From the IMG/VR virus record IMGVR_UViG_3300029922_000057, positions 1-64,000 of that record: a DNA stretch of 64,000 nt; one strand, 5' to 3'. The translations under genes were made by a program, and so were the position numbers. The stretch's first letter is position 1. Every line of letters begins with the position of its first letter. This DNA comes from a virus. This document shows, in pieces, positions 1 through 64,000 of this stretch. Under the pieces are notes generated by a model. That model did no database searches. It saw only the letters and a program-made list of their open reading frames with translations, and was not told the origin of the DNA.

Positions 1-1936
1 TGTCGGAAGCATCTTAAGGCTGTCTGGATTCACAGGTTCCTACACCGCGTTGAATGGTCAGTTATTCCAGTTCACATCGGCCAATGGAACAACGCTGGTT
101 GGCCCAGTGACGGGAGTTCCTGATGGTTCAACAGGAAGTGGGAATCAGAATTGTGCCTATAACATGGCTGGATTACTGACAGATAGTCCGTACTTGCCTG
201 TATCCAGTTCGGTCGTTAATCTGTCAGTCCCCGACCAATCTATCGCAAACTTAATATCTAACTTTACAACTGAGTTCTCTCCATACTACCCAGCAACTAC
301 TGGTAAATCCGCCACTGTTATATTACAGGCAGGTGTTGCTGAAGCCCTCGGGTGCACAGCAGCATCGACGATTGAATCAGAGTACACAACTCTTTGGGGA
401 TTGTTTGCTGCCAATAATATTCATGTCATGCAAACAAGTATCATTACCGATAACGGATCGATCTATTGCTCTACCGCGCAAGTCGCGTCAATCGTGCGAA
501 CGGTTAATTTATGGCTGAAAGCTCAGACGCCCGCCGGTGTTGTCCAAAATGGATCGGGCGATGTTATCCCCGGTTGGAACTACTGGTTTGACGTGGCTCA
601 GGTTTTCCCTAATGCGACTAACGCTCAATACTTCATCAACCCAAGTGGACAGACGCATCTAACTGACCAAGGTAATTTCCACTATTATTACGGCATTTTG
701 GACGCGCTTTTGTTTGGCGGAGATATACCCGGACCCGAGCTATGCGATCCGAATTCAAATCAGGCATGTTTGGGATACTCGGTAAATTTCTACAACCAGA
801 GCATCCAAAACAACTTGATGGTTCAAAATTTGACTTATCCCGCTCAACAACTAACTTGGTCAATGAATCAATACGGGACTCCAGTTCTTTCGAGCAACGT
901 TGCGGATAGTTCGGGCGGAACGACTACAGTGTACCCACTGGCGTGGTGGAATGGGGCTTCATATACTTTCCCCTATCTAACAGGTGGAGTTTGCGGTGGT
1001 ATAAATGCCACACTTGAGCCCGTTCCCGCTGTTTGTCTGACTGAGGATCAATCGACAGCACATCAATTTGATGTTGGCTCAACGATTGGTGATACAAGCT
1101 ACGGAATGGGCTTGAAGTGGATATATCCAAATTTAGCGACTGCCCCAACAGTTAGTTCGTCTTGTACCGGGTTTGCTGTCGGATATTATCCCGCACGCGA
1201 CAAAACTATGTCTTACTGCGATGGGTCTACTTGGTCTCAACCTTTCAGCGGCGGTGGTTGCTCTGGTGTCACGGCGGGAAGCTATACCAATACCAACTTA
1301 ACGGTGAACTCTTCGGGATGTATCACAGCGGCAGCTAACGGCAGTTCAACGGGACTTACTCTTACTACAACAGGTTCGAGTGGCGCGGCCACGCTTGTAG
1401 GCTCAACGCTTAACATCCCTGTGTATACAGGTGGAGGTGGTTCAGGGGCGCTAACCCAAATTGCTCAATATACTGTCAGTGGCAGTTCGACTGGTTCGCA
1501 CACTTTTACATCCATCCCCGGGACCTATTCTCAGTTGATGTTGGTGGTCTCTGGCGGAGCATCGGCAACGGATGCTTTATTACTTCAGATAAACGGGGAT
1601 TCGGGTGCATCCAGTTACGGAACCTCGGGCATCTACAACAACACGAGCAGTAGCGTGACTACTTACGCAAACGGTTCTTACGCTCAAATGCTCGTACAAC
1701 AATCCTTTCCTCAATCGCCGCACAGTTCAACTGTTGTTTGCTATCTAGGCAATTACACTTCCACTTCTTTTTATAAGACCGCAACTTGCACTGGGCAAGG
1801 ATATGGGTCTTTCAATACCACGACAACGGGTGGTGGTGAATGGCTTAATACAAGTGCAGTCACGAGCCTGACGGCTGCATTGTTCTCATCAAACTTCACC
1901 GCAGGGACAACTCTAACTTTGTATGGAGTGCAATAA
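1..1936 (+). CDS. Tail-fibre-like protein with SGNH-like region, 5' truncated by window
   Basis: The frame is open to the left window edge without a convincing start (only a TTG at 50), so the gene begins upstream and about 645 residues are visible. The N-terminal 230 residues resemble a degenerate SGNH/GDSL esterase fold: a late SGQTHLTDQG segment looks like the catalytic-His block, but the usual GxND block is not clear. The C-terminal half is Gly/Ser/Thr-rich with repeats typical of phage fibre tips (GGGCSGVTAGSYTNTNLTV, then a beta-rich end). Inferred role: receptor-binding or glycan-deacetylating virion fibre. Enzyme activity is uncertain. Confidence 0.6.
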   Translation, partial: VGSILRLSGFTGSYTALNGQLFQFTSANGTTLVGPVTGVPDGSTGSGNQNCAYNMAGLLTDSPYLPVSSSVVNLSVPDQSIANLISNFTTEFSPYYPATTGKSATVILQAGVAEALGCTAASTIESEYTTLWGLFAANNIHVMQTSIITDNGSIYCSTAQVASIVRTVNLWLKAQTPAGVVQNGSGDVIPGWNYWFDVAQVFPNATNAQYFINPSGQTHLTDQGNFHYYYGILDALLFGGDIPGPELCDPNSNQACLGYSVNFYNQSIQNNLMVQNLTYPAQQLTWSMNQYGTPVLSSNVADSSGGTTTVYPLAWWNGASYTFPYLTGGVCGGINATLEPVPAVCLTEDQSTAHQFDVGSTIGDTSYGMGLKWIYPNLATAPTVSSSCTGFAVGYYPARDKTMSYCDGSTWSQPFSGGGCSGVTAGSYTNTNLTVNSSGCITAAANGSSTGLTLTTTGSSGAATLVGSTLNIPVYTGGGGSGALTQIAQYTVSGSSTGSHTFTSIPGTYSQLMLVVSGGASATDALLLQINGDSGASSYGTSGIYNNTSSSVTTYANGSYAQMLVQQSFPQSPHSSTVVCYLGNYTSTSFYKTATCTGQGYGSFNTTTTGGGEWLNTSAVTSLTAALFSSNFTAGTTLTLYGVQ

Positions 1937-1961
1937 AAAATTAGACATGAAAGGGAACAAA

Positions 1962-2171
1962 ATGGAAGAATCCCACACCACCGAATTAGAAAACCAAATC
2001 AGAACCTTAAATCGAATTGTGATCGAGGGCAATGGGGTGCAACCTCTTACAGTTCGTGTGTCCACGCTTGAAAACAAAATAAACCTCATTTTAACGGGGA
2101 TAGGCCTGATCATGGGGGGCCTAATCACCGACATCGTGACGCACATCAACTGGGCAAACGTCCTACGGTGA
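1962..2171 (+). CDS. Small holin-like/XhlA-like membrane protein
   Basis: 69 residues from an ATG preceded by AAAGGGAACAAA. An upstream in-frame ATG at 1923 overlaps the fibre gene and lacks a good ribosome site. The N-terminal half is a charged amphipathic coil (ELENQIRTLNRIV, VSTLENKINLI). The C-terminal half has one hydrophobic segment (ILTGIGLIMGGLITDIV). This topology fits XhlA/holin-like proteins, and its place next to tail fibre and near the hydrolase at 4615 fits a lysis role. Topology is seen; function is inferred. Confidence 0.5.
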   Translation: MEESHTTELENQIRTLNRIVIEGNGVQPLTVRVSTLENKINLILTGIGLIMGGLITDIVTHINWANVLR

Positions 2172-2607
2172 CACGTTCAGCAAACGAACACCAGCGGTAA
2201 CTTCCCGTCAAACGTAACGGCGGGTAATGCGATTCTTGTATTGTGCAACGTTCAGACTGGATTAACCGATAGTTTGAGCAACACATACACTCTTGTTGCC
2301 AGTGCCACTTCTGGCTTCTTCCACAACGGGGTGTATCTTGCTACTAACGTTACCGGCGGCGGATGGGGAACCAGTAGTTGTGCAAACCAACAAACTGCTT
2401 TTGAGATTTCAAACCTTGCTGCCTCGTCAACGGTTGATGCAGAGAACATGAATGCCAGTAACTCGGCCAGACTGCCGATCTGCATCAGTATAAATCCGAG
2501 AGTGGAAGCATTGTCGCGAACTCGACAACACTACTTGTCTTATCGTTCGCTTGAGTGGTGGTGACATTGCCCGTATATTCAACGGGACAAACTGGGTTTA
2601 TCAATAA
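2172..2607 (+). pseudogene. Frameshifted remnant of a fibre-type structural gene
   Basis: No start codon. Frame 3 reads a fibre/adhesin-like stretch (SNVTAGNAILVLCNVQTG, then DSLSNTYTLVASATSG) to about 2460. Coding sense then continues in another frame (GQTADLHQYKSESGSIV then STTLLVLSF) to about 2540, and ends in the third frame with IARIFNGTNWVYQ and a TAA at 2605. The ending matches the C-terminus of the intact fibre-tip protein at 41114-41848 (LFNGSTWVYQ). Two shifts of the same sense and a missing 5' end make this a decayed gene, or a region with sequencing indels. Confidence 0.6.
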
Positions 2608-2611
2608 TTTT

Positions 2612-2641
2612 TTGACAAATCCAGTTTATCCTTGGTAGTAT
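2612..2641 (+). promoter_or_regulatory. Sigma70-like promoter, leaderless layout
   Basis: TTGACA at 2612-2617, an 18-base spacer, then TAGTAT at 2636-2641. Exactly six bases separate the -10 from the ATG at 2648, so transcription would start at or next to the start codon. No Shine-Dalgarno sequence fits in the gap. Confidence 0.55.
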
Positions 2642-2647
2642 TGAAGT

Positions 2648-3580
2648 ATGGACTTTCCGATTATTTCCGCCCTGCTTCTTGACGAGAGGTTTAAAGTCAA
2701 GTTTGAAACATCGGTCGTAGCCCTCAATGAGGGTATCCAGAGGAAGCATGTCTGGAATGTAGATTACGAAGATGCAAAACATTGGCTTGGTCGGGTGTGG
2801 GAGGAAGTAAGTAATTCCCTTTATAACCAATACTACCCCTGCGGTGGGAGTGAGATTTACAGGACATGGAGTGACAACGACCCCCGTCATAACCTCCCCG
2901 TTAATCAACTCAGCTATGCCCCCGGCTATGTTAAAAAACTGAAGGCTGTTAAGAAAGCCCCTGAGTTGAAACCCTACCTTCAAGCCCTTGAAGAAGCCGC
3001 CGTGTTGGCCGAACTACTCAAAACAGTCAAACCATTCATTGTAAAAGGACGCAAGCCATCCGAGAATCCTGTCGAAAAAGATGTCACCAACACAGGCATC
3101 TGCCCCGTCTGCATGAAGCGGCAGAAGCTCACCTTTGATAGCACTTTGGTTGCTCATGGGTATACTAGACCTCGCGACTGTGGCCATATTGGAATGTGCA
3201 TGGGGCACGATTACAAAGCGTGGGAATTATCCCCTGATGGGGCGATTGCATTCAAATCAGTGATGGAGACACTCCTTAAAAATCGGAAGCAATACCTTAC
3301 CCAGCTACAAGGTAGTGAGATGTCTGAGCTACGCGAGACAGTTCAAATCCACAAAACCTTTGGACGGTATGAGAGTGAAGAACGTGTCTATCTGAAGGGT
3401 TCACGAGAGTATGAACGGCGGCGGGAGACTTTGATTTATACTACTGAAAGTGCGATTCACCACCTCACCACCGACATCGAAGAAGTCACCGAAAGAATTA
3501 CGAACTGGAAAGCTCAACCCCTGATGTACGGTGGTGCCGAAACACAGGAGCGGTGGAAGTCCAGACTCAAGAAAGGCTAG
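2648..3580 (+). CDS. Conserved phage hypothetical protein with zinc-finger motif
   Basis: 310 residues, function not recognised. A central cysteine/histidine cluster (CPVC near residue 152, then DCGHIGMCMGH) looks like a treble-clef or zinc-ribbon knuckle. The C-terminal third is strongly charged and helical, with coiled-coil character (SEMSELRETVQIHKTFGRY onward). The start is fixed by the promoter immediately upstream. A short zinc-ribbon gene follows after 2 bases, suggesting co-transcription. Confidence 0.75.
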   Translation: MDFPIISALLLDERFKVKFETSVVALNEGIQRKHVWNVDYEDAKHWLGRVWEEVSNSLYNQYYPCGGSEIYRTWSDNDPRHNLPVNQLSYAPGYVKKLKAVKKAPELKPYLQALEEAAVLAELLKTVKPFIVKGRKPSENPVEKDVTNTGICPVCMKRQKLTFDSTLVAHGYTRPRDCGHIGMCMGHDYKAWELSPDGAIAFKSVMETLLKNRKQYLTQLQGSEMSELRETVQIHKTFGRYESEERVYLKGSREYERRRETLIYTTESAIHHLTTDIEEVTERITNWKAQPLMYGGAETQERWKSRLKKG

Positions 3581-3582
3581 TG

Positions 3583-3855
3583 ATGGAGAACTGTATTTTT
3601 AACGTTGCGTGGTGTGGGAGATGTGCCGCTGAGGCTACTGACGGTCGGTTCTGTGCCAAGCATAAGGCAGAGGTCTGCGTGGTGTGTGGGGCTCAGGCAA
3701 CCAAAGAGTGCGACTACGCTGGACAGTTTGTTTGTGGTTCTCCGCTCTGCGACGGCTGTACCTACTTCAATGACCACGCCAAACCCAGTGGAAACTGGGG
3801 CTTTATGAATCACAAGCATATAACCAGAACTTCGATTAAGGAGAATGACGGATGA
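3583..3855 (+). CDS. Cysteine-rich zinc-binding small protein
   Basis: 90 residues. The start ATG at 3583 lies just past the upstream stop; an in-frame start at 3553 would overlap. Repeated CxxC pairs (CGRC, CVVCGA, CGSPLCDGC) and spaced His suggest two zinc sites, resembling a B-box or LIM-like knuckle. Function unknown. Part of a run of short zinc-ribbon ORFs at the left end. Confidence 0.7.
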   Translation: MENCIFNVAWCGRCAAEATDGRFCAKHKAEVCVVCGAQATKECDYAGQFVCGSPLCDGCTYFNDHAKPSGNWGFMNHKHITRTSIKENDG

Positions 3856-3901
3856 AGTTGTTGATAAACTTAGAGAGAAGATTGTAGGTATGGAGGCATA
3901 G
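3845..3901 (+). CDS. Possible 18-residue micro-ORF
   Basis: MTDEVVDKLREKIVGMEA, overlapping the end of the previous gene by 11 bases and ending just before the next gene. Composition is acidic and helical. Only its position in a tight operon supports translation; it may be a coupling leader. Confidence 0.25.
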   Translation: MTDEVVDKLREKIVGMEA

Positions 3902-3904
3902 ACT

Positions 3905-4063
3905 ATGGACCAACTAGCTAGCCGTATGGTCTGGAACGCTGCCAAGCATGTACTAGAAGCATGGCAATCAGATAGATGGTCGGATGCGTATGCAGAGGGG
4001 CAGATACAAGCATACTATGTGTTGCATCGCTTGTCTCAAGAACTAGACCCCGAGTGGGATTAA
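3905..4063 (+). CDS. Small hypothetical protein (52 aa)
   Basis: Begins MDQLASRMVWNAAKHVLEA and ends QELDPEWD. A GGAGG at 3891-3895 sits 9 bases before the ATG, a good ribosome site. Helical and tryptophan-rich, no recognised domain. Stops 15 bases before the tRNA at 4079. Confidence 0.6.
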   Translation: MDQLASRMVWNAAKHVLEAWQSDRWSDAYAEGQIQAYYVLHRLSQELDPEWD

Positions 4064-4078
4064 GGTATTACAAGCTAT

Positions 4079-4155
4079 CCCCATGTATCCCAACTGGCAG
4101 AGGAACCGGACTTAAAATCCGCTCAGTGTGGGTTCGAATCCCACGATGGGGACCA
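4079..4155 (+). tRNA. tRNA-Leu(TAA)-like, short variable loop
   Basis: Acceptor CCCCATG pairs with GATGGGG except a G-G at position 7/66; discriminator A and CCA are encoded. Anticodon loop CTTAAAA gives TAA with U33 present. The T arm GTGGG-TTCGAAT-CCCAC is perfect. The variable loop is only about 5 nt, whereas bacterial tRNA-Leu normally has a long class II arm. A C-C mismatch closes the anticodon stem. Confidence 0.7.
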
Positions 4156-4156
4156 C

Positions 4157-4217
4157 GGGACTGTAACTCAATCGGATAGAGGACTCGCCTTTTAAGCGTT
4201 GAGATGCAGGTTCGAAT
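4157..4217 (+). pseudogene. Truncated tRNA-Lys(TTT)
   Basis: Starts one base after the previous tRNA's CCA. A normal 5' acceptor strand, D arm and anticodon arm (CGC-CTTTTAA-GCG, anticodon TTT) run to the T loop TTCGAAT. The 3' half of the T stem and the acceptor are missing. The sequence instead passes straight into the coding region starting ATG at 4216, so it cannot fold as a complete tRNA. Confidence 0.75.
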
Positions 4218-4407
4218 GGAACAACTCCCCACATTTGAACCGGGCGACATTGTTTATTTCTGCGAGGATGAAGCCGAGGTTGTCCGGGACTGTGACACTA
4301 CCGTCAGTGTAAAGCAACGCAATGATAATGGTGGCTGGGACCACATGTCTTGGTACAAGGTATTCCTGAAGGAGCCGGTCAAGCTGGTGCGTAAACGTGA
4401 AAACTGA
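4216..4407 (+). CDS. Hypothetical protein joined to a tRNA stump
   Basis: 63 residues from ATG 4216. The frame can be extended to 4204 inside the tRNA fragment, but that start lies in the T arm. The protein (MEQLPTFEPGDIVYFCEDE...) is acidic, beta-like and unrecognised. Its first codons directly follow the truncated T loop, so the gene has been recombined against the tRNA. Confidence 0.55.
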   Translation: MEQLPTFEPGDIVYFCEDEAEVVRDCDTTVSVKQRNDNGGWDHMSWYKVFLKEPVKLVRKREN

Positions 4408-4600
4408 CAGTGAAGTGCGAATTAGCATGACAACAGACGATGAGGTGGTAAAAACCACCAACTGTCCCCGGTGTCATGTTGAGAAAACAGACGAGTGTTT
4501 AGACCTCCGAAACCGCTGGGGAAGCACCCATGTTCCACCCCATCGTGAAAGAATTCAAGTCTGGATAAAGACCCGCAAAAAGACCTCTACTAACTGCTAA
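4397..4600 (+). CDS. Small CxxC protein
   Basis: 67 residues if read from GTG 4397, which overlaps the preceding stop; ATG 4427 gives 57. One knuckle, CPRCHVEKTDECLDLRN, resembles a half zinc finger. C-terminus is basic (IKTRKKTSTN). Its last codons form one arm of a hairpin that can mask the ribosome site of the next gene. Confidence 0.5.
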   Translation: MKTDSEVRISMTTDDEVVKTTNCPRCHVEKTDECLDLRNRWGSTHVPPHRERIQVWIKTRKKTSTNC

Positions 4601-4607
4601 GTAGAGG
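4584..4607 (+). promoter_or_regulatory. Hairpin masking the hydrolase ribosome site
   Basis: CCTCTACT (4584-4591) pairs perfectly with AGTAGAGG (4600-4607) across an 8-base loop. The 3' arm is the ribosome-binding site of the ATG at 4615, and the 5' arm lies in the last codons of the upstream ORF. Ribosomes ending at 4600 would melt it, which suggests translational coupling. Confidence 0.45.
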
Positions 4608-4614
4608 ATTGTTT

Positions 4615-5382
4615 ATGGATAACAAAAGTCTGGTCGAACTGTGCGTCAAAATCACAGGAACGTTTGAGGATGGGATTCCCGCATACGATACACTAGCTGG
4701 GAACTCTGATGGCATGGGAATGTCAGCCGGAATTCTGCAATGGAATGCTGGGTCAGGTACACTTCAAGTCCTACTCACCGATATTGCCGCGACCATGACA
4801 TGGCCGAAGATGCAAACCTACTTCAAATCCAACATCAAACAATTTGCCTCTTTGCAGCCAGCAGAAGCTATTCAGTGGTGTATCCAACATTATATTCAAG
4901 ACGGTACCACCAACGTTGACCCGGCAGCGAAAGTTTGTTGGCAAGCTATGTTAAAGCAACAAGCGTCCATCGATGCTCAGGTGGCCTACGCGACGAACAC
5001 TATACTACATCAAGCTCAGGCTCTAGCCCTTCGATTTTTCCCCAACAATGCGAGTAACACCCGTGTCATATCGTTCTTCTTTGACCTTGTAACTCAGAGC
5101 GGAGGGATGAGTAAAGTGGCTCCTCTTGCCCCCGGCGTGGTGCCAAGCATCGTCAATGCCTTGGATTATGCTCAACAACATGACTTGAAGTGTGCAGGAA
5201 TGTGGGAGCTTGCTGTGCAGAATGATCCGCTGGCGACACAACTACTATACTATGCATACAGCCGCAGTCTACTCTCCAACCCTCAATACGTATGGGATAC
5301 TTTCTCCCGGCGTGGTTCTATTGCGTGTCGAACTGGAATTGTTCACGGCGCGACCGTGAACTTTAGTCAGCTATTGGATTAA
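4615..5382 (+). CDS. Putative endolysin (lysozyme/chitosanase-like fold)
   Basis: 255 residues from ATG 4615 with AGAGG eight bases upstream. Residues about 20-55 (GTFEDGIPAYDTLAGNSDG followed by MGMSAGILQWNAGSGTL) match the active-site region of a peptidoglycan-hydrolase family in phages and proteobacteria that carries G(N)xDGxGxSxGxLQWNxGxGTLxxLL. The acidic residue in GTFEDG is a candidate catalytic Glu. No signal peptide or membrane segment, so export would depend on a holin, plausibly 1962-2171. Exact family not certain. Confidence 0.65.
   Translation: MDNKSLVELCVKITGTFEDGIPAYDTLAGNSDGMGMSAGILQWNAGSGTLQVLLTDIAATMTWPKMQTYFKSNIKQFASLQPAEAIQWCIQHYIQDGTTNVDPAAKVCWQAMLKQQASIDAQVAYATNTILHQAQALALRFFPNNASNTRVISFFFDLVTQSGGMSKVAPLAPGVVPSIVNALDYAQQHDLKCAGMWELAVQNDPLATQLLYYAYSRSLLSNPQYVWDTFSRRGSIACRTGIVHGATVNFSQLLD
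5020..5043 (+). repeat. 24-bp direct repeat, copy 1
   Basis: GCTCTAGCCCTTCGATTTTT plus CCCC, identical to 5714-5737. This copy codes for ALRFFP inside the hydrolase gene. Confidence 0.8.
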
Positions 5383-5711
5383 CGCTGCTTGTTGTTCCGC
5401 TTGTCCTCGGCCTCACGAGCGGTGATCCAACTGGTTTTATATTTGTCCAACCAATCGTTTGATTGAAGTTCTTTGCCGGTCAGGCGATGTCTGAGTGTCC
5501 ACCATTCGAGTCCCGTGGCCCCACGCTCTAACATGTTTTTCAATCCGTCGCCGAGGATTCCAATAGCGTTCATGCGGTCGGCATATACTCCACTGCTTGA
5601 GCGTAGGTAGTCTCTCGCATGGACAACCATCGTCACTAAGTGCAGCCGTTCAGACAAGTCCGGTATCATCCGGTCAATAGTTTCCTGATCCCACTGCTCG
5701 TTATATAGCAT
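5379..5711 (-). CDS. Hypothetical protein
   Basis: 110 residues (MLYNEQWDQETIDRMIPDLS...), helical, Trp-rich middle (TGLEWWTLRHRL), basic C-terminus. Convergent with the hydrolase, overlapping its stop by 4 bases. It is the last gene of the leftward virion operon. No family recognised. Confidence 0.6.
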   Translation of the reverse strand: MLYNEQWDQETIDRMIPDLSERLHLVTMVVHARDYLRSSSGVYADRMNAIGILGDGLKNMLERGATGLEWWTLRHRLTGKELQSNDWLDKYKTSWITAREAEDKRNNKQR

Positions 5712-5713
5712 AA

Positions 5714-5737
5714 GCTCTAGCCCTTCGATTTTTCCCC
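5714..5737 (+). repeat. 24-bp direct repeat, copy 2
   Basis: Identical to 5020-5043. On the minus strand this copy encodes the last residues GEKSKG and the stop of the 5717-5923 gene, so the same DNA is used in a different strand and frame. Confidence 0.8.
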
Positions 5738-5923
5738 ATCTACGTTTTCCGGGGCCTCTGGCTTCGCAATGAGAGCGTCGTCCACCGTCTTAACGACTTT
5801 GAGTGCCTGACTAAGTTGGTAAACGGCTAAACCTTCATCTGGGTCGATGCCGCTACCGGCGTAAGCACGTATAACGTGCTGAAGATAGGTAAACAAATCA
5901 TCCTGCAAAACTAACACTTTCAT
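5717..5923 (-). CDS. Small hypothetical protein
   Basis: 68 residues, MKVLVLQDDLFTYLQHVI... The first 60 look like an acidic helical domain. The start overlaps the stop of the upstream 57-residue ORF (ATGA), indicating coupling. The extreme C-terminus is supplied by the 24-bp repeat and may be a recent graft. Confidence 0.6.
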   Translation of the reverse strand: MKVLVLQDDLFTYLQHVIRAYAGSGIDPDEGLAVYQLSQALKVVKTVDDALIAKPEAPENVDGEKSKG

Positions 5924-6093
5924 GATTTCCTCCGTCGAAGTTTAGAACAAGTGCAAATATCCTCTAAGCACCCGCTACAAACTACATAAGGGTCTAAGTA
6001 GTTTGAAGCATAATCTATACACTTACGTCCACACTCACACACCTTGGTAGTTGGAATAACCAATACTTCACCGACCAAAATAGCATCAGCCAT
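5920..6093 (-). CDS. Zinc-ribbon microprotein (57 aa)
   Basis: MADAILVGEVLVIPTTKV, then CECGRKC, YVVCSGCLEDICTC and a basic tail KLRRRKS. Three cysteine pairs suggest a zinc ribbon. A GTGAGG lies upstream of the ATG. It overlaps the next leftward gene by ATGA. Function unknown. Confidence 0.65.
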   Translation of the reverse strand: MADAILVGEVLVIPTTKVCECGRKCIDYASNYLDPYVVCSGCLEDICTCSKLRRRKS

Positions 6094-6119
6094 TGTGCCT
6101 CACTATCTCTTTAATACCT

Positions 6120-9107
6120 TTAAAAAGTCCCAAGGTTAGTCAAATTTGGAATGTGTGGTTCGTAGATGAACTGGTTCGATGCGATAGCACGGCCTACGAC
6201 CACAACCCATTGACAAGTTGAAATGATGGTAGCATAGTCCTGCGTGAGAACACCACCCACCCCCGCATAAAGCAACCCGCCGACTGTGAAGCTGGCACTG
6301 TCGTACTCATACACACCGCCGTAATAAGTCGCCACAGTAACACTCTCCCCCGTAGTCGCTGACGACAACGAGACGCCAGTGACAATTGGATAGATAGGGT
6401 CGCCACCGTTCGTCTGAACCGTAGTGGGATCAATAGCTGTTACTTTACCATCTGAGCCTACTGCAAGGGCAGTGAGTGGGACGAGCGTGGCATCTGCTAT
6501 AAAGGTTCGTGTGGAGCTTGTGCCCGTGTTAGACGGAACACCCGTGCTTGTGCTTGGAACTGTCGTATCTGTGAGCGTAGCAGTAACGGCGCTTCCGGCA
6601 ACGATGGTCTGAGATGTAACAAGGTTATGCGTAGCCACCACTGTCATGACATCCCCTTGATTGAAATACGACGTGAGGGATATTTGAAGAGAGGTTGGAC
6701 CTGCTTGAGTACCCTCTGTGGAGGAAGCAGCAAGCACAGTGGCCCCATTCAAAAACACAGTGCCGGTGCGAACGCCAGCTACCCCTGATCCCCAATTCAA
6801 TGTTACGTTAACAGCGTAATTACCTGTTGTCTGAATTGTGAAAGTATCAGGGCTCGTAACATTTCCACTCATATCATAGTTGATATGATCGAAGGACACC
6901 TGAAGTCCTGAGGAACCCACCGGCACCACATCAGAGGCTGCATCAACCTCCACCGAGAACCCGACATTTTGAAAACTCTGGACAATGGCTTGGCTTTGTT
7001 GAATCGAATTTTGAATCGCTGTACTTACCGCCGAGGCCATTTCTAATGTCGCCGCATAGCTCAAATTAGTGCGGAGCATGGCAACCTGCACTGGAATTGG
7101 GAGTTGTTGAATATCCGGACGGCTGAGATATGTGACTGGGTCAAATGAAACACCCGTCCACCCAGTGTTTGTTGGATTATTCGTAGTGGTGTAACTCACG
7201 TTAGGTACCACAGGGAGTGTAAGCAACTCATCTCCCGGCGTCCAACTACGATTACGTGTGGCAGCATCAGTCTGGAGTTGATTGTAGATTGTTGGATCAC
7301 CCAGTGGGTCTATCGCTGAATCCAGAGAAGCTGAATACGTGGCAACAAACTGAATCAGATAAGAGTCTTGAAGCAACAGAGCTTGTAGGTTCGCATTGAA
7401 CGTTCTCCAAAACTGTGAGAAGCGGTCAACCTCAGCAGCAACGGCAAACTGGTTGTAAACATACTTGAACTGAGGTCGATTTGTGGTATAGCTGGGAGTG
7501 TTCTGAATGTTGATAGCTGCAATCGCGATGACTTCTTGCAACACAGCCCCCATGGCGGAAGGAAATGTACAAGGTACCGGGTAGGTGGCCGTTGTTTCTC
7601 CAAGAATTACAGTCGTTGTCGTTGCTGTGTTAATCGCTGTTGACCGATAATCCAAATCAGTACCCGTGAATCCCGAAACAAAGTCCCCACTGGCGTAGGC
7701 ATCCCACGTTGTGTTGCGAGTGTAACCCAGTAGACTGGCTTCAATATATGACAACATCCAGAGAATATTCCCTTGCACAAATGTCGGATTAGTCGTGAGG
7801 TTTGCCAGTAAAGGAATCGCAGTTGGTGTGTCATTAACCGCTGTACTTGGTAGAACACAATTCCAAGGCACAGGATTGTTAGCCAAATAGTTGAGAGAGG
7901 GGATCACAAACGTTGTGTAAGCCGACTGGAAGCTTGACAACCATGTTCCAGCACGCCCTACACGATTGAGATTCAAATAAAACAACCACTCTGCTGTCAT
8001 GTTAGGGTCGAAGTTGGATTTAACAATCGTACCCAAATTGATATACTCAGCCAACGCCTTTTGCAAATCGTTGGGAGTTGAAACGGATCGAGTTTGTGGA
8101 ACTACACAAACAATATTGTCCTGATACGTTGTCGGCGGCATCTGATAATTAGAGATGATCGTTGTCGGGTCAGGCACCGAACCAAGCATGGAACTGTTCA
8201 CATTGAATGGGTTCGGAAATGTAGCCGGTGGCACGGGTGCCGATGCAACTGGGGATAAATACACTGGGACAGAAGTCAGTGCTTGCATCTGAGCCACTGT
8301 TTCATTCCCCGTGGAAATTGTGCCGCTTAGTGGAGGCACAATCAGTGTGGTGCCAAGGTTCAATCCACTGTAAGTTGTGACACTCGCAGGAGGGGGTTGA
8401 TTCGTGAGTCCGGTGGTCGCGCCCGTGCCTGTACTTGGGAGTGTTGGGCTTAACAAGATGCAATGGCTGAAATTAAAATTGGACAGCAGTGAGGGAATGG
8501 AAGTCAGGTTGCTGAGCTTACCCAAACTCTCTATCGTATTAAGAAGGGTTTCAAAAGAAGATAGAGGCGCGAAGATCACCCCGTTCCAATGCCAGATAGT
8601 GTCCTTGAGCAAATTAGGTAGAGAGGCCAATGTGGGTAGATGCCAATTGCATATCTGCTGAAGAATATTAGCGAGTGAGTTTAGGTTTTGGGTTACCAAA
8701 GACAACATGCTGGACTCAATACCCTTAAGGATGGCGATGTTCTGAGTGACCGCCATTATAAGACCAGTGATTTCATTCTGAAACTGATTGATGTCCCGGA
8801 TGATTGTGCCCGAGTCGGCGACGTATTTAATAGCCCTAGCCGGGTTCGACAATTGCCCATTCACCGCGAGAGAGTTCACACGGGTGTGAATGAGAATCTT
8901 TTGCATCAAGTCTTTTTGTTTTTGAGCAAGCCAGTGCTGAGCGTCAGCAATGCTTCTCTCAGCAAAACGTCCCTGCTCCATCGCTTGGTGGTAGAACTGC
9001 TCGACAGCCGGATCACCAAGAGGGTTTAGACGCTGCACCGCGCCCTTGGCCTTAATCGGCCAGAGTTCAGCAGCTTGCAAACCCGGTGGCAATCCTGTAC
9101 TAGACAT
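6120..9107 (-). CDS. Large virion structural protein (baseplate/fibre-like)
   Basis: 995 residues. Residues 1-200 are mostly helical; the middle is Thr/Asn/Pro-rich; the last 150 form a beta-rich module (LTALAVGSDGKVTAI ... GVSLSSATTGESVTVAT ... GGLLYAGVGGVLTQD) seen at the ends of many phage decoration and fibre proteins. A related module occurs in the 41114-41848 protein. It lies distal to hub and spike in the virion operon, consistent with a baseplate-attached fibre or wedge. Confidence 0.65.
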   Translation of the reverse strand: MSSTGLPPGLQAAELWPIKAKGAVQRLNPLGDPAVEQFYHQAMEQGRFAERSIADAQHWLAQKQKDLMQKILIHTRVNSLAVNGQLSNPARAIKYVADSGTIIRDINQFQNEITGLIMAVTQNIAILKGIESSMLSLVTQNLNSLANILQQICNWHLPTLASLPNLLKDTIWHWNGVIFAPLSSFETLLNTIESLGKLSNLTSIPSLLSNFNFSHCILLSPTLPSTGTGATTGLTNQPPPASVTTYSGLNLGTTLIVPPLSGTISTGNETVAQMQALTSVPVYLSPVASAPVPPATFPNPFNVNSSMLGSVPDPTTIISNYQMPPTTYQDNIVCVVPQTRSVSTPNDLQKALAEYINLGTIVKSNFDPNMTAEWLFYLNLNRVGRAGTWLSSFQSAYTTFVIPSLNYLANNPVPWNCVLPSTAVNDTPTAIPLLANLTTNPTFVQGNILWMLSYIEASLLGYTRNTTWDAYASGDFVSGFTGTDLDYRSTAINTATTTTVILGETTATYPVPCTFPSAMGAVLQEVIAIAAINIQNTPSYTTNRPQFKYVYNQFAVAAEVDRFSQFWRTFNANLQALLLQDSYLIQFVATYSASLDSAIDPLGDPTIYNQLQTDAATRNRSWTPGDELLTLPVVPNVSYTTTNNPTNTGWTGVSFDPVTYLSRPDIQQLPIPVQVAMLRTNLSYAATLEMASAVSTAIQNSIQQSQAIVQSFQNVGFSVEVDAASDVVPVGSSGLQVSFDHINYDMSGNVTSPDTFTIQTTGNYAVNVTLNWGSGVAGVRTGTVFLNGATVLAASSTEGTQAGPTSLQISLTSYFNQGDVMTVVATHNLVTSQTIVAGSAVTATLTDTTVPSTSTGVPSNTGTSSTRTFIADATLVPLTALAVGSDGKVTAIDPTTVQTNGGDPIYPIVTGVSLSSATTGESVTVATYYGGVYEYDSASFTVGGLLYAGVGGVLTQDYATIISTCQWVVVVGRAIASNQFIYEPHIPNLTNLGTF

Positions 9108-9116
9108 TCATTAGCT
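9101..9116 (-). repeat. 16-bp repeat at a gene start, copy 1
   Basis: TAGACATTCATTAGCT on the plus strand, identical to 9276-9291. On the minus strand it spans the start region of the 995-residue gene. Confidence 0.7.
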
Positions 9117-9127
9117 CCCGCACAGAA

Positions 9128-9286
9128 TCAATCCCTACATGGATTCGTATTTTCATTCAAACTCCATTCGTAACAACTCCCACTCATATACTCCTCTGTT
9201 TTAACCATAACCACGGAGTAATCAAGACTCATCGCGATGAAGCATACCATATCCCTATCGAATTCAACTGCGTAATAGACATTCAT
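9128..9286 (-). CDS. Small hypothetical protein (52 aa)
   Basis: MNVYYAVEFDRDMVCFIAMS, ending NENTNPCRD. Its ATG overlaps the stop of the spike gene as TAATG, typical of coupling. Beta-like, unrecognised. It is bracketed by two copies of a 16-bp repeat, so it may be a small inserted cassette. Confidence 0.5.
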   Translation of the reverse strand: MNVYYAVEFDRDMVCFIAMSLDYSVVMVKTEEYMSGSCYEWSLNENTNPCRD

Positions 9287-9291
9287 TAGCT
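9276..9291 (-). repeat. 16-bp repeat at a gene start, copy 2
   Basis: Second copy of TAGACATTCATTAGCT, spanning the stop/start junction between the spike gene and the 52-residue ORF; 175 bp from copy 1. Confidence 0.7.
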
Positions 9292-11592
9292 ATCCTCGTC
9301 TGACTGATAGAGTCCTTGATTGTGAACGATGTCTGGGGCCTCAATCGTACACCGCGTCAAGGCTGAGTGAATAATCTTTTGAGCCGACCTGACCTCATCA
9401 GTCTTTGTGATATGACGCAACGTGGTGCATTCAGTGATAAAATCCCCTGTGCATAAATACTGCAAGTTCCCCTTATGTGTGATGTCGATGTCGCCGTTAA
9501 TTTCCAAACGGAGTGCCTTACCCTGCTTGTTGGGCTGAATGGTTATCTCGGCACCACCGGCCAGAGCCGCTGTAATGGAACGACCGTAGGTGTCTGCTCC
9601 AAGAGCCGCTACTATACCTCCGAGAAAGTCAAGCAATAGAGATTGACCATCGGCGTTGGCTCCGACACGCAAAAGAATATCTCGCACCGCGTGCAAGTCC
9701 ACAGAAAGCCCAGTTGCATCGGCCTTCGTTACAGGTTTACCACTCCACGCATAGTACCCTGCAATCTCTGGCATCTGTGGAGTGCCTACCTGTGTAAGGT
9801 CATTAAACCGATACGTGGCATCTCCTGAGGCGTATACCGGACGACCGGGTGAATGTGAGTCGATGCGGCTTGAACTAGTTGCCGGATAGGCGGTCTTGCC
9901 CGGACCGTCCTGATAGCCATTTATCAAATGCTTACGAAGCACAGAAGGATCACGGGCTCCCACACGAGCAACGAGTCCCCCGTCCAACCCCATACGCAAT
10001 GAAATGTTCTCCATGCCTGTCTTGTTGGTCAAAACTCCGGCATCTCCAATTCCACACTTAGGGGCCGACCAATAATTAAGTGTCCTATTCTGTACCGCAT
10101 CCCCTTTGCTGCGGGTCTGAGTCATCACAGTTCGACCCCGGTTAGGTAGCGAGGTGTCGTCGGCTCCAAGGCGAAGTATGGTCTGACCGAGAGCTTGAAG
10201 GTCGATGGCGTCTTCTTCATCTCGATTCTTACCTACAATCAGCTTCAGGGAGCCCACAAGATGCCCTTCCAGCGACCGGCCAGCCCCATGTGGGTGCTCA
10301 TATCCTCCAGCCAGTGGGATGTTCTCCTTGGGCAGCGTAGCCCCGATTTCAAAGGAGGTGAAGCCCTCCTTGGTAACATCGAACCGGGTGGTATTCTGTT
10401 CGTAAGGGAATCTCAAAGCGAAAGCCGCAGCCGCGAGACGAGCTTCCACGTGGTCAGTCGATGCATTAACTGTTAGATATCCTGACTCAACGTCGGCACC
10501 GAAACGTCCAAGTTGGGTGTAGGGGGTGAGAACCGGCTTGAGCACATTACCATACGTGCTTTTGTCGAAGCGGTTGTAACCCACCAAGGTGCCTGTTGCG
10601 CTTTCAACAATGAACCCACGACGTTGAGGGGTGATTCCTTCATTAAGGGTTGGCCCAAGGGGGGTGCCGGAAACCGGATGATCGTAACTTTGGCTGACGA
10701 GGTAGGATTCACTATCAAAAGAAATCCCACCCGTGGTTTTAATGGAGGTGCGTGCCCATGGATCAGCCGTCGTGCCTAAAACAAAATCCAGTAAATCAGT
10801 TTGGAGTATCTCTGAAGGTAGAGGGTAATCCAAAGCGTATTCCTGCACACGGGTCATGTTTTCCGTGAAGGGTATTACATCCTGCTTCCCACTCAGCGCA
10901 CGGTCGCTGGGTTGGGCTCCGGGCTGGAGATACACGACAGATTCCTTGGAACCATCCGGGAGGGTGACCGGGGTTACTGTCGCCGCGTCAGGGCGGCTCA
11001 CAGAGCCTTGAAAGGTCAACCCTGAGTCTGTGTATGTCACTCGTCGTCCTGTCATCTGCGTCCATTGACGACGATGAATGTTGAGCCAGTCTCGGCTCAA
11101 ATCCTGTGAAGACTTGTCCCAACCACCGTCCTTCTTTTCGGTGTAACCTGAGGACATAGATACGGATTGCTGACCGGGGTATGCCTTCCGATAGTTTCCC
11201 CTCTTACGGACGTTGTACACCGGGGTTTTATCCAGCAGTCGATAACCAATGGCATCCTTAGCGCGTACAGTGTCTGTAAGGATTGGAGTGACGAGTGCAA
11301 CCCGCATGTATCCCTTGGTGTACTGAACTGGGAGGCAAAGGTATGTTGAGCCCTCTTCTGGCATGGTTACATCCGTGGACTCTCCCGAGTTTGCAACACA
11401 AGGAAGGATGTTTACGTCCACTAGAACCGAGTTGGTTCTTAAATCCACTAGACTAACAACTTCGCGCTCCCAGTCCACGCTCAGAACAGTGGCAGCAAAG
11501 GCTTGATATGCCTCTTCTGCGTTGTTCGGAGCACTCGGAGAGTGTAACGGGTCGCGGTAATACTCGGAGTTGTTGTTAACCAGTTGCGCCAT
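9286..11592 (-). CDS. Baseplate spike/hub-tip protein (OB-fold plus needle)
   Basis: 768 residues. Residues 30-105 (AATVLSVDWEREVVSLVDLR ... MPEEGSTYLCLPV ... GYMRVALVTPI) fit the OB-fold at the front of gp5/gpV/VgrG-type spikes. The C-terminus (RLEINGDIDITHKGNLQYLC) has the short repeated strands of a needle-like beta-helix. The central part is unassigned. It follows the hub gene in the operon, as spikes usually do. Inferred role: central tail spike that pierces the envelope. Confidence 0.6.
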   Translation of the reverse strand: MAQLVNNNSEYYRDPLHSPSAPNNAEEAYQAFAATVLSVDWEREVVSLVDLRTNSVLVDVNILPCVANSGESTDVTMPEEGSTYLCLPVQYTKGYMRVALVTPILTDTVRAKDAIGYRLLDKTPVYNVRKRGNYRKAYPGQQSVSMSSGYTEKKDGGWDKSSQDLSRDWLNIHRRQWTQMTGRRVTYTDSGLTFQGSVSRPDAATVTPVTLPDGSKESVVYLQPGAQPSDRALSGKQDVIPFTENMTRVQEYALDYPLPSEILQTDLLDFVLGTTADPWARTSIKTTGGISFDSESYLVSQSYDHPVSGTPLGPTLNEGITPQRRGFIVESATGTLVGYNRFDKSTYGNVLKPVLTPYTQLGRFGADVESGYLTVNASTDHVEARLAAAAFALRFPYEQNTTRFDVTKEGFTSFEIGATLPKENIPLAGGYEHPHGAGRSLEGHLVGSLKLIVGKNRDEEDAIDLQALGQTILRLGADDTSLPNRGRTVMTQTRSKGDAVQNRTLNYWSAPKCGIGDAGVLTNKTGMENISLRMGLDGGLVARVGARDPSVLRKHLINGYQDGPGKTAYPATSSSRIDSHSPGRPVYASGDATYRFNDLTQVGTPQMPEIAGYYAWSGKPVTKADATGLSVDLHAVRDILLRVGANADGQSLLLDFLGGIVAALGADTYGRSITAALAGGAEITIQPNKQGKALRLEINGDIDITHKGNLQYLCTGDFITECTTLRHITKTDEVRSAQKIIHSALTRCTIEAPDIVHNQGLYQSDEDS

Positions 11593-11601
11593 ATATACCT
11601 A

Positions 11602-14508
11602 TTACTGTGTTGCTGTGTTCGAATTGATTAGTTTACTGATAAACGCCTGATTTTGAGTTGTAGGCTTGGTTGCTGTTGTGCCGACTACATTAGGGTTGTT
11701 CTGTATGGTTCTTGTCGATTGTGGTGTGGAACCAACCCCTGATGGTGTCGAACTACCATCTGCTGTGTTAGTGGAATCACTATCCGCAATATTTGTAGCC
11801 AATGCAAGAGAACTCCCCGGCTGAGGTGGGATGTTCCCAATAAGAAACGTGTTGGTAGCATTCTCAGTGTTCTGAGCCACCGTTGAGAAAAGGAAACTAT
11901 CGGGTTGTTGATTCGACAGAATATTGGGTTGCTGCTGACCCGGTTTAGGGGTGATGATTTCAAAAGAAACCGACGATGACACCTGATTCGATATGTTGTT
12001 GAGAGCAGTTAATTGGTTCTGCAAACTCGATGAACTGTCAGTGCTTGGGGTGCTGACACCAGCAAATAGAAACACGTTGGTTCCAGTTATCTGCTGAGTT
12101 TCCTGTGAGGTTGCATTGGTTGTCAGTAACCCGTAATGCGTCTCATACAAAGCCTCTTTAAGGCTCTTCCAACGCCCCCATGGAAAGGGGGTGATAAGTT
12201 CGTATCCACCCTCATCCGTATAAGGCTGACAAGAAATTATTTTCTGTAAATATGTCATGTTCACCCCACCATTGCTGGTATTGGTGTTGGTCGATGACGG
12301 TGTAGTGCCCGACGTGCTGCCGCTCGTAGTGTTTGGGGATGACCCGGTTGTTGAAGGGGCGGAGTTAGAGGGGGGTGGATCATGCCAGTTGGCCGAAGAG
12401 AAGAAGGGGTTCCCTGTTTGGACTGCCTGACCATTTCCATTTTTTCCAAGGGTAGTATCCGCTGCGGTAGAGACATCATTCTGTACACGAAAGCTCTTGG
12501 TTCTAGTGTCCGCCCGAGTCGCCCATGAGGTGCCATACTGTGACCTACGTGCCGAGACAACCTCCATATCCTCCGCATAGATGGGTTTAGCTTGAGGTTG
12601 TAGCTGAGTGACTGGAACATTCAAAAGATTGACAGCATAATTAGCTGAAGGAAGCCCATCGGCAGTCACCGCAGGACTAGACGATGGAAGTGTGGGCATG
12701 GAAGGTGTGAAAGGATCAGTGGACGCTGTTGATGTGCTGGTGCTGTTCGGTGCTTCTGTCCATTCCATAACAAGGTTTGGCTGGGTGGTATAAACCACAG
12801 GTGGGTTGGTGTATATTGTGTTCTGTTGATTGGTAACATTCGTCTTCACTGAAGGAAACACTGGGCGCTTACGTAGGGTGTCCAGCATTAGGGTCATCGT
12901 GGCCGCGCCCCCATAGGAGTAAGAAATGCTGATGGTCTTGATGTATCCATACATATCTTTATGAGGCAGGTACACTGGAAAACCAAGTTTCAATTCCGGG
13001 CGGAGAGGGATTGTTAAATTGTAAGTTCTCCATCCACGATTAGCACGATTCAATTCACTTACAGCGTAAGCGTACGCAGCAACTTTATCATTTAGACTCA
13101 ACCAACCAACGGTACGTGCTGGCTCCTCGCGAAGGCCAAACTTAGCCATCTTAGGGATGTCGATATGAGTGGATGTAGGACGCCAAACAGCCGTTGTCGA
13201 ATCAGATATGAATTTCTGACTGGATTGAACCGATGGTTGAACTGTCATACGAGTGGCCTTGATGGCTTGCTGATCCTCAGCCTCTGATTCCGACTCAATC
13301 TCACTCAAATGAATGATGAATGGGTTGTTCGCATCCGTCAGGTTAGCTGATGTTGGTGTGGTGCTGCTACCACTAGTGGTGGGTGTGGTGGATGTACCAA
13401 TATTTGTCACGTCCAAGTTGTATAGCGGTGGTTTGAAAATAATGGTGCCATCGAGGTCTTGAAATCCCTCAAACCCAATCAACTGCACAATGGTTCGTAT
13501 CCTTTCCAATCTGGACACAATACGACCATTGACTAGTTGAATGGAGCCAATGGACATGTCGGGGTGGTACCTTCTAATCACGTCCACATAGTAATCCGGG
13601 TTAGGCGCATTTTGAGCCAGAATTGAATTTTGGAGTATCCTTGCAGCTTGCATCCGAGGATCGTTTGATCCCTGCGCGTCGGATGGTGTGTTAGTGATTG
13701 TAGTTGTAGCCGCTGGCAAAACAGACCCCATGCTGTACCCAGTGATGTGAACTTCCTTTCGAATGTTAACCAAAATAGGTTGCCACTTGTTGCAGAATCC
13801 TGCTTGAACTGCGTCCTTCCAATCACTCCCCCCGGTCGTAATACCCTGCTGGATAGAGTTCAATTCAAACCCTTCGAATGAAATATCTTGCTGGAATTCT
13901 GCGGCAAGCATCTCATATGGGTTCATGTGAGATTGGTTGCTTGTCATCGGTGTGACTGGACGTTCCGAGTTAGACATCAAAGAAGGATTGAGGTCAACAT
14001 ACATGTGTTCCAGTAGGTGCAGAACCCCCAAGCATTGAATTGAAATTTCCAAGAACATACCATTGTCAGTGTGTGACACATGGGAAGTGACTCCCTTGAA
14101 TACCCTGTAGTAAATGGTATTCCCACCATCACCTGACAGGAAGTAGCCCTTAGCAAACACCTGAACCTCCATCATGGTGTCGATGAGGTTGTTACCCCCC
14201 GGTGATTGAAAAAGGTATTTCGAAAAGTTTGGTACCTGCAAGGTAAAATTCGCTGAAGGGACTAGATTATCCACGTCGTAAGAAGAAGAAAAATTCTGTA
14301 CATAATCATTGAAGCTGACGAACGTGTATGGCTGGTTCGCGGTGGTGTTCGTAATATATGGATTAAGCAGATATGTCTTCCCATCCAAATACACAATAAG
14401 GTCGGGGCAGGTCTTAATTATTTCCCGCTCTTGAACGGTCTGATTGATGTTGCGAATCATCCCTTGAGTGGAAGGAGAGTTTGAAGTTGTCGTCTGTTGA
14501 TTAGCCAT
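11602..14508 (-). CDS. Baseplate hub-like protein (gp27/gpD type)
   Basis: 968 residues. The N-terminal 180 (DLIVYLDGKTYLLNP ... YDVDNLVPSANFTLQVPN) and residues about 500-560 (LKLGFPVYLPHKDMYGYIKT, then SISYSYGGAATMTLML) match the layout of tail hub proteins, where a late segment gives GxPVxLPH followed by a TxTL strand. The C-terminal 400 residues are Ser/Thr/Gln-rich low complexity, probably a flexible extension. Ten bases from the spike gene, same operon. Confidence 0.6.
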   Translation of the reverse strand: MANQQTTTSNSPSTQGMIRNINQTVQEREIIKTCPDLIVYLDGKTYLLNPYITNTTANQPYTFVSFNDYVQNFSSSYDVDNLVPSANFTLQVPNFSKYLFQSPGGNNLIDTMMEVQVFAKGYFLSGDGGNTIYYRVFKGVTSHVSHTDNGMFLEISIQCLGVLHLLEHMYVDLNPSLMSNSERPVTPMTSNQSHMNPYEMLAAEFQQDISFEGFELNSIQQGITTGGSDWKDAVQAGFCNKWQPILVNIRKEVHITGYSMGSVLPAATTTITNTPSDAQGSNDPRMQAARILQNSILAQNAPNPDYYVDVIRRYHPDMSIGSIQLVNGRIVSRLERIRTIVQLIGFEGFQDLDGTIIFKPPLYNLDVTNIGTSTTPTTSGSSTTPTSANLTDANNPFIIHLSEIESESEAEDQQAIKATRMTVQPSVQSSQKFISDSTTAVWRPTSTHIDIPKMAKFGLREEPARTVGWLSLNDKVAAYAYAVSELNRANRGWRTYNLTIPLRPELKLGFPVYLPHKDMYGYIKTISISYSYGGAATMTLMLDTLRKRPVFPSVKTNVTNQQNTIYTNPPVVYTTQPNLVMEWTEAPNSTSTSTASTDPFTPSMPTLPSSSPAVTADGLPSANYAVNLLNVPVTQLQPQAKPIYAEDMEVVSARRSQYGTSWATRADTRTKSFRVQNDVSTAADTTLGKNGNGQAVQTGNPFFSSANWHDPPPSNSAPSTTGSSPNTTSGSTSGTTPSSTNTNTSNGGVNMTYLQKIISCQPYTDEGGYELITPFPWGRWKSLKEALYETHYGLLTTNATSQETQQITGTNVFLFAGVSTPSTDSSSSLQNQLTALNNISNQVSSSVSFEIITPKPGQQQPNILSNQQPDSFLFSTVAQNTENATNTFLIGNIPPQPGSSLALATNIADSDSTNTADGSSTPSGVGSTPQSTRTIQNNPNVVGTTATKPTTQNQAFISKLINSNTATQ

Positions 14509-14520
14509 AGATTCTTCCTA

Positions 14521-15807
14521 TTAAAACAGTGGGCTCTTCTGAGGAAACATCAAATCATTCATTGGTCCGACACCCATGATGTCTGTCACAGTAGTTGGGA
14601 CGTTTGGGGATAAGTCTTCAGAGATAGAAGCAGCGATGGCTGGAGAACCCCCATAGGGTTGATTGGTGGCTGGTGGCCCGACCATGTTCCCGTTTACGAT
14701 GCTTGAAGGAGGATAGTAGCGTCCATCGCTTCCAAGCGTAAGACCAACACCAGCAGACTGGCCGCTCGAAAGCTGTGCCTGAGTCGCTGTTGATGGAGAA
14801 GAGAATTGAGCCAAGGCATTGTTGGTTTGGGTTGTATCGGTTTGACCCTCTATTGCACTATAGCTATGCCCACGCTCTATGTTGTTCGCAATGCTGTTTT
14901 GATAAGGGGATGTAGTGCGGTACCTTTCTTTCCAAACGAAAAAACTCAATGAAAAAGTCAACATGAAAGGTTGAGTAGCGTCTTGTGAGATGGTAAAGCT
15001 ATCAAACATCCCCGACCATATAAAATTCCCACACCACAACTCAACATCTTGGTGCATACGAATGCGACGACGGAGATAGTCCGCTGCCAAAGGCCCCTCG
15101 TTGTATTCCTCCCCCTCAAACCAATACCCATTATTCTCAAAAACCTCTTGAAGCTGCATAAGATTACGATATGACACAGCATAATAAGAGAACTCGTCAG
15201 TCGTACCGAGAGAGAAATATGAACCCGCCGATGTGCCTTGCATCGAAACCAAGAAAGTATCCTCACCCCACACACCAAACTGCCAGCCGCCACGAGTCAT
15301 GGACTGAGAGTCCACAGTTTGACGATTGACCGTCAGCGTGGAGGGGTTAGTTAAGAACCTAAACTCCGCTGCTTGACTAGTGTCTGGTAGCTGAGAACTA
15401 GAAAGAACACCACGATGAGGGATACGAATCTTAATGTAATCCACACCATTTTGTAACCGTCGAGCTTCCGACTTTGCGTAGGTGTAAAAGTCGGTGTCAT
15501 GAACTGTATTCTGTGGGTGCAATCCGAGAGCTTGTGCAAGTTGCCCTCCCGATGAGGTGAAAAAATTCTGTTGAATCTGTGTTGCATCCACCATTGTAGG
15601 GATTAACCGCTTTTCCGCACGAGTTGGTAGCGGTGAAAGATTTGGCGTTGGACGGATGTCACTAAGGTCATTGACCCCACGACTATTCGGATTGGTGGAT
15701 GTAGCATTTACCGGCGTTTGAGAGGCAGGCGTAGTGGGGGTAATCGTCGGAGAGGGGCTATTCTCCGAAAAAGGTCCGATAGGCGTGGTTGTGTTAGATG
15801 TTGTCAT
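14521..15807 (-). CDS. Baseplate/tail-tube adaptor protein, paralogue of 15811-17169
   Basis: 428 residues. The N-terminal 110 are proline/serine-rich. Residues about 130-310 hold a folded domain (FRFLTNPSTLTVNRQTV ... IWSGMFDSFTISQDATQPF then MLTFSLSFFVWKERY). The last pattern recurs in the next protein (YQGYFKTLQWTIDARNPFKW then DFSFTFQVEKTV), so the two share a domain. Inferred role: baseplate component joining tube and hub. Confidence 0.6.
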   Translation of the reverse strand: MTTSNTTTPIGPFSENSPSPTITPTTPASQTPVNATSTNPNSRGVNDLSDIRPTPNLSPLPTRAEKRLIPTMVDATQIQQNFFTSSGGQLAQALGLHPQNTVHDTDFYTYAKSEARRLQNGVDYIKIRIPHRGVLSSSQLPDTSQAAEFRFLTNPSTLTVNRQTVDSQSMTRGGWQFGVWGEDTFLVSMQGTSAGSYFSLGTTDEFSYYAVSYRNLMQLQEVFENNGYWFEGEEYNEGPLAADYLRRRIRMHQDVELWCGNFIWSGMFDSFTISQDATQPFMLTFSLSFFVWKERYRTTSPYQNSIANNIERGHSYSAIEGQTDTTQTNNALAQFSSPSTATQAQLSSGQSAGVGLTLGSDGRYYPPSSIVNGNMVGPPATNQPYGGSPAIAASISEDLSPNVPTTVTDIMGVGPMNDLMFPQKSPLF

Positions 15808-15810
15808 AAT

Positions 15811-17169
15811 TTACCTGTCAGGAATGAATTGCTGACCTACCGTTTTCTCCACCTGAAATGTAAATGAGAAGTCCCATTTGAAAGGATTGCGTGCGTCTAT
15901 CGTCCACTGAAGGGTCTTAAAGTAACCTTGATACACAAAGTTGCGATAGGACATGAGCACACCGCCGCGAGTGAGTACGTCATTGTTCCTTCCATTTTTT
16001 TGGGCGGAACTCATACCAAGCGTGGGCGACCAAGCCTGTATTCCTGTCCAATCGCGTGAGTTGCCTAAGTCATCTGTGTACACATTATTCCAAAACCAAA
16101 CCGACCCATTCATTTTGAAAAGAGCTAAAAACTCCATGAAGGCATCCTGTGCCGCTACACGAAAAGCATCCGTCTGAGTGAAGAAGGGGTTTCCTTTGGC
16201 TGCATTATTCATGACATCATCGAACGCTTGACCACTGGTAATCAACTTCTTCAAACCATCATTGATAGTGCGGGTGCTGTAGTAGTCGGTTAAACCAAAC
16301 TGGTTCATAAAGACTCCAGTCGTGCATTGCCCCTCAATGAGGTCAGCTTGCATACCCCACATCGTAATATGGTGAGCCGTACGAGTGCGTTGGTGATGGT
16401 AAATATGTTTCATTGACCAGTTAACACTCTTCATGGAAGCGTTCAACTGAATCTGAATTGGGTTTCCTGTTTCCCCTTTGGATGAGAGTAGAAAGCTTTT
16501 GTTGTCATGCAGTATGACTTGAAAACTTACGGGTTGTACTTCAGCGCGAAGCCTTGGATTTCCCGTTATCAGACCATAGTCGTCGTACCACGGTGTGTTG
16601 TCCAGCCCTTCTTGGATTACGATCTGTGGCACCAAGGCATTTAGGTCAACATTCTGCGTATTGTTGTTCAATGGTTGAGCGGCCATACCAGTAACTGGTT
16701 GTGTGGCCCACGAAGGGTTGCCACCGGAGTTTGTTCCATCATAAATAGTGCCTCCGCTGTAATCCCCTCCAGCCTTTTGAAGAACTCCATCTACATATTT
16801 AGGGTTGGTGATGCCGTTCTTCATGACGCTACCCGCCCCTGAGTTATATGCAGCGATGGCTTGATAGGTATTTCCATTGAAGGTATTCATCAACTGCCCA
16901 AAATAAGCTGTCCCTGTGGTGACATTATCACCGGGGCTTAAAGACGCCGCGTTAGGAAATGAGCCAGTATTCAACTGCATCAAACCATAATCAACACTCC
17001 CATTAGAGTTGTAGTTGATGGCATTTGGATTCCCTCCAGACTCTTGCATCATGATCCCCAACAAAATGTTAGGGTCGATTTGAGGTCGGGTGGGGTTCGC
17101 CGCGTTCCAGTTATTCGCAGCGGAGACCACGGTTTGTTGCGAGTTGGTTACTGTTGATGAGTTAGGCAT
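15811..17169 (-). CDS. Baseplate protein with N-terminal lytic transglycosylase domain
   Basis: 452 residues. Residues 35-140 are an SLT-type transglycosylase: catalytic Glu in MMQESGGNPNAIN, then YGLMQLNTGSF and AIAAYNSGAGSV. It would cleave peptidoglycan glycan strands during infection. Residues 190-452 share the adaptor domain of the neighbouring 428-residue protein. The fusion places a muralytic enzyme at the tail tip. Directly downstream of the tape measure gene. Confidence 0.8.
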   Translation of the reverse strand: MPNSSTVTNSQQTVVSAANNWNAANPTRPQIDPNILLGIMMQESGGNPNAINYNSNGSVDYGLMQLNTGSFPNAASLSPGDNVTTGTAYFGQLMNTFNGNTYQAIAAYNSGAGSVMKNGITNPKYVDGVLQKAGGDYSGGTIYDGTNSGGNPSWATQPVTGMAAQPLNNNTQNVDLNALVPQIVIQEGLDNTPWYDDYGLITGNPRLRAEVQPVSFQVILHDNKSFLLSSKGETGNPIQIQLNASMKSVNWSMKHIYHHQRTRTAHHITMWGMQADLIEGQCTTGVFMNQFGLTDYYSTRTINDGLKKLITSGQAFDDVMNNAAKGNPFFTQTDAFRVAAQDAFMEFLALFKMNGSVWFWNNVYTDDLGNSRDWTGIQAWSPTLGMSSAQKNGRNNDVLTRGGVLMSYRNFVYQGYFKTLQWTIDARNPFKWDFSFTFQVEKTVGQQFIPDR

Positions 17170-17172
17170 AGA

Positions 17173-20100
17173 TTACCAACCTCCAACGGAGACCCCTGAA
17201 TTACCAGAAAGATGAGGTGGCGGAGTCTGAACAGGAGCCCCTGCCGGTGCTGGTGTTTGAGTTTTCTGTTCTTTGGCTTTTCCTGCACCGGGAGTTGCCG
17301 CTTGAACTTGTTGTCCACCAACAAGCGTATTGTTTGTCGTCGTAGTAGAGTTGCCACTGTTGACATTACCAACTGTTGGGGTTTGTGATTTCACTTTAGT
17401 CGCTGCTGGAGTGTCTCCTGCTTGCTTCACATCAGGAGGGCCTACCAAAGAGATAACCTTACCTGTGGTTTTGTCATAACCGATCCCTGCGTTTCCTTGA
17501 GCCCTTTGTTCCGCCGAAAGTCCGGCAAAAGCCCCCCGACCAGTCATCTGTAATTTGAAGTCGTTCATCATTTCCGCTCTTGCGGCGAAGAACTCGTCGT
17601 ATTCTTTTTTTCGATCCCCTAAATTTCCGGCTGCTGCAAGAGGCTCAAGTTCTTGTAGACGTTGCTGAATAAATGAAGCCGATTTACCTTTAGCCGCCCC
17701 CTTAGCTGCGGGATCAACCCAATCCCAATTAGTGCCTGATCCATCCGGCTTAATTGAATTGACAATTTGATTTAACAACTCAGAATCCGACATCGCTTGG
17801 TTGCTGGTCGCAGCCTCTTTTGCAGCAGCGGTCCCTTTAACATCCGCTTTTAACCCCCAGTGACTATCCATGATGTCGAACATTTTTTGTAGCCATCCTG
17901 CTTTATTGATTAAAGCATCTTCTATACCCTCTAGGTACCCGTTGGTTGTCCTTGTCCCCATAGCCAAATCTGCGTTGTTCTTCAACACAGTCTCTATTGA
18001 ATCTTTATGATGATCGTCAAGACTTTTAGTGATTACTGAATCACTGACGGCTCCAGTAAGTGCCCCTCGTTGCATCAAGGCCACATGGTTTTTCTCTTTC
18101 AAAACATTTTTGTCCATAGATTGATACGTCTTTTGGGCTTCACCGGGCTTGTATTGTATACCAAGGGCTGTAAGTTGTTTTCCATACTCGGCATCAATAG
18201 CCTCCTTACCCATTCCCGCTGTGGAGGAAGCCGAAAGCCCATTATAAAACTCATTAACGATAGAGTCAGATATGTCTCCCACAGCCGCACTTATCCGCAA
18301 CATCTTATGCGGGTCTAAACCTAAAGGCTCTGACACTTGTTTTTGTAGAAGTGGATTTGTGTTTAATGCTTTTGTAGAATTTGTAACAAGCTCTTCAGTG
18401 GATGTCCCTGCGGTGTCAAGTACATTGTTCAAATCATTCATTGTTGAGTTCATTCTTGAAAGAGCATTATCATCTGTGACCCCCCCTATAGTGGCGGCGT
18501 TTAACCTTCCCATCTTCGACGCCTCAGCAGTCGCCATTGCATTTTTTGCATTTAGAAGATTGGGGCCTACAGCAGTTGTGAATGGATTAGATACCCCCCC
18601 TACTTTCTCTTTAATTTCATCAAACCTAGACTTAGCGGTGTCTAAATCTTTGGTCTTTGTTAAATCCAACCCCTTCCAAATCTCTTCAGAAGCACCTTGT
18701 GGGGCATTCATGTGAGTCAACGCTTGGTCGATGGTGTCTTTATACTTTTTAATTTGTGTGGCAGCGTTGTCTTGCTGACTCTTAGCATACCTCTGAAAAG
18801 CCGGGTTCGACATTGAGAACATTCCAAATAGACTCTGCTCATCAGTCTGAGGTTTACCCATAAGCGAAGTGAGGTTCTCTTTCAACTGATCGGCGTCCTC
18901 AGTCCCGCTGTTGCCCATAGCACGTAAAAGAGTTGTTACAGTTTCAATAGACTTACCCATACTATCGAACTGCCCGGTAACATCATCAAGTAACTCCAGA
19001 TATTTCCCTGTTGAAAGCCCCGCAGCAGTGATGTCCTTTCCAACAGTCCTGAAAAAAGTTTGTGTACCATCCAAAGTAAGCTTATAGTTCTGCATCATTT
19101 TAAGAGTCTGCTTCGTTCCTTCAACATCACTCAAACCCAGTTCACGAGCCTGTTTCATAGCAATTTCTGCGATGTCCCCCACCCCGCTATCTCTCATACC
19201 TGTGCCTTTGTTAGCAAGCCCGGAAATGTTAACTCCTGACTCTTGCATAGCTTGAGCAACGGCTATATTGCGTTCTGTAGTGACACCAAACCTGTTTAAC
19301 CCAAAAGCCCTGAGGTTGTCTTTGGCATTCATCATCCCCTCAAGACCACCATGCTCACCTGTGAATATACCCCCTTTACCGAGACTTTTCTCCATCTCTT
19401 GGCTCTGCTTAGCTACCGCATCAAAGGTGTCCTTAACAGCAAGCGTACCAGCAATGCCAAGACCAATAGGACCAGCTAGTTTGGTCAAAGCTCCAGCGCC
19501 CAAACTTTCAGCACCCCCAAGTACACCCCCAAGTACACCCCCCACTGCACCCGAACCTCCGGTCTCTTCCATTAACTTACCGGCCATTTGGTTTGTAAAC
19601 CCAAAACCTCCCATTGCATGTGCTGCAATTTTACGATCAATCCAATTACTTGGTCCTTTCCCCTCACTGCCGCCGCTAAGCATAGTGTCCATCATCAGTT
19701 TTTTAGTCTCTGGATGGTTAAATGCCCTCTTCATATCAAAATTACCCTCCCAATCGAAGAAGACATCTGCGTCAGGTCTCTCCTTTATTTTTTTAATGAG
19801 GTTTTTCTTGTTATCCTCCCACTGCGCTTTCTTCTCCGCAGTCTTATCCTCTCGATCTAATTTCACATCATGCGCTCGTTGTGCCGTCCGCCTTAAATTA
19901 TGAACACGAGCGCCACCGCGACCCATGACATCATGTATATTCATGAATGCTTGGTTGAGTTTTCCTGTTTTTACAGTGTTATAGGCGCTGGTTATTTTAA
20001 CGGTGCTATCTTCTACCGAGTGCATAATGGTTTTAAGTTGCTTAGCGAGTTCCACATCGGATTTTAATGACTTATTTGACTCCCCTTTATGCTTCTCAAG

Positions 20101-20529
20101 TAGCCTTTCCCCTTCTATCAAATCAGTTTGAACACGCCTAAGATTACGGTGTTCTGTCGTATTTTCTTTAGTGGTCTTCAAAAGATGCTCAACTTCGCTT
20201 CGCATCTTTTGAACCTCTTTTGTAGCCTGTCCAAAGCTTATATTCTGACTTAGCTTCTTCGAAGCTGCAATGATAGACTTGAGGTTATCCCTCACACTCC
20301 CTGTATGGTTCACCAAATCTTCGGCACTAGTTGCTGTTGCTTCAAATGCCTTTTTTTGAAACTCAAAGAATTCCTCCAGTCTATTAACCAGTTTATCCAC
20401 TGATTGTGCCATCCGAAGGGCAGCAACAGAAACATCCACAGAAGCTGTGGCTTGTCCAATATTCGCAGCTTCGCCGGGGGCAGCACTTCCTGTGCTTGTT
20501 GTATCGTCAGCAGGTAGGTCTTCGGGCAT
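17173..20529 (-). CDS. Tail tape measure protein
   Basis: 1118 residues, the longest ORF here. The N-terminal 250 residues are heptad-rich coiled coil (VDKLVNRLEEFFEFQKKAFE). A glycine/hydrophobic stretch near residues 330-375 (GAVGGVLGGVLGGAESLGAG, then GPIGLGIAGTLAV) is the membrane-active segment usual in tape measures. The rest is helical, with a Pro/Thr/Gln-rich C-terminus. It sits between the tail assembly genes and the baseplate genes, as expected. It sets tail length and is ejected on infection. Confidence 0.85.
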   Translation of the reverse strand: MPEDLPADDTTSTGSAAPGEAANIGQATASVDVSVAALRMAQSVDKLVNRLEEFFEFQKKAFEATATSAEDLVNHTGSVRDNLKSIIAASKKLSQNISFGQATKEVQKMRSEVEHLLKTTKENTTEHRNLRRVQTDLIEGERLLEKHKGESNKSLKSDVELAKQLKTIMHSVEDSTVKITSAYNTVKTGKLNQAFMNIHDVMGRGGARVHNLRRTAQRAHDVKLDREDKTAEKKAQWEDNKKNLIKKIKERPDADVFFDWEGNFDMKRAFNHPETKKLMMDTMLSGGSEGKGPSNWIDRKIAAHAMGGFGFTNQMAGKLMEETGGSGAVGGVLGGVLGGAESLGAGALTKLAGPIGLGIAGTLAVKDTFDAVAKQSQEMEKSLGKGGIFTGEHGGLEGMMNAKDNLRAFGLNRFGVTTERNIAVAQAMQESGVNISGLANKGTGMRDSGVGDIAEIAMKQARELGLSDVEGTKQTLKMMQNYKLTLDGTQTFFRTVGKDITAAGLSTGKYLELLDDVTGQFDSMGKSIETVTTLLRAMGNSGTEDADQLKENLTSLMGKPQTDEQSLFGMFSMSNPAFQRYAKSQQDNAATQIKKYKDTIDQALTHMNAPQGASEEIWKGLDLTKTKDLDTAKSRFDEIKEKVGGVSNPFTTAVGPNLLNAKNAMATAEASKMGRLNAATIGGVTDDNALSRMNSTMNDLNNVLDTAGTSTEELVTNSTKALNTNPLLQKQVSEPLGLDPHKMLRISAAVGDISDSIVNEFYNGLSASSTAGMGKEAIDAEYGKQLTALGIQYKPGEAQKTYQSMDKNVLKEKNHVALMQRGALTGAVSDSVITKSLDDHHKDSIETVLKNNADLAMGTRTTNGYLEGIEDALINKAGWLQKMFDIMDSHWGLKADVKGTAAAKEAATSNQAMSDSELLNQIVNSIKPDGSGTNWDWVDPAAKGAAKGKSASFIQQRLQELEPLAAAGNLGDRKKEYDEFFAARAEMMNDFKLQMTGRGAFAGLSAEQRAQGNAGIGYDKTTGKVISLVGPPDVKQAGDTPAATKVKSQTPTVGNVNSGNSTTTTNNTLVGGQQVQAATPGAGKAKEQKTQTPAPAGAPVQTPPPHLSGNSGVSVGGW

Positions 20530-20532
20530 TAG

Positions 20533-21165
20533 TTACTCTTCCTTTTCAAACATTTGTTTTACTGAATCTTCAATTATTTCCTTGCTGGTATCTTCAATCT
20601 CCCGCATCACTGTCTCCATAAATCGACGTTCAACTTCAGTCATAATGGTAGAGTCCGGGAATTCCGCCTGATACCGTTTTTCGATCTTGTCAGAGTGAAC
20701 CATGGCAATCTTCCAAAGAGTCTGCACCAGTTCTTGCCCCCAACCTAAGATGACATTGCGGAGAACTATTTGAACATCACGCTTAACACCATCTACGTCG
20801 GTAATAGCCGCCTTTTGCTCCCGAAGGCTTCGAATATCTACCCCATCAATCCAAGATATGGAACGAGAGAGTATTTCCACTCGAATGCGTTGAACCCATG
20901 CGTATCCCTTAAATTCTTCAGCGGATACGAGAGCGTTAAGTTCTTCATCGGTAGGCATATTAGTGATGCGAAGCCTAACGTTTCTACCTGTCCGACTGGT
21001 AAAAGTCAAAATCTCTTCATTTTCCTCAACCCCAAACCCCCTTAGACCGGCGATAATATCTTCGATAGAAGTGGGTTTGTTAACTGGTATAGTGGCTGTT
21101 GGAGTGGCTGTTGGAACAGCGGTCTCAATCTTCTCAGAGGGTAATACATAAACGTTGTCTTCCAT
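20533..21165 (-). CDS. Probable tail assembly protein upstream of tape measure
   Basis: 210 residues. Pattern FTSRTGRNVRLRITNMPTDE, then a helical region (VQIVLRNVILGWGQELVQTL) and an acidic tail, resembles small baseplate/tail assembly proteins that act on the tape measure. It ends 4 bases before the tape measure start. Starts divergently from the plus-strand membrane gene at 21247. Confidence 0.5.
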   Translation of the reverse strand: MEDNVYVLPSEKIETAVPTATPTATIPVNKPTSIEDIIAGLRGFGVEENEEILTFTSRTGRNVRLRITNMPTDEELNALVSAEEFKGYAWVQRIRVEILSRSISWIDGVDIRSLREQKAAITDVDGVKRDVQIVLRNVILGWGQELVQTLWKIAMVHSDKIEKRYQAEFPDSTIMTEVERRFMETVMREIEDTSKEIIEDSVKQMFEKEE

Positions 21166-21189
21166 AAAAGCTCCTATTAGATGAAATAG

Positions 21190-21230
21190 TTCCTAAAAAC
21201 TAGCTAAAACTTATGTGTTGTTGGTATACT
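21190..21230 (+). promoter_or_regulatory. Phage-type promoter, copy A
   Basis: A 22-base element (starts TTCCTAAAAACTAGCTAAAA at 21190) is followed 11 bases later by GGTATACT (21223-21230). An identical element with identical spacing is at 42545-42585. GGTATACT looks like a -10; no sigma70 -35 is at the right distance, so the upstream box may bind a phage activator. Confidence 0.65.
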
Positions 21231-21246
21231 GTGAGTGGAGGAGTCC

Positions 21247-21813
21247 ATGGAAAACCAAAACCCACAAAATGCGTACTACGAAACCATGAACACGGTGTTG
21301 ACCCCTGTTCAATTTGTTATTGATGGTGTTAAGGGTGTCCTTTTTCTTGTCCTCGTTGTCACCCTCGGTCTTATCTACCCAATAATCCAGTTGTGCAATG
21401 GGGAGCCCTTGTCACTGGCCTCAATCCTCGTTCCGACTTTTACGGTCCTCGCGATTTTCACCTTCTTTTATGCTCCCTTGTACACCGTTTTCGGTGGGAT
21501 TATATCCATTGTGATTGCCGCAGCCGAAGGCGATTTCATCATAAAGAACATGTCTAAGGAAGGGGATGTCTCCCTGCTCTTCGCCTTCCTCATCGTCGGC
21601 ATCCTGCAACGGTATATCCGCCATCGTTTATTTGACCCACCGAAGGAACCCAAGCCAAAACGATTAAGCATTCAAGAGCAATTCAACCAAGCAAATCTTG
21701 AAGTTTGTACCCATCAATATGACACGATGGATAGAGACGTGAGGGGTTATATGATTGAACGTTATGGTCATGATTACCTCAAATGGCCTCGACCTTGGCC
21801 GTCGCGGTTGTAG
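21247..21813 (+). CDS. Multi-pass membrane protein
   Basis: 188 residues from ATG 21247, with GGAGGAG just upstream; a GTG at 21235 is less likely. Three to four hydrophobic segments (GVLFLVLVVTLGLIYPII, LASILVPTFTVLAIFTFF, VFGGIISIVIAAA, VSLLFAFLIVGIL) precede a charged soluble tail. It stands alone on the plus strand inside the minus-strand virion operon behind its own phage promoter. Possible host-envelope or superinfection role; function unknown. Its end overlaps a convergent minus gene by 35 bases. Confidence 0.7.
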   Translation: MENQNPQNAYYETMNTVLTPVQFVIDGVKGVLFLVLVVTLGLIYPIIQLCNGEPLSLASILVPTFTVLAIFTFFYAPLYTVFGGIISIVIAAAEGDFIIKNMSKEGDVSLLFAFLIVGILQRYIRHRLFDPPKEPKPKRLSIQEQFNQANLEVCTHQYDTMDRDVRGYMIERYGHDYLKWPRPWPSRL

Positions 21814-21979
21814 TCTCGCTGTACTTTTTGCAGTGTTGTTGGTCAAATGCGGCCATAACCCGCTCATGCTCGTCGGGATTATGAATGAAGGCATCAAGTT
21901 CTTTGAGTAGGCCGGGAATCGAGTCGTCCCGGTCTAACTCGAAGCCATTTGATACCGAACGTGTGGTGTTGATTTTCAT
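21779..21979 (-). CDS. Small protein related to part of 22026-23126 product
   Basis: 66 residues with a strong GAGGAG six bases before the ATG. The core LLKELDAFIHNPDEHERVMAAF resembles LKELHGMLANDRHEQLMAKF in the C-terminal third of the upstream 366-residue protein. Probably a partial duplication. Acidic, helical. Confidence 0.6.
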   Translation of the reverse strand: MKINTTRSVSNGFELDRDDSIPGLLKELDAFIHNPDEHERVMAAFDQQHCKKYSETTTATAKVEAI

Positions 21980-22025
21980 AAATCACTCCTCTACCTTGAG
22001 GTTCCTCAAGTCCTTAAAATAAAAA

Positions 22026-23126
22026 TCACTGATACCGCTTTATTCTCTCCACCGGATTGGGTGTGGTCTCCGTCTTACTGCGGTCAATTGGAGCCGGAGC
22101 CATTCTACCTTTTTTAAGGTCTTTCTCCCTTTGACGTACATCAGCATCTGTCTCCACCCGGATGGTCTCTTCATTGATACCCGGACCACCGCGACGACGA
22201 GACATGGCTTCAATCGCCTTCCTACGCTCCTCGGCTGCGTCAATTTGCTGCTTCTCGAACTTCGCCATAAGCTGCTCATGACGGTCGTTCGCCAACATAC
22301 CATGGAGTTCCTTGAGCATACCTTCACGGGTCTCCAAGTTTTCCGCGTGAGCCCAGCCATCATCGAGGTCAGTAGCCTCGTGGGATTTGACAAGGCTCTC
22401 CCATGGTTCCATACTATTCGCGGCAAGCTGCCGGGATGTCTTTTTCAACTCTGCCGCCAAGGGGTCTACACTCTTTCCTGCCATAGGACGAACCTGCAAG
22501 ACGGCGTTCCAGCTTGCATCCAATCGCACCTTTGCTTGCTCCCGGTAGACACACAAAGAAGCCCACAGTCGAGCGTGATCCGAAGGCACTAGAATCTTCA
22601 TAGTGTTCCCATCAGGGAGGTCAATAACTCGATTCTCAAACGATGTAAGACGTGTTCCTTGACCATGCCACAGGTTCTCGGAGACAAATGTACTGGTGAA
22701 CGCTGATATATAGGGGAAAAGAGAAATGTCGTAATCAGACATTTTCTGAACTAACATAATCAGATTGCGGAACTCCAATGGGCTTAAATCCTCTATCTCT
22801 GGTCGAGTAAGAGTTGTAGCCAGAGTAAGAACTGTCACGAGATACTCGTTTGAATCGAACAACCATCGGGACAACCTACGACGTTCTGTATGATGAATAC
22901 CTCTTACCCACCCAATCTGCTTACCTTCAACCAACATAGGCCGGATACGGGCTCCTACCTCAAGAAGCTCATCACAGTTATCAACAATAGAGGTGCGGAC
23001 GGTCTGGATGTATTCACTAGGAGTCTTCTGAGACACCCCCTCATTGATTTTCCGCATCAGGTCTACACCCGATGGGATGTTGGGGTTTTGCTTAGCTGCA
23101 TTCCTGAGTTGGTTTTTACTTACCAT
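22026..23126 (-). CDS. Tail-associated hypothetical protein
   Basis: 366 residues from the ATG at 23126 (MVSKNQLRNAAKQ), overlapping the preceding gene's stop by 11 bases; a longer version from 23165 would overlap by 50. Mostly helical with a charged, Arg/Lys/Glu-rich C-terminus. Located between a probable chaperone and the tape measure, it may be a tail assembly factor. No family recognised. Confidence 0.6.
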   Translation of the reverse strand: MVSKNQLRNAAKQNPNIPSGVDLMRKINEGVSQKTPSEYIQTVRTSIVDNCDELLEVGARIRPMLVEGKQIGWVRGIHHTERRRLSRWLFDSNEYLVTVLTLATTLTRPEIEDLSPLEFRNLIMLVQKMSDYDISLFPYISAFTSTFVSENLWHGQGTRLTSFENRVIDLPDGNTMKILVPSDHARLWASLCVYREQAKVRLDASWNAVLQVRPMAGKSVDPLAAELKKTSRQLAANSMEPWESLVKSHEATDLDDGWAHAENLETREGMLKELHGMLANDRHEQLMAKFEKQQIDAAEERRKAIEAMSRRRGGPGINEETIRVETDADVRQREKDLKKGRMAPAPIDRSKTETTPNPVERIKRYQ

Positions 23127-23619
23127 TCTTATCCTCGGTGGCTCTAACTGCCCCACGGTAACCACCCTCTTTACGTTGGGCGGCGAGTAGGATTCTCTGT
23201 TCTAACTCACGGGTCTCAGCTAACTCCTGAGACCCAAACTTAGACTCCATCTCTTGCATCGACCTATCATGAACCACATCCTCTTCACCCTCATCCAATT
23301 CAACCTGTTTACTATATTGAACAGGCTCCGGGGCACAATACAACATGGATGTAGTAAACTTCCGGGCCGGAGGGAAAGAGCTCCGCCAAACCTTGAACAC
23401 TCGGTCCACGTAAGGAGCCGGGATTGCTGCCATCACACGCATAGCTTCTTCAAAACTAGGCTTAATCCCGGAGACCGTCAACAAAGCGTGAGCCAACAGA
23501 ATTCGCTGGGGGTCTTTACCCTTCTCAAACTTAATGGCGGCGTGCTCACGCCATCTCATTTTTTTGAACTGAAAGGTATAGTTTAGAAGCTTAACTTCAA
23601 CCTGTTCTAACTGTTCCAT
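23116..23619 (-). CDS. Probable tail assembly chaperone
   Basis: 167 residues. FQFKKMRWREHAAIKFEKG, followed by an ILLAHALLTVSGIKP helix and a charged C-terminal half, resembles gpG-type tail assembly chaperones. First gene of the leftward virion operon, starting opposite the helicase gene. The overlap with the next ORF recalls chaperone pairs but is a stop/start overlap, and I see no clear slippery site. Confidence 0.5.
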   Translation of the reverse strand: MEQLEQVEVKLLNYTFQFKKMRWREHAAIKFEKGKDPQRILLAHALLTVSGIKPSFEEAMRVMAAIPAPYVDRVFKVWRSSFPPARKFTTSMLYCAPEPVQYSKQVELDEGEEDVVHDRSMQEMESKFGSQELAETRELEQRILLAAQRKEGGYRGAVRATEDKNGK

Positions 23620-23758
23620 ACATCGAATGAACGAAAAGCCGCTTTCTCTAAAATCGCTGTCACCGCACGAACCGAGTATTAAGGGTTATTCGGGCACGTA
23701 CACCCCGACGTAACACTATGGTAGGCAGCTACCCCATCACTGCCTACCTCTCTTTTCA
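23620..23758. promoter_or_regulatory. Divergent control region with hairpin
   Basis: 139 bases between the divergent virion and replication operons, no ORF. A 9-bp hairpin GGTAGGCAG (23720-23728) / CTGCCTACC (23740-23748) with an 11-base loop is followed by CTCTCTTTT, close to the helicase start. It could be an operator or attenuator. No confident promoter hexamers seen. Confidence 0.4.
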
Positions 23759-25303
23759 ATGAAGATGGGGAAGAGAGACTATGAATGGGGATTAACAATG
23801 CCAGCCTACCTCACTGAGATGGTGTATCGTCTCTGCACCAAAGACCTATACTCCTTTTACCTGCAAAATAAGTCGGCCTTTCTATGGATAGCCCGACGTT
23901 GGGTAGATGGTGATAGGGATGAGACTGTAAACCTTCCTACATTTCGAGCAGTTATACTACACTATCAGAAGCGGCAACGTTCTCCGGGAAGTGTAGGCGC
24001 TCTACTCTATTACGTAACCCACAACACAGACCAGATAAAAGAGTTCAAACAAATTGAGGGGCTCAACGATAACATAACCCAGTTGGCCGAATATACGTCA
24101 GAGAGTGAAGACCTTACTCTGGATAATAACCTATTGTTTGATACCTTACTTGCAACCGCCCGAAAAAGATGGATTGCAAATCAATGTAAAGTGGCTGGTG
24201 GGATTGCCAATGGTAATGAGACCCCTGACAAGTTAAAAGAGTCAGGACCAGATGCTGCCATCTCATGGCTGCGTGGACAGCTTGCCCAAGACTTCACCCC
24301 TGAGATACCCGCACCCGCAGGTATTCTCCATGAGAAGACACAAACTATTCGCGAGGGAGTGGTTGACCGGCTGAAGGAAAATAAAGGTGACCGATTCCCT
24401 ATTGGCCTCCCACATATAGATGAGTGCGTTAAGGTAGGCAAGCAGAATTTGAGGTTCCTTGCCGCATTGGGTATGTCAGGTGATGGTAAAACCACACTGA
24501 CAAACTTCATCTGCTACAACTGGCTCAAGCAGGGAGCGCACATTCTTTACTGCTCGACAGAGCATAACCCCCAAGAAATTTGGGAGTTCATGGCGTTCCT
24601 TCACCAATCGCATCCTGATTATGACTTTGAGTTACCACCCCTAAATGACTGGGATGGAGAAAAAAGCAAAATTACACCGCAAGACTTAGCCAACCTGAGT
24701 CGGATATTGAAAGACATTGAGACTCGGAAGAATTTACCGGGACTCCTCGATTGTCAGCAGTTCCGCGACTGGGATAGTATTGTTGACCATCTCAATCAAA
24801 ACCACAAAGCTAACCAGTATGACATCCTCATCATTGACTATATAGGTCGTTTGGATACTCCGGGTGATGCTCGATTCCGTGAACAAGCACAAAAGAAGCT
24901 TGTGCATGATGTACAAGGACTTACCCGTTCGTTTGATAGCAACAAAGGGCTCGTTGTACTTACCCCTATTCAAGTCAACCGTGAAGGCAACAAGAAGGCT
25001 CAGAAGGCTGAGGAAGGGGAGGCTCGTTACGATTTGAATGCCATCTCTACCGTCTCTGAGTTCCAACATGATCTTGACCTGTGTCTTTCTGTCTGGTCGG
25101 ATGACGACATGAAAATGGGGGACCAGATTGAAATTCAACAGATTAAGCAACGTAAGGGTCGTCGCGCCCCCACAATCAAAATGATGCTCAACCCAAATAG
25201 CGGGGCGTTTGAATATATGAAGGACGGAGTTACTAAACAGGTTGGCGACAATAAATCCCCCGAGACACTCGGGAATTTCACTGAGGAAGAGCTTGGAATA
25301 TGA
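23759..25303 (+). CDS. dnaB: DnaB-like replicative DNA helicase
   Basis: 514 residues. The RecA-fold half has Walker A GMSGDGKTT (residues 238-246) and a Walker B strand YDILIIDYIG (about 350). Later LVVLTPIQVNREG and QIKQRKGRR correspond to the nucleotide-sensing and DNA-loop regions of DnaB-family helicases. The N-terminal 180 residues are helical, as in the DnaB N-domain. Start uncertain: ATG 23798 is an alternative. It heads an operon with a DUF1376 protein and a helicase loader, the core replisome set. Confidence 0.85.
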   Translation: MKMGKRDYEWGLTMPAYLTEMVYRLCTKDLYSFYLQNKSAFLWIARRWVDGDRDETVNLPTFRAVILHYQKRQRSPGSVGALLYYVTHNTDQIKEFKQIEGLNDNITQLAEYTSESEDLTLDNNLLFDTLLATARKRWIANQCKVAGGIANGNETPDKLKESGPDAAISWLRGQLAQDFTPEIPAPAGILHEKTQTIREGVVDRLKENKGDRFPIGLPHIDECVKVGKQNLRFLAALGMSGDGKTTLTNFICYNWLKQGAHILYCSTEHNPQEIWEFMAFLHQSHPDYDFELPPLNDWDGEKSKITPQDLANLSRILKDIETRKNLPGLLDCQQFRDWDSIVDHLNQNHKANQYDILIIDYIGRLDTPGDARFREQAQKKLVHDVQGLTRSFDSNKGLVVLTPIQVNREGNKKAQKAEEGEARYDLNAISTVSEFQHDLDLCLSVWSDDDMKMGDQIEIQQIKQRKGRRAPTIKMMLNPNSGAFEYMKDGVTKQVGDNKSPETLGNFTEEELGI

Positions 25304-25857
25304 GCAAGAAAACTACCAACGAATCGGATGCTACTGAGCATAAGTCAGCAGACTTCTGGATGCCGTTTTACATTGGCGATTTTCTGGCCGACACAATGCA
25401 CCTTGATGCGGAGAGCAGTGGAGCATACCTACTGCTTATGCTCCACTGCTGGAAAAGAGGATGCTTACCCAACAACATTTCAACCCTGATTAGGATTGCT
25501 AAACTGTGGAATGATAGAGCCGAAAAAGTGGTTGGTGCAATTCTTGATGAGTATTTTCAACAAGATGGGGAGGGTATGTGGCATCAGAAGCGAGTGGATA
25601 AGGAGAAGGTACGCTCTAAGAAGGCGTCGGAGAAGGCATCAAACGCCGCTAAAGCAAGATGGGGTAAGGATGCTACAGGTGATGCTCCAAGCATTGCTAC
25701 GAGCATCGTCCAAGCATATGCTCCAGCCATGCCTTCACATATACATACACATACACAGTCACATATACAGTTAGAATCACATTCTAACTTCACCGAAACT
25801 GAGCAGGAAAGGGTAGGTAATTTGAGTATTGAGGAAGAAGATGACGAACTTGCCTAA
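25300..25857 (+). CDS. DUF1376 (YdaU-like) replication protein
   Basis: 185 residues. FWMPFYIGDFLADTMHLDAE, then SGAYLLLMLHCWKRGCLP and GMWHQKRVDKEK are the hallmark segments of DUF1376, found in phage replication initiation operons. The C-terminal 70 residues are low-complexity Ala/His/Thr. The ATG overlaps the helicase stop. Likely origin or initiator function, by family context. Confidence 0.8.
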   Translation: MSKKTTNESDATEHKSADFWMPFYIGDFLADTMHLDAESSGAYLLLMLHCWKRGCLPNNISTLIRIAKLWNDRAEKVVGAILDEYFQQDGEGMWHQKRVDKEKVRSKKASEKASNAAKARWGKDATGDAPSIATSIVQAYAPAMPSHIHTHTQSHIQLESHSNFTETEQERVGNLSIEEEDDELA

Positions 25858-26389
25858 AGACCCGGAAGCTACCGACTGTGTTGTTCACTTCAAGCAACTA
25901 ATGGGAGTAACAAACCTAATGCCTTGGGTGAAATATATCCGCCCTTTACTTAAAGAGCACAGCCTCACTCCTACTGAACTCAAAGAGTTCATGACGTGGG
26001 CTGTAACGGAGAACACCTCCGATAATCCTAAATTCTCCTCCGTGGATTATCTGGCGAAAGCCAATGACCCGATGGTGACCTTAGTTAAGCACGCCTCTGG
26101 TCTCATTAAAGTTTGGAGGGTTAACCAGAAAGGCAAAAAACACACAAGGGTTTCGTCCATCCCGGCTAATGTCTGGTGTAACACAAAGGCCGATGGTTTT
26201 ATGGTGGGCTCTGCTGATTACAAGGCGTGTCAGGCCCGAGTGTCTTCTCTTTTCGAAAAAGGGTTGTGTGCTTATGCTGATTTTGGGGCTTACTTTCATG
26301 CATCCACCGGAGTTGTTTGGGATTGCGAGTTTTTCATATTTACCTCAGATGTTGAGGCCGCTGCGGTATTAAAAAGGGTGGAAGGTTAG
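25841..26389 (+). CDS. Hypothetical replication-operon protein
   Basis: 182 residues from ATG 25841, which follows GAGGAAGAAG and overlaps the DUF1376 gene by 17 bases. N-terminal part (QLMGVTNLMPWVKYIRPLLK) is helical. No family recognised. Sandwiched between initiator and loader genes, so a replication-complex role is likely by context only. Confidence 0.6.
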   Translation: MTNLPKDPEATDCVVHFKQLMGVTNLMPWVKYIRPLLKEHSLTPTELKEFMTWAVTENTSDNPKFSSVDYLAKANDPMVTLVKHASGLIKVWRVNQKGKKHTRVSSIPANVWCNTKADGFMVGSADYKACQARVSSLFEKGLCAYADFGAYFHASTGVVWDCEFFIFTSDVEAAAVLKRVEG

Positions 26390-26391
26390 TC

Positions 26392-27399
26392 ATGACTGAA
26401 GAAGTTAAGCCCCATGAGGGTCTCGATTTTGAAGATGTTTTTCGAGAGGATAAGATAGACGCCGAGGATGAACTGGAACGCATCCGCGAAGAGATGGAGC
26501 AGGGTACTTTCAAGCCCAACCCTCCTGCCCCCTACTGGCGCACTGTAGAGAGCCCTTATCACCCTGATAATCCTATCTCTGCTAAAACTTACGATGCTAT
26601 CATGTTCGGCATAGAACCGTGTTTCCTTTGTAAAGGGACGGGTAAAATACCTGTGGTTCAGACATGGATTGAAGGTGGAGAAGACACGGGAAGACGCCAA
26701 ACTGTAAATAAACCCTGCCCTATCGAAGTCAAGATGAAGGAGAAGAGAGACTACCTGAAACGGCTTCTGCCTAGCCGGTATCAGCAATCCAACGTGTTAT
26801 CACTGCTGCCATCTTCCAACTCCAAAATGAGTAGAGAACGTCAAGTGAGGATCATTCGCTTTTTGAGGGACAACCAGAACAAGGGTTACTTTTTCTATGG
26901 TGCTCCCGGCACGGGAAAGACTACCTACGCTACCGCCTTGGTTAGAAGTGCATTGGAGCGCACTTGGAATGACCATCTCGAAGATAGGTATGGGTTCAAC
27001 ACTTATGTTGATTCATTCTGGATTCATTACATCAACTGGGATACATACATTCAATCACTGCTGGATTATCAGAACCACCCTGATGATGCAGATGCCCCCA
27101 CTCTTTCACCCAACCGTATTCGGAAAAACAAGCAACTCGGTCGAACTTCTTGCGTTGTCATTGAGGAAATTGATAAATCCCGGTTGACAGAGTTCAAAGC
27201 CAACAAGCTGTTTGAGTTGATTTGTGCAATTGATGAAACTGAGGGTCAAATTGTAATAACTACCAACCACCGCAGCAAGGAAAGTTTTCAAGCGTGGCTG
27301 TGCAAAACCGACAACCAAGCTATCAACAATACGGGGGAGCCAGTGTGGCGTCGAATTGTGGACAACTGTGTGGGTATCAACTGTAAAGCTATCGAGTAA
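26392..27399 (+). CDS. DnaC-like helicase loader ATPase
   Basis: 335 residues. An N-terminal zinc knuckle (CFLCKGTGK ... KPCP) precedes an AAA+ core: Walker A FYGAPGTGKTT (about 165-175), Walker B SCVVIEEIDK and sensor I IVITTNH. The order zinc-binding then AAA+ matches DnaC/DnaI-type loaders of DnaB helicase. It lies in the same operon as the helicase. Confidence 0.8.
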   Translation: MTEEVKPHEGLDFEDVFREDKIDAEDELERIREEMEQGTFKPNPPAPYWRTVESPYHPDNPISAKTYDAIMFGIEPCFLCKGTGKIPVVQTWIEGGEDTGRRQTVNKPCPIEVKMKEKRDYLKRLLPSRYQQSNVLSLLPSSNSKMSRERQVRIIRFLRDNQNKGYFFYGAPGTGKTTYATALVRSALERTWNDHLEDRYGFNTYVDSFWIHYINWDTYIQSLLDYQNHPDDADAPTLSPNRIRKNKQLGRTSCVVIEEIDKSRLTEFKANKLFELICAIDETEGQIVITTNHRSKESFQAWLCKTDNQAINNTGEPVWRRIVDNCVGINCKAIE

Positions 27400-27482
27400 G
27401 ACCCTCGATTTTCTATACAAAATAGAAACATCAGTGGTATTGAGAAAAGTAGCCATTTAAGCCGTGAAGCATAGAGTACAAA

Positions 27483-27537
27483 ACTCCAGTCTTACTGCGA
27501 AATCGGATAATGAGAGGAAATCGCCAGTAAGTGGAGT
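27483..27537 (+). ncRNA. Long leader hairpin upstream of reductase
   Basis: ACTCCA (27483) pairs with TGGAGT (27532), and CTTACTG (27491) with CAGTAAG (27525), with CGA/TCG continuing the stem, giving about 16 pairs around a 20-base loop. It lies in the 220-base untranslated region before nrdJ. No cobalamin-riboswitch B12 box was found, so a different control element is likely. Confidence 0.45.
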
Positions 27538-27619
27538 CCTTCAATTCCAAACCCTAATTACGCACCACGTCGCGGTAAACAATCCGACATTCAACCTTTA
27601 AGGAAATCATCGCATACCT

Positions 27620-29869
27620 ATGTCTATCAAGGCTCTTCAGTCTTACACTTTTCATTCCAAATACGCTCGTTACAACTCTGACTTGAAGCGTAGAGATACA
27701 TGGAATGAAGCCATCGACCGGGTGCTAGAAATGCACCTATCCCGCTACCCCCAAATCACTGATGAACTAACTTGGGCTTTTGAACAATCCAAGGCAAAGC
27801 GTGTACTTGGGAGTCAACGAGCACTTCAATACGCCGGAGCACCAGCCCTCAGTAAACACGCCCGTGTGTATAACTGCACCGTTTCTTATTGTGACCGGCT
27901 TCGGTTTTTTCAAGAAGGTTTTTGGTTGCTTCTCTGTGGAGCCGGTGTGGGTTTCTCTGTTCAGCAACACCATATCGCTAAACTTCCTGACTTCCATTCC
28001 AACCTTGTAAATCGTCCTATTCGTGAGTTTGTTATTCCTGACTCCATTGAGGGTTGGGCTGATGCTCTGGGTGTGCTCTTAGCCACATACCATCCTCATC
28101 CTGATTCTCCTGACTGGGCGGGGTTTGAAGTGAAATTCAACTTCGACCTTATTCGTTCAAAGGGTTCGAAACTATCCTCAGGTGTAGGTAAGGCTCCCGG
28201 CTCCGAACCGTTGATGAAATCTCTTGAAGCTATTCGGGAACTGCTTGACCGCTGTGTAGCAAGTGGTCAGACTCGTCTTCGTTCGATTGATGCTTATGAC
28301 ATCATGATGCACGCCAGTGATGCTGTGCTCAGCGGCGGGGTTCGTCGCTCTGCCACCATCTGTTTGTTTTCACCCAACGATGATTTGATGATTAAGGCCA
28401 AAACAGGAGATTGGTACTACACCAACCCCCAGCGTGGTCGGTCGAACAACTCAGTCGTGCTCGTTCGAGGTGTTACTAATCCGGAGAGTTTTCATGATTT
28501 GATGGAGTCGGTACGTCAGTTTGGTGAACCGGGATTTGTCTGGTCGGACTCCACCGAGATAATGTACAACCCGTGTGGTGAGATTGGGATGTTTCCAGTT
28601 GACCTTACCACTGGCCTGTCGGGGTGGGCATTTTGCAACCTTTGCGAGATTAACGGTAAGAAGTGCAAGACGAAGGAAGACTTTGCTATTGCTGCTCGTG
28701 CTGCTGCCATTATAGGTACTGCACAGGCCGGTTACACAGACTTCTCATATCTTGGGGTGACCACCGAGAATATTGTGCGTCGTGAGGCTCTTCTAGGTGT
28801 TTCCATCACAGGGATGATGGACAGTCCTGAGGTTTTGTTTGATCCAGAGATTCAACGGGAGATGGCAGCACTTGTGGTCGCAGTCAACAAGGAGATAGCC
28901 GCCAAAATTGGTATTCGTCAAGCCGCCCGTTGCACATGTGTTAAGCCAGCCGGGACCACGTCCTGCATCCTTGGGACTTCTTCAGGTATTCACGCTCACC
29001 ACTCGAAGCGTTATATCCGTCGTGTACAGGCCAACATGCTTGAAGCCCCACTTCAGTTCTTTCAACAGAGGAACCCACGTGCGGTTGAGAAAAGTGTCTG
29101 GAGTAAAAATGGTACCGACGAGATTATTTCCTTTTGTATTGAAGTCCCTGAGGGGGCAAGAACGAAGAAGGATGTAACCGCGCTTAAGTTACTGGAGCTT
29201 GTCAGTTTGACGCAAAACAACTGGGTCGCCGCAGGGCGTAATCATGAACTCTGCGCTCAATCATTTTTGAGGCATAACGTTTCGAATACGATCAACGTGA
29301 AGCCGAACGAGTGGGATGAGGTGGAAGCATACATCTATGGACACCGCGAGGATTTCGCTGGTATTTCATTGTTATCTAACACAGGAGACCTTGACTATCC
29401 ACAAGCTCCGTTTGTGGCTATTCACACCCCGGCTGAGATTGTGAAGATGTATGGTGACGGCTCTTTGATGGCATCAGGGTTAATCGTGGATGGTCTTGCC
29501 CGGTTTGACGATAACTTGTGGTTGGCTTGTGACTACGTTACTGGTGTCAACACCTTGGATTGTGATTCTATCGCTACCACTTCAGATGAGAATGTTGACT
29601 TCGAAACTATCGAAGACCGCAGGGCTTATCTGGAATGCTTGGCTAAAGCTGATTGGGTTCGTCGGGCTCGTCAGTTTGCTGACCGCTATTTCGAGGGAGA
29701 CAGGAAGCAGATGACCTACTGCCTGAAGGAGGTTCACAACTGGAAGTATTGGTGTGACCTTCAACGTGAGTATGTCGATGTGGACTACAAGGAACTCATC
29801 GAAGAGGAAGACAACACCAAGCTTCAGGAGACGTTGGCCTGTGCCGGTGGGTTTTGCGAACTGGTTTAA
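27620..29869 (+). CDS. nrdJ: Class II (adenosylcobalamin-dependent) ribonucleotide reductase
   Basis: 749 residues, the length of monomeric RTPR-type class II enzymes. It reduces ribonucleotides for phage DNA synthesis using adenosylcobalamin. The active-site triad is N317-P-C319-G-E321 (NPCGEI), with C319 the thiyl candidate. C86 (VYNCTV) and one of C339/C342 would be the reducing pair. CVKPAGTTSCILG is the phosphate-binding loop, and the C-terminal CAGGFC is the re-reducing dithiol. No small radical subunit is present, consistent with class II. Confidence 0.92.
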   Translation: MSIKALQSYTFHSKYARYNSDLKRRDTWNEAIDRVLEMHLSRYPQITDELTWAFEQSKAKRVLGSQRALQYAGAPALSKHARVYNCTVSYCDRLRFFQEGFWLLLCGAGVGFSVQQHHIAKLPDFHSNLVNRPIREFVIPDSIEGWADALGVLLATYHPHPDSPDWAGFEVKFNFDLIRSKGSKLSSGVGKAPGSEPLMKSLEAIRELLDRCVASGQTRLRSIDAYDIMMHASDAVLSGGVRRSATICLFSPNDDLMIKAKTGDWYYTNPQRGRSNNSVVLVRGVTNPESFHDLMESVRQFGEPGFVWSDSTEIMYNPCGEIGMFPVDLTTGLSGWAFCNLCEINGKKCKTKEDFAIAARAAAIIGTAQAGYTDFSYLGVTTENIVRREALLGVSITGMMDSPEVLFDPEIQREMAALVVAVNKEIAAKIGIRQAARCTCVKPAGTTSCILGTSSGIHAHHSKRYIRRVQANMLEAPLQFFQQRNPRAVEKSVWSKNGTDEIISFCIEVPEGARTKKDVTALKLLELVSLTQNNWVAAGRNHELCAQSFLRHNVSNTINVKPNEWDEVEAYIYGHREDFAGISLLSNTGDLDYPQAPFVAIHTPAEIVKMYGDGSLMASGLIVDGLARFDDNLWLACDYVTGVNTLDCDSIATTSDENVDFETIEDRRAYLECLAKADWVRRARQFADRYFEGDRKQMTYCLKEVHNWKYWCDLQREYVDVDYKELIEEEDNTKLQETLACAGGFCELV

Positions 29870-29900
29870 CTAAAAACCAGTATTAACCAGTGAGGATTGA

Positions 29901-30182
29901 ATGGAAACTAATCTACACTTCGTTATAACCAAACTTGATGGCTCCGTGGTTGAGCAGGACATTAAATGTCCTGCTGACGCGGCTGAAGCAGCCATCAATC
30001 AGATGATGGGTCAATATTCTCAAGTGGGTATGTTGAAGAAGGAGGGGGGTAAATTCACCCTTCTTCCACGTAATCAGATTGCTCTTGTTGAGGTTGAAAT
30101 ATCTCCCCTTATCGTTGCTTCACCAAGCGAGACAGCCCGTGTAGCTCAGGCGGCAGGTAGCCTTAAGAAAATCATCGCTTGA
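29901..30182 (+). CDS. Hypothetical protein
   Basis: 93 residues (METNLHFVITKLDGSVVEQD...), GTGAGG before the ATG. Beta-strands at both ends, unrecognised. Follows the reductase by 31 bases; no thioredoxin motif. Confidence 0.6.
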   Translation: METNLHFVITKLDGSVVEQDIKCPADAAEAAINQMMGQYSQVGMLKKEGGKFTLLPRNQIALVEVEISPLIVASPSETARVAQAAGSLKKIIA

Positions 30183-30217
30183 ACTTTCTGACCCTTTAGC
30201 ATCAAGAGGTTTACGTG

Positions 30218-30457
30218 ATGAGTGACCCCGGCTTTGAGATTGTCAATCCACAGGAACTGCGAGAAGAGGTATTACTTCAACTTCTCGCAGTTTTTGTTCA
30301 CCGATTTGGTGGAGAAGTTCTTATCTCAGCACACGAATTTGGTATGGTGGAGGGTGTTGGTGTCCTTGCAAAACAATGCAATGAGGATTATCTAAGACTC
30401 CGCTTGGATGAAACTGAGATTATTCTGGAGATGGAAGAGTCTGAACCTGAGAGTTGA
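30218..30457 (+). CDS. Hypothetical acidic protein
   Basis: 79 residues from ATG 30218 (MSDPGFEIVNPQELREE...). Acidic throughout, ending LEMEESEPES. Its 3' end overlaps the convergent 30420-30809 gene by 38 bases. No family recognised. Confidence 0.55.
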   Translation: MSDPGFEIVNPQELREEVLLQLLAVFVHRFGGEVLISAHEFGMVEGVGVLAKQCNEDYLRLRLDETEIILEMEESEPES

Positions 30458-30809
30458 TTCTTAGGTCATACTCTGGAATCAACGGGTGAATCTCCTCGGC
30501 TATCGTGTAAAACACGGAGTAATAACGAACAGGTGTTGTCCATGGACCGAACTCATATTGCCATGCAAAGGCAATAAGGTTTCCCAACTCCTGCTTTGTT
30601 ATTTGATGCATCCCCTCCCGCACAATCGCACCCGCGATGATGGAACATACCGAATCATACTCGTCCGAAGGACAACCGATCTTCAAAAGCTGTTCTGGGT
30701 CGTATTTGTCTACAACCGTTTTGACCACAGCCGTGACAGTTGCCTCGGCCTTCATCATTTCCTCTGTCCAAGCTGCAAACCGCTCTTCGCGGGACGATTT
30801 AGTGTTCAT
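30420..30809 (-). CDS. Hypothetical minus-strand protein in early region
   Basis: 129 residues (MNTKSSREERFAAWTEEMMK...), helical, with conserved-looking WQYEFGPWTTPVRYYSVFY. It is the only minus-strand gene in the rightward block and has its own leaderless-type promoter. Function unknown. Confidence 0.6.
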   Translation of the reverse strand: MNTKSSREERFAAWTEEMMKAEATVTAVVKTVVDKYDPEQLLKIGCPSDEYDSVCSIIAGAIVREGMHQITKQELGNLIAFAWQYEFGPWTTPVRYYSVFYTIAEEIHPLIPEYDLRINSQVQTLPSPE

Positions 30810-30815
30810 ACAGTC

Positions 30816-30847
30816 ATAATAACCGAAAATGGAAAATAGCGTGTCAA
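30816..30847 (-). promoter_or_regulatory. Leaderless-type promoter (minus strand)
   Basis: On the minus strand TATTAT (30821-30816) lies six bases before the ATG at 30809. TTGACA (30847-30842) lies 20 bases further up, longer than the usual 17. Same -10/ATG geometry as at 2648. Confidence 0.45.
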
Positions 30848-30926
30848 GAGGAAAATTTGATAAAATTTTTTGTTGAAAATAAAGGGTTTACGTTGGTGAG
30901 TTCGATAAACATTACCTTAAAACGTG

Positions 30927-30963
30927 TATAATCAGAGGTTTAAGGCACCTGTGGGTGTATAAT
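30927..30963 (+). promoter_or_regulatory. Tandem GTGTATAAT promoters
   Basis: GTGTATAAT occurs twice, with TATAAT at 30927-30932 and 30958-30963. The second is six bases from the ATG at 30970 (leaderless layout). The first would give a transcript with a leader of about 30 bases. No clear -35 for either. Confidence 0.5.
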
Positions 30964-30969
30964 AAAGAC

Positions 30970-31599
30970 ATGCGAATCGAACTGAACAACAAAACGCATT
31001 GGCGGTCAGACCATATCAAAGCCTTCATCGCACATGTGGCAAAGGATGAGCGGCCTGACTTGTGTAAACGGGGAGCCCCGGCTCTTCATGTGCGGGTAGT
31101 ATACACCCGCAATAGTACTGGTAGTAGCTCAGGGTACGCCACGCTTCGGTCAAACTCCATGTGTGTTCGGGTAAGCAAACACAACCCGGATAAGGTGGAC
31201 TTTGCTTTTGTCATTGCTCACGAATTAGCCCACACTCGTGGGGTAGACCACGACAAGATGCGGAACCACCCCCGCTATCGCCGCTACCCCGGCAAGTACA
31301 AGCAGATTTTCGCTTGGGGTGCTGACTTTCCACTGGAGCCGACAACACCCAAGACGACCACAAAGCGTCCGCCGGTCGAGTTGACGATTATTGAACTGGC
31401 GATGAAGTATGGGTTCACGCTGGTGGACCTTGGTGCTGGTGAGTATGAGCTATTCGCCAAAGAGGGGCATCACTTGGGTAATGGAGCCCATAGCTACATT
31501 TGTTGGGGAACACAAGATGTGCGGGAGTCCATTGATGCGTATCAACTGAGTATGGAACCCTGCGAAGAAGACTGCGACTGCAAACAACAGGAGAGATGA
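30970..31599 (+). CDS. SprT-like zinc metalloprotease
   Basis: 209 residues from ATG 30970. The zincin signature FVIAHELAHTRGVDHDKM (HExxH with a downstream His) is near residues 76-95, as in SprT/WLM-type proteases. A Lys/Thr/Pro linker follows, then a C-terminal domain ending in a CEEDCDC cluster. Plausible role: processing of a host or phage DNA-bound protein. Activity inferred from the motif. Confidence 0.65.
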   Translation: MRIELNNKTHWRSDHIKAFIAHVAKDERPDLCKRGAPALHVRVVYTRNSTGSSSGYATLRSNSMCVRVSKHNPDKVDFAFVIAHELAHTRGVDHDKMRNHPRYRRYPGKYKQIFAWGADFPLEPTTPKTTTKRPPVELTIIELAMKYGFTLVDLGAGEYELFAKEGHHLGNGAHSYICWGTQDVRESIDAYQLSMEPCEEDCDCKQQER

Positions 31600-31600
31600 C

Positions 31601-31924
31601 ATGTTGAAGTTCTGCTTTGACGACGCCACCAAGCTGCGGCTGAAGACTGTATCCAAGAGCAAACTGACACTGCGGTGTCCCAAGCACCCACGCTACAACC
31701 CTGCACATGGCCGTGGTGCCATTATAGGGCGGTGCCAAGGCTGTGAGTCTGCACTGGAGGGTTACGAGGCTGCTATGAATCTGCGGCAAGCTCTAGTGCG
31801 GTACGCTGCGGAGACCGAGCGGTTCGAGACTTCCAAGCCTCGAACCCGCAAGACGGTAAAACCCACACCTACTGTAAGTGAGCAAACACAGGGATGGATA
31901 AACGTCATCAAAAATGGCAGGTAG
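31601..31924 (+). CDS. Small zinc-finger protein
   Basis: 107 residues, GGAGAG upstream of ATG 31601. LRCPKHPRYNP followed by GRCQGC suggests one zinc site. The C-terminal 40 residues are basic (SKPRTRKTVKPTPT). One base after the metalloprotease stop, so same transcript. Possible nucleic-acid binding. Confidence 0.6.
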   Translation: MLKFCFDDATKLRLKTVSKSKLTLRCPKHPRYNPAHGRGAIIGRCQGCESALEGYEAAMNLRQALVRYAAETERFETSKPRTRKTVKPTPTVSEQTQGWINVIKNGR

Positions 31925-32440
31925 TTGCGGTTTCTTCCTCGTTGGTGTACTATGGATTTAATTCGTCAGGTACGCAAACCCGCAAGGGTTTCGGGAAGGA
32001 TTGGACGGCACAGATAAACCTGACTGAACCGTCCCTCCCTCGGGAGTTTTCAAATTTGGTTGTGTTAGCACCTCTGAATTGTGTATTATGAATGAGGTGA
32101 TACTTCTTGGGAAGCAACTGGCGGGGTATTCGAGGGTGAAGTATCGTTTGCAGGCGGGAACCTCGAACCCGGAAAGTGAAAGTGGAGACAAAAGGCCAAT
32201 CCATTTCATTGTTGAATTCGATAGCCGATGGTTATCGTAAGGCACATGGGGGTTGATTTCCACAACGGGGTGGTGGTACTCTCAGTTTATGGGTTCCTCG
32301 GAGATACCGGGTTCGATGGTCCGGTTCCAGACTAACGTCAAGCCGAGTTTGGGTGGTGCAACACAGGCAGCACACCGAGGAATTTCACCTTGTACAGGTG
32401 CGTGGGTTGAAACATAAGCTGTGAAAATAAATGAAAAACA
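31925..32440 (+). other. Leader/spacer region with a doubtful 50-aa ORF
   Basis: No convincing gene. A hairpin AAACCC-GCAA-GGGTTT lies near 31977. ATG 32088 opens a 50-residue frame (MNEVILLGKQLAGYSRVKYR..., stop 32240), but a TATTAT box overlaps its ATG and no ribosome site precedes it. The remainder looks RNA-like but matches no family I know. Confidence 0.3.
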
Positions 32441-32442
32441 GC

Positions 32443-32472
32443 TTGCACAAATTTCAACTTTCTGCGTATTAT
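32443..32472 (+). promoter_or_regulatory. Sigma70-like promoter of microprotein gene
   Basis: TTGCAC, 18-base spacer, TATTAT. Unlike the leaderless sites, about 20 bases separate the -10 from the ATG, with GAAGGA as ribosome site. Confidence 0.6.
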
Positions 32473-32492
32473 GTAACAGAAGGACAAACACC

Positions 32493-32636
32493 ATGACTAT
32501 CCGTACCAACATTTCGATTAACACCATGGACGCACCGAACACTGGCGTCGTGGGCGTAGTCGTAGCTGTCGCAGCCGCTGAAGCCGGTTGCGCGGGAGAG
32601 GATACCATGGCCTCGGGAGAGATTAAGACTAACTAA
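32493..32636 (+). CDS. Hydrophobic microprotein in its own cassette (47 aa)
   Basis: MTIRTNISINTMDAPNTG is followed by a hydrophobic GVVGVVVAVAAAEAGCAG core and polar tail ASGEIKTN. It has a private promoter, a good ribosome site and a strong terminator, so it forms a monocistronic high-expression unit just before the tRNA array. The core may span a membrane or act as a leader peptide. No family recognised. Confidence 0.55.
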   Translation: MTIRTNISINTMDAPNTGVVGVVVAVAAAEAGCAGEDTMASGEIKTN

Positions 32637-32656
32637 CCAGTCTGAAATCGAAACCG

Positions 32657-32690
32657 AGGCCAGCCGAAAAGGCTGGCCTTTCGTTTTTGC
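32657..32690 (+). terminator. Rho-independent terminator
   Basis: AGGCCAGCC / GGCTGGCCT 9-bp stem, GAAAA loop, then TTCGTTTTT. Ends the microprotein cassette and precedes the tRNA array. Confidence 0.85.
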
Positions 32691-32700
32691 AGTAAAGATT

Positions 32701-32776
32701 GCTCCGGTAGATTAGCGGCTAAATCATCTGCCCTACAAGCAGACTATCGTGGGTTCGAGTCCCACTTGGAGCACCA
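32701..32776 (+). tRNA. tRNA-Val(TAC)
   Basis: Acceptor GCTCCGG/TTGGAGC, D arm GATT/AATC, anticodon arm TCTGC-CCTACAA-GCAGA, T arm GTGGG-TTCGAGT-CCCAC, CCA encoded. Position 33 is C instead of the usual U. Reads GUA. Confidence 0.85.
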
Positions 32777-32806
32777 AGTTTTGGTTTTTGCAGTATTGAA
32801 GTATAT

Positions 32807-32881
32807 GCGGCTGTAGTTCAGTGGTAGAACGCTTCCTTGCCAAGGAAGAGGTCGTGGGTTCGAATCCCACCAGCCGCTCCA
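32807..32881 (+). tRNA. tRNA-Gly(GCC)
   Basis: Acceptor GCGGCTG/CAGCCGC, anticodon arm CTTCC-TTGCCAA-GGAAG, T arm GTGGG-TTCGAAT-CCCAC, CCA encoded. Reads GGC/GGU. Confidence 0.93.
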
Positions 32882-33018
32882 AGCTCTGGAGCAAGACTCC
32901 AGTCCACAAGACTGGGTAAGTTTACTTCGAGGGGCGCGGGTGGTGCCCCGGCGTGAGCCAAAGCCACCAAGATTTTTAATCCCGGCCAGCCGGTGATTAC
33001 ATGATGTTTGACAATATT

Positions 33019-33097
33019 GGGCCGTGGAAATGCTAGGAGTGTTTATCTGTCTTGCACACAGAATATCAGCAGAGTTCAAATCTCTGACGGTCCACCA
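33019..33097 (+). tRNA. tRNA-Ala(TGC)
   Basis: Acceptor GGGCCGT/ACGGTCC, anticodon arm TCTGT-CTTGCAC-ACAGA, T arm CAGAG-TTCAAAT-CTCTG, CCA encoded. Variable loop is 7 nt. Reads GCA. Confidence 0.85.
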
Positions 33098-33166
33098 AAT
33101 TTGAAACCGAGGTCGAACAATTACCTCACCGTTTCTCTCGATGGTTTGTACCACAAGGAGAAAACG

Positions 33167-33511
33167 ATGGAAGTATTTGTAGATAGGTTCGGCAGCGTTG
33201 AGGATGTATGCGACCAGTTCAATATTGGTCAGGATGAATTGAAGGATGCGTTGGTCTACGCAGCGGTGTATAGCTACGAGGACTATTCGGGTTCGGCATT
33301 CGTTCTGTTCGAGAAGGACGGGAAGCTGTTCTCAGTAAGTGGCGGTCACTGCTCTTGCTACGGCTTGGAGGGTCAGTGGACGCCTGAGGAAGAGAACTGG
33401 GAGACCATTTTGCACTGGTTGGATAAGGGTGAGATGTTCAATGAGTTCTCGGACGAGATGCGTGCTTACCTTCGTAGCGTGGCAGTACAGCGCACGTCGG
33501 CAGTACAGTAA
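33167..33511 (+). CDS. Conserved phage hypothetical protein (GHCSCYGLE type)
   Basis: 114 residues from ATG 33167, with AAGGAG upstream. Contains SGGHCSCYGLEGQWTPEE, a segment that recurs in phage proteins of unknown function, and an acidic helical remainder. It is embedded between tRNA-Ala(TGC) and the RNase P RNA. Confidence 0.75.
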   Translation: MEVFVDRFGSVEDVCDQFNIGQDELKDALVYAAVYSYEDYSGSAFVLFEKDGKLFSVSGGHCSCYGLEGQWTPEEENWETILHWLDKGEMFNEFSDEMRAYLRSVAVQRTSAVQ

Positions 33512-33538
33512 CAGCTTCGGCCTCGGTTTCATTAAGTA

Positions 33539-33934
33539 TGCACTAGACTGGACAATCGCGACGTGGCGCAATACCACTTCGAGGAAGTTCGGAGCACCAC
33601 AGAGCAGCGTATAGGGTAACACCCTAGCACACTTGTTCGGGGACGTAGCGTAAGGGGACGCAGCTATACGTCTGGTTGATTTCCACCAACCCTATGGGAA
33701 CAACCCGTCCGATGTTGAGTGTGACGATTAGAGCAACAGAGACGAGCCGATTAAATTCGGGTGAAACGGGCAATCTCTACGCGGTGCAACCTCAAATAGG
33801 CCGACAGGTACTGCTCGTACCGTTATGAATCGGCGGGTTGGGGGCTAGAGCCAGACGGTAACGGCTGGCCGAGACGAATGATTGTACAGGAGGGGTAACC
33901 CTCTGGACAGAACTCCGGCTATAAGTCTAGTGCA
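33539..33934 (+). ncRNA. rnpB: RNase P RNA (bacterial type), catalytic subunit
   Basis: About 396 nt closed by an 11-bp P1 helix, TGCACTAGACT (33539) with AGTCTAGTGCA (33924). Conserved blocks appear in order: GAGGAAGTTCGGAGC (CR-I), CACAGAGCAG and AGGGTAACACCCT, GCAACAGAGACGAGCCG, GGGTGAAACGGG, CAAATAGGCC, a P15-like GCGGGTTGGGGGCTAGAGCC, GGCCGAGACGAATGATTG, and ACAGAACTCCGGCTATAA (CR-V). CR-I TCGGAG and CR-V CTCCGG differ from the bacterial consensus in a matching way, so P4 pairing is kept. It would cut 5' leaders from pre-tRNAs, here most simply the phage array, using host RnpA. Confidence 0.93.
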
Positions 33935-34160
33935 GAGTTTTAAGCGGGGTGACACCTACCGAGTCCTGCGGACTAAAGTGGTGTGGCACGGCGGAGAGGC
34001 GTCGAGAAATTGAGGAGATATGTGGAGGTACTATTTCTGGTGGCGGAGTTGGTCTTTTGGAAAGACCTTCCGATTGAACAGTTCTCTTATGTGGGGATGT
34101 AGCTCATATGAGAGCTACCGATTCGGACCACTGGAGGTACGAAAATATCTCTGATTCAAA
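33935..34160 (+). other. Structured spacer between rnpB and tRNA-Gly
   Basis: 226 bases without an ORF. One strong hairpin GGTCT-TTTGGAA-AGACC near 34070 looks like a tRNA-Pro anticodon arm but has no T arm or acceptor. A D-arm-like GCTCATATGAGAGC follows. Probably eroded tRNA sequence. Confidence 0.35.
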
Positions 34161-34234
34161 GCGGGTATAGCCAAGCGGTAAGGCAACAGGCTTCCACCCT
34201 GTCACCGTCAGTTCAAATCTGACTATCCGCTCCA
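34161..34234 (+). tRNA. tRNA-Gly(TCC)
   Basis: Acceptor GCGGGTA/TATCCGC, D arm GCC/GGC, anticodon arm ACAGG-CTTCCAC-CCTGT, T arm GTCAG-TTCAAAT-CTGAC, CCA encoded. Reads GGA/GGG. Confidence 0.93.
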
Positions 34235-34252
34235 AGTTTTGTTGGTGTTATA

Positions 34253-34328
34253 GGCGATGTGGCGAAGTGGTTAACGCGGCGGTCTGCAAAACCGTTATGC
34301 ATGGGTTCGAATCCCATCATCGCCTCCA
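34253..34328 (+). tRNA. tRNA-Cys(GCA)
   Basis: Acceptor GGCGATG/CATCGCC, anticodon arm GCGGT-CTGCAAA-ACCGT, T arm ATGGG-TTCGAAT-CCCAT, CCA encoded. Reads UGC/UGU. Confidence 0.93.
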
Positions 34329-34344
34329 ATTTGAAAGGAGAGCG

Positions 34345-34554
34345 ATGAAGATTAACTTCGATGCCGACATGAGAAGCGTTCATACCCGACTGGCTGGTGA
34401 AGAGAACAACATTCGCCTCAGTCCTGAGCAGTGGCAAGAGTTTGTTGCAATGTTGGAAAGGCCAACACAGCCGAATGAGAATTTACGTCTGCTGTTGACG
34501 GAGCCCTCGGTATTAGAAAGGATAAATATGCTGAACAGTGGCAAAAGGTTTTGA
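34345..34554 (+). CDS. TacA/DUF1778 antitoxin-tail-like protein
   Basis: 69 residues from ATG 34345, with AAAGGAG upstream. The central segment, LSPEQWQEFVAMLERPTQPN then ENLRLLLTEPSVLE, follows the pattern at the C-terminus of DUF1778 antitoxins (LSxExxxxFxxxLxxPPxPNxxLxxLL), the part of TacA that wraps its GNAT toxin. The DNA-binding ribbon-helix-helix that normally precedes it is absent, and no toxin gene is adjacent. It lies between tRNA-Cys and tRNA-Ala. Inferred role: free-standing neutraliser of a host TacT-like toxin. Confidence 0.5.
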   Translation: MKINFDADMRSVHTRLAGEENNIRLSPEQWQEFVAMLERPTQPNENLRLLLTEPSVLERINMLNSGKRF

Positions 34555-34562
34555 TGTTTTAG

Positions 34563-34637
34563 GGGCCTGTAACTCAGTGGGAGAGTGCTTCCATGGCATG
34601 GAAGAAGTCGAGGGTTCAATCCCCTCTAGGTCCACCA
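34563..34637 (+). tRNA. tRNA-Ala(GGC)
   Basis: Acceptor GGGCCTG/TAGGTCC, D arm ACTC/GAGT, anticodon arm CTTCC-ATGGCAT-GGAAG, T arm GAGGG-TTCAATC-CCCTC, CCA encoded. Reads GCC/GCU. Confidence 0.9.
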
Positions 34638-34649
34638 AATTTTAGTAGA

Positions 34650-34830
34650 GGATGTGATGCCGGAGAGTTCCCTTCGGGTATGAACAATCCAGCCAAATGG
34701 CTCTACTGAACGACACTGTTGTGGTAGCTCAAATCGTATGGGTGTGTGCAGTTGAACAGCACACTCGTAATTAGAGAGATGAGGTACCCGGTCGTTAAAT
34801 GACAGCGTAAGCGGCACGACACGTCCACCA
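34650..34830 (+). ncRNA. Structured 181-nt unit with tRNA-like acceptor end
   Basis: GGATGTG (34650) can pair all seven positions with CACGTCC (34820), followed by A and CCA as in a tRNA acceptor. Inside are AGCC-AAAT-GGCT, GTGTGC-AGTTGAACA-GCACAC and GTC-GTTAAAT-GAC hairpins, but no TTCRA T loop or anticodon arm. Could be a tRNA with a large insertion, two fused units, or a new RNA. Confidence 0.4.
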
Positions 34831-34831
34831 A

Positions 34832-34907
34832 GGGGTTGTAGCATAGCGTCTAATGCAGCGGCTTGTCGAGCCGTCTATCGTGGGTTAGAGTCCCATCAGC
34901 CCCGCCA
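34832..34907 (+). tRNA. tRNA-Asp(GTC), copy 1
   Basis: Acceptor GGGGTTG/CAGCCCC, D stem GCAT/ATGC, anticodon arm GCGGC-TTGTCGA-GCCGT, CCA encoded. T loop is TTAGAGT: the invariant C56 is A, and the D loop lacks the usual GG, so tertiary contacts are altered. Confidence 0.8.
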
Positions 34908-35001
34908 AGTTTCAAAGGGTAGCACCTAACGTCGTACCGCACAAAGGCGCACGGGCTTAGGGCTTGCAGTGAGAACTAAAAGCTGCGGAACACACCCTTG
35001 A
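34908..35001 (+). other. Spacer with weak long-range pairing
   Basis: No ORF. TCAAAGGGT near 34912 can pair with ACCCTTGA just before the next tRNA, enclosing 70 bases of uncertain structure. Possibly a decayed tRNA unit. Confidence 0.25.
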
Positions 35002-35076
35002 GGAGACGTACCATAATGGCAATGGGCTTCCCTGTCACGGAAGAATATACGAGTTCAACCCTCGCCGTCTCCGCCA
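35002..35076 (+). tRNA. tRNA-Asp(GTC), copy 2
   Basis: Acceptor GGAGACG/CGTCTCC, D stem CCAT/ATGG, anticodon arm CTTCC-CTGTCAC-GGAAG, T arm CGAG-TTCAACC-CTCG, CCA encoded. Sequence unlike copies 1 and 3 outside the anticodon. Confidence 0.82.
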
Positions 35077-35086
35077 GTTTGAAGTT

Positions 35087-35163
35087 GGGGATGTAGTTCA
35101 GTTGGTTAGAACGCTACCCTGTCACGGTAGAGGTCGCGGGTTCGAGCCCCGTCGTCCCCGCCA
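35087..35163 (+). tRNA. tRNA-Asp(GTC), copy 3
   Basis: Acceptor GGGGATG/CGTCCCC, anticodon arm CTACC-CTGTCAC-GGTAG, T arm GCGGG-TTCGAGC-CCCGT, CCA encoded. The most canonical of the three Asp genes. Confidence 0.94.
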
Positions 35164-35237
35164 ACTTTAAAGTGTGGTTCCCTCAGGTTTAGGGATTAAA
35201 TGCAGGACGGACGCGCTTGCAGCCGCTAACTAGTTTT

Positions 35238-35310
35238 GCGCCTTTGGCTCAGCGGCTAGAGCACTTCCTTGACATGGAAGGGACCGTAGGTTCGATTCCT
35301 ACAAGGCGCA
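35238..35310 (+). tRNA. tRNA-Val(GAC)
   Basis: Acceptor GCGCCTT/AAGGCGC, D arm GCTC/GAGC, anticodon arm CTTCC-TTGACAT-GGAAG, T arm GTAGG-TTCGATT-CCTAC. Discriminator A is followed by CAT, so CCA is not encoded. Reads GUC/GUU. Confidence 0.92.
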
Positions 35311-35324
35311 CATTCGTGACTATC

Positions 35325-35343
35325 AACCTCTTTAGTAGAGGTT
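35325..35343 (+). promoter_or_regulatory. Hairpin before GIY-YIG gene
   Basis: AACCTCT-TTAGT-AGAGGTT, 7 bp. Shares the AGTAGAGG core with the hairpins at 4584 and 37486. Confidence 0.4.
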
Positions 35344-35376
35344 AAGTCCTCAGAAACCTGAGAGGCTGATAGGTTC

Positions 35377-35985
35377 ATGATATTTTACACAGTGTATCGA
35401 ACACAGAATTTGGTGAACGGAAAGTATTACTTCGGCGTCCACAAAACCAAGAACCCGTACGACGGGTACCTTGGGTCAGGTAAGGTTCTGAAGGCGGCGA
35501 TTCGTAAGCACGGTGAGCAGTCGTTCATAAAGAACGTGTGCTTCATCTTCGACAACTCAGGGGAGGCATTTGCTAAAGAATACGAACTGATTGAAACGTA
35601 TCGAGCCGACCCTTTGTGCTACAACCTGAGACAAGGTGGGAGTGGTGGCTTCGACTGGATAAATCAGCAACCCAACCAAGGGTGGAGGGTTCGAGCGGCC
35701 AATAGGACTAACAGCGCGGAGCGTTGGAAGACAGACGCTAACTATCGGGATATGATTCGCAACAATTTCAATCGTAGTGGCGCTCGTGGGTCATCGGAGA
35801 TGGCAAAGCAAAGAGGATTATCAGCGATAGGCTCCGCCGCCGCAAGGTTGAGAAATATAAAAGCGGTTGAACGAATGAAAGCGCAGGAGTTGTTTGAACA
35901 AGGAATTTGTAAAGCCCAAATCGCAGCTTTACTCGGGGTTGCAAAGAGTTCGGTAAGTGTTTGGGTTAAGGGTTTGTCGGGCTGA
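35377..35985 (+). CDS. GIY-YIG homing endonuclease (Seg-like)
   Basis: 202 residues. The N-terminal catalytic module has TVYRTQNLVNGKYYFGVHKT, then DGYLGSGKVLKAAIRKHG and an acidic KEYELIE, the order seen in phage Seg-type GIY-YIG nucleases. The C-terminal 50 residues form a helix-turn-helix (ICKAQIAALLGVAKSSVSVW) for DNA binding. Free-standing between tRNA genes, a common site for such mobile genes. Its stop overlaps the next tRNA-like unit by one base. Confidence 0.85.
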   Translation: MIFYTVYRTQNLVNGKYYFGVHKTKNPYDGYLGSGKVLKAAIRKHGEQSFIKNVCFIFDNSGEAFAKEYELIETYRADPLCYNLRQGGSGGFDWINQQPNQGWRVRAANRTNSAERWKTDANYRDMIRNNFNRSGARGSSEMAKQRGLSAIGSAAARLRNIKAVERMKAQELFEQGICKAQIAALLGVAKSSVSVWVKGLSG

Positions 35986-36054
35986 GGCTCGTCGTCTAAT
36001 GGTAGGACGCCCCTATCGAGGGGAAATGAGAGTTCGAATCTCTCCGTGTCTACA
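35985..36054 (+). tRNA. Degenerate tRNA-like unit after the endonuclease
   Basis: Acceptor AGGCTCG/CGTGTCT (one T-T mismatch), D arm GTC/GAC and a perfect T arm GAGAG-TTCGAAT-CTCTC. The anticodon arm is only CCCC-TATCGA-GGGG, three bases shorter than standard, so no anticodon can be assigned. No CCA. Confidence 0.5.
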
Positions 36055-36136
36055 CGACAGTCTGACAGATGCAGGGAGATAGAGGGGATTTGCTCTCAAC
36101 GTGTGAGATGCGTAGAACCTCTCCTCCCGAAAGTTT

Positions 36137-36215
36137 GGGGCTAGGGAATGCCGGGGGTGTTCACCTCATTCGCAATGAGGAATCCAGTGGGGTTCGAGTC
36201 CCCATAGCTCCACCA
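36137..36215 (+). tRNA. tRNA-Ala(CGC)
   Basis: Acceptor GGGGCTA/TAGCTCC, D arm GAAT/GTTC, anticodon arm CCTCA-TTCGCAA-TGAGG, T arm TGGGG-TTCGAGT-CCCCA,CCA encoded. Reads GCG. Confidence 0.9.
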
Positions 36216-36309
36216 AGTTAAGTCCGGAACTCGGCTTAAGGAATTGAAATGTGGGCGTCCATAGTGGTAACGCCGAGCGATGGGGTGCCAAGTCCCCTGC
36301 GTCCACCAA
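36216..36309 (+). other. Decayed tRNA unit
   Basis: GGGCGTC near 36253 can pair six of seven with TGCGTCC before an ACCA, and TGGGG-TGCCAAG-TCCCC looks like a T arm with a mutated loop. The intervening 50 bases are too short for a full tRNA. Ends in the CCAAGTTT spacer used after intact tRNAs. Confidence 0.4.
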
Positions 36310-36315
36310 GTTTGT

Positions 36316-36419
36316 GCAATGGTAGCTCAGTTGGTAGAGCATTCCACGTCTCATGGTTAAGGGCCTATATCGCTGGCGGATTGTTATGGACGCCGTGGGT
36401 TCGAATCCCACCTGTTGCA
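36316..36419 (+). tRNA. tRNA-like gene with about 35-nt insertion in the anticodon arm
   Basis: Acceptor GCAATGG/CTGTTGC, canonical D arm GCTCAGTTGGTAGAGC and T arm GTGGG-TTCGAAT-CCCAC. Between TTCCA (36351) and TGGAC (36387), which would form the anticodon stem, lie about 40 bases instead of 7. The anticodon cannot be read without knowing whether these are removed. No CCA encoded. Candidate for an intron-bearing or disrupted tRNA. Confidence 0.55.
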
Positions 36420-36436
36420 TGAATAGTTAGGAAGAG

Positions 36437-36613
36437 ATGAAGTTCAACGCGGTTTGCGAAAACGATGTTTGTGTGGGTGAATGTATTTGCAGTCCGTGGT
36501 ACGCGGGGTTGGAAGAGCCCGACACATACAAGCGGTGCTTGAGTTGTAAGGCACCACTCAGCGATGAAGACGACCCTGACCTTTGTGAGAAGTGTGGATT
36601 GAATGAAGTATAG
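36437..36613 (+). CDS. Zinc-ribbon microprotein (58 aa)
   Basis: From ATG 36437, with GGAAGAG upstream. Cysteine-rich: VCENDVCVGECIC, then CLSCKAPL and CEKCG, a double zinc-ribbon pattern. Ends overlapping the next ORF by 11 bases. Function unknown. Confidence 0.6.
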   Translation: MKFNAVCENDVCVGECICSPWYAGLEEPDTYKRCLSCKAPLSDEDDPDLCEKCGLNEV

Positions 36614-36785
36614 TGTACCTGAGTTCACGTTAGTAAGCTGTCCGACTGTCAGCATCGCCGACATCAAGGCAAAGCAATGGCCGCTCAAGGTCACGGACAC
36701 AGTAACAGGTAAGGTCTCACAGGTTGGAGACCGCGAGATTGAAGCTATACAACTCTTGGTTGAGTTGGTGGATGAGGGTGAATGA
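36603..36785 (+). CDS. Small hypothetical protein (60 aa)
   Basis: MKYSVPEFTLVSCPTVSIAD..., mixed alpha/beta, acidic C-terminus. Coupled to its neighbours by overlaps at both ends. Confidence 0.5.
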   Translation: MKYSVPEFTLVSCPTVSIADIKAKQWPLKVTDTVTGKVSQVGDREIEAIQLLVELVDEGE

Positions 36786-36994
36786 CTTTTATTGACGCAG
36801 TAATTGCAATTTCGAAAGACCCGACTTTATCACTATGTGAGAACGATGGTGAGAGAAGCGGGAAGTACAGTATCTGCGTGTATAAGGGTGATGAATGCAT
36901 AGGTAAACTACGGTGGCCGAGAACGACAGAAACTGGCAAAGTGATTGCCATCGCCACCGTTGATGAAGCGGTAGAAGAGGTTTTGGGTGTGTAG
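36782..36994 (+). CDS. Small hypothetical protein (70 aa)
   Basis: MTFIDAVIAISKDPTLSLCE..., start overlaps the previous stop (ATGA). The final codons (VLGV and stop) coincide with the 5' strand of a tRNA-acceptor remnant at 36985. Confidence 0.5.
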   Translation: MTFIDAVIAISKDPTLSLCENDGERSGKYSICVYKGDECIGKLRWPRTTETGKVIAIATVDEAVEEVLGV

Positions 36995-37017
36995 CTCGAC
37001 TCCTGTCACATCCACCA
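36985..37017 (+). pseudogene. Mini-tRNA remnant (acceptor stem only)
   Basis: GGGTGTG pairs seven bases with CACATCC, followed by A and CCA, but only 15 bases lie between them: TAGCTC of a D arm joined to CGACTCCTGT of a T arm. An internal deletion of about 45 bases is the simplest reading. Confidence 0.6.
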
Positions 37018-37300
37018 AGTTTCACAGTGCATAGTGTGATTACAGAACACGGTGTATCTTAGTGCGTAAGTGGCAAGTCGCTTTGTCACGCTGTGAAGGC
37101 TGCGGTGATTTATGGGCTCTGACCCATACCCATGGTACCGAAAGGAAGAGTAGGGGTCACCAAGATAGCTCTAGCGAAAGTTGCTTCCCCAACCATGACC
37201 TTGGCGGGTGGCTAGTAAAGTGAAGACGGACGCAGTTAATCGAGTTTATGCCGAGTAAGGGAAATCCCGTGGCGGATAACCACGCCCCCTCGGCTCCAGT
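37018..37300 (+). other. Spacer with tRNA-like debris
   Basis: No ORF. GGTGA/TCACC (37090-37165) before an ACCAAG and GCCGAG/CTCGGC with TCCA (37250-37298), enclosing GGGAAATCCC and GTGG-CGGATAA-CCAC hairpins, look like further shortened tRNA units. Confidence 0.35.
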
Positions 37301-37301
37301 T

Positions 37302-37387
37302 TGACGGGTTACTTTAGTGGCCTAAAAACTCGCTTAGTAGCTTTATGCGAAGGGCGGGAACGAAGGTTCGAATCCTTCACTCGTCAC
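37302..37387 (+). tRNA. tRNA-like unit with abnormal anticodon arm
   Basis: Acceptor TGACGGG/CTCGTCA pairs fully and the T arm GAAGG-TTCGAAT-CCTTC is perfect. The anticodon region TCGC...GCGA has a 13-base loop and the D arm TTTA/TAAA is weak. Anticodon unassigned, no CCA. Confidence 0.45.
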
Positions 37388-37400
37388 TAGTTTGTAGTTT

Positions 37401-37475
37401 GGCCCTATCTTCTAGCGGTTAGGAAAGCAGGTTCTCAACCTGACAACCGGGGTTCGACACCCCGTAGGGCTACCA
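37401..37475 (+). tRNA. tRNA-Glu(CTC)
   Basis: Acceptor GGCCCTA/TAGGGCT, anticodon arm GCAGG-TTCTCAA-CCTGA, T arm CGGGG-TTCGACA-CCCCG, CCA encoded. Acceptor and D arm are nearly identical to tRNA-Glu(TTC) at 37909. Reads GAG. Confidence 0.9.
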
Positions 37476-37485
37476 AATATGAGAA

Positions 37486-37507
37486 GCATAGTAGAGGTCT
37501 ACTATGC
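37486..37507 (+). promoter_or_regulatory. Palindrome covering ribosome site and start codon
   Basis: GCATAGTAGA and TCTACTATGC are complementary around a GG centre. The palindrome includes the AGAGG ribosome site and the ATG of the 37504 gene, so folding would block initiation. Confidence 0.5.
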
Positions 37508-37653
37508 AAGCACCATGGACTCCCGAGTATGGTTTCACCGGGCACGTTGATGTTGGAACTTTTTTCGTTTTGATTGGTATTTTTGTTTTGATTGCGGTAT
37601 TGAAAGTGTGGGATGCTTACCACCCTGAGGATCACGATGGTGATGGCTTATGA
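37504..37653 (+). CDS. Single-pass membrane microprotein (49 aa)
   Basis: MQAPWTPEYGFTGHVDVG, then a transmembrane helix TFFVLIGIFVLIAVLKVW and an acidic tail ending HPEDHDGDGL. AGAGG precedes the ATG but lies in a palindrome. Possible envelope-targeted effector; unrecognised. Confidence 0.55.
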   Translation: MQAPWTPEYGFTGHVDVGTFFVLIGIFVLIAVLKVWDAYHPEDHDGDGL

Positions 37654-37903
37654 ACTATCGGAGTTCTGCAAGTTGGAAGGTATACCAGAGTGCCCACACT
37701 TCGATGATATTGGCTTCACTGTAGTTTTCGAGACGGGGTCGGGACAGAGTTTCAAGCACGAGGCAAAGCACCTTTGTGCGGCCTGTGTGCCAGCAGAAGC
37801 AAGAGTTTTTAATGCGGAGTGGCCGAGGCGAATCAGGCGCGACCCTGCAAAGGTTGAGACACGAGTTAAATCCTCGTCTCCGCGTCCAAGTAATCGGTGG
37901 TAG
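37643..37903 (+). CDS. Hypothetical protein running into tRNA-Cys
   Basis: 86 residues from ATG 37643 (MAYELSEFCKLEGIPECPHF...). Two Cys/His pairs (PECPH, LCAACV) suggest a zinc site in residues 15-55. The last 30 residues are encoded by the tRNA-Cys gene at 37813-37888 and look non-native (Arg/Pro/Ser-rich), so the original C-terminus was probably lost. Confidence 0.45.
   Translation: MAYELSEFCKLEGIPECPHFDDIGFTVVFETGSGQSFKHEAKHLCAACVPAEARVFNAEWPRRIRRDPAKVETRVKSSSPRPSNRW
37813..37888 (+). tRNA. tRNA-Cys(GCA), second copy
   Basis: Acceptor TGCGGAG/CTCCGCG, D arm GCC/GGC, anticodon arm CGACC-CTGCAAA-GGTTG, T arm ACGAG-TTAAATC-CTCGT, CCA encoded. T loop has A instead of C56, as in tRNA-Asp copy 1. 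Overlaps the 3' end of the 37643 ORF. Confidence 0.8.
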
Positions 37904-37908
37904 TTTAT

Positions 37909-37983
37909 GGCCCTATCTTCTAACGGCTAGGAAGGCACCCTTTCAAGGTGAGAATGAGGGTTCGACTCCCTCTAGGGCTACCA
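37909..37983 (+). tRNA. tRNA-Glu(TTC), copy 1
   Basis: Acceptor GGCCCTA/TAGGGCT, anticodon arm CACC-CTTTCAA-GGTG, T arm GAGGG-TTCGACT-CCCTC, CCA encoded. Reads GAA. Confidence 0.92.
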
Positions 37984-38097
37984 AGTTTCAAGGTCGTCTA
38001 ACATGGCAGAGCAATGACGGGTAAATGTTGCTCCGCTGTCGATATACTGAGCAGCATGTAACTGGGTTCCGTCAGCACCAAGCTAGTAATAGCCTCT
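37984..38097 (+). other. Spacer with decayed tRNA-like sequence
   Basis: No ORF. GAGCAA...TTGCTC and GCTG...CAGC hairpins precede GTCAGCACCAAGC, again ending like a tRNA 3' end plus the array's spacer. Confidence 0.3.
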
Positions 38098-38172
38098 GAT
38101 GTCGGAGTGACAAGCGGTAAGGACACCGCCCGTTCGTGGCGGAGATGGGGGTTCGATGCCCCTCCTTGAGAA
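38098..38172 (+). pseudogene. Decayed tRNA-Glu-like unit
   Basis: A perfect anticodon stem CCGCC/GGCGG holds loop CGTTCGT (TTC in anticodon position but G at 33). T arm GGGGG-TTCGATG-CCCCT. The acceptor pairs only four of seven and no CCA follows. Confidence 0.45.
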
Positions 38173-38180
38173 TAAGTTTC

Positions 38181-38256
38181 GCCCTCGTAACTCAGCGGTA
38201 CGAGTGCTTCCTTCACACGGAAGAAGTCGTAGGTTCGATTCCTACCGAGGGCACCA
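38181..38256 (+). tRNA. tRNA-Val(CAC)
   Basis: Acceptor GCCCTCG/CGAGGGC, anticodon arm CTTCC-TTCACAC-GGAAG, T arm GTAGG-TTCGATT-CCTAC, CCA encoded. Reads GUG. Confidence 0.92.
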
Positions 38257-38262
38257 AGCTAC

Positions 38263-38377
38263 GCCGGGTGGAAGAATTGGTAGATTCGCTGGAGGCATCC
38301 ATAGGCATCACAAAGTATGCCCGTTTATGCGAACGGGTTTTGTGAGTTTGTAGGCTTCGATACCTACCCCGGCACCA
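38263..38377 (+). tRNA. Oversized tRNA-like gene with extra hairpins
   Basis: 115 nt. Acceptor GCCGGG/CCCGGC plus A and CCA, a Leu-like D arm GAAGAATTGGTAGATTC and T arm GTAGG...CCTAC with an 8-base loop. Between them lie three hairpins: TGGA-GGCA-TCCA, GGCAT-CACAAAGT-ATGCC and CCGTT-TATGCG-AACGG. No normal 7-base anticodon loop is visible. Could be an insertion-bearing tRNA. Confidence 0.5.
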
Positions 38378-38431
38378 AGTTATGAGTTTCGTGTATCGAG
38401 GAGTCAACGTAAGGCACCCGGATTTAAGTTT

Positions 38432-38507
38432 GTCGCCGCCGTCTATCGGTCTGGACCTCTGACTTTCAATCAGATGATGGTGGGTTCGATTCCCATCGGC
38501 GACACCA
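38432..38507 (+). tRNA. tRNA-Glu(TTC), copy 2
   Basis: Acceptor GTCGCCG/CGGCGAC, D arm GTC/GAC, anticodon arm TCTGA-CTTTCAA-TCAGA, T arm GTGGG-TTCGATT-CCCAT, CCA encoded. Different acceptor from copy 1. Confidence 0.9.
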
Positions 38508-38654
38508 AATTCTGAGTATTAGAAGAGTACCTGATTGGGGAGGTTGGCCTAAAGGCAGCTATCCTTTCAAGAGTGAACCGCGTGGACGGGGGTAACAATC
38601 AGAAGAGTTGTTATGTGGCGGCGGATTACGAGTATTGAAGAAAGAAGGTACGAC

Positions 38655-39071
38655 ATGAGCCTAGATGTGGGGCTAGTACAGGGTGAGCCTCGTGAGGTTC
38701 CCTGCGAACGTTGCAAGAACTGCCCCGATTGCGACGGCACCGGCAAGTCCGCCGAAACCGATGTAGTCTTCGACCAGAACATCACCCACAACTTGAACAA
38801 GATGGCGATGGAAGCTGGCATCTACCAGCACCTATGGCGTCCAGAGCGGCTTGGCATCACCAAGGCTAAGGAACTAATCGAGCCGCTCACCACCGGACTT
38901 GCCTTGATGAAGGGTGACCGTCCCCGGTTCGAAGCGTTCAATGCTCCCAACGGTTGGGGTACGTACGAGCACTTCATCCCCCGGAGCCCTGAAGGCACCA
39001 AGGAGGCGTTGCGGCTATTTGAAGGTGCCCTTCCTATGGTGATACCGTCCCGTAAGCTGGTGGTGAGCTAA
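38655..39071 (+). CDS. Conserved phage hypothetical protein (NITHNLNKMA family)
   Basis: 138 residues from ATG 38655, AGAAGG upstream. CERCKNCPDCDGTGK is a zinc ribbon. NITHNLNKMAMEAGIYQHLW, LIEPLTTGLALMKGD and NGWGTYEHFIPR are the diagnostic segments of a widespread phage protein family without known function. Confidence 0.8.
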   Translation: MSLDVGLVQGEPREVPCERCKNCPDCDGTGKSAETDVVFDQNITHNLNKMAMEAGIYQHLWRPERLGITKAKELIEPLTTGLALMKGDRPRFEAFNAPNGWGTYEHFIPRSPEGTKEALRLFEGALPMVIPSRKLVVS

Positions 39072-39505
39072 TGGCCTTCTTCAACGAGTGGTCGAACATC
39101 AAAATCGAAAAACTTACGACCGTCACCTATTATGGCACGAAGTATACAACTCCCAAAGGATTCGCCATGAAGTTGGGCGACCAAGTAGCCTCACAAATAT
39201 TGGAAAAACACCACAAGAATGTGGCGAAGTACGGGGCACCTTATCTCAGGAAAGACAACGAAGCCGGTCTCAAGAAGTGGAGAGAGCACCGCAAGCGTAT
39301 CCGGGCGAAGTTCATTCGTCGGGCAACACCCCTTCTTGAGAAGTTGTGGGCTGCACCAATTCCTGCGGCTCCGCCGAAATCCCCTAAGAAAGCAGCGGTC
39401 AAGAAGGTGAAGTCGGCTCCCACAAAGCTACTGCCAGAGATTCCACTCTATCAACCGGGCGGTGAGTGCTACGGCGAGTATATGGAACGGGAGTGTATAC
39501 AGTGA
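39071..39505 (+). CDS. Basic hypothetical protein
   Basis: 144 residues (MAFFNEWSNIKIEKLTTVTY...). Strongly basic, with Lys/Arg/Ala/Pro-rich residues 75-125 (KKAAVKKVKSAP) suggesting nucleic-acid binding. Start overlaps the previous stop by one base; stop overlaps the next GTG start. Confidence 0.6.
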   Translation: MAFFNEWSNIKIEKLTTVTYYGTKYTTPKGFAMKLGDQVASQILEKHHKNVAKYGAPYLRKDNEAGLKKWREHRKRIRAKFIRRATPLLEKLWAAPIPAAPPKSPKKAAVKKVKSAPTKLLPEIPLYQPGGECYGEYMERECIQ

Positions 39506-40239
39506 AAGCCCAGTTAATTTCGGATTGCCACACCGAGTTCTACTATGGTAATCCTTTCGATGCCTTGGGTCGCATCCCCTTCGTTCCAGATTTGGATGTC
39601 CTCTTCCTCCCCGGAGACATCGTAGTCCCCGCTCATCAGACGCGGAATGAGTGCCGCCGTGTGTTCGATTTCTTGGGCGAGAAAGCTAAATGGGTGCTCT
39701 ACACTTTTGGCAACCACGAATATTACAGTTCAAAGGTGGGTGCCGATGTTGAGAAATTCATCCGCGACCTTCTGCCGGATAACTACATTGTGTTGGAGAA
39801 TAGTGAAGCTACGATTGATGGTGTTCATTTCTACGGCGGAGCCATGTGGTTTCCATTCGACCCGCTGAACCAGATATACGAGCACCAATTGAACGACTTC
39901 AAGTATATTGAGGATATTCACGATTGGGTGTATCAGAAAAACACAGAGTTTCGTGAGAACGGCAATAAACTGATTCGCCCGGATACAGTTGTGTTGTCTC
40001 ATCACCTTCCCTCAAACTTGAGTACCAACAGGATGTACGCCGAGAGTCCCATCAATCGGTTCTTTGTTTCCGATGAGACACCGCTTATTTTGGATAAGAA
40101 GCCTCGTCTGTGGGTGCATGGTCATACGCACTTGACTTGCGATTACATGCTGGGTGAAACCCGAGTAGTGTGTAACCCTCATGGGTACCCTAAGGAACGT
40201 AAGTGGACGAGGTATGCGGTCGCGGAATTTGAAATATAA
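39502..40239 (+). CDS. Metallophosphoesterase
   Basis: 245 residues from GTG 39502. Calcineurin-like motifs in order: ISDCHTEF (DxH), FLPGDIV (GD), FGNHEYY (GNHE), LSHH, and HGHTH. Two-metal phosphoesterase; substrate not evident. One of three such enzymes in the window (others at 58930 and 60417). Confidence 0.85.
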   Translation: MKAQLISDCHTEFYYGNPFDALGRIPFVPDLDVLFLPGDIVVPAHQTRNECRRVFDFLGEKAKWVLYTFGNHEYYSSKVGADVEKFIRDLLPDNYIVLENSEATIDGVHFYGGAMWFPFDPLNQIYEHQLNDFKYIEDIHDWVYQKNTEFRENGNKLIRPDTVVLSHHLPSNLSTNRMYAESPINRFFVSDETPLILDKKPRLWVHGHTHLTCDYMLGETRVVCNPHGYPKERKWTRYAVAEFEI

Positions 40240-40241
40240 AA

Positions 40242-40271
40242 AGAGGCTGGGAACAGAGCTTCCCAGCCTCT
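40242..40271 (+). terminator. Strong hairpin, terminator-like
   Basis: AGAGGCTGGGAA / TTCCCAGCCTCT, a 12-bp perfect stem with a 6-base loop after the phosphoesterase. The following sequence is not T-rich, so it may be a processing or pause site rather than an intrinsic terminator. Confidence 0.5.
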
Positions 40272-40429
40272 CTGCCTTCCATCCTGTGGAAGGTCACCCT
40301 CACACGAGTAAGGGCACAAAATTACTACATTAACTACTCGATAAACACCTTCATCAGCAAGCAGCCTCTACTATAAACCCGGTAGCTGTGAAATTTTGGC
40401 TTTTCATTTCCTCTTGTAGGGAACCTACG

Positions 40430-41113
40430 ATGAGATTGAAACCTGCCAAACTAGCCGCCTCGCCTGTCCACCCGCTGGAGAGTAAGCCAAGGTTTCGTAA
40501 TGAATTGCTTCAGGATGGACAGACATGGCCGCAGGATGTTAATTGGCTTCGGGATACTTACAATGACATCGTCATGATTTGGGAGGGTTTAAAGGCACCA
40601 GAACATGATTCTATTCTGTTCAAACAAACAGAGCCTAAACTCCGCGAACTTGTGTTGAGTCTGTTGGATGTTATCCCTCAAGTTTCTTGGATGCCGATGG
40701 TTAAGCGGTATATGCAAAATGCACGTCATGACTTCGAAATCTCTGTAATGTACGCTAACTCGGAAAATTTCTCCTCCGCCGTTTTGTTCCAGTCCTATTC
40801 TTTGGCAAAGGTTCATGGGGTTTTAGAAAGCCTGACACGTGCAGCGAGTAGTCCTTCTAAGAACAGGTTTTCCAGTTTAACAGGAAAAACGGCCTATGGG
40901 TATGACATCAGCGGAGAGGTTTTTGAGGGTTCAGGAGAGCTTGCCAATCGTGAGAATCAGAAGAACATTGATGACACGGCTCAACCCGGAGACCATCACG
41001 AGACACCTCCAAATCCGGCTAATTTGATGCATGACACTGATGCCGACAAACAGTTTCCTGAGTTAGCCGAATGGAAAAATAAAAGAGTTCACTGGCCCCC
41101 GAGGACGCGATAA
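40430..41113 (+). CDS. Hypothetical protein preceding fibre-tip gene
   Basis: 227 residues from ATG 40430. Helical middle (WLRDTYNDIVMIWEGLKAPE...), acidic His/Pro-rich C-terminus. Abuts the next structural gene without a gap, so perhaps a virion component. No family recognised. Confidence 0.55.
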   Translation: MRLKPAKLAASPVHPLESKPRFRNELLQDGQTWPQDVNWLRDTYNDIVMIWEGLKAPEHDSILFKQTEPKLRELVLSLLDVIPQVSWMPMVKRYMQNARHDFEISVMYANSENFSSAVLFQSYSLAKVHGVLESLTRAASSPSKNRFSSLTGKTAYGYDISGEVFEGSGELANRENQKNIDDTAQPGDHHETPPNPANLMHDTDADKQFPELAEWKNKRVHWPPRTR

Positions 41114-41848
41114 ATGTCTACAAAGCTATGCATCTTTAATCAAACCACGAATCTGATTGACATCACCCCCGGTGTCTCCGTATACACTGGGAGTTCAGCG
41201 GATGCCTTCGCCCCTGTTTTGCTTAACGCTGAAGGGGCATTGGATGGTAGTTTTTTTACCAGTTCAACTCCTGTAATCGCTCAAGCTGCGGTCGCTCTAC
41301 AAGTGGGACAATTGGTAAGTCTGTATTATTCAGGCTCCACTATATACGCCAAACTAGCTTCGGCTTTGTCCACAGATAATGCCCCCGCTATGGGGTTTGT
41401 GTCAGTAGGTGCGGCTATGAATGCTACAGTCATTATCACCACTGAGGGGATCGTTAGCTGTCCGTTTACAACTGGGTTTGCTCCGGCCAACGTTGGAGCC
41501 ACCGTTTATTTGAGCACTACACAACCCGGCTCAGTTCAGTTAGCTGTACCCACTATCCCTAATTTGATTCAACCGCTTGGTTTTATCTATCAAGTTGGTG
41601 GGACATCGAATAGTTATGTTCAATTCTCTTTCATCTCCTACCCTCTCTCTAGGGTAGTTAATCAGGTCGTTTTAACTCCTGTGCTATACTCGGCACTCCC
41701 GGTCTCGCCTGTTGCAGGACAATTGGCTGTTATCTCAGATGCTTCAGGTAGCCCTGCTTGGGGTGGCACAGCGGCTGGTTCTGGAACACCGGCAAGTTCT
41801 ACAACCCTGATGGTGTTGTTTAATGGTAGTACGTGGGTTTATCAGTAA
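41114..41848 (+). CDS. Fibre-tip/decoration-like structural protein
   Basis: 244 residues, beta-rich. Residues 30-180 carry the repeated GxxVxVxxxG pattern of phage decoration modules (QVGQLVSLYYSGSTIYAKLA, GFVSVGAAMNATVIITTEG). The C-terminus LPVSPVAGQLAVISDASG ... LFNGSTWVYQ is a common fibre-tip ending and matches the broken fragment at 2540-2607. Separate from the main virion operon. Confidence 0.65.
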   Translation: MSTKLCIFNQTTNLIDITPGVSVYTGSSADAFAPVLLNAEGALDGSFFTSSTPVIAQAAVALQVGQLVSLYYSGSTIYAKLASALSTDNAPAMGFVSVGAAMNATVIITTEGIVSCPFTTGFAPANVGATVYLSTTQPGSVQLAVPTIPNLIQPLGFIYQVGGTSNSYVQFSFISYPLSRVVNQVVLTPVLYSALPVSPVAGQLAVISDASGSPAWGGTAAGSGTPASSTTLMVLFNGSTWVYQ

Positions 41849-41858
41849 ATTAACCTAG

Positions 41859-41864
41859 TATTAT
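41859..41864 (+). promoter_or_regulatory. Leaderless-type -10 box
   Basis: TATTAT six bases before ATG 41871, in a 22-base intergenic gap with no ribosome site. No good -35. Confidence 0.4.
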
Positions 41865-41870
41865 AGGACT

Positions 41871-42539
41871 ATGAGGATTGAAATTGAATCATTGGACACG
41901 CCCCAGCGTGACTTCACAGACCTTCGCCGCGAATTGATCGAGCAAGGGAAAAGGTTCACAGAGCGGACTCTTGCGGCTGTACCCTATGCTCAACTTCATC
42001 TTTGCTGCATTGGCAATGCTGGTTCAGCGGCCTGTTCTCTTTTCCTTGTGCAACGGGAGAAAGCATCTCGCCGTGAAAGGTTCTTGTGTATGGAGCCTGA
42101 AGAGTTTAGGAAAGCCGAACACTTCCTCAAAATCGAACGAATGTATGATGACGTGATGTTTATTCTCACATCTCGCTCTGCGTTTCAATGGGATAGTCTA
42201 AGTGATTGTCAGAAGTTGTGGGTGAGATTAACTTGTCTTTACAACCATGTAGACAACCCCCTCCAGCGTATACAAGAAACCGTTGCCTTGTTCGCTCAGT
42301 GCTCTAACAACGCCTCCAGTGGGCTCCCTACCGATGTCTGCACTGTCTATGCCAGCAAATTGCGTGGTTTGTCATCGGTCTACCCCGGACGGGTGTCTGA
42401 CGATGTGTTCCGTGCTAAGGTAGCGGAGATGGCCGAGACTGTGTCTGAATTCATGTCAGTGGAACACAGGCAACTGTTGGAAAAAGAACAACTTCAAGGG
42501 TTCTCTTGCACATCCGATTGCTTCTGTGTGATTGTGTAA
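41871..42539 (+). CDS. Hypothetical protein
   Basis: 222 residues (MRIEIESLDTPQRDFTDLRR...), helical, with scattered cysteines and a Cys-rich end (FSCTSDCFCVIV). No family recognised. Likely read from the box six bases upstream. Confidence 0.6.
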   Translation: MRIEIESLDTPQRDFTDLRRELIEQGKRFTERTLAAVPYAQLHLCCIGNAGSAACSLFLVQREKASRRERFLCMEPEEFRKAEHFLKIERMYDDVMFILTSRSAFQWDSLSDCQKLWVRLTCLYNHVDNPLQRIQETVALFAQCSNNASSGLPTDVCTVYASKLRGLSSVYPGRVSDDVFRAKVAEMAETVSEFMSVEHRQLLEKEQLQGFSCTSDCFCVIV

Positions 42540-42544
42540 AATTT

Positions 42545-42585
42545 TTCCTAAAAACTAGCTAAAACTGTGGAGTTTTCGGTATACT
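42545..42585 (+). promoter_or_regulatory. Phage-type promoter, copy B
   Basis: The same 22-base element as at 21190, then 11 bases, then GGTATACT (42578-42585). GGAGAG and the ATG of the helicase follow. Confidence 0.65.
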
Positions 42586-42602
42586 AATGGTGGAGAGAAG
42601 AA

Positions 42603-44453
42603 ATGACTGAGCTAGTTCAAATTGGTTTTCCGAATAAGGTTGACTTCCCCTCGGCGCAAGCTGAGACTCTGAGAAGCCTTAAGAACCTCAATCTAGCTTC
42701 ATCCTCCGACATCCGCGATCACTTTCCGTTCCCTGTGGTCCGTCCCGCTCAGGAACAGGCATTTCAGGCCATTGAACAGGCATACCGCGAGAACAAGAAG
42801 TTCATTATCATCGAAGCCCCGACAGGCTCTGGTAAGTCCGGTATCGCCATCGCTGCTGGCTCTCACGCCAAGACTCAACCCGTTCGCCCCGGTTTTGAAG
42901 CCGGTGCCTACATCCTCTCCCCGCAGAAAAGTTTGACTGCTCAGTACATGGGTGATTTTGAGTCCATCGGTCTCAAGGAACTCAAGGGTCGTTCGAATTA
43001 TACCTGCACTGAGTTTGTAGATGATGAGACCGGAAAGTTTGTGGATTGTGAAACGGGTGGGATGCTCTGCCGTACCGAAAAGTCTGAGGATGAAGAGGGG
43101 AAGAAGGGGTGCTCCTTCTGCCCATATAAAGAGGCCAAGAAGTTGTTTGTGAAAAACCCCCTCGGCGTAACTAACTTCGCCTACTACTTGGGTGAGACCA
43201 CCCACGCCGGTCAGCTTTCACCTCGTAAAATGCTCATTCTTGATGAAGGGCACAACACCGAAGGACAGATTCTCTCGCAAGCCGACACTGTCATTAACCG
43301 TTTTCGTTGCGAGGAGGTGGGTATCGACTTTTTGTCCATGCCCGTTGTGAAGCCGGGACAGACCACCAAAGGTGTGGAGTGGGTGGCAGAGACCTTTGTT
43401 CCTGCTGCACAGGCTCTCATCATGACGTGGACATCGGAACTGGAAGACCTCAAGGAAGACAAGAGTACCGGAGCCGCTACCAAGTTGGGTAAGAAGTTGA
43501 ACAGCCTTCGCCGATTCACAAGCAAGCTTGTACTCTTCCTAAACTCCGCCGCTGAAAACATCATCGACTGGATTACCTATACTGATGAGACCAAGGGCAG
43601 CAGTGAGTTTGGTTGCCTCATCATCAAGCCCTTGACGGCCACTCTGTTCGCTGATGAGATTCTGTTTAGCAAGGCCGAAAAGGTCATCATTATGTCGGCC
43701 ACCATTGGTGATTTCAAGTTCTTTATGCGTAACCTTGGCATCGACGCCAATGATGCCGTAACCTGCCGCATTGACTGTGACTTTCCGATTGAAAATCGTC
43801 CTGTATTCATCAAGCCGATTGCGAACATGTCCAGCACCAAAGTTGCTTGCCCGGAGTGCTCCAACCCTGAGGATGCTGGCCGTGAGAACCGTAAGGGTGC
43901 TGGGTGCCGCAAGTGCTGGCAGTCTGGTCAGGTACCTTCGATTGATGTTGCTATGCCAAAAGTGGCTGAGTTCCTTGGTAAGATTATGGATAAGTTCGCC
44001 GCTCATAAGGGCATCGTTCACACCCATAGTTATAAGGTGAATAAGTTCATGGCCGACAGTATGGGTTCTCGCAACCGTGTGCTTACCCACACGAGCGGTG
44101 ACCGCGACATCGCAATTGGTCGTCATATTGAGTCTGAGAACCCTACCGTTCTCTTCTCCCCAAGCATGACGGAAGGACTCGACCTGAAGGACGACCTGTC
44201 GCGGTTCTCGGTTATCGTCAAGGTACCATTCCCCTGCCTCGACCCTTATGTCAAGGCTCGTATGCAGCGTGACCCTGAATGGTATGCCAGCCGCGTTGCT
44301 TTGGCTCTGGTACAGGCTACAGGCCGCTCCAACCGTCACAAGGAGGATAAGGCGAAGCACTTCATTCTGGATGCGGCTATCATCGCTTTCCTCGGTCGTA
44401 ATGGTAAACTGTTTCCAAAGTGGTGGATGGACGCCGTGGTATGGCCTAACTAA
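42603..44453 (+). CDS. XPD/DinG-type helicase with iron-sulfur cysteines
   Basis: 616 residues. Walker A EAPTGSGKS near residue 72, then a four-cysteine FeS region (YTCTEF ... GGMLCRTE ... GCSFCPYKEA), a DEGHN box (DEAH variant), IIMSATIG, and motif VI VQATGRSNR. This order is that of XPD/DinG/Rad3 superfamily 2 helicases. An additional zinc pair (CPECSNPE ... GCRKC) is inserted before the second RecA lobe, not standard for the family. Driven by phage promoter B. Likely replication-fork or repair helicase. Confidence 0.85.
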   Translation: MTELVQIGFPNKVDFPSAQAETLRSLKNLNLASSSDIRDHFPFPVVRPAQEQAFQAIEQAYRENKKFIIIEAPTGSGKSGIAIAAGSHAKTQPVRPGFEAGAYILSPQKSLTAQYMGDFESIGLKELKGRSNYTCTEFVDDETGKFVDCETGGMLCRTEKSEDEEGKKGCSFCPYKEAKKLFVKNPLGVTNFAYYLGETTHAGQLSPRKMLILDEGHNTEGQILSQADTVINRFRCEEVGIDFLSMPVVKPGQTTKGVEWVAETFVPAAQALIMTWTSELEDLKEDKSTGAATKLGKKLNSLRRFTSKLVLFLNSAAENIIDWITYTDETKGSSEFGCLIIKPLTATLFADEILFSKAEKVIIMSATIGDFKFFMRNLGIDANDAVTCRIDCDFPIENRPVFIKPIANMSSTKVACPECSNPEDAGRENRKGAGCRKCWQSGQVPSIDVAMPKVAEFLGKIMDKFAAHKGIVHTHSYKVNKFMADSMGSRNRVLTHTSGDRDIAIGRHIESENPTVLFSPSMTEGLDLKDDLSRFSVIVKVPFPCLDPYVKARMQRDPEWYASRVALALVQATGRSNRHKEDKAKHFILDAAIIAFLGRNGKLFPKWWMDAVVWPN

Positions 44454-44462
44454 AGGAGGCTC

Positions 44463-44573
44463 ATGAAAACGCTTGATGAAATTCTGGACGCAACTCTCCC
44501 GGTCCCAATATCGCTTACGTTCGGCGTCGGCCTCACGCGGCGCGGGAGTACGAACGGGTTTCCATGTCTTTAA
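44463..44573 (+). CDS. Small ORF, possibly frameshifted
   Basis: ATG 44463 with an excellent AAAGGAGG. 36 residues: MKTLDEILDATLPVPISL... Another frame through the same DNA reads SPGPNIAYVRRRPHAAREYE and continues to a stop at 44620 with an acidic end (PPNDNPNFDEFEG), which looks more protein-like. Either two overlapping micro-ORFs or one gene broken by a frameshift. Confidence 0.35.
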   Translation: MKTLDEILDATLPVPISLTFGVGLTRRGSTNGFPCL

Positions 44574-44620
44574 CCCGGCCACCCAATGACAATCCCAACT
44601 TCGATGAGTTTGAGGGCTAA

Positions 44621-44908
44621 TTGCGTAAAGGCACCCCCAAATTCCCTCAACCTCGTGATGTCGCCCCCGTTATCACTGCGGTTCAAACACACATCCCCAT
44701 GGATGTTGCTTTGGTATGTGAGCGGAGGTTCTCTCTTACCAAACAGGCACCCAATTTCCGGCTAAAATCACAAACCAATGAAATTGAATGGTGCGTTGAT
44801 ATTTATAGAGGCCACTTCTACCATGTGACGGTGGGTGGCTCTACAGAAATATGCAGGACTATTCCAAATTTGGTGAGCTACCTTTGGCTGAGGCTTGGGA
44901 TTAAATAA
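44621..44908 (+). CDS. Hypothetical protein
   Basis: 95 residues from TTG 44621, preceded by GAGG. MRKGTPKFPQPRDVAPVITA..., alpha/beta, unrecognised. Confidence 0.5.
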   Translation: MRKGTPKFPQPRDVAPVITAVQTHIPMDVALVCERRFSLTKQAPNFRLKSQTNEIEWCVDIYRGHFYHVTVGGSTEICRTIPNLVSYLWLRLGIK

Positions 44909-44950
44909 CCGGGGTCAGCAGCGAGATAGCGTGTAGCCAAGGAGGCACAC

Positions 44951-45253
44951 ATGTTGTATACGTTGCTAACCTTGCTGCTCCCTTATCAGGCAAGCCCGGT
45001 CGAACTGGACTTTCACACACAGTTTGTGCTCCGCGCCTATAGGGGATATTATGACCACCTTGCCGCCACGGGCCTTCGCGACCGCAAGGTGCTCTCTGAC
45101 ATCAATGAACAGACTTCCTACAGCATGTCCATCCTGCTGTGGCGTAGACCCTCTTTGTGGCTGAGTATTCACTGCTTCCGCCTTGGTATCCGACGACTGA
45201 AAAAGTCAGTCATTCCATTGGATGAAGTTTCAAAACTACTGAAAACTCCGTAA
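44951..45253 (+). CDS. Hypothetical protein
   Basis: 100 residues, AAGGAGG upstream. A hydrophobic start (MLYTLLTLLLPYQASPVEL) could be an uncleaved membrane anchor; the rest is basic and helical. Function unknown. Confidence 0.55.
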   Translation: MLYTLLTLLLPYQASPVELDFHTQFVLRAYRGYYDHLAATGLRDRKVLSDINEQTSYSMSILLWRRPSLWLSIHCFRLGIRRLKKSVIPLDEVSKLLKTP

Positions 45254-45262
45254 TAGATAGAT

Positions 45263-45487
45263 ATGATGAAATCTTGGAGAGACCTGACCTTTTTCGAAAA
45301 ACTATCCATTGCATTGTATTATCGCGGCGGTGCGAACGGGTATGTTCGGGAGTATCTCGAAGCGCAAGCAACCAGTTCAAGAATGGTGTCAACGGTGGAT
45401 AGCACATTGCTGTTAGGGGCACGGTTATTTCGACCTCAGGGTAAAAAGGGTGGACGTAAAAGGGGCGGACGGGTGGCAAATAGGTGA
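45263..45487 (+). CDS. Basic small protein
   Basis: 74 residues (MMKSWRDLTFFEKLSIALYY...) with a highly basic Gly-rich tail (GKKGGRKRGGRVANR), suggestive of nucleic-acid binding. No clear ribosome site; the stop overlaps the next GTG. Confidence 0.5.
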   Translation: MMKSWRDLTFFEKLSIALYYRGGANGYVREYLEAQATSSRMVSTVDSTLLLGARLFRPQGKKGGRKRGGRVANR

Positions 45488-46173
45488 ATGATTCTATAGT
45501 ACAGCTTAAAAACGTGGATGATCTTAAGAAGGTTCTTTTCCTTCAGAAAACCATCATAACTCAGGCCAAGAATGAGTTGATGGCTCTTATAAGTGATAAC
45601 TCTCTCGAAGAAAACCCCCGGCTACAGGCCAACACGTTTTTAGTTGAGCAGAAAAAGTTATTAGAGAAGTATGCCAAGTACCCCACATTGACTGAATTTC
45701 AATTGATGCCTAGCTCGTATGATGGCTATAAATGGGGGGCTACATTTGGCGTTACCTTACTTGTAGGTGAGTTGATTTTCGAACAATTGAATGGCGCTCA
45801 TCCTCACTTCGGAAAGGTCATGCGGCCTTTGTTCGTCATTTTTCTGAATGAACTCGATAATCCACAACACGAGTATTTGATCGAGCCCTTAGAAAAGCAC
45901 CTTCGTTTTAAAGTCACCGATGAGACTGGAGTTGCTGTGTCGGAGGAAAAGCAGAAGGAGTTTGTACGCGACCTTGTTAGCCAGTTGGCTGAGACTATGG
46001 TAGTCGTCTGTACTAGCTTTGGTATTGTAAAGGTGAAAAAGGGAGGAGTAGCTATAACTCCAAATGGGAAGCGAGTGTTACTCCACCTTTTGGACGCTTC
46101 AAAGTTCGTGGAGGATATGACTACAGCCCATGCCAAGTTTCAAACAGCCAAACCTAAATTGAGTATGACTTAA
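45484..46173 (+). CDS. Hypothetical protein
   Basis: 229 residues from GTG 45484 (MNDSIVQLKNVDDLKKVLFL...). Coiled N-terminus, mixed alpha/beta core. One-base overlap with the next gene. No family recognised. Confidence 0.6.
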   Translation: MNDSIVQLKNVDDLKKVLFLQKTIITQAKNELMALISDNSLEENPRLQANTFLVEQKKLLEKYAKYPTLTEFQLMPSSYDGYKWGATFGVTLLVGELIFEQLNGAHPHFGKVMRPLFVIFLNELDNPQHEYLIEPLEKHLRFKVTDETGVAVSEEKQKEFVRDLVSQLAETMVVVCTSFGIVKVKKGGVAITPNGKRVLLHLLDASKFVEDMTTAHAKFQTAKPKLSMT

Positions 46174-46469
46174 TGAGACGCAGACCCATAGTCCGAGAAG
46201 GTGAACTCCATATTTACTGGGGCAAAGCCGACCGGCATAGCTCCGAGGATGTGGTGTATCACAACGGATCGGGAACACAACGTGCCGACCCACGCCTTCT
46301 GCACAGCGTATTGGGGAGTGAAAGAGCACATCTAAACTGGGATGCGCCTATTGATGCCAAGCGTCATGATTGGGTAACATATGAGCCCTCACTGTGGGAT
46401 GAGTTGGAAAAGCGAGGATATGATTTGACCACGCTTCGCTTCTACATAAGGAAGAAGAAACAAATATGA
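46173..46469 (+). CDS. Hypothetical protein
   Basis: 98 residues (MRRRPIVREGELHIYWGKAD...), basic ends, Trp/His-rich middle. Ends in an ATGA overlap with the next ORF. Confidence 0.55.
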   Translation: MRRRPIVREGELHIYWGKADRHSSEDVVYHNGSGTQRADPRLLHSVLGSERAHLNWDAPIDAKRHDWVTYEPSLWDELEKRGYDLTTLRFYIRKKKQI

Positions 46470-46639
46470 GAGACGACGAACCTTACATTCCTCACGCATT
46501 TGAAAAATACTGCACCTCCGATTGGGGTAAATCAGAGGCTATGATATTCAGTCGTGAGCGAGTTATGAAGTGGTATCACGCCGGAGAGATAAATGAACAA
46601 GAGGTTGAGATTCTACTCCGGGTTTCTAGGGTTAGTTAG
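46466..46639 (+). CDS. Small hypothetical protein (57 aa)
   Basis: MRDDEPYIPHAFEKYCTSDW..., helical C-terminus EINEQEVEILLRVSRVS. Start overlaps the previous stop (ATGA). Confidence 0.5.
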   Translation: MRDDEPYIPHAFEKYCTSDWGKSEAMIFSRERVMKWYHAGEINEQEVEILLRVSRVS

Positions 46640-46651
46640 GTATTAGCTTGT

Positions 46652-47461
46652 GTGGCAGATAAAGTCCAACCAAAGTTTAGACCCGGTAGGCGGGTGTCTG
46701 AGTTCAATCCAGCACCTGTCATGTTAGCTTCCAAGGTACATAAACGGTTTAACATTCTTGTCGGTGAGGATTACGTTCAGCAGAAGCTTGCAGAGAAAAT
46801 CCTTGGTGTTTCTTGCGTGTTCACCGAGGTTGTCACAGATGCTGACATGTTAGTAGATGATACGCCTAAACTGTTTCGTGTTCTATCCTCCAAATCCACC
46901 ACTACTCTATCCCCTCAGGCCAGAGACAATACAGCATTTTGGTCGCTGGACCCAATTACGAGAGGCTCAGCCGGAGCGAATGCTATTGTGAGGTACGCCG
47001 CTACTCTTCTGGATATGGATAAACCCGATAAAGACCTTGTAGACCGGCTGGCAGACCAGTTGGCGTCGTCAGGAACCATCGAGGACATAGTCGTGGCACT
47101 ATGGACGGCTGTGTGGCTTTTAACGGGCACTATGCCACCAGAGAGTAAGCGATGGCCGCAGCCATGGGAGAATAAGCTCTGGTTCTCGGTTCCCGGAGTA
47201 GCCCCAGAGAGACGGTTGCACAGCCTCTACATTGACTTATCGGTCTATACGTTGGTTCAAAAGGATGATGATTCGACATTGAGCAAGGCAAGGTTCAACC
47301 CTCATCCGTCTCCATCAAAGGTCAAATTTTTTAAGACGTTGAAACTGGACTACACGAAGGTGCATGACACTATCAAACTACTCGACCTATGGCGAACTAA
47401 GCGAACCGATCCTTACATCTGCGCCTTTCGTATTTCAAACATCTGGAAATCGGAGTATTAG
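46652..47461 (+). CDS. Hypothetical protein
   Basis: 269 residues from GTG 46652 (MADKVQPKFRPGRRVSEFNP...). Basic N-terminus, helical middle, unrecognised. Confidence 0.6.
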   Translation: MADKVQPKFRPGRRVSEFNPAPVMLASKVHKRFNILVGEDYVQQKLAEKILGVSCVFTEVVTDADMLVDDTPKLFRVLSSKSTTTLSPQARDNTAFWSLDPITRGSAGANAIVRYAATLLDMDKPDKDLVDRLADQLASSGTIEDIVVALWTAVWLLTGTMPPESKRWPQPWENKLWFSVPGVAPERRLHSLYIDLSVYTLVQKDDDSTLSKARFNPHPSPSKVKFFKTLKLDYTKVHDTIKLLDLWRTKRTDPYICAFRISNIWKSEY

Positions 47462-47496
47462 TGAGAGAGCCTATTGGCTCTTTGGAGATTAACTAA

Positions 47497-48126
47497 ATGA
47501 AGAAGTATTTCGTCCTACTCCTTGCAGGGGTTCTTTCTTTGGCCGGTGCCCTATCTGCACAAACAAATGGTCTCGTAGTTTCGACCGCAACCGAGGCTGT
47601 TGGTATCCATTACAACAACCAATGGGGGGCCGGTAATGTAACTACGATGCTGTTGGACGTGTTTGACTGGGGAGCACAAAAAGGGAACAGCCTTTCTGCC
47701 GGTGAATATACCGTGCTTGCTTCCACGGGTGGATTCAACAGCTATCTTGGTGGGGTCCATGTTATACCTGATGTTTCCAGTATCGTGAAGCATACAAATA
47801 TCCCTTCTGACCAGTTTGGGGTGTTTGCGGATTTTGCTGCTGGTAACTCCACGTTCAGCAACACTACACCTAACCAGTTTACCTACTTGATTGGTGGCGG
47901 GACTCAGTATCGAGTGACCCCCAGCATCTCATGGTCAACGGTGGATTTCCGTTGGGGGCATCTTGGTTCTCAGGATTTCTACACAGCATCCACAGGTTTG
48001 GTGTATTACTTCAACCCAACAGTAAGTCAGAATCTGGCGGTTAAGAGAATGTTGGTACGGGCGACTGTCAGAAAGAACTATAAGGTCGCAGAAGACGCCG
48101 CCGCTGCCGCTGTGAAGTCGAATTAA
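47497..48126 (+). CDS. Exported beta-rich protein with signal peptide
   Basis: 209 residues. A clear Sec signal peptide, MKKYFVLLLAGVLSLAGALS, with an AxSAQ-like cleavage near residue 21, precedes a Gly/Ser/Thr-rich beta domain (TYLIGGGTQYRVTPSISWS, STGLVYYFNP) resembling small outer-membrane barrels. No cysteine pairs. It would act in the host envelope, for example in receptor masking, which is inference. Followed by a strong terminator. Confidence 0.6.
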   Translation: MKKYFVLLLAGVLSLAGALSAQTNGLVVSTATEAVGIHYNNQWGAGNVTTMLLDVFDWGAQKGNSLSAGEYTVLASTGGFNSYLGGVHVIPDVSSIVKHTNIPSDQFGVFADFAAGNSTFSNTTPNQFTYLIGGGTQYRVTPSISWSTVDFRWGHLGSQDFYTASTGLVYYFNPTVSQNLAVKRMLVRATVRKNYKVAEDAAAAAVKSN

Positions 48127-48145
48127 GTGTAATGTATCTAACATA

Positions 48146-48177
48146 GACCCACCCCATTGGGGTGGGTCTTTTGTTTT
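48146..48177 (+). terminator. Rho-independent terminator
   Basis: GACCCACCCC-ATT-GGGGTGGGTC, 10-bp perfect stem, then TTTTGTTTT. Confidence 0.92.
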
Positions 48178-48268
48178 GCCGTAAATACTGTGGAAATTCA
48201 ACTATAGAGTTCAGTATTAGATGGTATATAGCGCAAGCTGCACACCATAAGGTTTGAGGTTAGTCATA

Positions 48269-48607
48269 ATGGCAAATTCACGCATAGGCCGGGAACTGCT
48301 GATAGGTCGAGTTCAACAAGTTCTCAACTTATCCACTAAGAAGGAAGCTGAGGAACTTGTCACTAAGGTCATTAAGTGCATCGAAGATACCCTAATTGAC
48401 AATCTTGGCTCTGACAGTTTTTCAATGAAATTAAATAGCTTTGGTAAGTTCAGTATTCATCACAAACCGGGTATTTATAGAAAGATACCTTTCACTGGTG
48501 AGACTAAGATGACCAACGCCAAACGTAAGGTAAAGTTTGTGGCTCTCGGGAAGCTTAGGCAACTTGAAGTCGCAGATAAGGAAGACTTGAGTAAGGCTTC
48601 CTTATAG
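48269..48607 (+). CDS. HU/IHF-family DNA-bending protein
   Basis: 112 residues from ATG 48269. The beta-arm region FGKFSIHHKPGIYRKIPFTG then NAKRKVKFVALGKLR matches the HU/IHF core (GFGxF...R.G.NPxTGE...VxFxxGKxL). N-terminal helices differ from standard HU and the C-terminus is 10 residues longer. Binds and bends double-stranded DNA; probable role in genome organisation or replication. Own transcription unit after a terminator. Confidence 0.75.
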   Translation: MANSRIGRELLIGRVQQVLNLSTKKEAEELVTKVIKCIEDTLIDNLGSDSFSMKLNSFGKFSIHHKPGIYRKIPFTGETKMTNAKRKVKFVALGKLRQLEVADKEDLSKASL

Positions 48608-48678
48608 CACGCAACACTACACAAAAGCAGTAAAGACACTCGAAACCGAAACAAGACACCGAAACAAAAAGAGGATAT

Positions 48679-49533
48679 ATGAAACAATTCGCTAATGATG
48701 AATTGGATGAACTCCCTGTGGCTTCCAGCAAGCCAACGCCCACAACCACAACCCCTGTTTCAGCAGCTAAGGCTGAGTTGGAAGACGATGAAGTACCAGT
48801 AAAGTCTTCCACAAAAACTTCGGTGGCACCGGCTGACGAAGAAGAGGTTTTTGAAAGCGTTGAATTCGGCGACCAAAAGCTGATTTCACGTAGTGACGGC
48901 CTTGACCGAATCCGCCCGGATAAGGATAAGGTTGTTCGTTTCGCTCTCCTGCCCTTTCTGAAGGGTAAGGACGGCAAGCCCCTCGCCCTGATTGGTAAGT
49001 CCCACTTTCTCGATAAGGTGGAGAAGAAGGGTACCTACCGTTGCGCTCCTGCCAAGGACAATGAAACACCATTCTGCTGCGCTAAGCTCGATCAAGCAGG
49101 GATGATTCACGTCGTTGCCCTTGCCATCCACTATACGAACGCCGACGCAAAGACCGGCAGCTATGAAAAAGGGGTTCCGGTTGAATGGCAGATTGGATAT
49201 GTTGATCTGTCTCGGTCAAACTTCCGTTCGGTATCCGGCCTTGCTCCTGAGGACTCCTCGGTGTATGACATTGACATCGTGATGTCAAAGAAGACCAGTG
49301 GGATTGGGTATGAGTTTGTACTCCGTTCCACCAAGGCAAAGTGGTCTTTGAACCCTGAACTAGCAGCAGAAGTTGAGGCTGAGGCTCAGCAGTTCATCAA
49401 GGATGGGGGTAAGAAGCTCAACAGCAAGCTGGGACGTAAGTTGAGCCTTATCGAGTGGCGTGCCCTGTTGTCTGGTCATCAAGCAGGTTCTGGCAAGGAA
49501 GCGAGCCTCGAAGACATCGAAGACCTTTCATAG
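48679..49533 (+). CDS. Putative single-stranded-DNA-binding-like phage protein
   Basis: 284 residues. N-terminal 60 are acidic/Pro/Thr-rich. The core (VVRFALLPFLKGKDGKPLAL ... YRCAPAKDNETPFCCAKL ... VEWQIGYVDLSRSNF) has a cysteine cluster and beta strands like those in phage ssDNA-binding proteins placed near recombination genes. The C-terminus ends with an acidic LEDIEDLS, as in SSB tails. Assignment rests on layout, not a firm match. Confidence 0.4.
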   Translation: MKQFANDELDELPVASSKPTPTTTTPVSAAKAELEDDEVPVKSSTKTSVAPADEEEVFESVEFGDQKLISRSDGLDRIRPDKDKVVRFALLPFLKGKDGKPLALIGKSHFLDKVEKKGTYRCAPAKDNETPFCCAKLDQAGMIHVVALAIHYTNADAKTGSYEKGVPVEWQIGYVDLSRSNFRSVSGLAPEDSSVYDIDIVMSKKTSGIGYEFVLRSTKAKWSLNPELAAEVEAEAQQFIKDGGKKLNSKLGRKLSLIEWRALLSGHQAGSGKEASLEDIEDLS

Positions 49534-49552
49534 TCAGAAAATTTCACAACTC

Positions 49553-49584
49553 ATGGACTCCTTAAAATAAGGAGTCCATTTTTT
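49553..49584 (+). terminator. Rho-independent terminator
   Basis: ATGGACTCCTTA-AAA-TAAGGAGTCCAT, 12-bp perfect stem, then TTTTT. The reading frame of the GIY-YIG remnant begins inside it. Confidence 0.92.
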
Positions 49585-49952
49585 ATGTCATAACAAACAA
49601 GGTCACAGGAAAGATTTACATCGGTCAGCACAAAGGGGTCAACCTTCAGCAATATCTTCAGAAGAAGTTTTACTATTCTCGCACTCAAAAAACTGGTTCA
49701 TCCTACTTGTTCAATGCGATGAGGAAGTATCCAAACTATAAAGAGTGTCAATGCCATTGCGGGAATCAGTTTATAGCATCTGGAGACAACCTACGGAGCG
49801 GTAACACTAAAGGATGTGGATGTAAAAATGGACGACTTACAGTTCGAACAACACTACGCTCAGGTACTCAAAATGGACGACTTACAGTTCGAACAACACT
49901 ACGCTCAGGTACTCGCGTTTGTGAGGAAACAGAAGCACGCCTCGTGCTTTGA
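49566..49952 (+). pseudogene. Truncated GIY-YIG homing endonuclease remnant
   Basis: No ATG. Frame from 49566 reads FYVITNKVTGKIYIGQHKG (the GIY-YIG core), then SSYLFNAMRKYPNYKE and a zinc knuckle CQCHCGNQF ... GCGCKNG, then runs out of frame across the FtsK-like gene. Catalytic Arg/Glu regions are missing. The 5' end lies in a terminator stem. Confidence 0.65.
49825..49914 (+). repeat. 45-bp perfect tandem duplication
   Basis: Two identical 45-bp copies (49825-49869, 49870-49914), each starting AAAATGGACGACTTACAGTT. It duplicates the start codon and first 15 codons of the FtsK-gamma-like gene in frame (KMDDLQFEQHYAQVL twice). Confidence 0.95.
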
Positions 49953-50250
49953 GTTGCAGAAGGAGTTCCACATCAGATACGTGGACGCGGTGCGCCTGAT
50001 GGATACTTTGGATGCCTGTGATATAGTAGATATAGCCGCTGGTAGTACAGAGACCGGAAAAGGGCCTCTTCCACTTCTAACCGAGAAGGGTAGGACACTA
50101 AAACAGGAGCGGCAGCAACGAGAGCGGGAGGAAAAGAAACGTGAAGCCGAACAGCCAAAAATTGAGCCTAGTTCACAGGTCAGTGTTACCCTTGCTGCAC
50201 CTGTACCCGTGCGAGAAGTGCGGAAGCGTGCTAAGCTACGCAAACCTTGA
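49828..50250 (+). CDS. FtsK-gamma-like winged-helix protein
   Basis: 140 residues from ATG 49828; the ATG at 49873 in the second repeat copy could be the original start. YAQVLAFVRKQKHASCFELQ then KEFHIRYVDAVRLMDTLDA matches the FtsK gamma domain, which reads KOPS motifs (pattern A..FV...ASxxxLQ..F.I.Y.RA.RLMD.LE). The translocase motor is absent. The C-terminal 50 residues are highly charged. Overlaps the Nudix gene by 110 bases. Confidence 0.65.
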   Translation: MDDLQFEQHYAQVLKMDDLQFEQHYAQVLAFVRKQKHASCFELQKEFHIRYVDAVRLMDTLDACDIVDIAAGSTETGKGPLPLLTEKGRTLKQERQQREREEKKREAEQPKIEPSSQVSVTLAAPVPVREVRKRAKLRKP

Positions 50251-50851
50251 GCCCTTCTGTCTCAACGGGTGCGAAATAGCCCCCCGGTGCCCAAAGTGTG
50301 GTCAGGTTGAAGTGCTGGCACCCGGCATCGACTACTACTGCCCTGACTGCAAAGTAGATTTGAAAGAGTTGATGTCCGAGTACCACCCCGTCCGTCCCAT
50401 GGCTTACCCCGGTGTGGCCGTTAGTGTCATCATCTTCGACAAGGAGGAGCGTGTCCTTCTCGGTAAGCGCAAAGGGCCTCTCGGCACAGGGCAATACTCC
50501 CTTCCCGGAGGTAAGGTAGACTTTGGTGAGGCTCCTCTTATCGCCGCCATGCGTGAGGTTGCGGAGGAGACTTTCCTACAACTCAGGGATGTGTGGTTCA
50601 CAGGTAAAGTTTCAAACGACTGGTTCCCGGAGCAAGGTAAGCATTTTATCAATCTGTTCTATGTCGGAACTGCTGTGAACCCTGAAGACTTGCATGTCCC
50701 GGAGAGCGAGAAAGAAAAGTTCGATGAGTGGTTGTGGTTCAGTCAGTCCGAACTTCCAGAGGGTGTTTGGATGCACACCGCTGAAGTCATCAAAGCGGTG
50801 TTTAAACCGGGCTCGAACGCTCAGTCTAAAATGCCCGGTATTGATATTTGA
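50141..50851 (+). CDS. Nudix hydrolase with zinc-ribbon N-terminus
   Basis: 236 residues from GTG 50141, GGGAGG upstream. Residues 23-75 hold two zinc ribbons (CEKCGS, CPKCGQ, YCPDC). The Nudix box GGKVDFGEAPLIAAMREVAE then ET (GX5EX7REUXEE) is near residues 122-144. Hydrolyses a nucleoside diphosphate derivative; substrate unknown. The ribbon-Nudix order recalls NudC-like proteins. Terminator follows. Confidence 0.85.
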   Translation: MKPNSQKLSLVHRSVLPLLHLYPCEKCGSVLSYANLEPFCLNGCEIAPRCPKCGQVEVLAPGIDYYCPDCKVDLKELMSEYHPVRPMAYPGVAVSVIIFDKEERVLLGKRKGPLGTGQYSLPGGKVDFGEAPLIAAMREVAEETFLQLRDVWFTGKVSNDWFPEQGKHFINLFYVGTAVNPEDLHVPESEKEKFDEWLWFSQSELPEGVWMHTAEVIKAVFKPGSNAQSKMPGIDI

Positions 50852-50878
50852 ACTAAATGTTGAAACACACAACCCTAT

Positions 50879-50906
50879 GAGCCCCCTACCAAGGGGGCTT
50901 TATTTA
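50879..50906 (+). terminator. Rho-independent terminator
   Basis: AGCCCCCT-ACCA-AGGGGGCT stem followed by TTATTTAT. Confidence 0.85.
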
Positions 50907-50977
50907 TGCCATCAGGTTCCAATTGTAATTAAAACGGTGTATTAGCAATGAGACGACTGAAATGTTGGAGAATGAGT

Positions 50978-51727
50978 ATGCTTGTTTTGGGGTTAGATTT
51001 TGAAACCCTTGGATTGGACCCAAAGGTTCATGCCATCTGCGAGGTTGGTGCTCAGCTTTGGGACACCGACAACCACCGTGCCGTTTTGTCCATGGGATAC
51101 CTTGTGCAAGTCCCCGAGGGCGCTCCCTTTGAAGAAGAGGCGATGAAGGCCACCAAGCTGCCTTTGGAGTTAATTGCCAAGTATGGTAAGGAATCAACCA
51201 AGGCACTTCGTCAGCTTCTTTACATGTATGAACAGGCCGATGTTATTGTGGCTCATAATGGAAATACATGCGACCGGCCCTTCCTGCTTGCATGGATAAA
51301 ATCCTGTGGCTTAGATTTCGATGAAGATAAGTTCTGGATTGATACTCTGACCGACATTGAGTATCCCAACAAGAGATGGAGTCGTCAACTTACCTGTCTC
51401 GCGGCGTATCATGGGTTCCTCAATCCATTCCCTCATCAGGCTCTCGCCGATGTTATGACCACGCTCACCATACTTGATAAGTACCCGATTGAGGAAGTCC
51501 TCGCTTATGCTAAGACCCCCACAATAGGTATCCGCCTGACCATTCCATTTGAAAAGAATCAATGGGGTAAGGACAACGGGTATTTCTGGTACAAGGATAA
51601 GGAAAACAGTAGCATCAAGTTCTGGATGAAGAAGATAAAGGCAAACCGGCTTGAAGAGGAAGAAGCTCTGGTTAAGGAAGCTGGGTTCTCTATAACTCAA
51701 ATCGAGATTCCTGCTGGGGTTTACTAA
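50978..51727 (+). CDS. DEDDh 3'-5' exonuclease (DnaQ-like)
   Basis: 249 residues. ATG 50978 has GGAG 7 bases upstream; an earlier in-frame ATG at 50948 lacks one. Exo I LGLDFETLGLDP (D, E), Exo II AHNGNTCDRPFL (D), Exo III HQALADVMTT (H...D). Family role is proofreading or exonucleolytic trimming. The C-terminal 80 residues are extra and basic. Confidence 0.82.
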   Translation: MLVLGLDFETLGLDPKVHAICEVGAQLWDTDNHRAVLSMGYLVQVPEGAPFEEEAMKATKLPLELIAKYGKESTKALRQLLYMYEQADVIVAHNGNTCDRPFLLAWIKSCGLDFDEDKFWIDTLTDIEYPNKRWSRQLTCLAAYHGFLNPFPHQALADVMTTLTILDKYPIEEVLAYAKTPTIGIRLTIPFEKNQWGKDNGYFWYKDKENSSIKFWMKKIKANRLEEEEALVKEAGFSITQIEIPAGVY

Positions 51728-51805
51728 ACTGTAAGTCAACGAAAATTAACACTTGGTACCGCATAGTCAAAGGGTGAAAGTCTAATCTATGCCCCGAGGT
51801 CTTAT

Positions 51806-52558
51806 ATGAGAACCCTGACTATCGCTGTCTCTGTGCTCGGAACCTTGTTGTTGGGACAACTTACGTACGCCCAATCTCCGACACCTAAACCATCCACGTT
51901 AGACTACGTTAAAAACACCCTATACCCAGCCACTGTGCTGCTTTTCCATCAAGAAGACGACGGCAGCATGAGGTTTGCCTGTACAGCGACCTCAATTGGT
52001 TACAACCCCAAGCAGGAAGCTTACATATTTGCCACGGCGGCTCATTGCATCAATGATAAACATCAACCCTTTATATCTCTGGATGAGGTTGGAACAGACA
52101 AGGTGTTCGTTCGTTCCTTGAGTTCTAGTTGCGGTTCAGAGGAAATGGGGGATGACGTGTGCTTGCTTTTTGTAAGAACAAAGACGCACTTCGAAATTGT
52201 AGATTTAGGGGATGATCCACTTAGTGGAGAACCCATTGTCAGTGTGGAGTCCCCGGCAGGTATGGGTAAACAGATACTCCATGGATACGTCGCTTTGAGT
52301 AAACTTGACCGCACCATTCACGATAAAGAAAGTAAGCTAGATTGGACAGGAGATGTTATCCTTCAACTTCCCGGTGTCCTCGGGGGCTCTTCAGGCGCTT
52401 CTGTTATATGTGAGTCATCTCAGAAAATATGTGCCTTTACAGTAGGTGTGTATGCGGGTGATTTAGGGCAGATGCAGGTAGCCGTTCCAGTTAGTCGGTT
52501 AAAGAAACTACTTGATGATACTGCGAACAAGAAAGAGCCAAAAGCAAGTATTAAGTAG
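51806..52558 (+). CDS. Secreted trypsin-like serine protease
   Basis: 250 residues. Signal peptide MRTLTIAVSVLGTLLLGQLT with cleavage near YAQS. Catalytic triad by motif: His in FATAAHCIND, Asp in MGDDVCLLFV, Ser in GGSSGASV, as in the V8/trypsin-like family. Conserved cysteines near His and Ser. Expected in the periplasm or outside the cell. Unusual in a phage; possible roles are envelope remodelling or attack on surface defence proteins (inference). Confidence 0.75.
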   Translation: MRTLTIAVSVLGTLLLGQLTYAQSPTPKPSTLDYVKNTLYPATVLLFHQEDDGSMRFACTATSIGYNPKQEAYIFATAAHCINDKHQPFISLDEVGTDKVFVRSLSSSCGSEEMGDDVCLLFVRTKTHFEIVDLGDDPLSGEPIVSVESPAGMGKQILHGYVALSKLDRTIHDKESKLDWTGDVILQLPGVLGGSSGASVICESSQKICAFTVGVYAGDLGQMQVAVPVSRLKKLLDDTANKKEPKASIK

Positions 52559-52559
52559 T

Positions 52560-53441
52560 GTGACAACAAAAGCTAAAAATGCACCACCAATCACCCTCCC
52601 CGACCCATTACCAGAAGTACAACAATGGTTAGTGCTCGGCCTTGATCCATCCATGAGTCGTACCGGGTTTGCTTTGATGCAAGTTAAGCCAAGCGCAGAC
52701 GGTACGACTCATGCTGTTTGGAGGCTGGCTGGCTCCGTCAAGCCTGAGTCCTCCGCTGATCCTATCTGGCTTCGAGGGAAGATGATGTCTCTCTACCTTA
52801 GAGACCTAATTGACAAAGCTTCAACAGACATCATGGGTAATGACCCCACAGCGTGGAATCAGGGGGTTGTTGAAAAAAACGGTGTCAGCTATGTTAATAG
52901 AACGCCAGCTTTAGGGCTCATCATCAGCATGGAGTACCCAACGCCCATGAACGACTTTCTAGTGGCGTTGAACCGCATCCTGCACTTGGTGTTTTTCGAG
53001 ACAAATCTGTGGGCGAGGTTCACTACAGTTAGAGTATTAACCACTAATGCAGCCACGCTCCGGTCTTTAATGAACCTTACTAAAACCGGCGCGAAGAACA
53101 AAGCTGAGAACATCAATAAGGCGTATGAATACATTGACAAGGCAACATACCCAAAATTGGATACTGACGCTTGCGATGCTGTTCTTCTCTCTATGATGGC
53201 TCGGCATACAACCTCAATTCTTTTAGGTCATCCTGAGGAGGTACCAGAGAAGTTTTTGGTGTCTCTATGTAACGCCAATCAGGAGATGAAGGGTAAGGGC
53301 AGGAACGCCAAAATCATCACTAAAGGACTCCTACATAGGCGAGAGTATTTCTACTCGTATACACGAAAAACCTACACGCTCATCGTTAACGACGCATCGC
53401 GTCATACTAACAAATTGGAGCGAATCGGGTACTCGATTTAA
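52560..53441 (+). CDS. RuvC-like Holliday-junction resolvase
   Basis: 293 residues from GTG 52560 (start uncertain). RNase H-fold acidic residues: VLGLDPSMSRTGFAL (first Asp), ISMEYP (Glu), and LDTDACDAVLLS (paired Asp) match the RuvC order. Cleaves four-way junctions or branched DNA during recombination and packaging. Just upstream of the RecA-like gene. The C-terminal 60 residues are basic. Confidence 0.7.
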   Translation: MTTKAKNAPPITLPDPLPEVQQWLVLGLDPSMSRTGFALMQVKPSADGTTHAVWRLAGSVKPESSADPIWLRGKMMSLYLRDLIDKASTDIMGNDPTAWNQGVVEKNGVSYVNRTPALGLIISMEYPTPMNDFLVALNRILHLVFFETNLWARFTTVRVLTTNAATLRSLMNLTKTGAKNKAENINKAYEYIDKATYPKLDTDACDAVLLSMMARHTTSILLGHPEEVPEKFLVSLCNANQEMKGKGRNAKIITKGLLHRREYFYSYTRKTYTLIVNDASRHTNKLERIGYSI

Positions 53442-53454
53442 CCGGAGGAAACAA

Positions 53455-54720
53455 ATGCCGCCCAAAAAGCAAGTATCATCTACGTCTGCGCCCAGCGGAC
53501 ACGCCCGTGACTGGACACCTGAACAACGCCGTGCTGCCTTCTCCATAGGTCGCAAGGACACCGCAGCAAACTATCAAATTATCGAATCAGATTTTCAAGA
53601 GGCTCTCGTACCCTATAACCACATCACCTTCGACCGGGTGCTTGGCCTGAAGGGGATGGCTCACCACGGAACTGTTACGCAGATTCATGGTGATGAAGGC
53701 GCTGGCAAGTCAACCACCACAATCTCAATGGTCGCTGAATATCAGAAGCAGACGAGTGAGCCGGTTGGGTTTTTTGCTTATGAGCCAACCACAACTCCTG
53801 ACTACCTCCGCAAGCTCGGCGTTGACATGGACTTCTGCTTCCTGATGTACCCCAGCAGTGTTCAGACTGCCGTGTGGGAGCACATCCGCCTCATGAAGAT
53901 GGGTGTTAGGCTGTTCGTCAATGACTCCATCCCTTTCATGGATACCAAGATTGAAGAGAAGGACATCAAGAGCGGTAAGTTCGCCAAGGCCAACTACGGC
54001 GGAAATGCCAAGGCAATGAGTCTTTTCTATAAAACTCTCCGCCCTTACTTGCAGGAATACGATGCCGCGCTTCTCATGGTCAACCAGACACGCGACCGTA
54101 TCGACAATAGCCGTGAGGCCCAGTATGCGACCAAGTATGACTACGTGAATCGCATCTACACACTGCCCGGTGGTCGTATGTGCCGCTTTATGCCTTCGGT
54201 TATGTTGGAACTCACTTTGGAGAAGGCCATGGCTCCAATGGAAATGGCGAAGATGGAAACGGATGACCTTTTCATCGTTGACCTTGCTGCCCCCGGAACT
54301 AAGCCTGATCCAACCATCAACAAGGTGCGTGTCCGTACTTTGAAAAACAAGGTTACAGGTGCTGGATTCCGTAAGGGCAACATTTACATCCGACCCGGCA
54401 AGGGTATTGATGAGAGTGTCAACATTCTTGAACTCTCTCGTCAATTCGGTTACATCACAAACTCGGGAGCGCGTTGGTATGTTGGTAAGTCGAAGGAAGA
54501 CTCTTTCGCTCAATACGCCAACAAGGCGGAAGCCCTCGAAGCCCTCGTTGTGAAGCGTGACCCGGATGTCATTGCCAAGCTGCGGTCACTGGTTTATGAA
54601 TCGGTGGATGACAAGCTGGATATGTTTGTTGCTGAGGTCTCTTCTGAGGAGATGGACTTCCTTGATGAGAGCAAGCAAACAATCAGCTTCAACCCGGAAG
54701 AAGATGATGAGTTGGCCTGA
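53455..54720 (+). CDS. RecA/UvsX-like recombinase
   Basis: 421 residues, CGGAGG upstream. Walker A IHGDEGAGKSTTT near residue 80, Walker B VRLFVNDSIPF, and a DNA-loop region ending DRIDNSREAQYATKYD before a C-terminal acidic tail (NPEEDDELA). Core layout fits the RecA/UvsX family: strand invasion for recombination-dependent replication. Stop overlaps the next ATG. Confidence 0.8.
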   Translation: MPPKKQVSSTSAPSGHARDWTPEQRRAAFSIGRKDTAANYQIIESDFQEALVPYNHITFDRVLGLKGMAHHGTVTQIHGDEGAGKSTTTISMVAEYQKQTSEPVGFFAYEPTTTPDYLRKLGVDMDFCFLMYPSSVQTAVWEHIRLMKMGVRLFVNDSIPFMDTKIEEKDIKSGKFAKANYGGNAKAMSLFYKTLRPYLQEYDAALLMVNQTRDRIDNSREAQYATKYDYVNRIYTLPGGRMCRFMPSVMLELTLEKAMAPMEMAKMETDDLFIVDLAAPGTKPDPTINKVRVRTLKNKVTGAGFRKGNIYIRPGKGIDESVNILELSRQFGYITNSGARWYVGKSKEDSFAQYANKAEALEALVVKRDPDVIAKLRSLVYESVDDKLDMFVAEVSSEEMDFLDESKQTISFNPEEDDELA

Positions 54721-55949
54721 TGCGACTTAGTGTCAAGAATTTTCAACCGTGGGCGGATGCGACTTTGAACATTGAGGGGCTGACTGTCTTGGTCGGCCCC
54801 TCAAACAGGGGCAAGTCTTCTTTGTTTCGTGCCCTCAAGGGGGTTCTTCGTAATGACATCCCTGAGGATTTTATACGGAACAATCAGGAAGAACCACTTG
54901 AAATAGAACTTGAGGTTGACGGGCATAACATCAAGGCGTCCCGTAAACGAAAGGGTTCGACTAAATACATCCTCGATGGAAAAACCTACAGTAGTCTTGG
55001 GGGTAAGGTACCGGAGGAGATTGAAAAGCTGAAGTTCGGTGAGATGAAGATAGGGGACTATAGCATTGATCCTATTTTTGCTCATCAAAACAAAGCCCAA
55101 TTTCTGATCGACTCTGACCGTTGGAAACCACAAGAAATAAACGCCGTCCTTGGGGCCTTCTCCAGCACGGAAAAGTTGGACGCCGGGAAGAAGGAAGCCA
55201 ACCTCCGTATCACTCAACGGAAGAGTGAGGCTAACACACTGGCCTCTGAGATTCGTTTAGCTGAGGAGCGAAGCGCCTCCTTACTCGAAATCACAGGCAG
55301 TGCGACAGTTATTGCAGACGCGGTTCTTGCCTTGGAAAGGGACATCAGAGCCCGTGAGGTGCTTGTAGGGCAGTTGGGGTCGGTTCTTTACCATCAGGCG
55401 CGTCTACAGCCTCTACAGACGATCCTGAATACCCTTACCTTACCCAACCTAACTAAAGCGGATACTTTACTTCAGGTCGCCGAAAATCTGGAGACCGCCA
55501 GCCAATCCTTATCGGTATCTCGATTCCTCCGTAAGCTTGAAGCTGCTATTGATGCCACGGCTGCTTCATGGGCAGAAGTGTTGATTATCTACAAGAGGGA
55601 TAAAGGAGTGTGTGAACTGCTCACTCTTCTGGATAAGTTCGGTTTCCAGCGCACAGAATACTCCGACCGACTGACTTCGATCATTGAACAAACTGACTCA
55701 CAATTGACCGAAGTAAAAACCTTGAATGGCAGTATTTCATATTTAGCGGTCGCCATTGAAGCTTATCAGGCTCATCAGGAACTTGCTGATCAACTCAAGG
55801 ATTACGATTCTCAGCTTGAAATCGCGGAAGCCGAGTTAGATACTTTACGACAGGCTTTCGCAGTGGAAGAAGCGGAGAGAAAGCTACCAAAGGTTAAGCC
55901 GGGTACTTGTCCTAAATGTGGCAAGGGATTGGAGCATGTATGTCAGTAA
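54720..55949 (+). CDS. Half-Rad50/SbcC ATPase (N-lobe, coiled coil, zinc hook)
   Basis: 409 residues. The N-lobe has MRLSVKNFQPWADATLNIEG and Walker A GPSNRGKSS, with a Q-loop near FAHQNKAQFL. Coiled coil spans about 150-390 (EIRLAEERSASLLEI, DQLKDYDSQLEIAEAELDTL). It ends with CPKCGKG, a zinc-hook CxxC. The returning coil and C-lobe with signature motif and Walker B are absent. ATP hydrolysis would require another lobe or a divergent dimer. Its likely partner is the Mre11-like protein at 58930. Confidence 0.7.
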   Translation: MRLSVKNFQPWADATLNIEGLTVLVGPSNRGKSSLFRALKGVLRNDIPEDFIRNNQEEPLEIELEVDGHNIKASRKRKGSTKYILDGKTYSSLGGKVPEEIEKLKFGEMKIGDYSIDPIFAHQNKAQFLIDSDRWKPQEINAVLGAFSSTEKLDAGKKEANLRITQRKSEANTLASEIRLAEERSASLLEITGSATVIADAVLALERDIRAREVLVGQLGSVLYHQARLQPLQTILNTLTLPNLTKADTLLQVAENLETASQSLSVSRFLRKLEAAIDATAASWAEVLIIYKRDKGVCELLTLLDKFGFQRTEYSDRLTSIIEQTDSQLTEVKTLNGSISYLAVAIEAYQAHQELADQLKDYDSQLEIAEAELDTLRQAFAVEEAERKLPKVKPGTCPKCGKGLEHVCQ

Positions 55950-56122
55950 CAGTTTTCATCAGAACGCGGGACGGCGATTATAACTATGAGTCAGAAGAGC
56001 CCAGTAAGCAGCACGCCCAGTTTGTGATAGAAGGCTTCAGGAAGGCTGGAGGGTATTGGACTGAAAACGGCATAGTGTTTATTCCATGGCACCGTGTTGA
56101 TTACGCTGAGATAAGGGAGTAA
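55940..56122 (+). CDS. Small hypothetical protein (60 aa)
   Basis: MSVTVFIRTRDGDYNYESEE..., beta-rich, ending GIVFIPWHRVDYAEIRE. Overlaps the ATPase stop by 10 bases. Function unknown. Confidence 0.55.
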   Translation: MSVTVFIRTRDGDYNYESEEPSKQHAQFVIEGFRKAGGYWTENGIVFIPWHRVDYAEIRE

Positions 56123-56124
56123 AG

Positions 56125-56424
56125 ATGTCAGAACAATCTGTTCAAGATAGGCTGCGTGCGGCACAGGCCAAGGTAAAGACCTTGAGTGTTAACCGCGAAA
56201 AGATCATCGGTGACGCTCGTGTAGAAGAGCAAAGGCTCAAACAAGCGTATAGCAATCTCAAAGAGTCCGGGGTTGAAAACCCGGAGGGTATGACTGTCAA
56301 AGAGTTGAGGACGTTGGAGTCATCCTTCAAGGCTCAACTCGAAAAAGAACTCACCGCCATTGAAGGTAAGTTGGTGGAGGGTGAAGACCTAATGAAGAAA
56401 TACAACGAATTACAGGAGAACTAA
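56125..56424 (+). CDS. Coiled-coil protein
   Basis: 99 residues, almost entirely predicted coiled coil (VQDRLRAAQAKVKTLSVNRE, then EKELTAIEGKLVEGEDLM). Two bases after the previous gene. Could scaffold the Rad50-like complex; no direct evidence. Confidence 0.6.
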   Translation: MSEQSVQDRLRAAQAKVKTLSVNREKIIGDARVEEQRLKQAYSNLKESGVENPEGMTVKELRTLESSFKAQLEKELTAIEGKLVEGEDLMKKYNELQEN

Positions 56425-56892
56425 ATGGCAGTGGAATTCACAGAAATTAAGTATGTAAAAACCGTAGAGGGTAAGTTTGATGTCACCCTCATCCACAACA
56501 ACGTCGTGCTCACAACCATCAATTTTGAGTACGAGGAATTGGCGAGAGAGTATGTGGACATCAAACAGCAATTGAAGTCCCACGCTGCTGCTCTCATCGC
56601 CGAGGTTACCGCCAATTTATTGAAGGCTGAGGCTCAGGCAGTGCCCACGATCAAGGCGACAACTACCGAAATCAAGACCACTATTGAAAAGACGGAGGCT
56701 GCGGTCGAGTCGAAGATTGAGACGTTCGTTGCCAATGTGAAGAACAAGGTCGAAAAGGCCAAGGGCATCGACGTTTCGGCCAAGGTTAGTGGCGATGAGA
56801 ATAAGGTCATCGACACGTCGGCTAAAGCCGCTAAGTCATCTGACGAAGGTTGGCAGGAATCGGCCAAGGTCAAGATTGCAGCGTCTGAGTAA
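56425..56892 (+). CDS. Hypothetical protein with Ala/Lys-rich helical tail
   Basis: 155 residues. N-terminal 45 beta-rich (FTEIKYVKTVEGKFDVTLIH), then a long Ala/Lys/Glu/Thr helix. Unrecognised. Confidence 0.55.
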   Translation: MAVEFTEIKYVKTVEGKFDVTLIHNNVVLTTINFEYEELAREYVDIKQQLKSHAAALIAEVTANLLKAEAQAVPTIKATTTEIKTTIEKTEAAVESKIETFVANVKNKVEKAKGIDVSAKVSGDENKVIDTSAKAAKSSDEGWQESAKVKIAASE

Positions 56893-57101
56893 TGGTAGAG
56901 CCCGGAGTATACCTGCATTACAAAGGTAAGGTCTGTTCGGTACTCGGTGTGGGAGAACACACCGAGACCGGAGAAAAGGTTGTAGTGTACACCGAACACG
57001 GAAGTATTTGGGTCCGTCCCCTTTCTGTTTTTCTTGAGGAAGTGGGGGATGGTGTGAAAGTACCGAGGTTCACACATGTCGTTGGAAATAATCAAGGGTA
57101 G
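56892..57101 (+). CDS. DUF1653 protein
   Basis: 69 residues: VEPGVYLHYKGKVCSVLGVG, ETGEKVVVYTEHGSIWVRPL, VPRF. This is the full DUF1653 domain, a small SH3-like barrel common in bacteria and phages; function not established. Confidence 0.8.
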   Translation: MVEPGVYLHYKGKVCSVLGVGEHTETGEKVVVYTEHGSIWVRPLSVFLEEVGDGVKVPRFTHVVGNNQG

Positions 57102-57429
57102 TGGATTAAGAAACACACTGGAACAAGCGGTGAAGAACATCCGTCGTCGCACTAAGCAGGGATGCACAGAGTGTGGAGGCCGTGGCACTGCCACCTACGA
57201 AACCTATGAAGATGGGTGGGATAGAACCTTCGCCAAACAAACCTGCCGCACATGTAATGGTCGAGGCACAATTGGCGGAGGCCAACCCGGACTCCACCTC
57301 TGGTTTCAAAGCGTAGAAGAACGAGATGCATTCAGAGCTAAGGTTCTCCGAATGCGTGGTATTAAATGGACAGATGAGTCACCGGCTGTACTTGAGAGCC
57401 AGAGCGTACCTAAGTGGAAGGATGACTGA
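57076..57429 (+). CDS. DnaJ-type zinc-finger protein
   Basis: 117 residues. Two CxxCxGxG motifs, CTECGGRGT and CRTCNGRGT, spaced as in the DnaJ cysteine-rich domain, then an alpha/beta C-terminus. No J domain. May bind unfolded protein or nucleic acid. Overlaps DUF1653 by 26 bases. Confidence 0.6.
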   Translation: MSLEIIKGSGLRNTLEQAVKNIRRRTKQGCTECGGRGTATYETYEDGWDRTFAKQTCRTCNGRGTIGGGQPGLHLWFQSVEERDAFRAKVLRMRGIKWTDESPAVLESQSVPKWKDD

Positions 57430-57735
57430 TGAAGTACAAGAAAAGGAACATAGTCGTTGATGCAGTTCAGATACTTGCTCCCGACTGGGGTCCGTCCGGC
57501 TTTGATGGCCCTCCTTTCACTGAAACTCCTGAATGGCTTCAAGAAGCGTTGCTCAGAGTACCCCTTTGGTGACGACCGTGACTACGCTCTTTGGAAAGTC
57601 AGAGATAAGGATGGGTTTGAGCACACAGCCGAACCTGATGACTACCTCATCTATGACGAAGACAAGGGTACGATAACCACTTGCAAATCTCGCATCTTCA
57701 AGCTGGTTTATGACCCAGTGGAGGTTGAAGCATGA
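57429..57735 (+). CDS. Phage conserved protein split by +1 frameshift
   Basis: The first frame reads MKYKKRNIVVDAVQILAPDW ... EWLQEALLRVP and stops at 57570. The +1 frame continues with FGDDRDYALWKV ... EPDDYLIYDEDKGTITTCKS ... IFKLVYDPVEV to 57735. Together they form the familiar phage protein MKYRKKPVVVEAxQ...EWLQEA...GDYIIxGxxGExYPCKPDIFxxTYE. The switch lies at CCC-C-TTT (57561-57567), a +1-prone run, so it is either programmed frameshifting, a mutation, or a homopolymer error. Confidence 0.65.
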
Positions 57736-58061
57736 GGTGTCCTGCTTGTGTTGAAGAGGGTAAAGTCAGCCGATTGGATTGGCCTTCCTCTTGGGGGATG
57801 CACAGTATGTGCCATGAGAGTTACTACGATGAGCAAGGTAAATATCACGATCATGACCCAAACGCATCTTGGTCAACAATGAGTTGCAGTCAAGGCCATA
57901 AACTGTTCATTAGGTTGGAACATCAATGTGGCAGTTGTGACTACAACAAAGGTGAAAGTCTCATCGGCCTTTACGGTTCAAATGGGGATGCTTTTGTAGC
58001 CGAGTTCCGCAAGAATGAAGCAGGAGAATGGGAGAGGGCACTTGTCACAACCACTGGGTAA
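57732..58061 (+). CDS. Zinc-ribbon hypothetical protein
   Basis: 109 residues. CPAC at the start, CSQGHKL and CGSCDYNKG later: three half-sites for zinc. ATGA overlap with the previous gene. Function unknown. Confidence 0.6.
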   Translation: MRCPACVEEGKVSRLDWPSSWGMHSMCHESYYDEQGKYHDHDPNASWSTMSCSQGHKLFIRLEHQCGSCDYNKGESLIGLYGSNGDAFVAEFRKNEAGEWERALVTTTG

Positions 58062-58431
58062 ACTAATCTACGTCGCCAGTCCTTACTCCAGCCCTGATCG
58101 GTCTGTTGAAGAGATTCGCAACATCCACGTTGCTGCGGCCATGGGTTATTTGATGAACAAGTTTCCTAATTTGTCTTTCTTCTCACCTATCTGTCACACG
58201 CACCCGATTGCATCTTTGTGTAAACTTCCCGGACATTGGGAGTATTGGAAACAATATGATGAGGCGATGCTTTCTCGTTGTGATGGAATTTGGGTGTTGT
58301 GCCTAGATGGCTGGGATAAGTCTAAAGGTGTAACCGCTGAAATAGCTTTCGCCAAAGAACTGGAACTTCCTTTGAAGTATATCTACCCAATGACAGGTGG
58401 GGAGTACGCAGTGCCGTACGACATGGATTAA
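58015..58431 (+). CDS. DUF1937/nucleoside deoxyribosyltransferase-like protein
   Basis: 138 residues from ATG 58015 (TTG 58042 possible). YVASPYSSPDRSVEEIRNIH, FFSPICHTHPIASL, GHWEYWKQYDEAMLSRCDGI and SKGVTAEIAFA match DUF1937, a relative of nucleoside 2-deoxyribosyltransferases. Likely nucleotide-metabolism role by fold family. Confidence 0.7.
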   Translation: MKQENGRGHLSQPLGKLIYVASPYSSPDRSVEEIRNIHVAAAMGYLMNKFPNLSFFSPICHTHPIASLCKLPGHWEYWKQYDEAMLSRCDGIWVLCLDGWDKSKGVTAEIAFAKELELPLKYIYPMTGGEYAVPYDMD

Positions 58432-58443
58432 CTGGAGAGCACC

Positions 58444-58647
58444 TTGAGCCACCGCATTAGAATGACCGCCTCTCGACAGATAGAGGTGGTTGAGCATTCT
58501 CTATCACTCTACGAGGATATGAAAGTCCATTTGGACTCTTGTGCTGTTTGTGATGATGAGAGTGGAATCTGCCCGGTGGGACAAGAGCTTTGGGCACGGG
58601 TTGAACTGGCCCAGCGAAGACTTAAACAGATTGGATTCAAGCAATGA
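58444..58647 (+). CDS. Small CxxC-containing protein
   Basis: 67 residues from TTG 58444, GGAGAG upstream. CAVCDDESGICPVG provides a zinc-like site between helices. Unknown function; overlaps the next gene by ATGA. Confidence 0.5.
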   Translation: MSHRIRMTASRQIEVVEHSLSLYEDMKVHLDSCAVCDDESGICPVGQELWARVELAQRRLKQIGFKQ

Positions 58648-58964
58648 GTGAATGTCCAGTTTGTTATTCAAAGACCAACGATTTCCGTGGTTATGAAGAT
58701 TGCTATCTATCCGAGGAGTCTGAGGATTGCCCGAATAAGTGCTACTACTATGAATACACCTATGGTAGTTCAGCAGTACGCTTCGACATTCGGGGTCAGG
58801 TGGTCGCTTTCTACTGGAGTTATTTAGATAACAACACCGGGCATGATACGAAAGCTCGGAACGATGCTATTCAATTGGTCGCCACCGCTGCACGTAGAGC
58901 CCTGCTTGAAGATTTACTGAAATTGAAGGTTGCGAGTGAAGACTGTAAAACTACATCACGATAA
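58644..58964 (+). CDS. Hypothetical cysteine-containing protein
   Basis: 106 residues. CPVC start, DCPNKC, Tyr-rich YYYEYTYG. Overlaps the Mre11-like gene by 35 bases. Unrecognised. Confidence 0.5.
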   Translation: MSECPVCYSKTNDFRGYEDCYLSEESEDCPNKCYYYEYTYGSSAVRFDIRGQVVAFYWSYLDNNTGHDTKARNDAIQLVATAARRALLEDLLKLKVASEDCKTTSR

Positions 58965-59940
58965 GGTGAACTTTGTGTACAGCACCGACTGGCACACATC
59001 CACTAGACCTCCCGGTCGTCGTCAAGACGACTATCAAAGCGCCATCCTCAACAAGGTTAAATTCATTTGCGATTTGACGCATAAGATACATGGCATCGGA
59101 CTTTGCGGCGGCGACGTATTCCACGTTAAGAACCCCAAATCCCCTGCCAATGGATTGCCCCTGCTCTTCGCCCTGCTGCGTCAGCTTCGCCAGTTTCCAA
59201 CGAGACAAGTATATGGGGCTATCGGCAATCATGACATTTTGTACGACCGTATGGACTCTCTCCCCCATCAACCGTTAGGTATCCTTGTTGCTGCCGGAGC
59301 CTATCACAACCTCAACGATGAGCCGGTACTGTTTGTTAACGAGGATGAGACAGTGAGGGTGTTGGTAGAGACCTTCCCGTATGAACACAGCGGAGAGGGA
59401 GCCCTACAGCGACTTCTAGCGTCTGGTCCGCGCCCTTCAGAGGCCACTTATAGGATTGCCATTGTTCATGCTTATGGAGAACCGGGAAATGGTGGTGGAA
59501 TGTTTGGTGAAGCCATCGGATATAACCAAATTAAGCACCTTGATTACGACTACATGTTGTGGGGCCACGACCACTCTCGACATGAAACCGTTGAGGTAGG
59601 TAACATCACGCACGTCAATCTCGGTTCACTTGCTCGTGCTGCTTATGACTATGACGAGTTGGACCGTTCTGTGGTCGCTACCATACTTTCATTTGCTACT
59701 GATGGCGTTCGCTACAAAGAAAAGGAAGTTCCAGTAAGTCCATTGAACATTGCGTTCAAGGCGGTAGACAAGCCGGTGCAAGATGTTGCCAAGTCAGATG
59801 AGATAAAAGAATTTTTCATTGCGATGGATGAACAGGTGAGCGACATTGAAGCTACGGACCCGAGTGAAGTGCTCAAGCTCATCTGCCCCCCGGATGAGCA
59901 ATCACTTTTGAACCTTGTGAAGGAGTTGTGTGAACTATGA
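58930..59940 (+). CDS. Mre11/SbcD-like nuclease
   Basis: 336 residues from TTG 58930 (GTG 58936 possible). Phosphoesterase motifs: YSTDWHTS (DxH), CGGDVFHV (GDxxH-like), GAIGNHDIL (GNHD), IVHAYG (H) and WGHDHSRHE (GHxH). The metal-site His within VFHV and the length fit Mre11/SbcD rather than small phosphatases. Probable partner of the half-Rad50 at 54720 in DNA end processing. Confidence 0.75.
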   Translation: MRVKTVKLHHDKVNFVYSTDWHTSTRPPGRRQDDYQSAILNKVKFICDLTHKIHGIGLCGGDVFHVKNPKSPANGLPLLFALLRQLRQFPTRQVYGAIGNHDILYDRMDSLPHQPLGILVAAGAYHNLNDEPVLFVNEDETVRVLVETFPYEHSGEGALQRLLASGPRPSEATYRIAIVHAYGEPGNGGGMFGEAIGYNQIKHLDYDYMLWGHDHSRHETVEVGNITHVNLGSLARAAYDYDELDRSVVATILSFATDGVRYKEKEVPVSPLNIAFKAVDKPVQDVAKSDEIKEFFIAMDEQVSDIEATDPSEVLKLICPPDEQSLLNLVKELCEL

Positions 59941-60125
59941 ATAGTAGTGTTGTTGACTACGATTCAAAGACGGCGAACATGTATGGCTGTGAGCCCTGTC
60001 CTAAGTGCGGTAGCAAGTATCGCTGCATGTTCAATAATAAGCCTGACATCATCCAATGCGATGGTTGTCAGTACGAGGAAGTTGCCAGCGGCATAGTGGA
60101 GGGGGACAATACATGCGAACTGTAA
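59937..60125 (+). CDS. Zinc-ribbon microprotein (62 aa)
   Basis: Two CxxC pairs, CEPCPKCGS and CDGCQYEEV, form a rubredoxin-like ribbon. ATGA overlap with the nuclease gene. Unknown function. Confidence 0.6.
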   Translation: MNSSVVDYDSKTANMYGCEPCPKCGSKYRCMFNNKPDIIQCDGCQYEEVASGIVEGDNTCEL

Positions 60126-60391
60126 AACAAGCAAAGAGCCTATTAGCTCGAAAGAGAGCAGCATGGAGTAGGTTATCCAATAAGTATCACGCTGAAACCA
60201 CCGCTCTTATTGCTGAGATAATCAAGAATGGTTGTGACCACTCAGAGACCAGCGACTATCGGTGGGAGTGGGACAGCGGGTATGGTCAACAACACTGGAA
60301 CACGGGTAAGGTGTGCTCCTACTGTGGGTGGAAAGCACCATATGCGGATGGTCGGTTTACCGACCCCAAAAACCTTAAATCTTGTTCTTGA
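60113..60391 (+). CDS. Small zinc-finger protein
   Basis: 92 residues from ATG 60113. A basic helical start (MRTVKQAKSLLARKRAAWSR), then GCDHSE ... VCSYCGWKAP, a likely zinc finger. Unrecognised. Confidence 0.55.
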   Translation: MRTVKQAKSLLARKRAAWSRLSNKYHAETTALIAEIIKNGCDHSETSDYRWEWDSGYGQQHWNTGKVCSYCGWKAPYADGRFTDPKNLKSCS

Positions 60392-60410
60392 CCCAGCTTT
60401 CCTGTACTAT
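60382..60410 (+). promoter_or_regulatory. Leaderless-type promoter
   Basis: TTGTTC (60382-60387), 17-base spacer, TACTAT (60405-60410), then six bases to the ATG at 60417. Confidence 0.5.
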
Positions 60411-60416
60411 AGAAGA

Positions 60417-61139
60417 ATGAACGTACTAAAGGGATACCCAAACATTTTCTTCCGGTCAGACGACCACCTTGACCACCCTTTCATGATTAAGGGGATGGTT
60501 GACGCCGATGGGATATTGCTTCCCGGCGCTAAGGTGCCTCGTCCTCAGTTCTCCTCCACTGAGGAGATGACCGAGACGATTATCTCCCGCCACAACGAGC
60601 GTGTGCGGAAGGGTGACCTTGTGTACGACCTTGGGGATATCTTCCTCAAGACCACCGTCGAAAAGGCAATAGGTTACCGTCGTCGTATGAACGGCCAGAC
60701 TTTCGCCATCAAGGGAAATCATGATGAAATTCTGGAGAGGGTAGCGAAGCAGGATGGGGCGTATGCTCCTAACCACTTCGCAATCGACCCGGACTGGTGC
60801 GCTCAGCGGTTGGTGCAGGAACGGCTGTATGTGTGGTACCGTTCACTTGAAGAAATCAATCTCGGAGCCCCCTACTTCGACGGTGACAAGCAGCTTATCG
60901 CTCTCTGTCATTACGCGATGCGAGTGTGGAGAAATTCATTCCATGCTTCATGGCATTTGTATGGGCACAGTCACGGAATGCTTCCTGAGATTCCACACTC
61001 CCTGTCGTTCGACGTGGGTGTGGACTGTTGGGATTTCTACCCAGTGAGCATCGAAGAAATCAAGGCTAAGATGGCTCTCAAGATGCCAGCGTACTTAGAG
61101 TATAAAGAGTCTTTGAAGGACTCCGGGAGAGTAGAGTAA
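60417..61139 (+). CDS. Metallophosphoesterase
   Basis: 240 residues from ATG 60417; a longer frame from 60228 overlaps the previous gene out of sense. Motifs: FRSDDHLDH, YDLGDIF, IKGNHDEIL, CHYAMRVW and YGHSHG, resembling YfcE/phage calcineurin-like phosphoesterases. Substrate unknown. Confidence 0.82.
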   Translation: MNVLKGYPNIFFRSDDHLDHPFMIKGMVDADGILLPGAKVPRPQFSSTEEMTETIISRHNERVRKGDLVYDLGDIFLKTTVEKAIGYRRRMNGQTFAIKGNHDEILERVAKQDGAYAPNHFAIDPDWCAQRLVQERLYVWYRSLEEINLGAPYFDGDKQLIALCHYAMRVWRNSFHASWHLYGHSHGMLPEIPHSLSFDVGVDCWDFYPVSIEEIKAKMALKMPAYLEYKESLKDSGRVE

Positions 61140-61375
61140 TGTCTTTCATTCGCTTGAGTGACGATTCAAACCCAACAGCGGATTACCACCTTCGTGAACG
61201 TCTTCAAAAACTGGAGACGTTCTACAAGGAAGTTGCCCAGCTAACTTTCGACCACGATGTTATCTACTTTGGTACAGCCGAGGATGGTAACGAAGAGGAG
61301 TCGGCAGTTGTCTACCCCAGTAAATTAGGTAAGGCACTTGAAAAGGTTGACCCTGAGTGGTATAAGAACGCCTAA
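61139..61375 (+). CDS. Small hypothetical protein (78 aa)
   Basis: MSFIRLSDDSNPTADYHLRE..., acidic, TAATG overlap with the previous stop. Unrecognised. Confidence 0.5.
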   Translation: MSFIRLSDDSNPTADYHLRERLQKLETFYKEVAQLTFDHDVIYFGTAEDGNEEESAVVYPSKLGKALEKVDPEWYKNA

Positions 61376-61404
61376 TCTACGGTATTAGAGGGCTGGAGGA
61401 GTAC

Positions 61405-61815
61405 ATGCCCCTAGACCCTACTGTTGACTTAGCCACTAAGATACAACCCAACCCCACTGGAAATGGCGTAGATATCGCTGTTGAAGCCGCCCTCGCCCTG
61501 CGCTCAATGCAGCTTGATTCCCTTGCTGACGATATTGAAGCGCGAATTCGTATGGGGGAGAAAAAGTACGGCTCTCGCTTGAGGGCGTTCAACGGTCGTG
61601 ATGTTTTTACTGACCTCGGGCAGGAAATGCTTGACGCCATTAACTACGCCAAACAAGCACAACTAGAGGGAAAAGATGACGGTTCCTTGTTCAAGCTAAT
61701 CGTGGCTGTCACTGTTCTTGTTGAAAAGCGATGGAAATCCTTGGATAGCTATCAAGAAAAAGAACTATGGACCTCGTTACTGAGGTCTATAGATGAAATC
61801 CTTAAAACGAAATGA
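61405..61815 (+). CDS. MazG-like nucleotide pyrophosphohydrolase
   Basis: 136 residues, GGAGGAG upstream. RIRMGEKKYGSRLRAFNGRD then VFTDLGQEMLDAINYAKQ fits the phage MazG-like pattern (KYG...NGRD...D..QE..D...Y). Would hydrolyse (d)NTPs to monophosphates, complementing the reductase. No purZ is present, so it is not by itself a sign of a 2-aminoadenine genome. Confidence 0.6.
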   Translation: MPLDPTVDLATKIQPNPTGNGVDIAVEAALALRSMQLDSLADDIEARIRMGEKKYGSRLRAFNGRDVFTDLGQEMLDAINYAKQAQLEGKDDGSLFKLIVAVTVLVEKRWKSLDSYQEKELWTSLLRSIDEILKTK

Positions 61816-62779
61816 CGATGAAATAGTTGAAGCCTACTTATCAGGGGGCACCTGTAAGTCAGTCGGGGCGCAGTTCGCCGTTTGTGCCCAGACTGTATGT
61901 AATGTTCTGGCAAGGAGTGGAGTTGCGGCTAAGTCGGATTTTAGGATACCGATTCACAATGAAGGCGCATTTGACCAGATAACTCCTGAGTCAGCCTATT
62001 GGATGGGGTTTTTACTTGCAGATGGGTGTATACACTACCTGCGGGGGAAGTACCCGAAGGTGGTGTTGGAGCTTGGTGTTGAGGATTGGGCACACGTTGA
62101 GAAATTTCGTCAATTCATCCAGACAGACACCAAAGTAGCTCCTAGTCATCTCGGGGCTGCTGCACGATTAGAGGTGACCAGTGAGCACATTGTCAATGCT
62201 CTCAAATTTTATGGTATCACCGAACGCAAGAGCCTCACCGCAACCGTCGCCCCAGAATTACGACACAACCGTGATTTTTGGCGAGGCGTGGTAGATGGTG
62301 ACGGTTACTTAGGGTACAACAAAGGGAACAACTGCCCTCACTTGGGGCTGGTAGGCACAAGAGATGTGATTAACTCCTTCAAGGAATTTTGTGGGATTGA
62401 AGGCACAATCGGAACACAGTATAAAATAAGCACATTGGTGTACTACTCTTACAATGCAGCATTACTCGCAAGGCGGTTGTATAATGGTGCCTCTTTATTC
62501 TTAGATAGGAAGAAAACCCTCGCCGATAGCATTCAGCGGTACGAGCATCGTTGTGATGAATGCAATGAGGTAATTGAAGGTCGTGAACACGCTGTGTACT
62601 GTCTGAGTTGTCGAGTCAGGATTCACAAACAGAAAAGTAAGCTTCGCAAGAAACAACGATTAGAAGAAGCTGTACAGGTGGGTCGAAGCCCCTGCTTTAA
62701 TTGTGTAAAAAGAGATGCCATTAGGGGGCAAAAACTTTGTATTAAATGTCAAGGATATAGAAAAGGAAGGTATAACTAA
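61793..62779 (+). CDS. LAGLIDADG homing endonuclease
   Basis: 328 residues. N-terminal helix-turn-helix (VGAQFAVCAQTVCNVLARSG). Two LAGLIDADG helices: YWMGFLLADGCIHY and FWRGVVDGDGYLGY, each with the metal-binding Asp. The C-terminal 90 residues add two zinc ribbons (CDECNEV ... CLSC; CFNC ... CIKC), perhaps for DNA recognition. Free-standing between the MazG-like and PhoH-side genes. Confidence 0.85.
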   Translation: MKSLKRNDDEIVEAYLSGGTCKSVGAQFAVCAQTVCNVLARSGVAAKSDFRIPIHNEGAFDQITPESAYWMGFLLADGCIHYLRGKYPKVVLELGVEDWAHVEKFRQFIQTDTKVAPSHLGAAARLEVTSEHIVNALKFYGITERKSLTATVAPELRHNRDFWRGVVDGDGYLGYNKGNNCPHLGLVGTRDVINSFKEFCGIEGTIGTQYKISTLVYYSYNAALLARRLYNGASLFLDRKKTLADSIQRYEHRCDECNEVIEGREHAVYCLSCRVRIHKQKSKLRKKQRLEEAVQVGRSPCFNCVKRDAIRGQKLCIKCQGYRKGRYN

Positions 62780-63015
62780 TGACAATGCGTTTACCCGGTG
62801 ACCCATCGCCCGACAATCTCAGGGGCGATTTCAAGATGGTGTTTGTTCCAAACGCAGATGACCCTCATTCCAAGGATGAGATTATCAAGTTCCGTGCAGA
62901 GATAACTCGTCAAGACCCTGATACGGTCATCGTCATTCCTTTCTCTGAACTGGAGGGTAGTATATCCACGCAACTAAAGGAAAGAGGAGCGTACCTTAGT
63001 GGGCAACTCATATAA
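62779..63015 (+). CDS. Hypothetical protein upstream of PhoH
   Basis: 78 residues ([20 protein letters not shown]...), alpha/beta. Overlaps both neighbours. Unrecognised. Confidence 0.55.
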
Positions 63016-63760
63016 GAAGAAGGTCGCGGCGAGAAAGAAACCAGCAGCATGGGAAGAGGAAGAGGGGGCACCTAAGTCGCCTCACCACCCCTCTGCTAGG
63101 TTAGGTGTTATGAAGGTGTCTCCCAAGACAGTTAATCAGAAGGCATACCTTGACGCGATTGATTCCAAGGACATGGTATTTGCTATCGGCCCAGCCGGTA
63201 CAGGCAAGACATGGCTGGCGGTCGCCAAGGCTGTTCAATGGTTGGCAAAGAAGGACAACCGTCTCATTCTCGTCCGTCCTGCGGTTGAAGCTGGTGAGAA
63301 GATTGGGTTCCTCCCCGGCTCTATGCAAGAGAAGGTTGATCCATACCTTCGTCCTCTTTATGACGCTCTGTACGCTATGATGCCCCCACAACAGGTTGAC
63401 CAGTATCTTGATGAAGGCCGCATTGAAGTAGCTGCCTTGGCCTTCATGCGAGGCCGTACATTGAACCATGCGTTTGTCATTCTCGATGAAGCGCAGAACA
63501 CCACACAAGACCAGATGAAGATGTTGCTCACTCGTATGGGGGAGGGCTCTAAGGTTGTCATCACTGGCGACGTGACGCAGATTGATCTACCTGTGAAAAG
63601 TAAGTCGGGGTTGCTTCATGCTGAGGACGTTCTAAGAGACAAAACCGACAATATCCATTTTCAGGATTTAGAGGATGAGGATATTGTTCGTCACCCACTT
63701 GTGCAGGAAATCTGCCGGTTATACGAAGAGTATGAAGAAGAGCCGGAAGTTGGGGGATGA
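62999..63760 (+). CDS. phoH: PhoH-like ATPase
   Basis: 253 residues from GTG 62999. Walker [33 protein letters not shown], Walker [12 protein letters not shown] and [13 protein letters not shown] are the PhoH signatures; common in large phages. The enzyme is an RNA/nucleotide-dependent ATPase of the KaiC/helicase-like group; its phage role is not settled. Confidence 0.92.
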
Positions 63761-63999
63761 GTTGGTTCTCACGTTTGTTCCGCAGAGAGAAACTGAGCCC
63801 GTTACGGGTTGAGTTGAACAACCTTGTGCGAAGTGTGGAACGTACAGAACGCTATCTCGACCGCATGGGGGTTGAGTTTTGGGCAGACGGTGGTGTCTGT
63901 TGCCCTTCCTGTGGATGTCCCGATTACTCGGAGCTTATGGGTAAGCAAGAACGTAGGGAGAAGCGCATAGCTTACCTGAAAAGAAAATTAGGGAGTTAA
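63757..63999 (+). CDS. Small CxxC hypothetical protein
   Basis: 80 residues. Basic helical ends flank [10 protein letters not shown], a zinc-like knuckle. ATGA overlap with phoH; ends one base from the window edge. Confidence 0.6.
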
Positions 64000-64000
64000 A

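Follow-up and report, generated by a model that had tools for sequence, protein, structure and literature searches.

The phage proteases known so far mostly serve capsid maturation or act within the cytoplasm. In a survey covering 224 jumbo phages, ClpP, SprT-like and ArdC-like peptidases are named as candidates for action on the host, and virion processing is discussed as another role of such peptidases; its main text contains none of the words trypsin, secreted, periplasm or signal peptide (PMC7824862). Individual phages do carry trypsin-fold proteases that appear to be exported. Thus, p036 of Rhizobium phage 16-3 (YP_002117594.1) has an N-terminus resembling an export signal, and its record is annotated ‘typically periplasmic’. 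SUAG_00063 of Sulfitobacter phage pCB2047-A (AGH30789.1) is short, is assigned the trypsin fold and carries a Cys next to its catalytic His; its start resembles an export signal only from an internal Met, not from the annotated start. In PHROG 9683 (‘protease’), and in two phage contigs considered below (L111 and L143), a Trypsin_2 domain lies behind a membrane segment. The HtrA family (DegS, DegP, HtrA1; S1C) also has an envelope location. Nothing on the protein described here, or on exported jumbo-phage proteases, appeared among the matches listed in a search of titles and abstract openings, the coverage of which excludes many subscription journals.

The gene described here belongs to a large soil phage and lies in a window of 64,000 bases (the whole stretch of DNA that was analysed), corresponding to bases 1–64000 of a linear 67,074-base virus record that is itself probably a fragment. 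Genes in the window include those for a lytic tail protein, DnaB- and DnaC-like proteins, a ribonucleotide reductase, UvsX and 18 tRNAs. The original prediction was of a phage-encoded exported serine protease, with a full trypsin-like triad behind a signal peptide, and the sequence backs it. An open reading frame on the plus strand (51806..52558; ATG start, TAG stop) specifies a predicted serine protease of 250 aa with a chymotrypsin-like (PA clan) domain. The triad, in the order H-D-S, consists of H80 (FATAAHC; codon 52043..52045), D117 (DDVCLLF; codon 52154..52156) and S196 (GGSSGA; codon 52391..52393), all on the plus strand and all invariant in four aligned homologues. A further 54 residues follow S196. 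The protein begins with MRTLTIAVSVLGTLLLGQLTYAQSP, which resembles a Sec signal peptide. The predicted signal is 22 aa long (51806..51871, plus strand), and the likely cut, placed by reading, is between TYA and QSP. This N-terminus, MRTLTIAVSVLGTLLLGQLTYA followed by Q, was accepted by a crude export rule of our own, which combines charge, a hydrophobic core and either a cut site or a lipobox. With alternative starts allowed, the rule accepts 5 of the 65 gene-like ORFs in the window, the protease included. By eye, only the protease and ORF 47497–48126 have convincing export signals among these five.

Whereas p036 shares its predicted fold and export-signal-like start with the window protease, it is 22% identical over the alignment, has other gene surroundings and lacks a cysteine beside the catalytic His. 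SUAG_00063 has that cysteine but is 24% identical, and is located near an endolysin gene rather than among recombination genes. PHROG 9683, L111 and L143 are likewise found in other gene surroundings, and PHROG 9683 is absent from the matches (E ≤ 1) of the window protein and of its homologues L125 and L133. Such a gene can fairly be called unusual in a phage, as originally suggested, but p036 and SUAG_00063 mean that it is not unique. Exported-looking phage trypsin-fold proteases were already known; what is new here is a recurring slot for predicted exported cargo.

The order of His, Asp and Ser, together with a GxSG-type serine motif, is that expected of a PA-clan peptidase. In the two homologues L125 and L133 the first Gly of the motif is replaced by Ala. 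Against Pfam Trypsin_2 (PF13365) the window protein scored 27.1 bits (E 8.1e-6), 0.5 bit short of the gathering cut-off of 27.6, whereas L125 (42.2 bits) and L133 (33.4 bits) exceeded it. The nearest solved chains by profile were catalytic domains of HtrA1, DegS and the DegP type (best E 5.6e-4). Trypsin_2 was the only Pfam family to appear at E ≤ 10. Thus, no PDZ domain was found and the window protease is not an HtrA member; it is also under half as long as the HtrA-sized matches in acidobacteria described below. There was no NCBIfam match. PHROGs gave nothing meaningful, with one holin match at E 0.58, and the L133 protease weakly matched PHROG 11383, of unknown function (E 0.0012). We take weak PADLOC matches to LmuA (E 0.0098) and PDC-M35A (E 0.075) as fold-level similarity or chance. 

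A structure model made from the single sequence (pLDDT 37.8) was set aside. An AlphaFold model made from three sequences was weak (mean pLDDT 50.6, pTM 0.56), with the first barrel at ~70 and the second mostly below 50, including the region of S196. With this weak model, the top 36 Foldseek matches in the PDB were serine proteases of the PA clan (best E 2.4e-4). The best VIA match was DegS without its PDZ domain (Z 8.3, rmsd 3.3, 105 residues aligned); as Z values of 7–8 are common for unrelated pairs, we do not base the fold on this match. The modelled structure agrees with the sequence and adds little to it.

Trypsin proper, an S1 protease specific for Arg and Lys, carries an Asp six residues ahead of its catalytic Ser, at position 189. 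In the alignment, where this position was counted without a reliable structure, all four homologues have Gly rather than Asp. Hence, the window protease is unlikely to cut after Lys or Arg in the manner of trypsin.

Relatives of the protease were hard to reach directly. As sole query, the window protein identified no close relative in the viral_contigs or plasmids databases, and in the phages database returned a single Listeria record (E 0.6–0.8). In genome_contigs there were 17 pattern matches, none of them a relative. With the UvsX protein of the window as query, viral_contigs likewise yielded no relative. A ribonucleotide reductase search produced 15 loci; a single-protein query found no protease in their records, which is an uninformative test. 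Trypsin_2 was present in 2 of the 15 records, in a different, signal-less protease. These two genes (L017:1393–2454, 353 aa, and L018) belong to large phages of 296 kb and 476 kb.

A search with a RuvC alignment located 15 related loci, and the protease homologues were reached only via the neighbouring RuvC gene. The L125 homologue is 38.6% identical to the window protease over 228 aa (E 4e-40). Through it L133 was reached, in a record of 332,300 bases; these two proteases are 51% identical. A profile built from the three members was run over 27 records, many of them fragments. It recovered those three and a fourth, L139; the other 23 records had no family member at E ≤ 0.01, many being fragments. 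L139 is in a 463,033-base phage that also contains locus L124, far from the RuvC gene. Rescanning with the three-member alignment added nobody to the family, a motif scan with alignment A2 gave 82 pattern matches without a relative, and the L133 protease as query had no match in the phages database.

The four proteins are 33–51% identical in pairs. None of H80, D117, S196, C59, C81, C202 and C209 varies among them. The crude export rule accepts each of the four N-termini. By reading, these take different forms: the window and L133 proteins have a predicted cleavable signal, L125 has a lipobox (LSAC) and L139 a putative membrane anchor. Between L125 and L133, identity is 51% for the protease, 84% for the exonuclease, 78% for UvsX and 40% for RuvC. 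The protease, as judged from these comparisons, appears to diverge fast. RuvC was probably replaced between L125/L132 (L132 shows more of the L125 contig) and its close relative L133. The 40% identity of RuvC thus indicates that the region recombines, and that the shared position of the protease is partly a matter of mosaicism.

The protease gene is embedded in a set of recombination genes on the plus strand. Upstream is a DnaQ-like exonuclease gene (50948..51727; PHROG 192, E 1.3e-27; Pfam RNase_T, E 7.7e-11). Downstream, one base after the protease stop codon, is a RuvC-like resolvase gene (52560..53441; PHROG 159, E 4.2e-5), which has no Pfam match and was recognised by its homologues; its GTG start was picked by alignment. 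Genes for a UvsX-like recombinase (53455..54720; PHROG 97, E 6.4e-38) and an SbcC-like exonuclease ATPase (54720..55949; profile matches) follow. A terminator-like hairpin on the same strand (50879..50900), between a nudix gene and the exonuclease gene, may bound the transcription unit on its upstream side; such hairpins are a weak signal here, with 5 sites in the window against 4.5 in shuffles. A promoter scan carried no information (3 sites against 5.0 in shuffles). The tail genes of the window are on the opposite strand.

G011 and G002 share with the window the order helicase, gene 45484, gene 46652, exported protein, HU, SSB-like protein, exonuclease, RuvC, UvsX, SbcC, and both are without the protease. 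In G002 there is no gene between exonuclease and RuvC. The best phage match of the window UvsX was that of Tunturi_5 (42% identity, 272 bits); the other 11 matches listed from 209 records each scored 86 bits or less. Tunturi_5, a jumbo phage with a genome of 308,711 bases, infects the acidobacterium Tunturiibacter psychrotolerans; its host and morphology are described in PMC11924767, and the words protease and peptidase do not occur in the main text of that paper. Tunturi_5 retains SSB, RuvC and UvsX, and the protease is absent there. We infer that the window phage also has an acidobacterial host. The conserved phage gene order excludes a fragment of host DNA, which had been named as the finding that would overturn the prediction. 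Homologues with matching gene neighbours in two further phages mean that the gene is not a chance finding. The absence of the protease from G011, G002 and Tunturi_5 could have reflected a recent insertion in the window phage alone; this idea was dropped as L125 and L133 share the position.

We refer to the position between the exonuclease and RuvC genes as the slot. Both borders were visible in ten distinct phages: the window, L117, L118–L121 (counted as one, since the coordinates and scores of these four records coincide), L122, L123, L124, L125/L132, L129, L130 and L133. Loci without an exonuclease match (L126–L128, L131 and Tunturi_5) were left out of the count. The protease occupies the slot in three phages (window, L125/L132 and L133) and is absent from it in the other seven. 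Hence, these phages can dispense with it or replace it. The slot is empty in L129 and L130. In L117, the nearest relative of the window phage (UvsX 77% identical), the slot holds an unrelated, exported-looking protein of 142 aa.

In the soil jumbo phages L122, L124 and L132 the slot encodes a predicted exported protein of ~493 aa, in which an HExxH motif is invariant; the next gene specifies a lipoprotein of ~550 aa. The module was mapped at L132:2327–5454, L122:1421–4557, L124:1505–4644 and L170:1997–4752. The HExxH proteins are 62–78% identical to the L132 copy. The pair also occurs in Thermus phage YS40_Isch, in other gene surroundings and with both HExxH and lipobox present. For the proteins from L122, L124, L132 and the Thermus phage there was no significant Pfam match and no solved relative; the motif suggests a putative metalloprotease. 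The pair resembles the window protease in being an exported putative protease in the same slot, but it is unrelated in sequence and motif. The two occur together in the slot of L132. In the L124 phage the HExxH pair is in the slot and the serine protease (L139) is elsewhere.

The recurrence of export signals was measured with the crude rule. With chosen starts, 6 of the 10 phages have a slot product that passes (window, L117, L122, L124, L125/L132 and L133), and the products of L118 (84 aa) and L123 (243 aa) fail. When alternative starts are allowed, products pass in 7 of the 10 phages, L123 included. Counting plus-strand ORFs of at least 80 aa, 8 of 13 passed in the slot, compared with 5 of 112 outside it, which were scored in the same way as a control. 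Fisher's test gave P 1.2e-6, a value to be used as a guide only as the comparison is post hoc and the ORFs are not independent. In L122 and L132, slightly longer antisense ORFs displaced the HExxH ORFs, so the count within the slot is lowered. Judged by these predictions, the cargo of the slot turns over and the export signal recurs.

All five outside ORFs that passed are the exported gene upstream of HU, one per phage, and this place appears to be a second exported position in the gene set. In the window it is occupied by ORF 47497–48126, a second exported-looking protein of 209 aa with no Pfam match. Exported-looking proteins are found at the corresponding place in L118, L129, L130 and L133. 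The L133 copy passes Pfam OMP_b-brl (E 3.4e-7), and the G002 copy is below the cut-off. Possibly, this place is a slot for outer-membrane barrels.

A GIY-YIG endonuclease gene is found on the minus strand inside the exonuclease–RuvC gap of L132 (L132:7001–7915; Pfam E 1e-9). It is conjectural that this gene drives the exchange of cargo. HNH-like genes were noticed by eye at L132:737–1480, L132:5497–5970 and L117:3096–3743.

Our preferred explanation, to which we assign a probability of roughly 0.6, is that the window gene encodes a Sec-exported protease that is made with the recombination genes and acts in the host envelope. The one-base gap to RuvC, and the location of the tail genes on the other strand, indicate that the protease is probably produced with the exonuclease, RuvC, UvsX and SbcC proteins, in the replication phase and before the virion genes are expressed. 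The infected cell would then export the trypsin-fold enzyme by Sec. Removal of the signal peptide would be accompanied by oxidation of the conserved cysteines, presumably paired as C59–C81 and C202–C209. The mature enzyme would cut host envelope proteins, in the periplasm or at the envelope; receptors, host surface proteins and secreted defences were the candidate targets originally suggested. Export is very likely, and catalytic activity is just as strongly expected. The most plausible effect of such remodelling would be to keep out competing phages or to disable sensing at the level of the envelope during replication. Removal of an envelope sensor or receptor, or competition between phages, would fit the fast divergence, the patchy presence and the exchange with a different exported protein that resembles a protease. 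As a purpose, superinfection exclusion or anti-sensing is possible, with the balance somewhat against it. Slightly short of even odds, and hence tentative, is a broader proposal: that jumbo phages, probably of soil Acidobacteriota, keep a dedicated slot in the recombination set, from which exported trypsin-fold and HExxH/lipoprotein proteases rework the envelope during replication. If a slot for exported proteases does recur, the periplasm would be a site of phage–host and phage–phage conflict, which is directly testable. Reading the content between exonuclease and RuvC genes would be a simple way to find such proteins.

Acidobacterial genomes bear on where the gene came from, and on what the host already has. 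Across 398 genomes from a single acidobacterial family, the window protein alone gave 3 matches at E ≤ 0.01, phage contig L111 among them. With the profile, at E ≤ 1e-5, there were 37 matches; 36 of these are in HtrA-sized open frames (552–632 aa) and one is phage contig L143. Recent capture from the host was rejected on this distribution, with the limit that at most 6 candidates were scored per genome and a closer relative could escape.

The main rival to export for conflict is that the enzyme is a phage-owned, DegS/DegP-like quality-control protease. It would clear misfolded envelope proteins, its clients including the phage's own beta-barrel-like exported proteins, and so the cell would survive until burst. 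The profile similarity to HtrA1, DegS and DegP-type domains, the best VIA match to DegS, and the exported beta-barrel-like proteins encoded nearby in some of these phages all agree with such a role. However, no PDZ domain was found and only 54 residues follow the catalytic Ser. Furthermore, an HtrA-sized open-frame match was obtained in 36 of the 398 acidobacterial genomes, so hosts own such enzymes themselves, and fast divergence with patchy presence fits conflict better than housekeeping. Hence, we regard quality control as unlikely. Patchy presence could also reflect a catalytically dead or neutral passenger gene, as could the Pfam score slightly below cut-off, but the triad and four cysteines are retained in homologues that are only 33–39% identical to the window protein. 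This makes a passenger very improbable.

A role in the virion or in lysis, for instance as a maturation protease or lysis helper, is suggested by the membrane-anchored trypsin-fold proteases next to a portal gene (L111) or a terminase-like gene (L143/L168) in other phage contigs, and by the closeness of the Sulfitobacter gene to an endolysin gene. Conversely, the window gene is among replication genes, with the tail genes on the opposite strand, and an export signal is ill-suited to capsid maturation; we consider this role very doubtful. The last alternative is an auxiliary gene for nutrition in soil, the product of which digests proteins outside the cell for amino acids. Any exported protease could act so, and nothing specific favours it. 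The placement within a recombination gene set, the lipobox or membrane anchor of two homologues and the single small catalytic domain all count against nutrition, which is the least likely of the roles considered.

The membrane-anchored trypsin-fold protease gene of L111 (L111:1348–2112), a phage contig among the acidobacterial genomes, adjoins a portal gene identified by Pfam; as a query, its product found no relative in the viral_contigs or phages databases. The corresponding type of gene in L143 (L143:1276–2079; L168:7674–8483) adjoins terminase-like and portal genes assigned by reading, the terminase-like neighbour in L143 having no Pfam match.

Two further features were observed. In the window, 17 of the 18 tRNA genes are clustered at 32701–38507, with repeated specificities (Asp ×3, Ala ×4, Glu ×3, Val ×3). 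Finally, in L011, L012, L014, L015 and L016 the ribonucleotide reductase match is split in two by an insert of ~1 kb near residues 270–320, which may be an intron, an intein or a homing gene.
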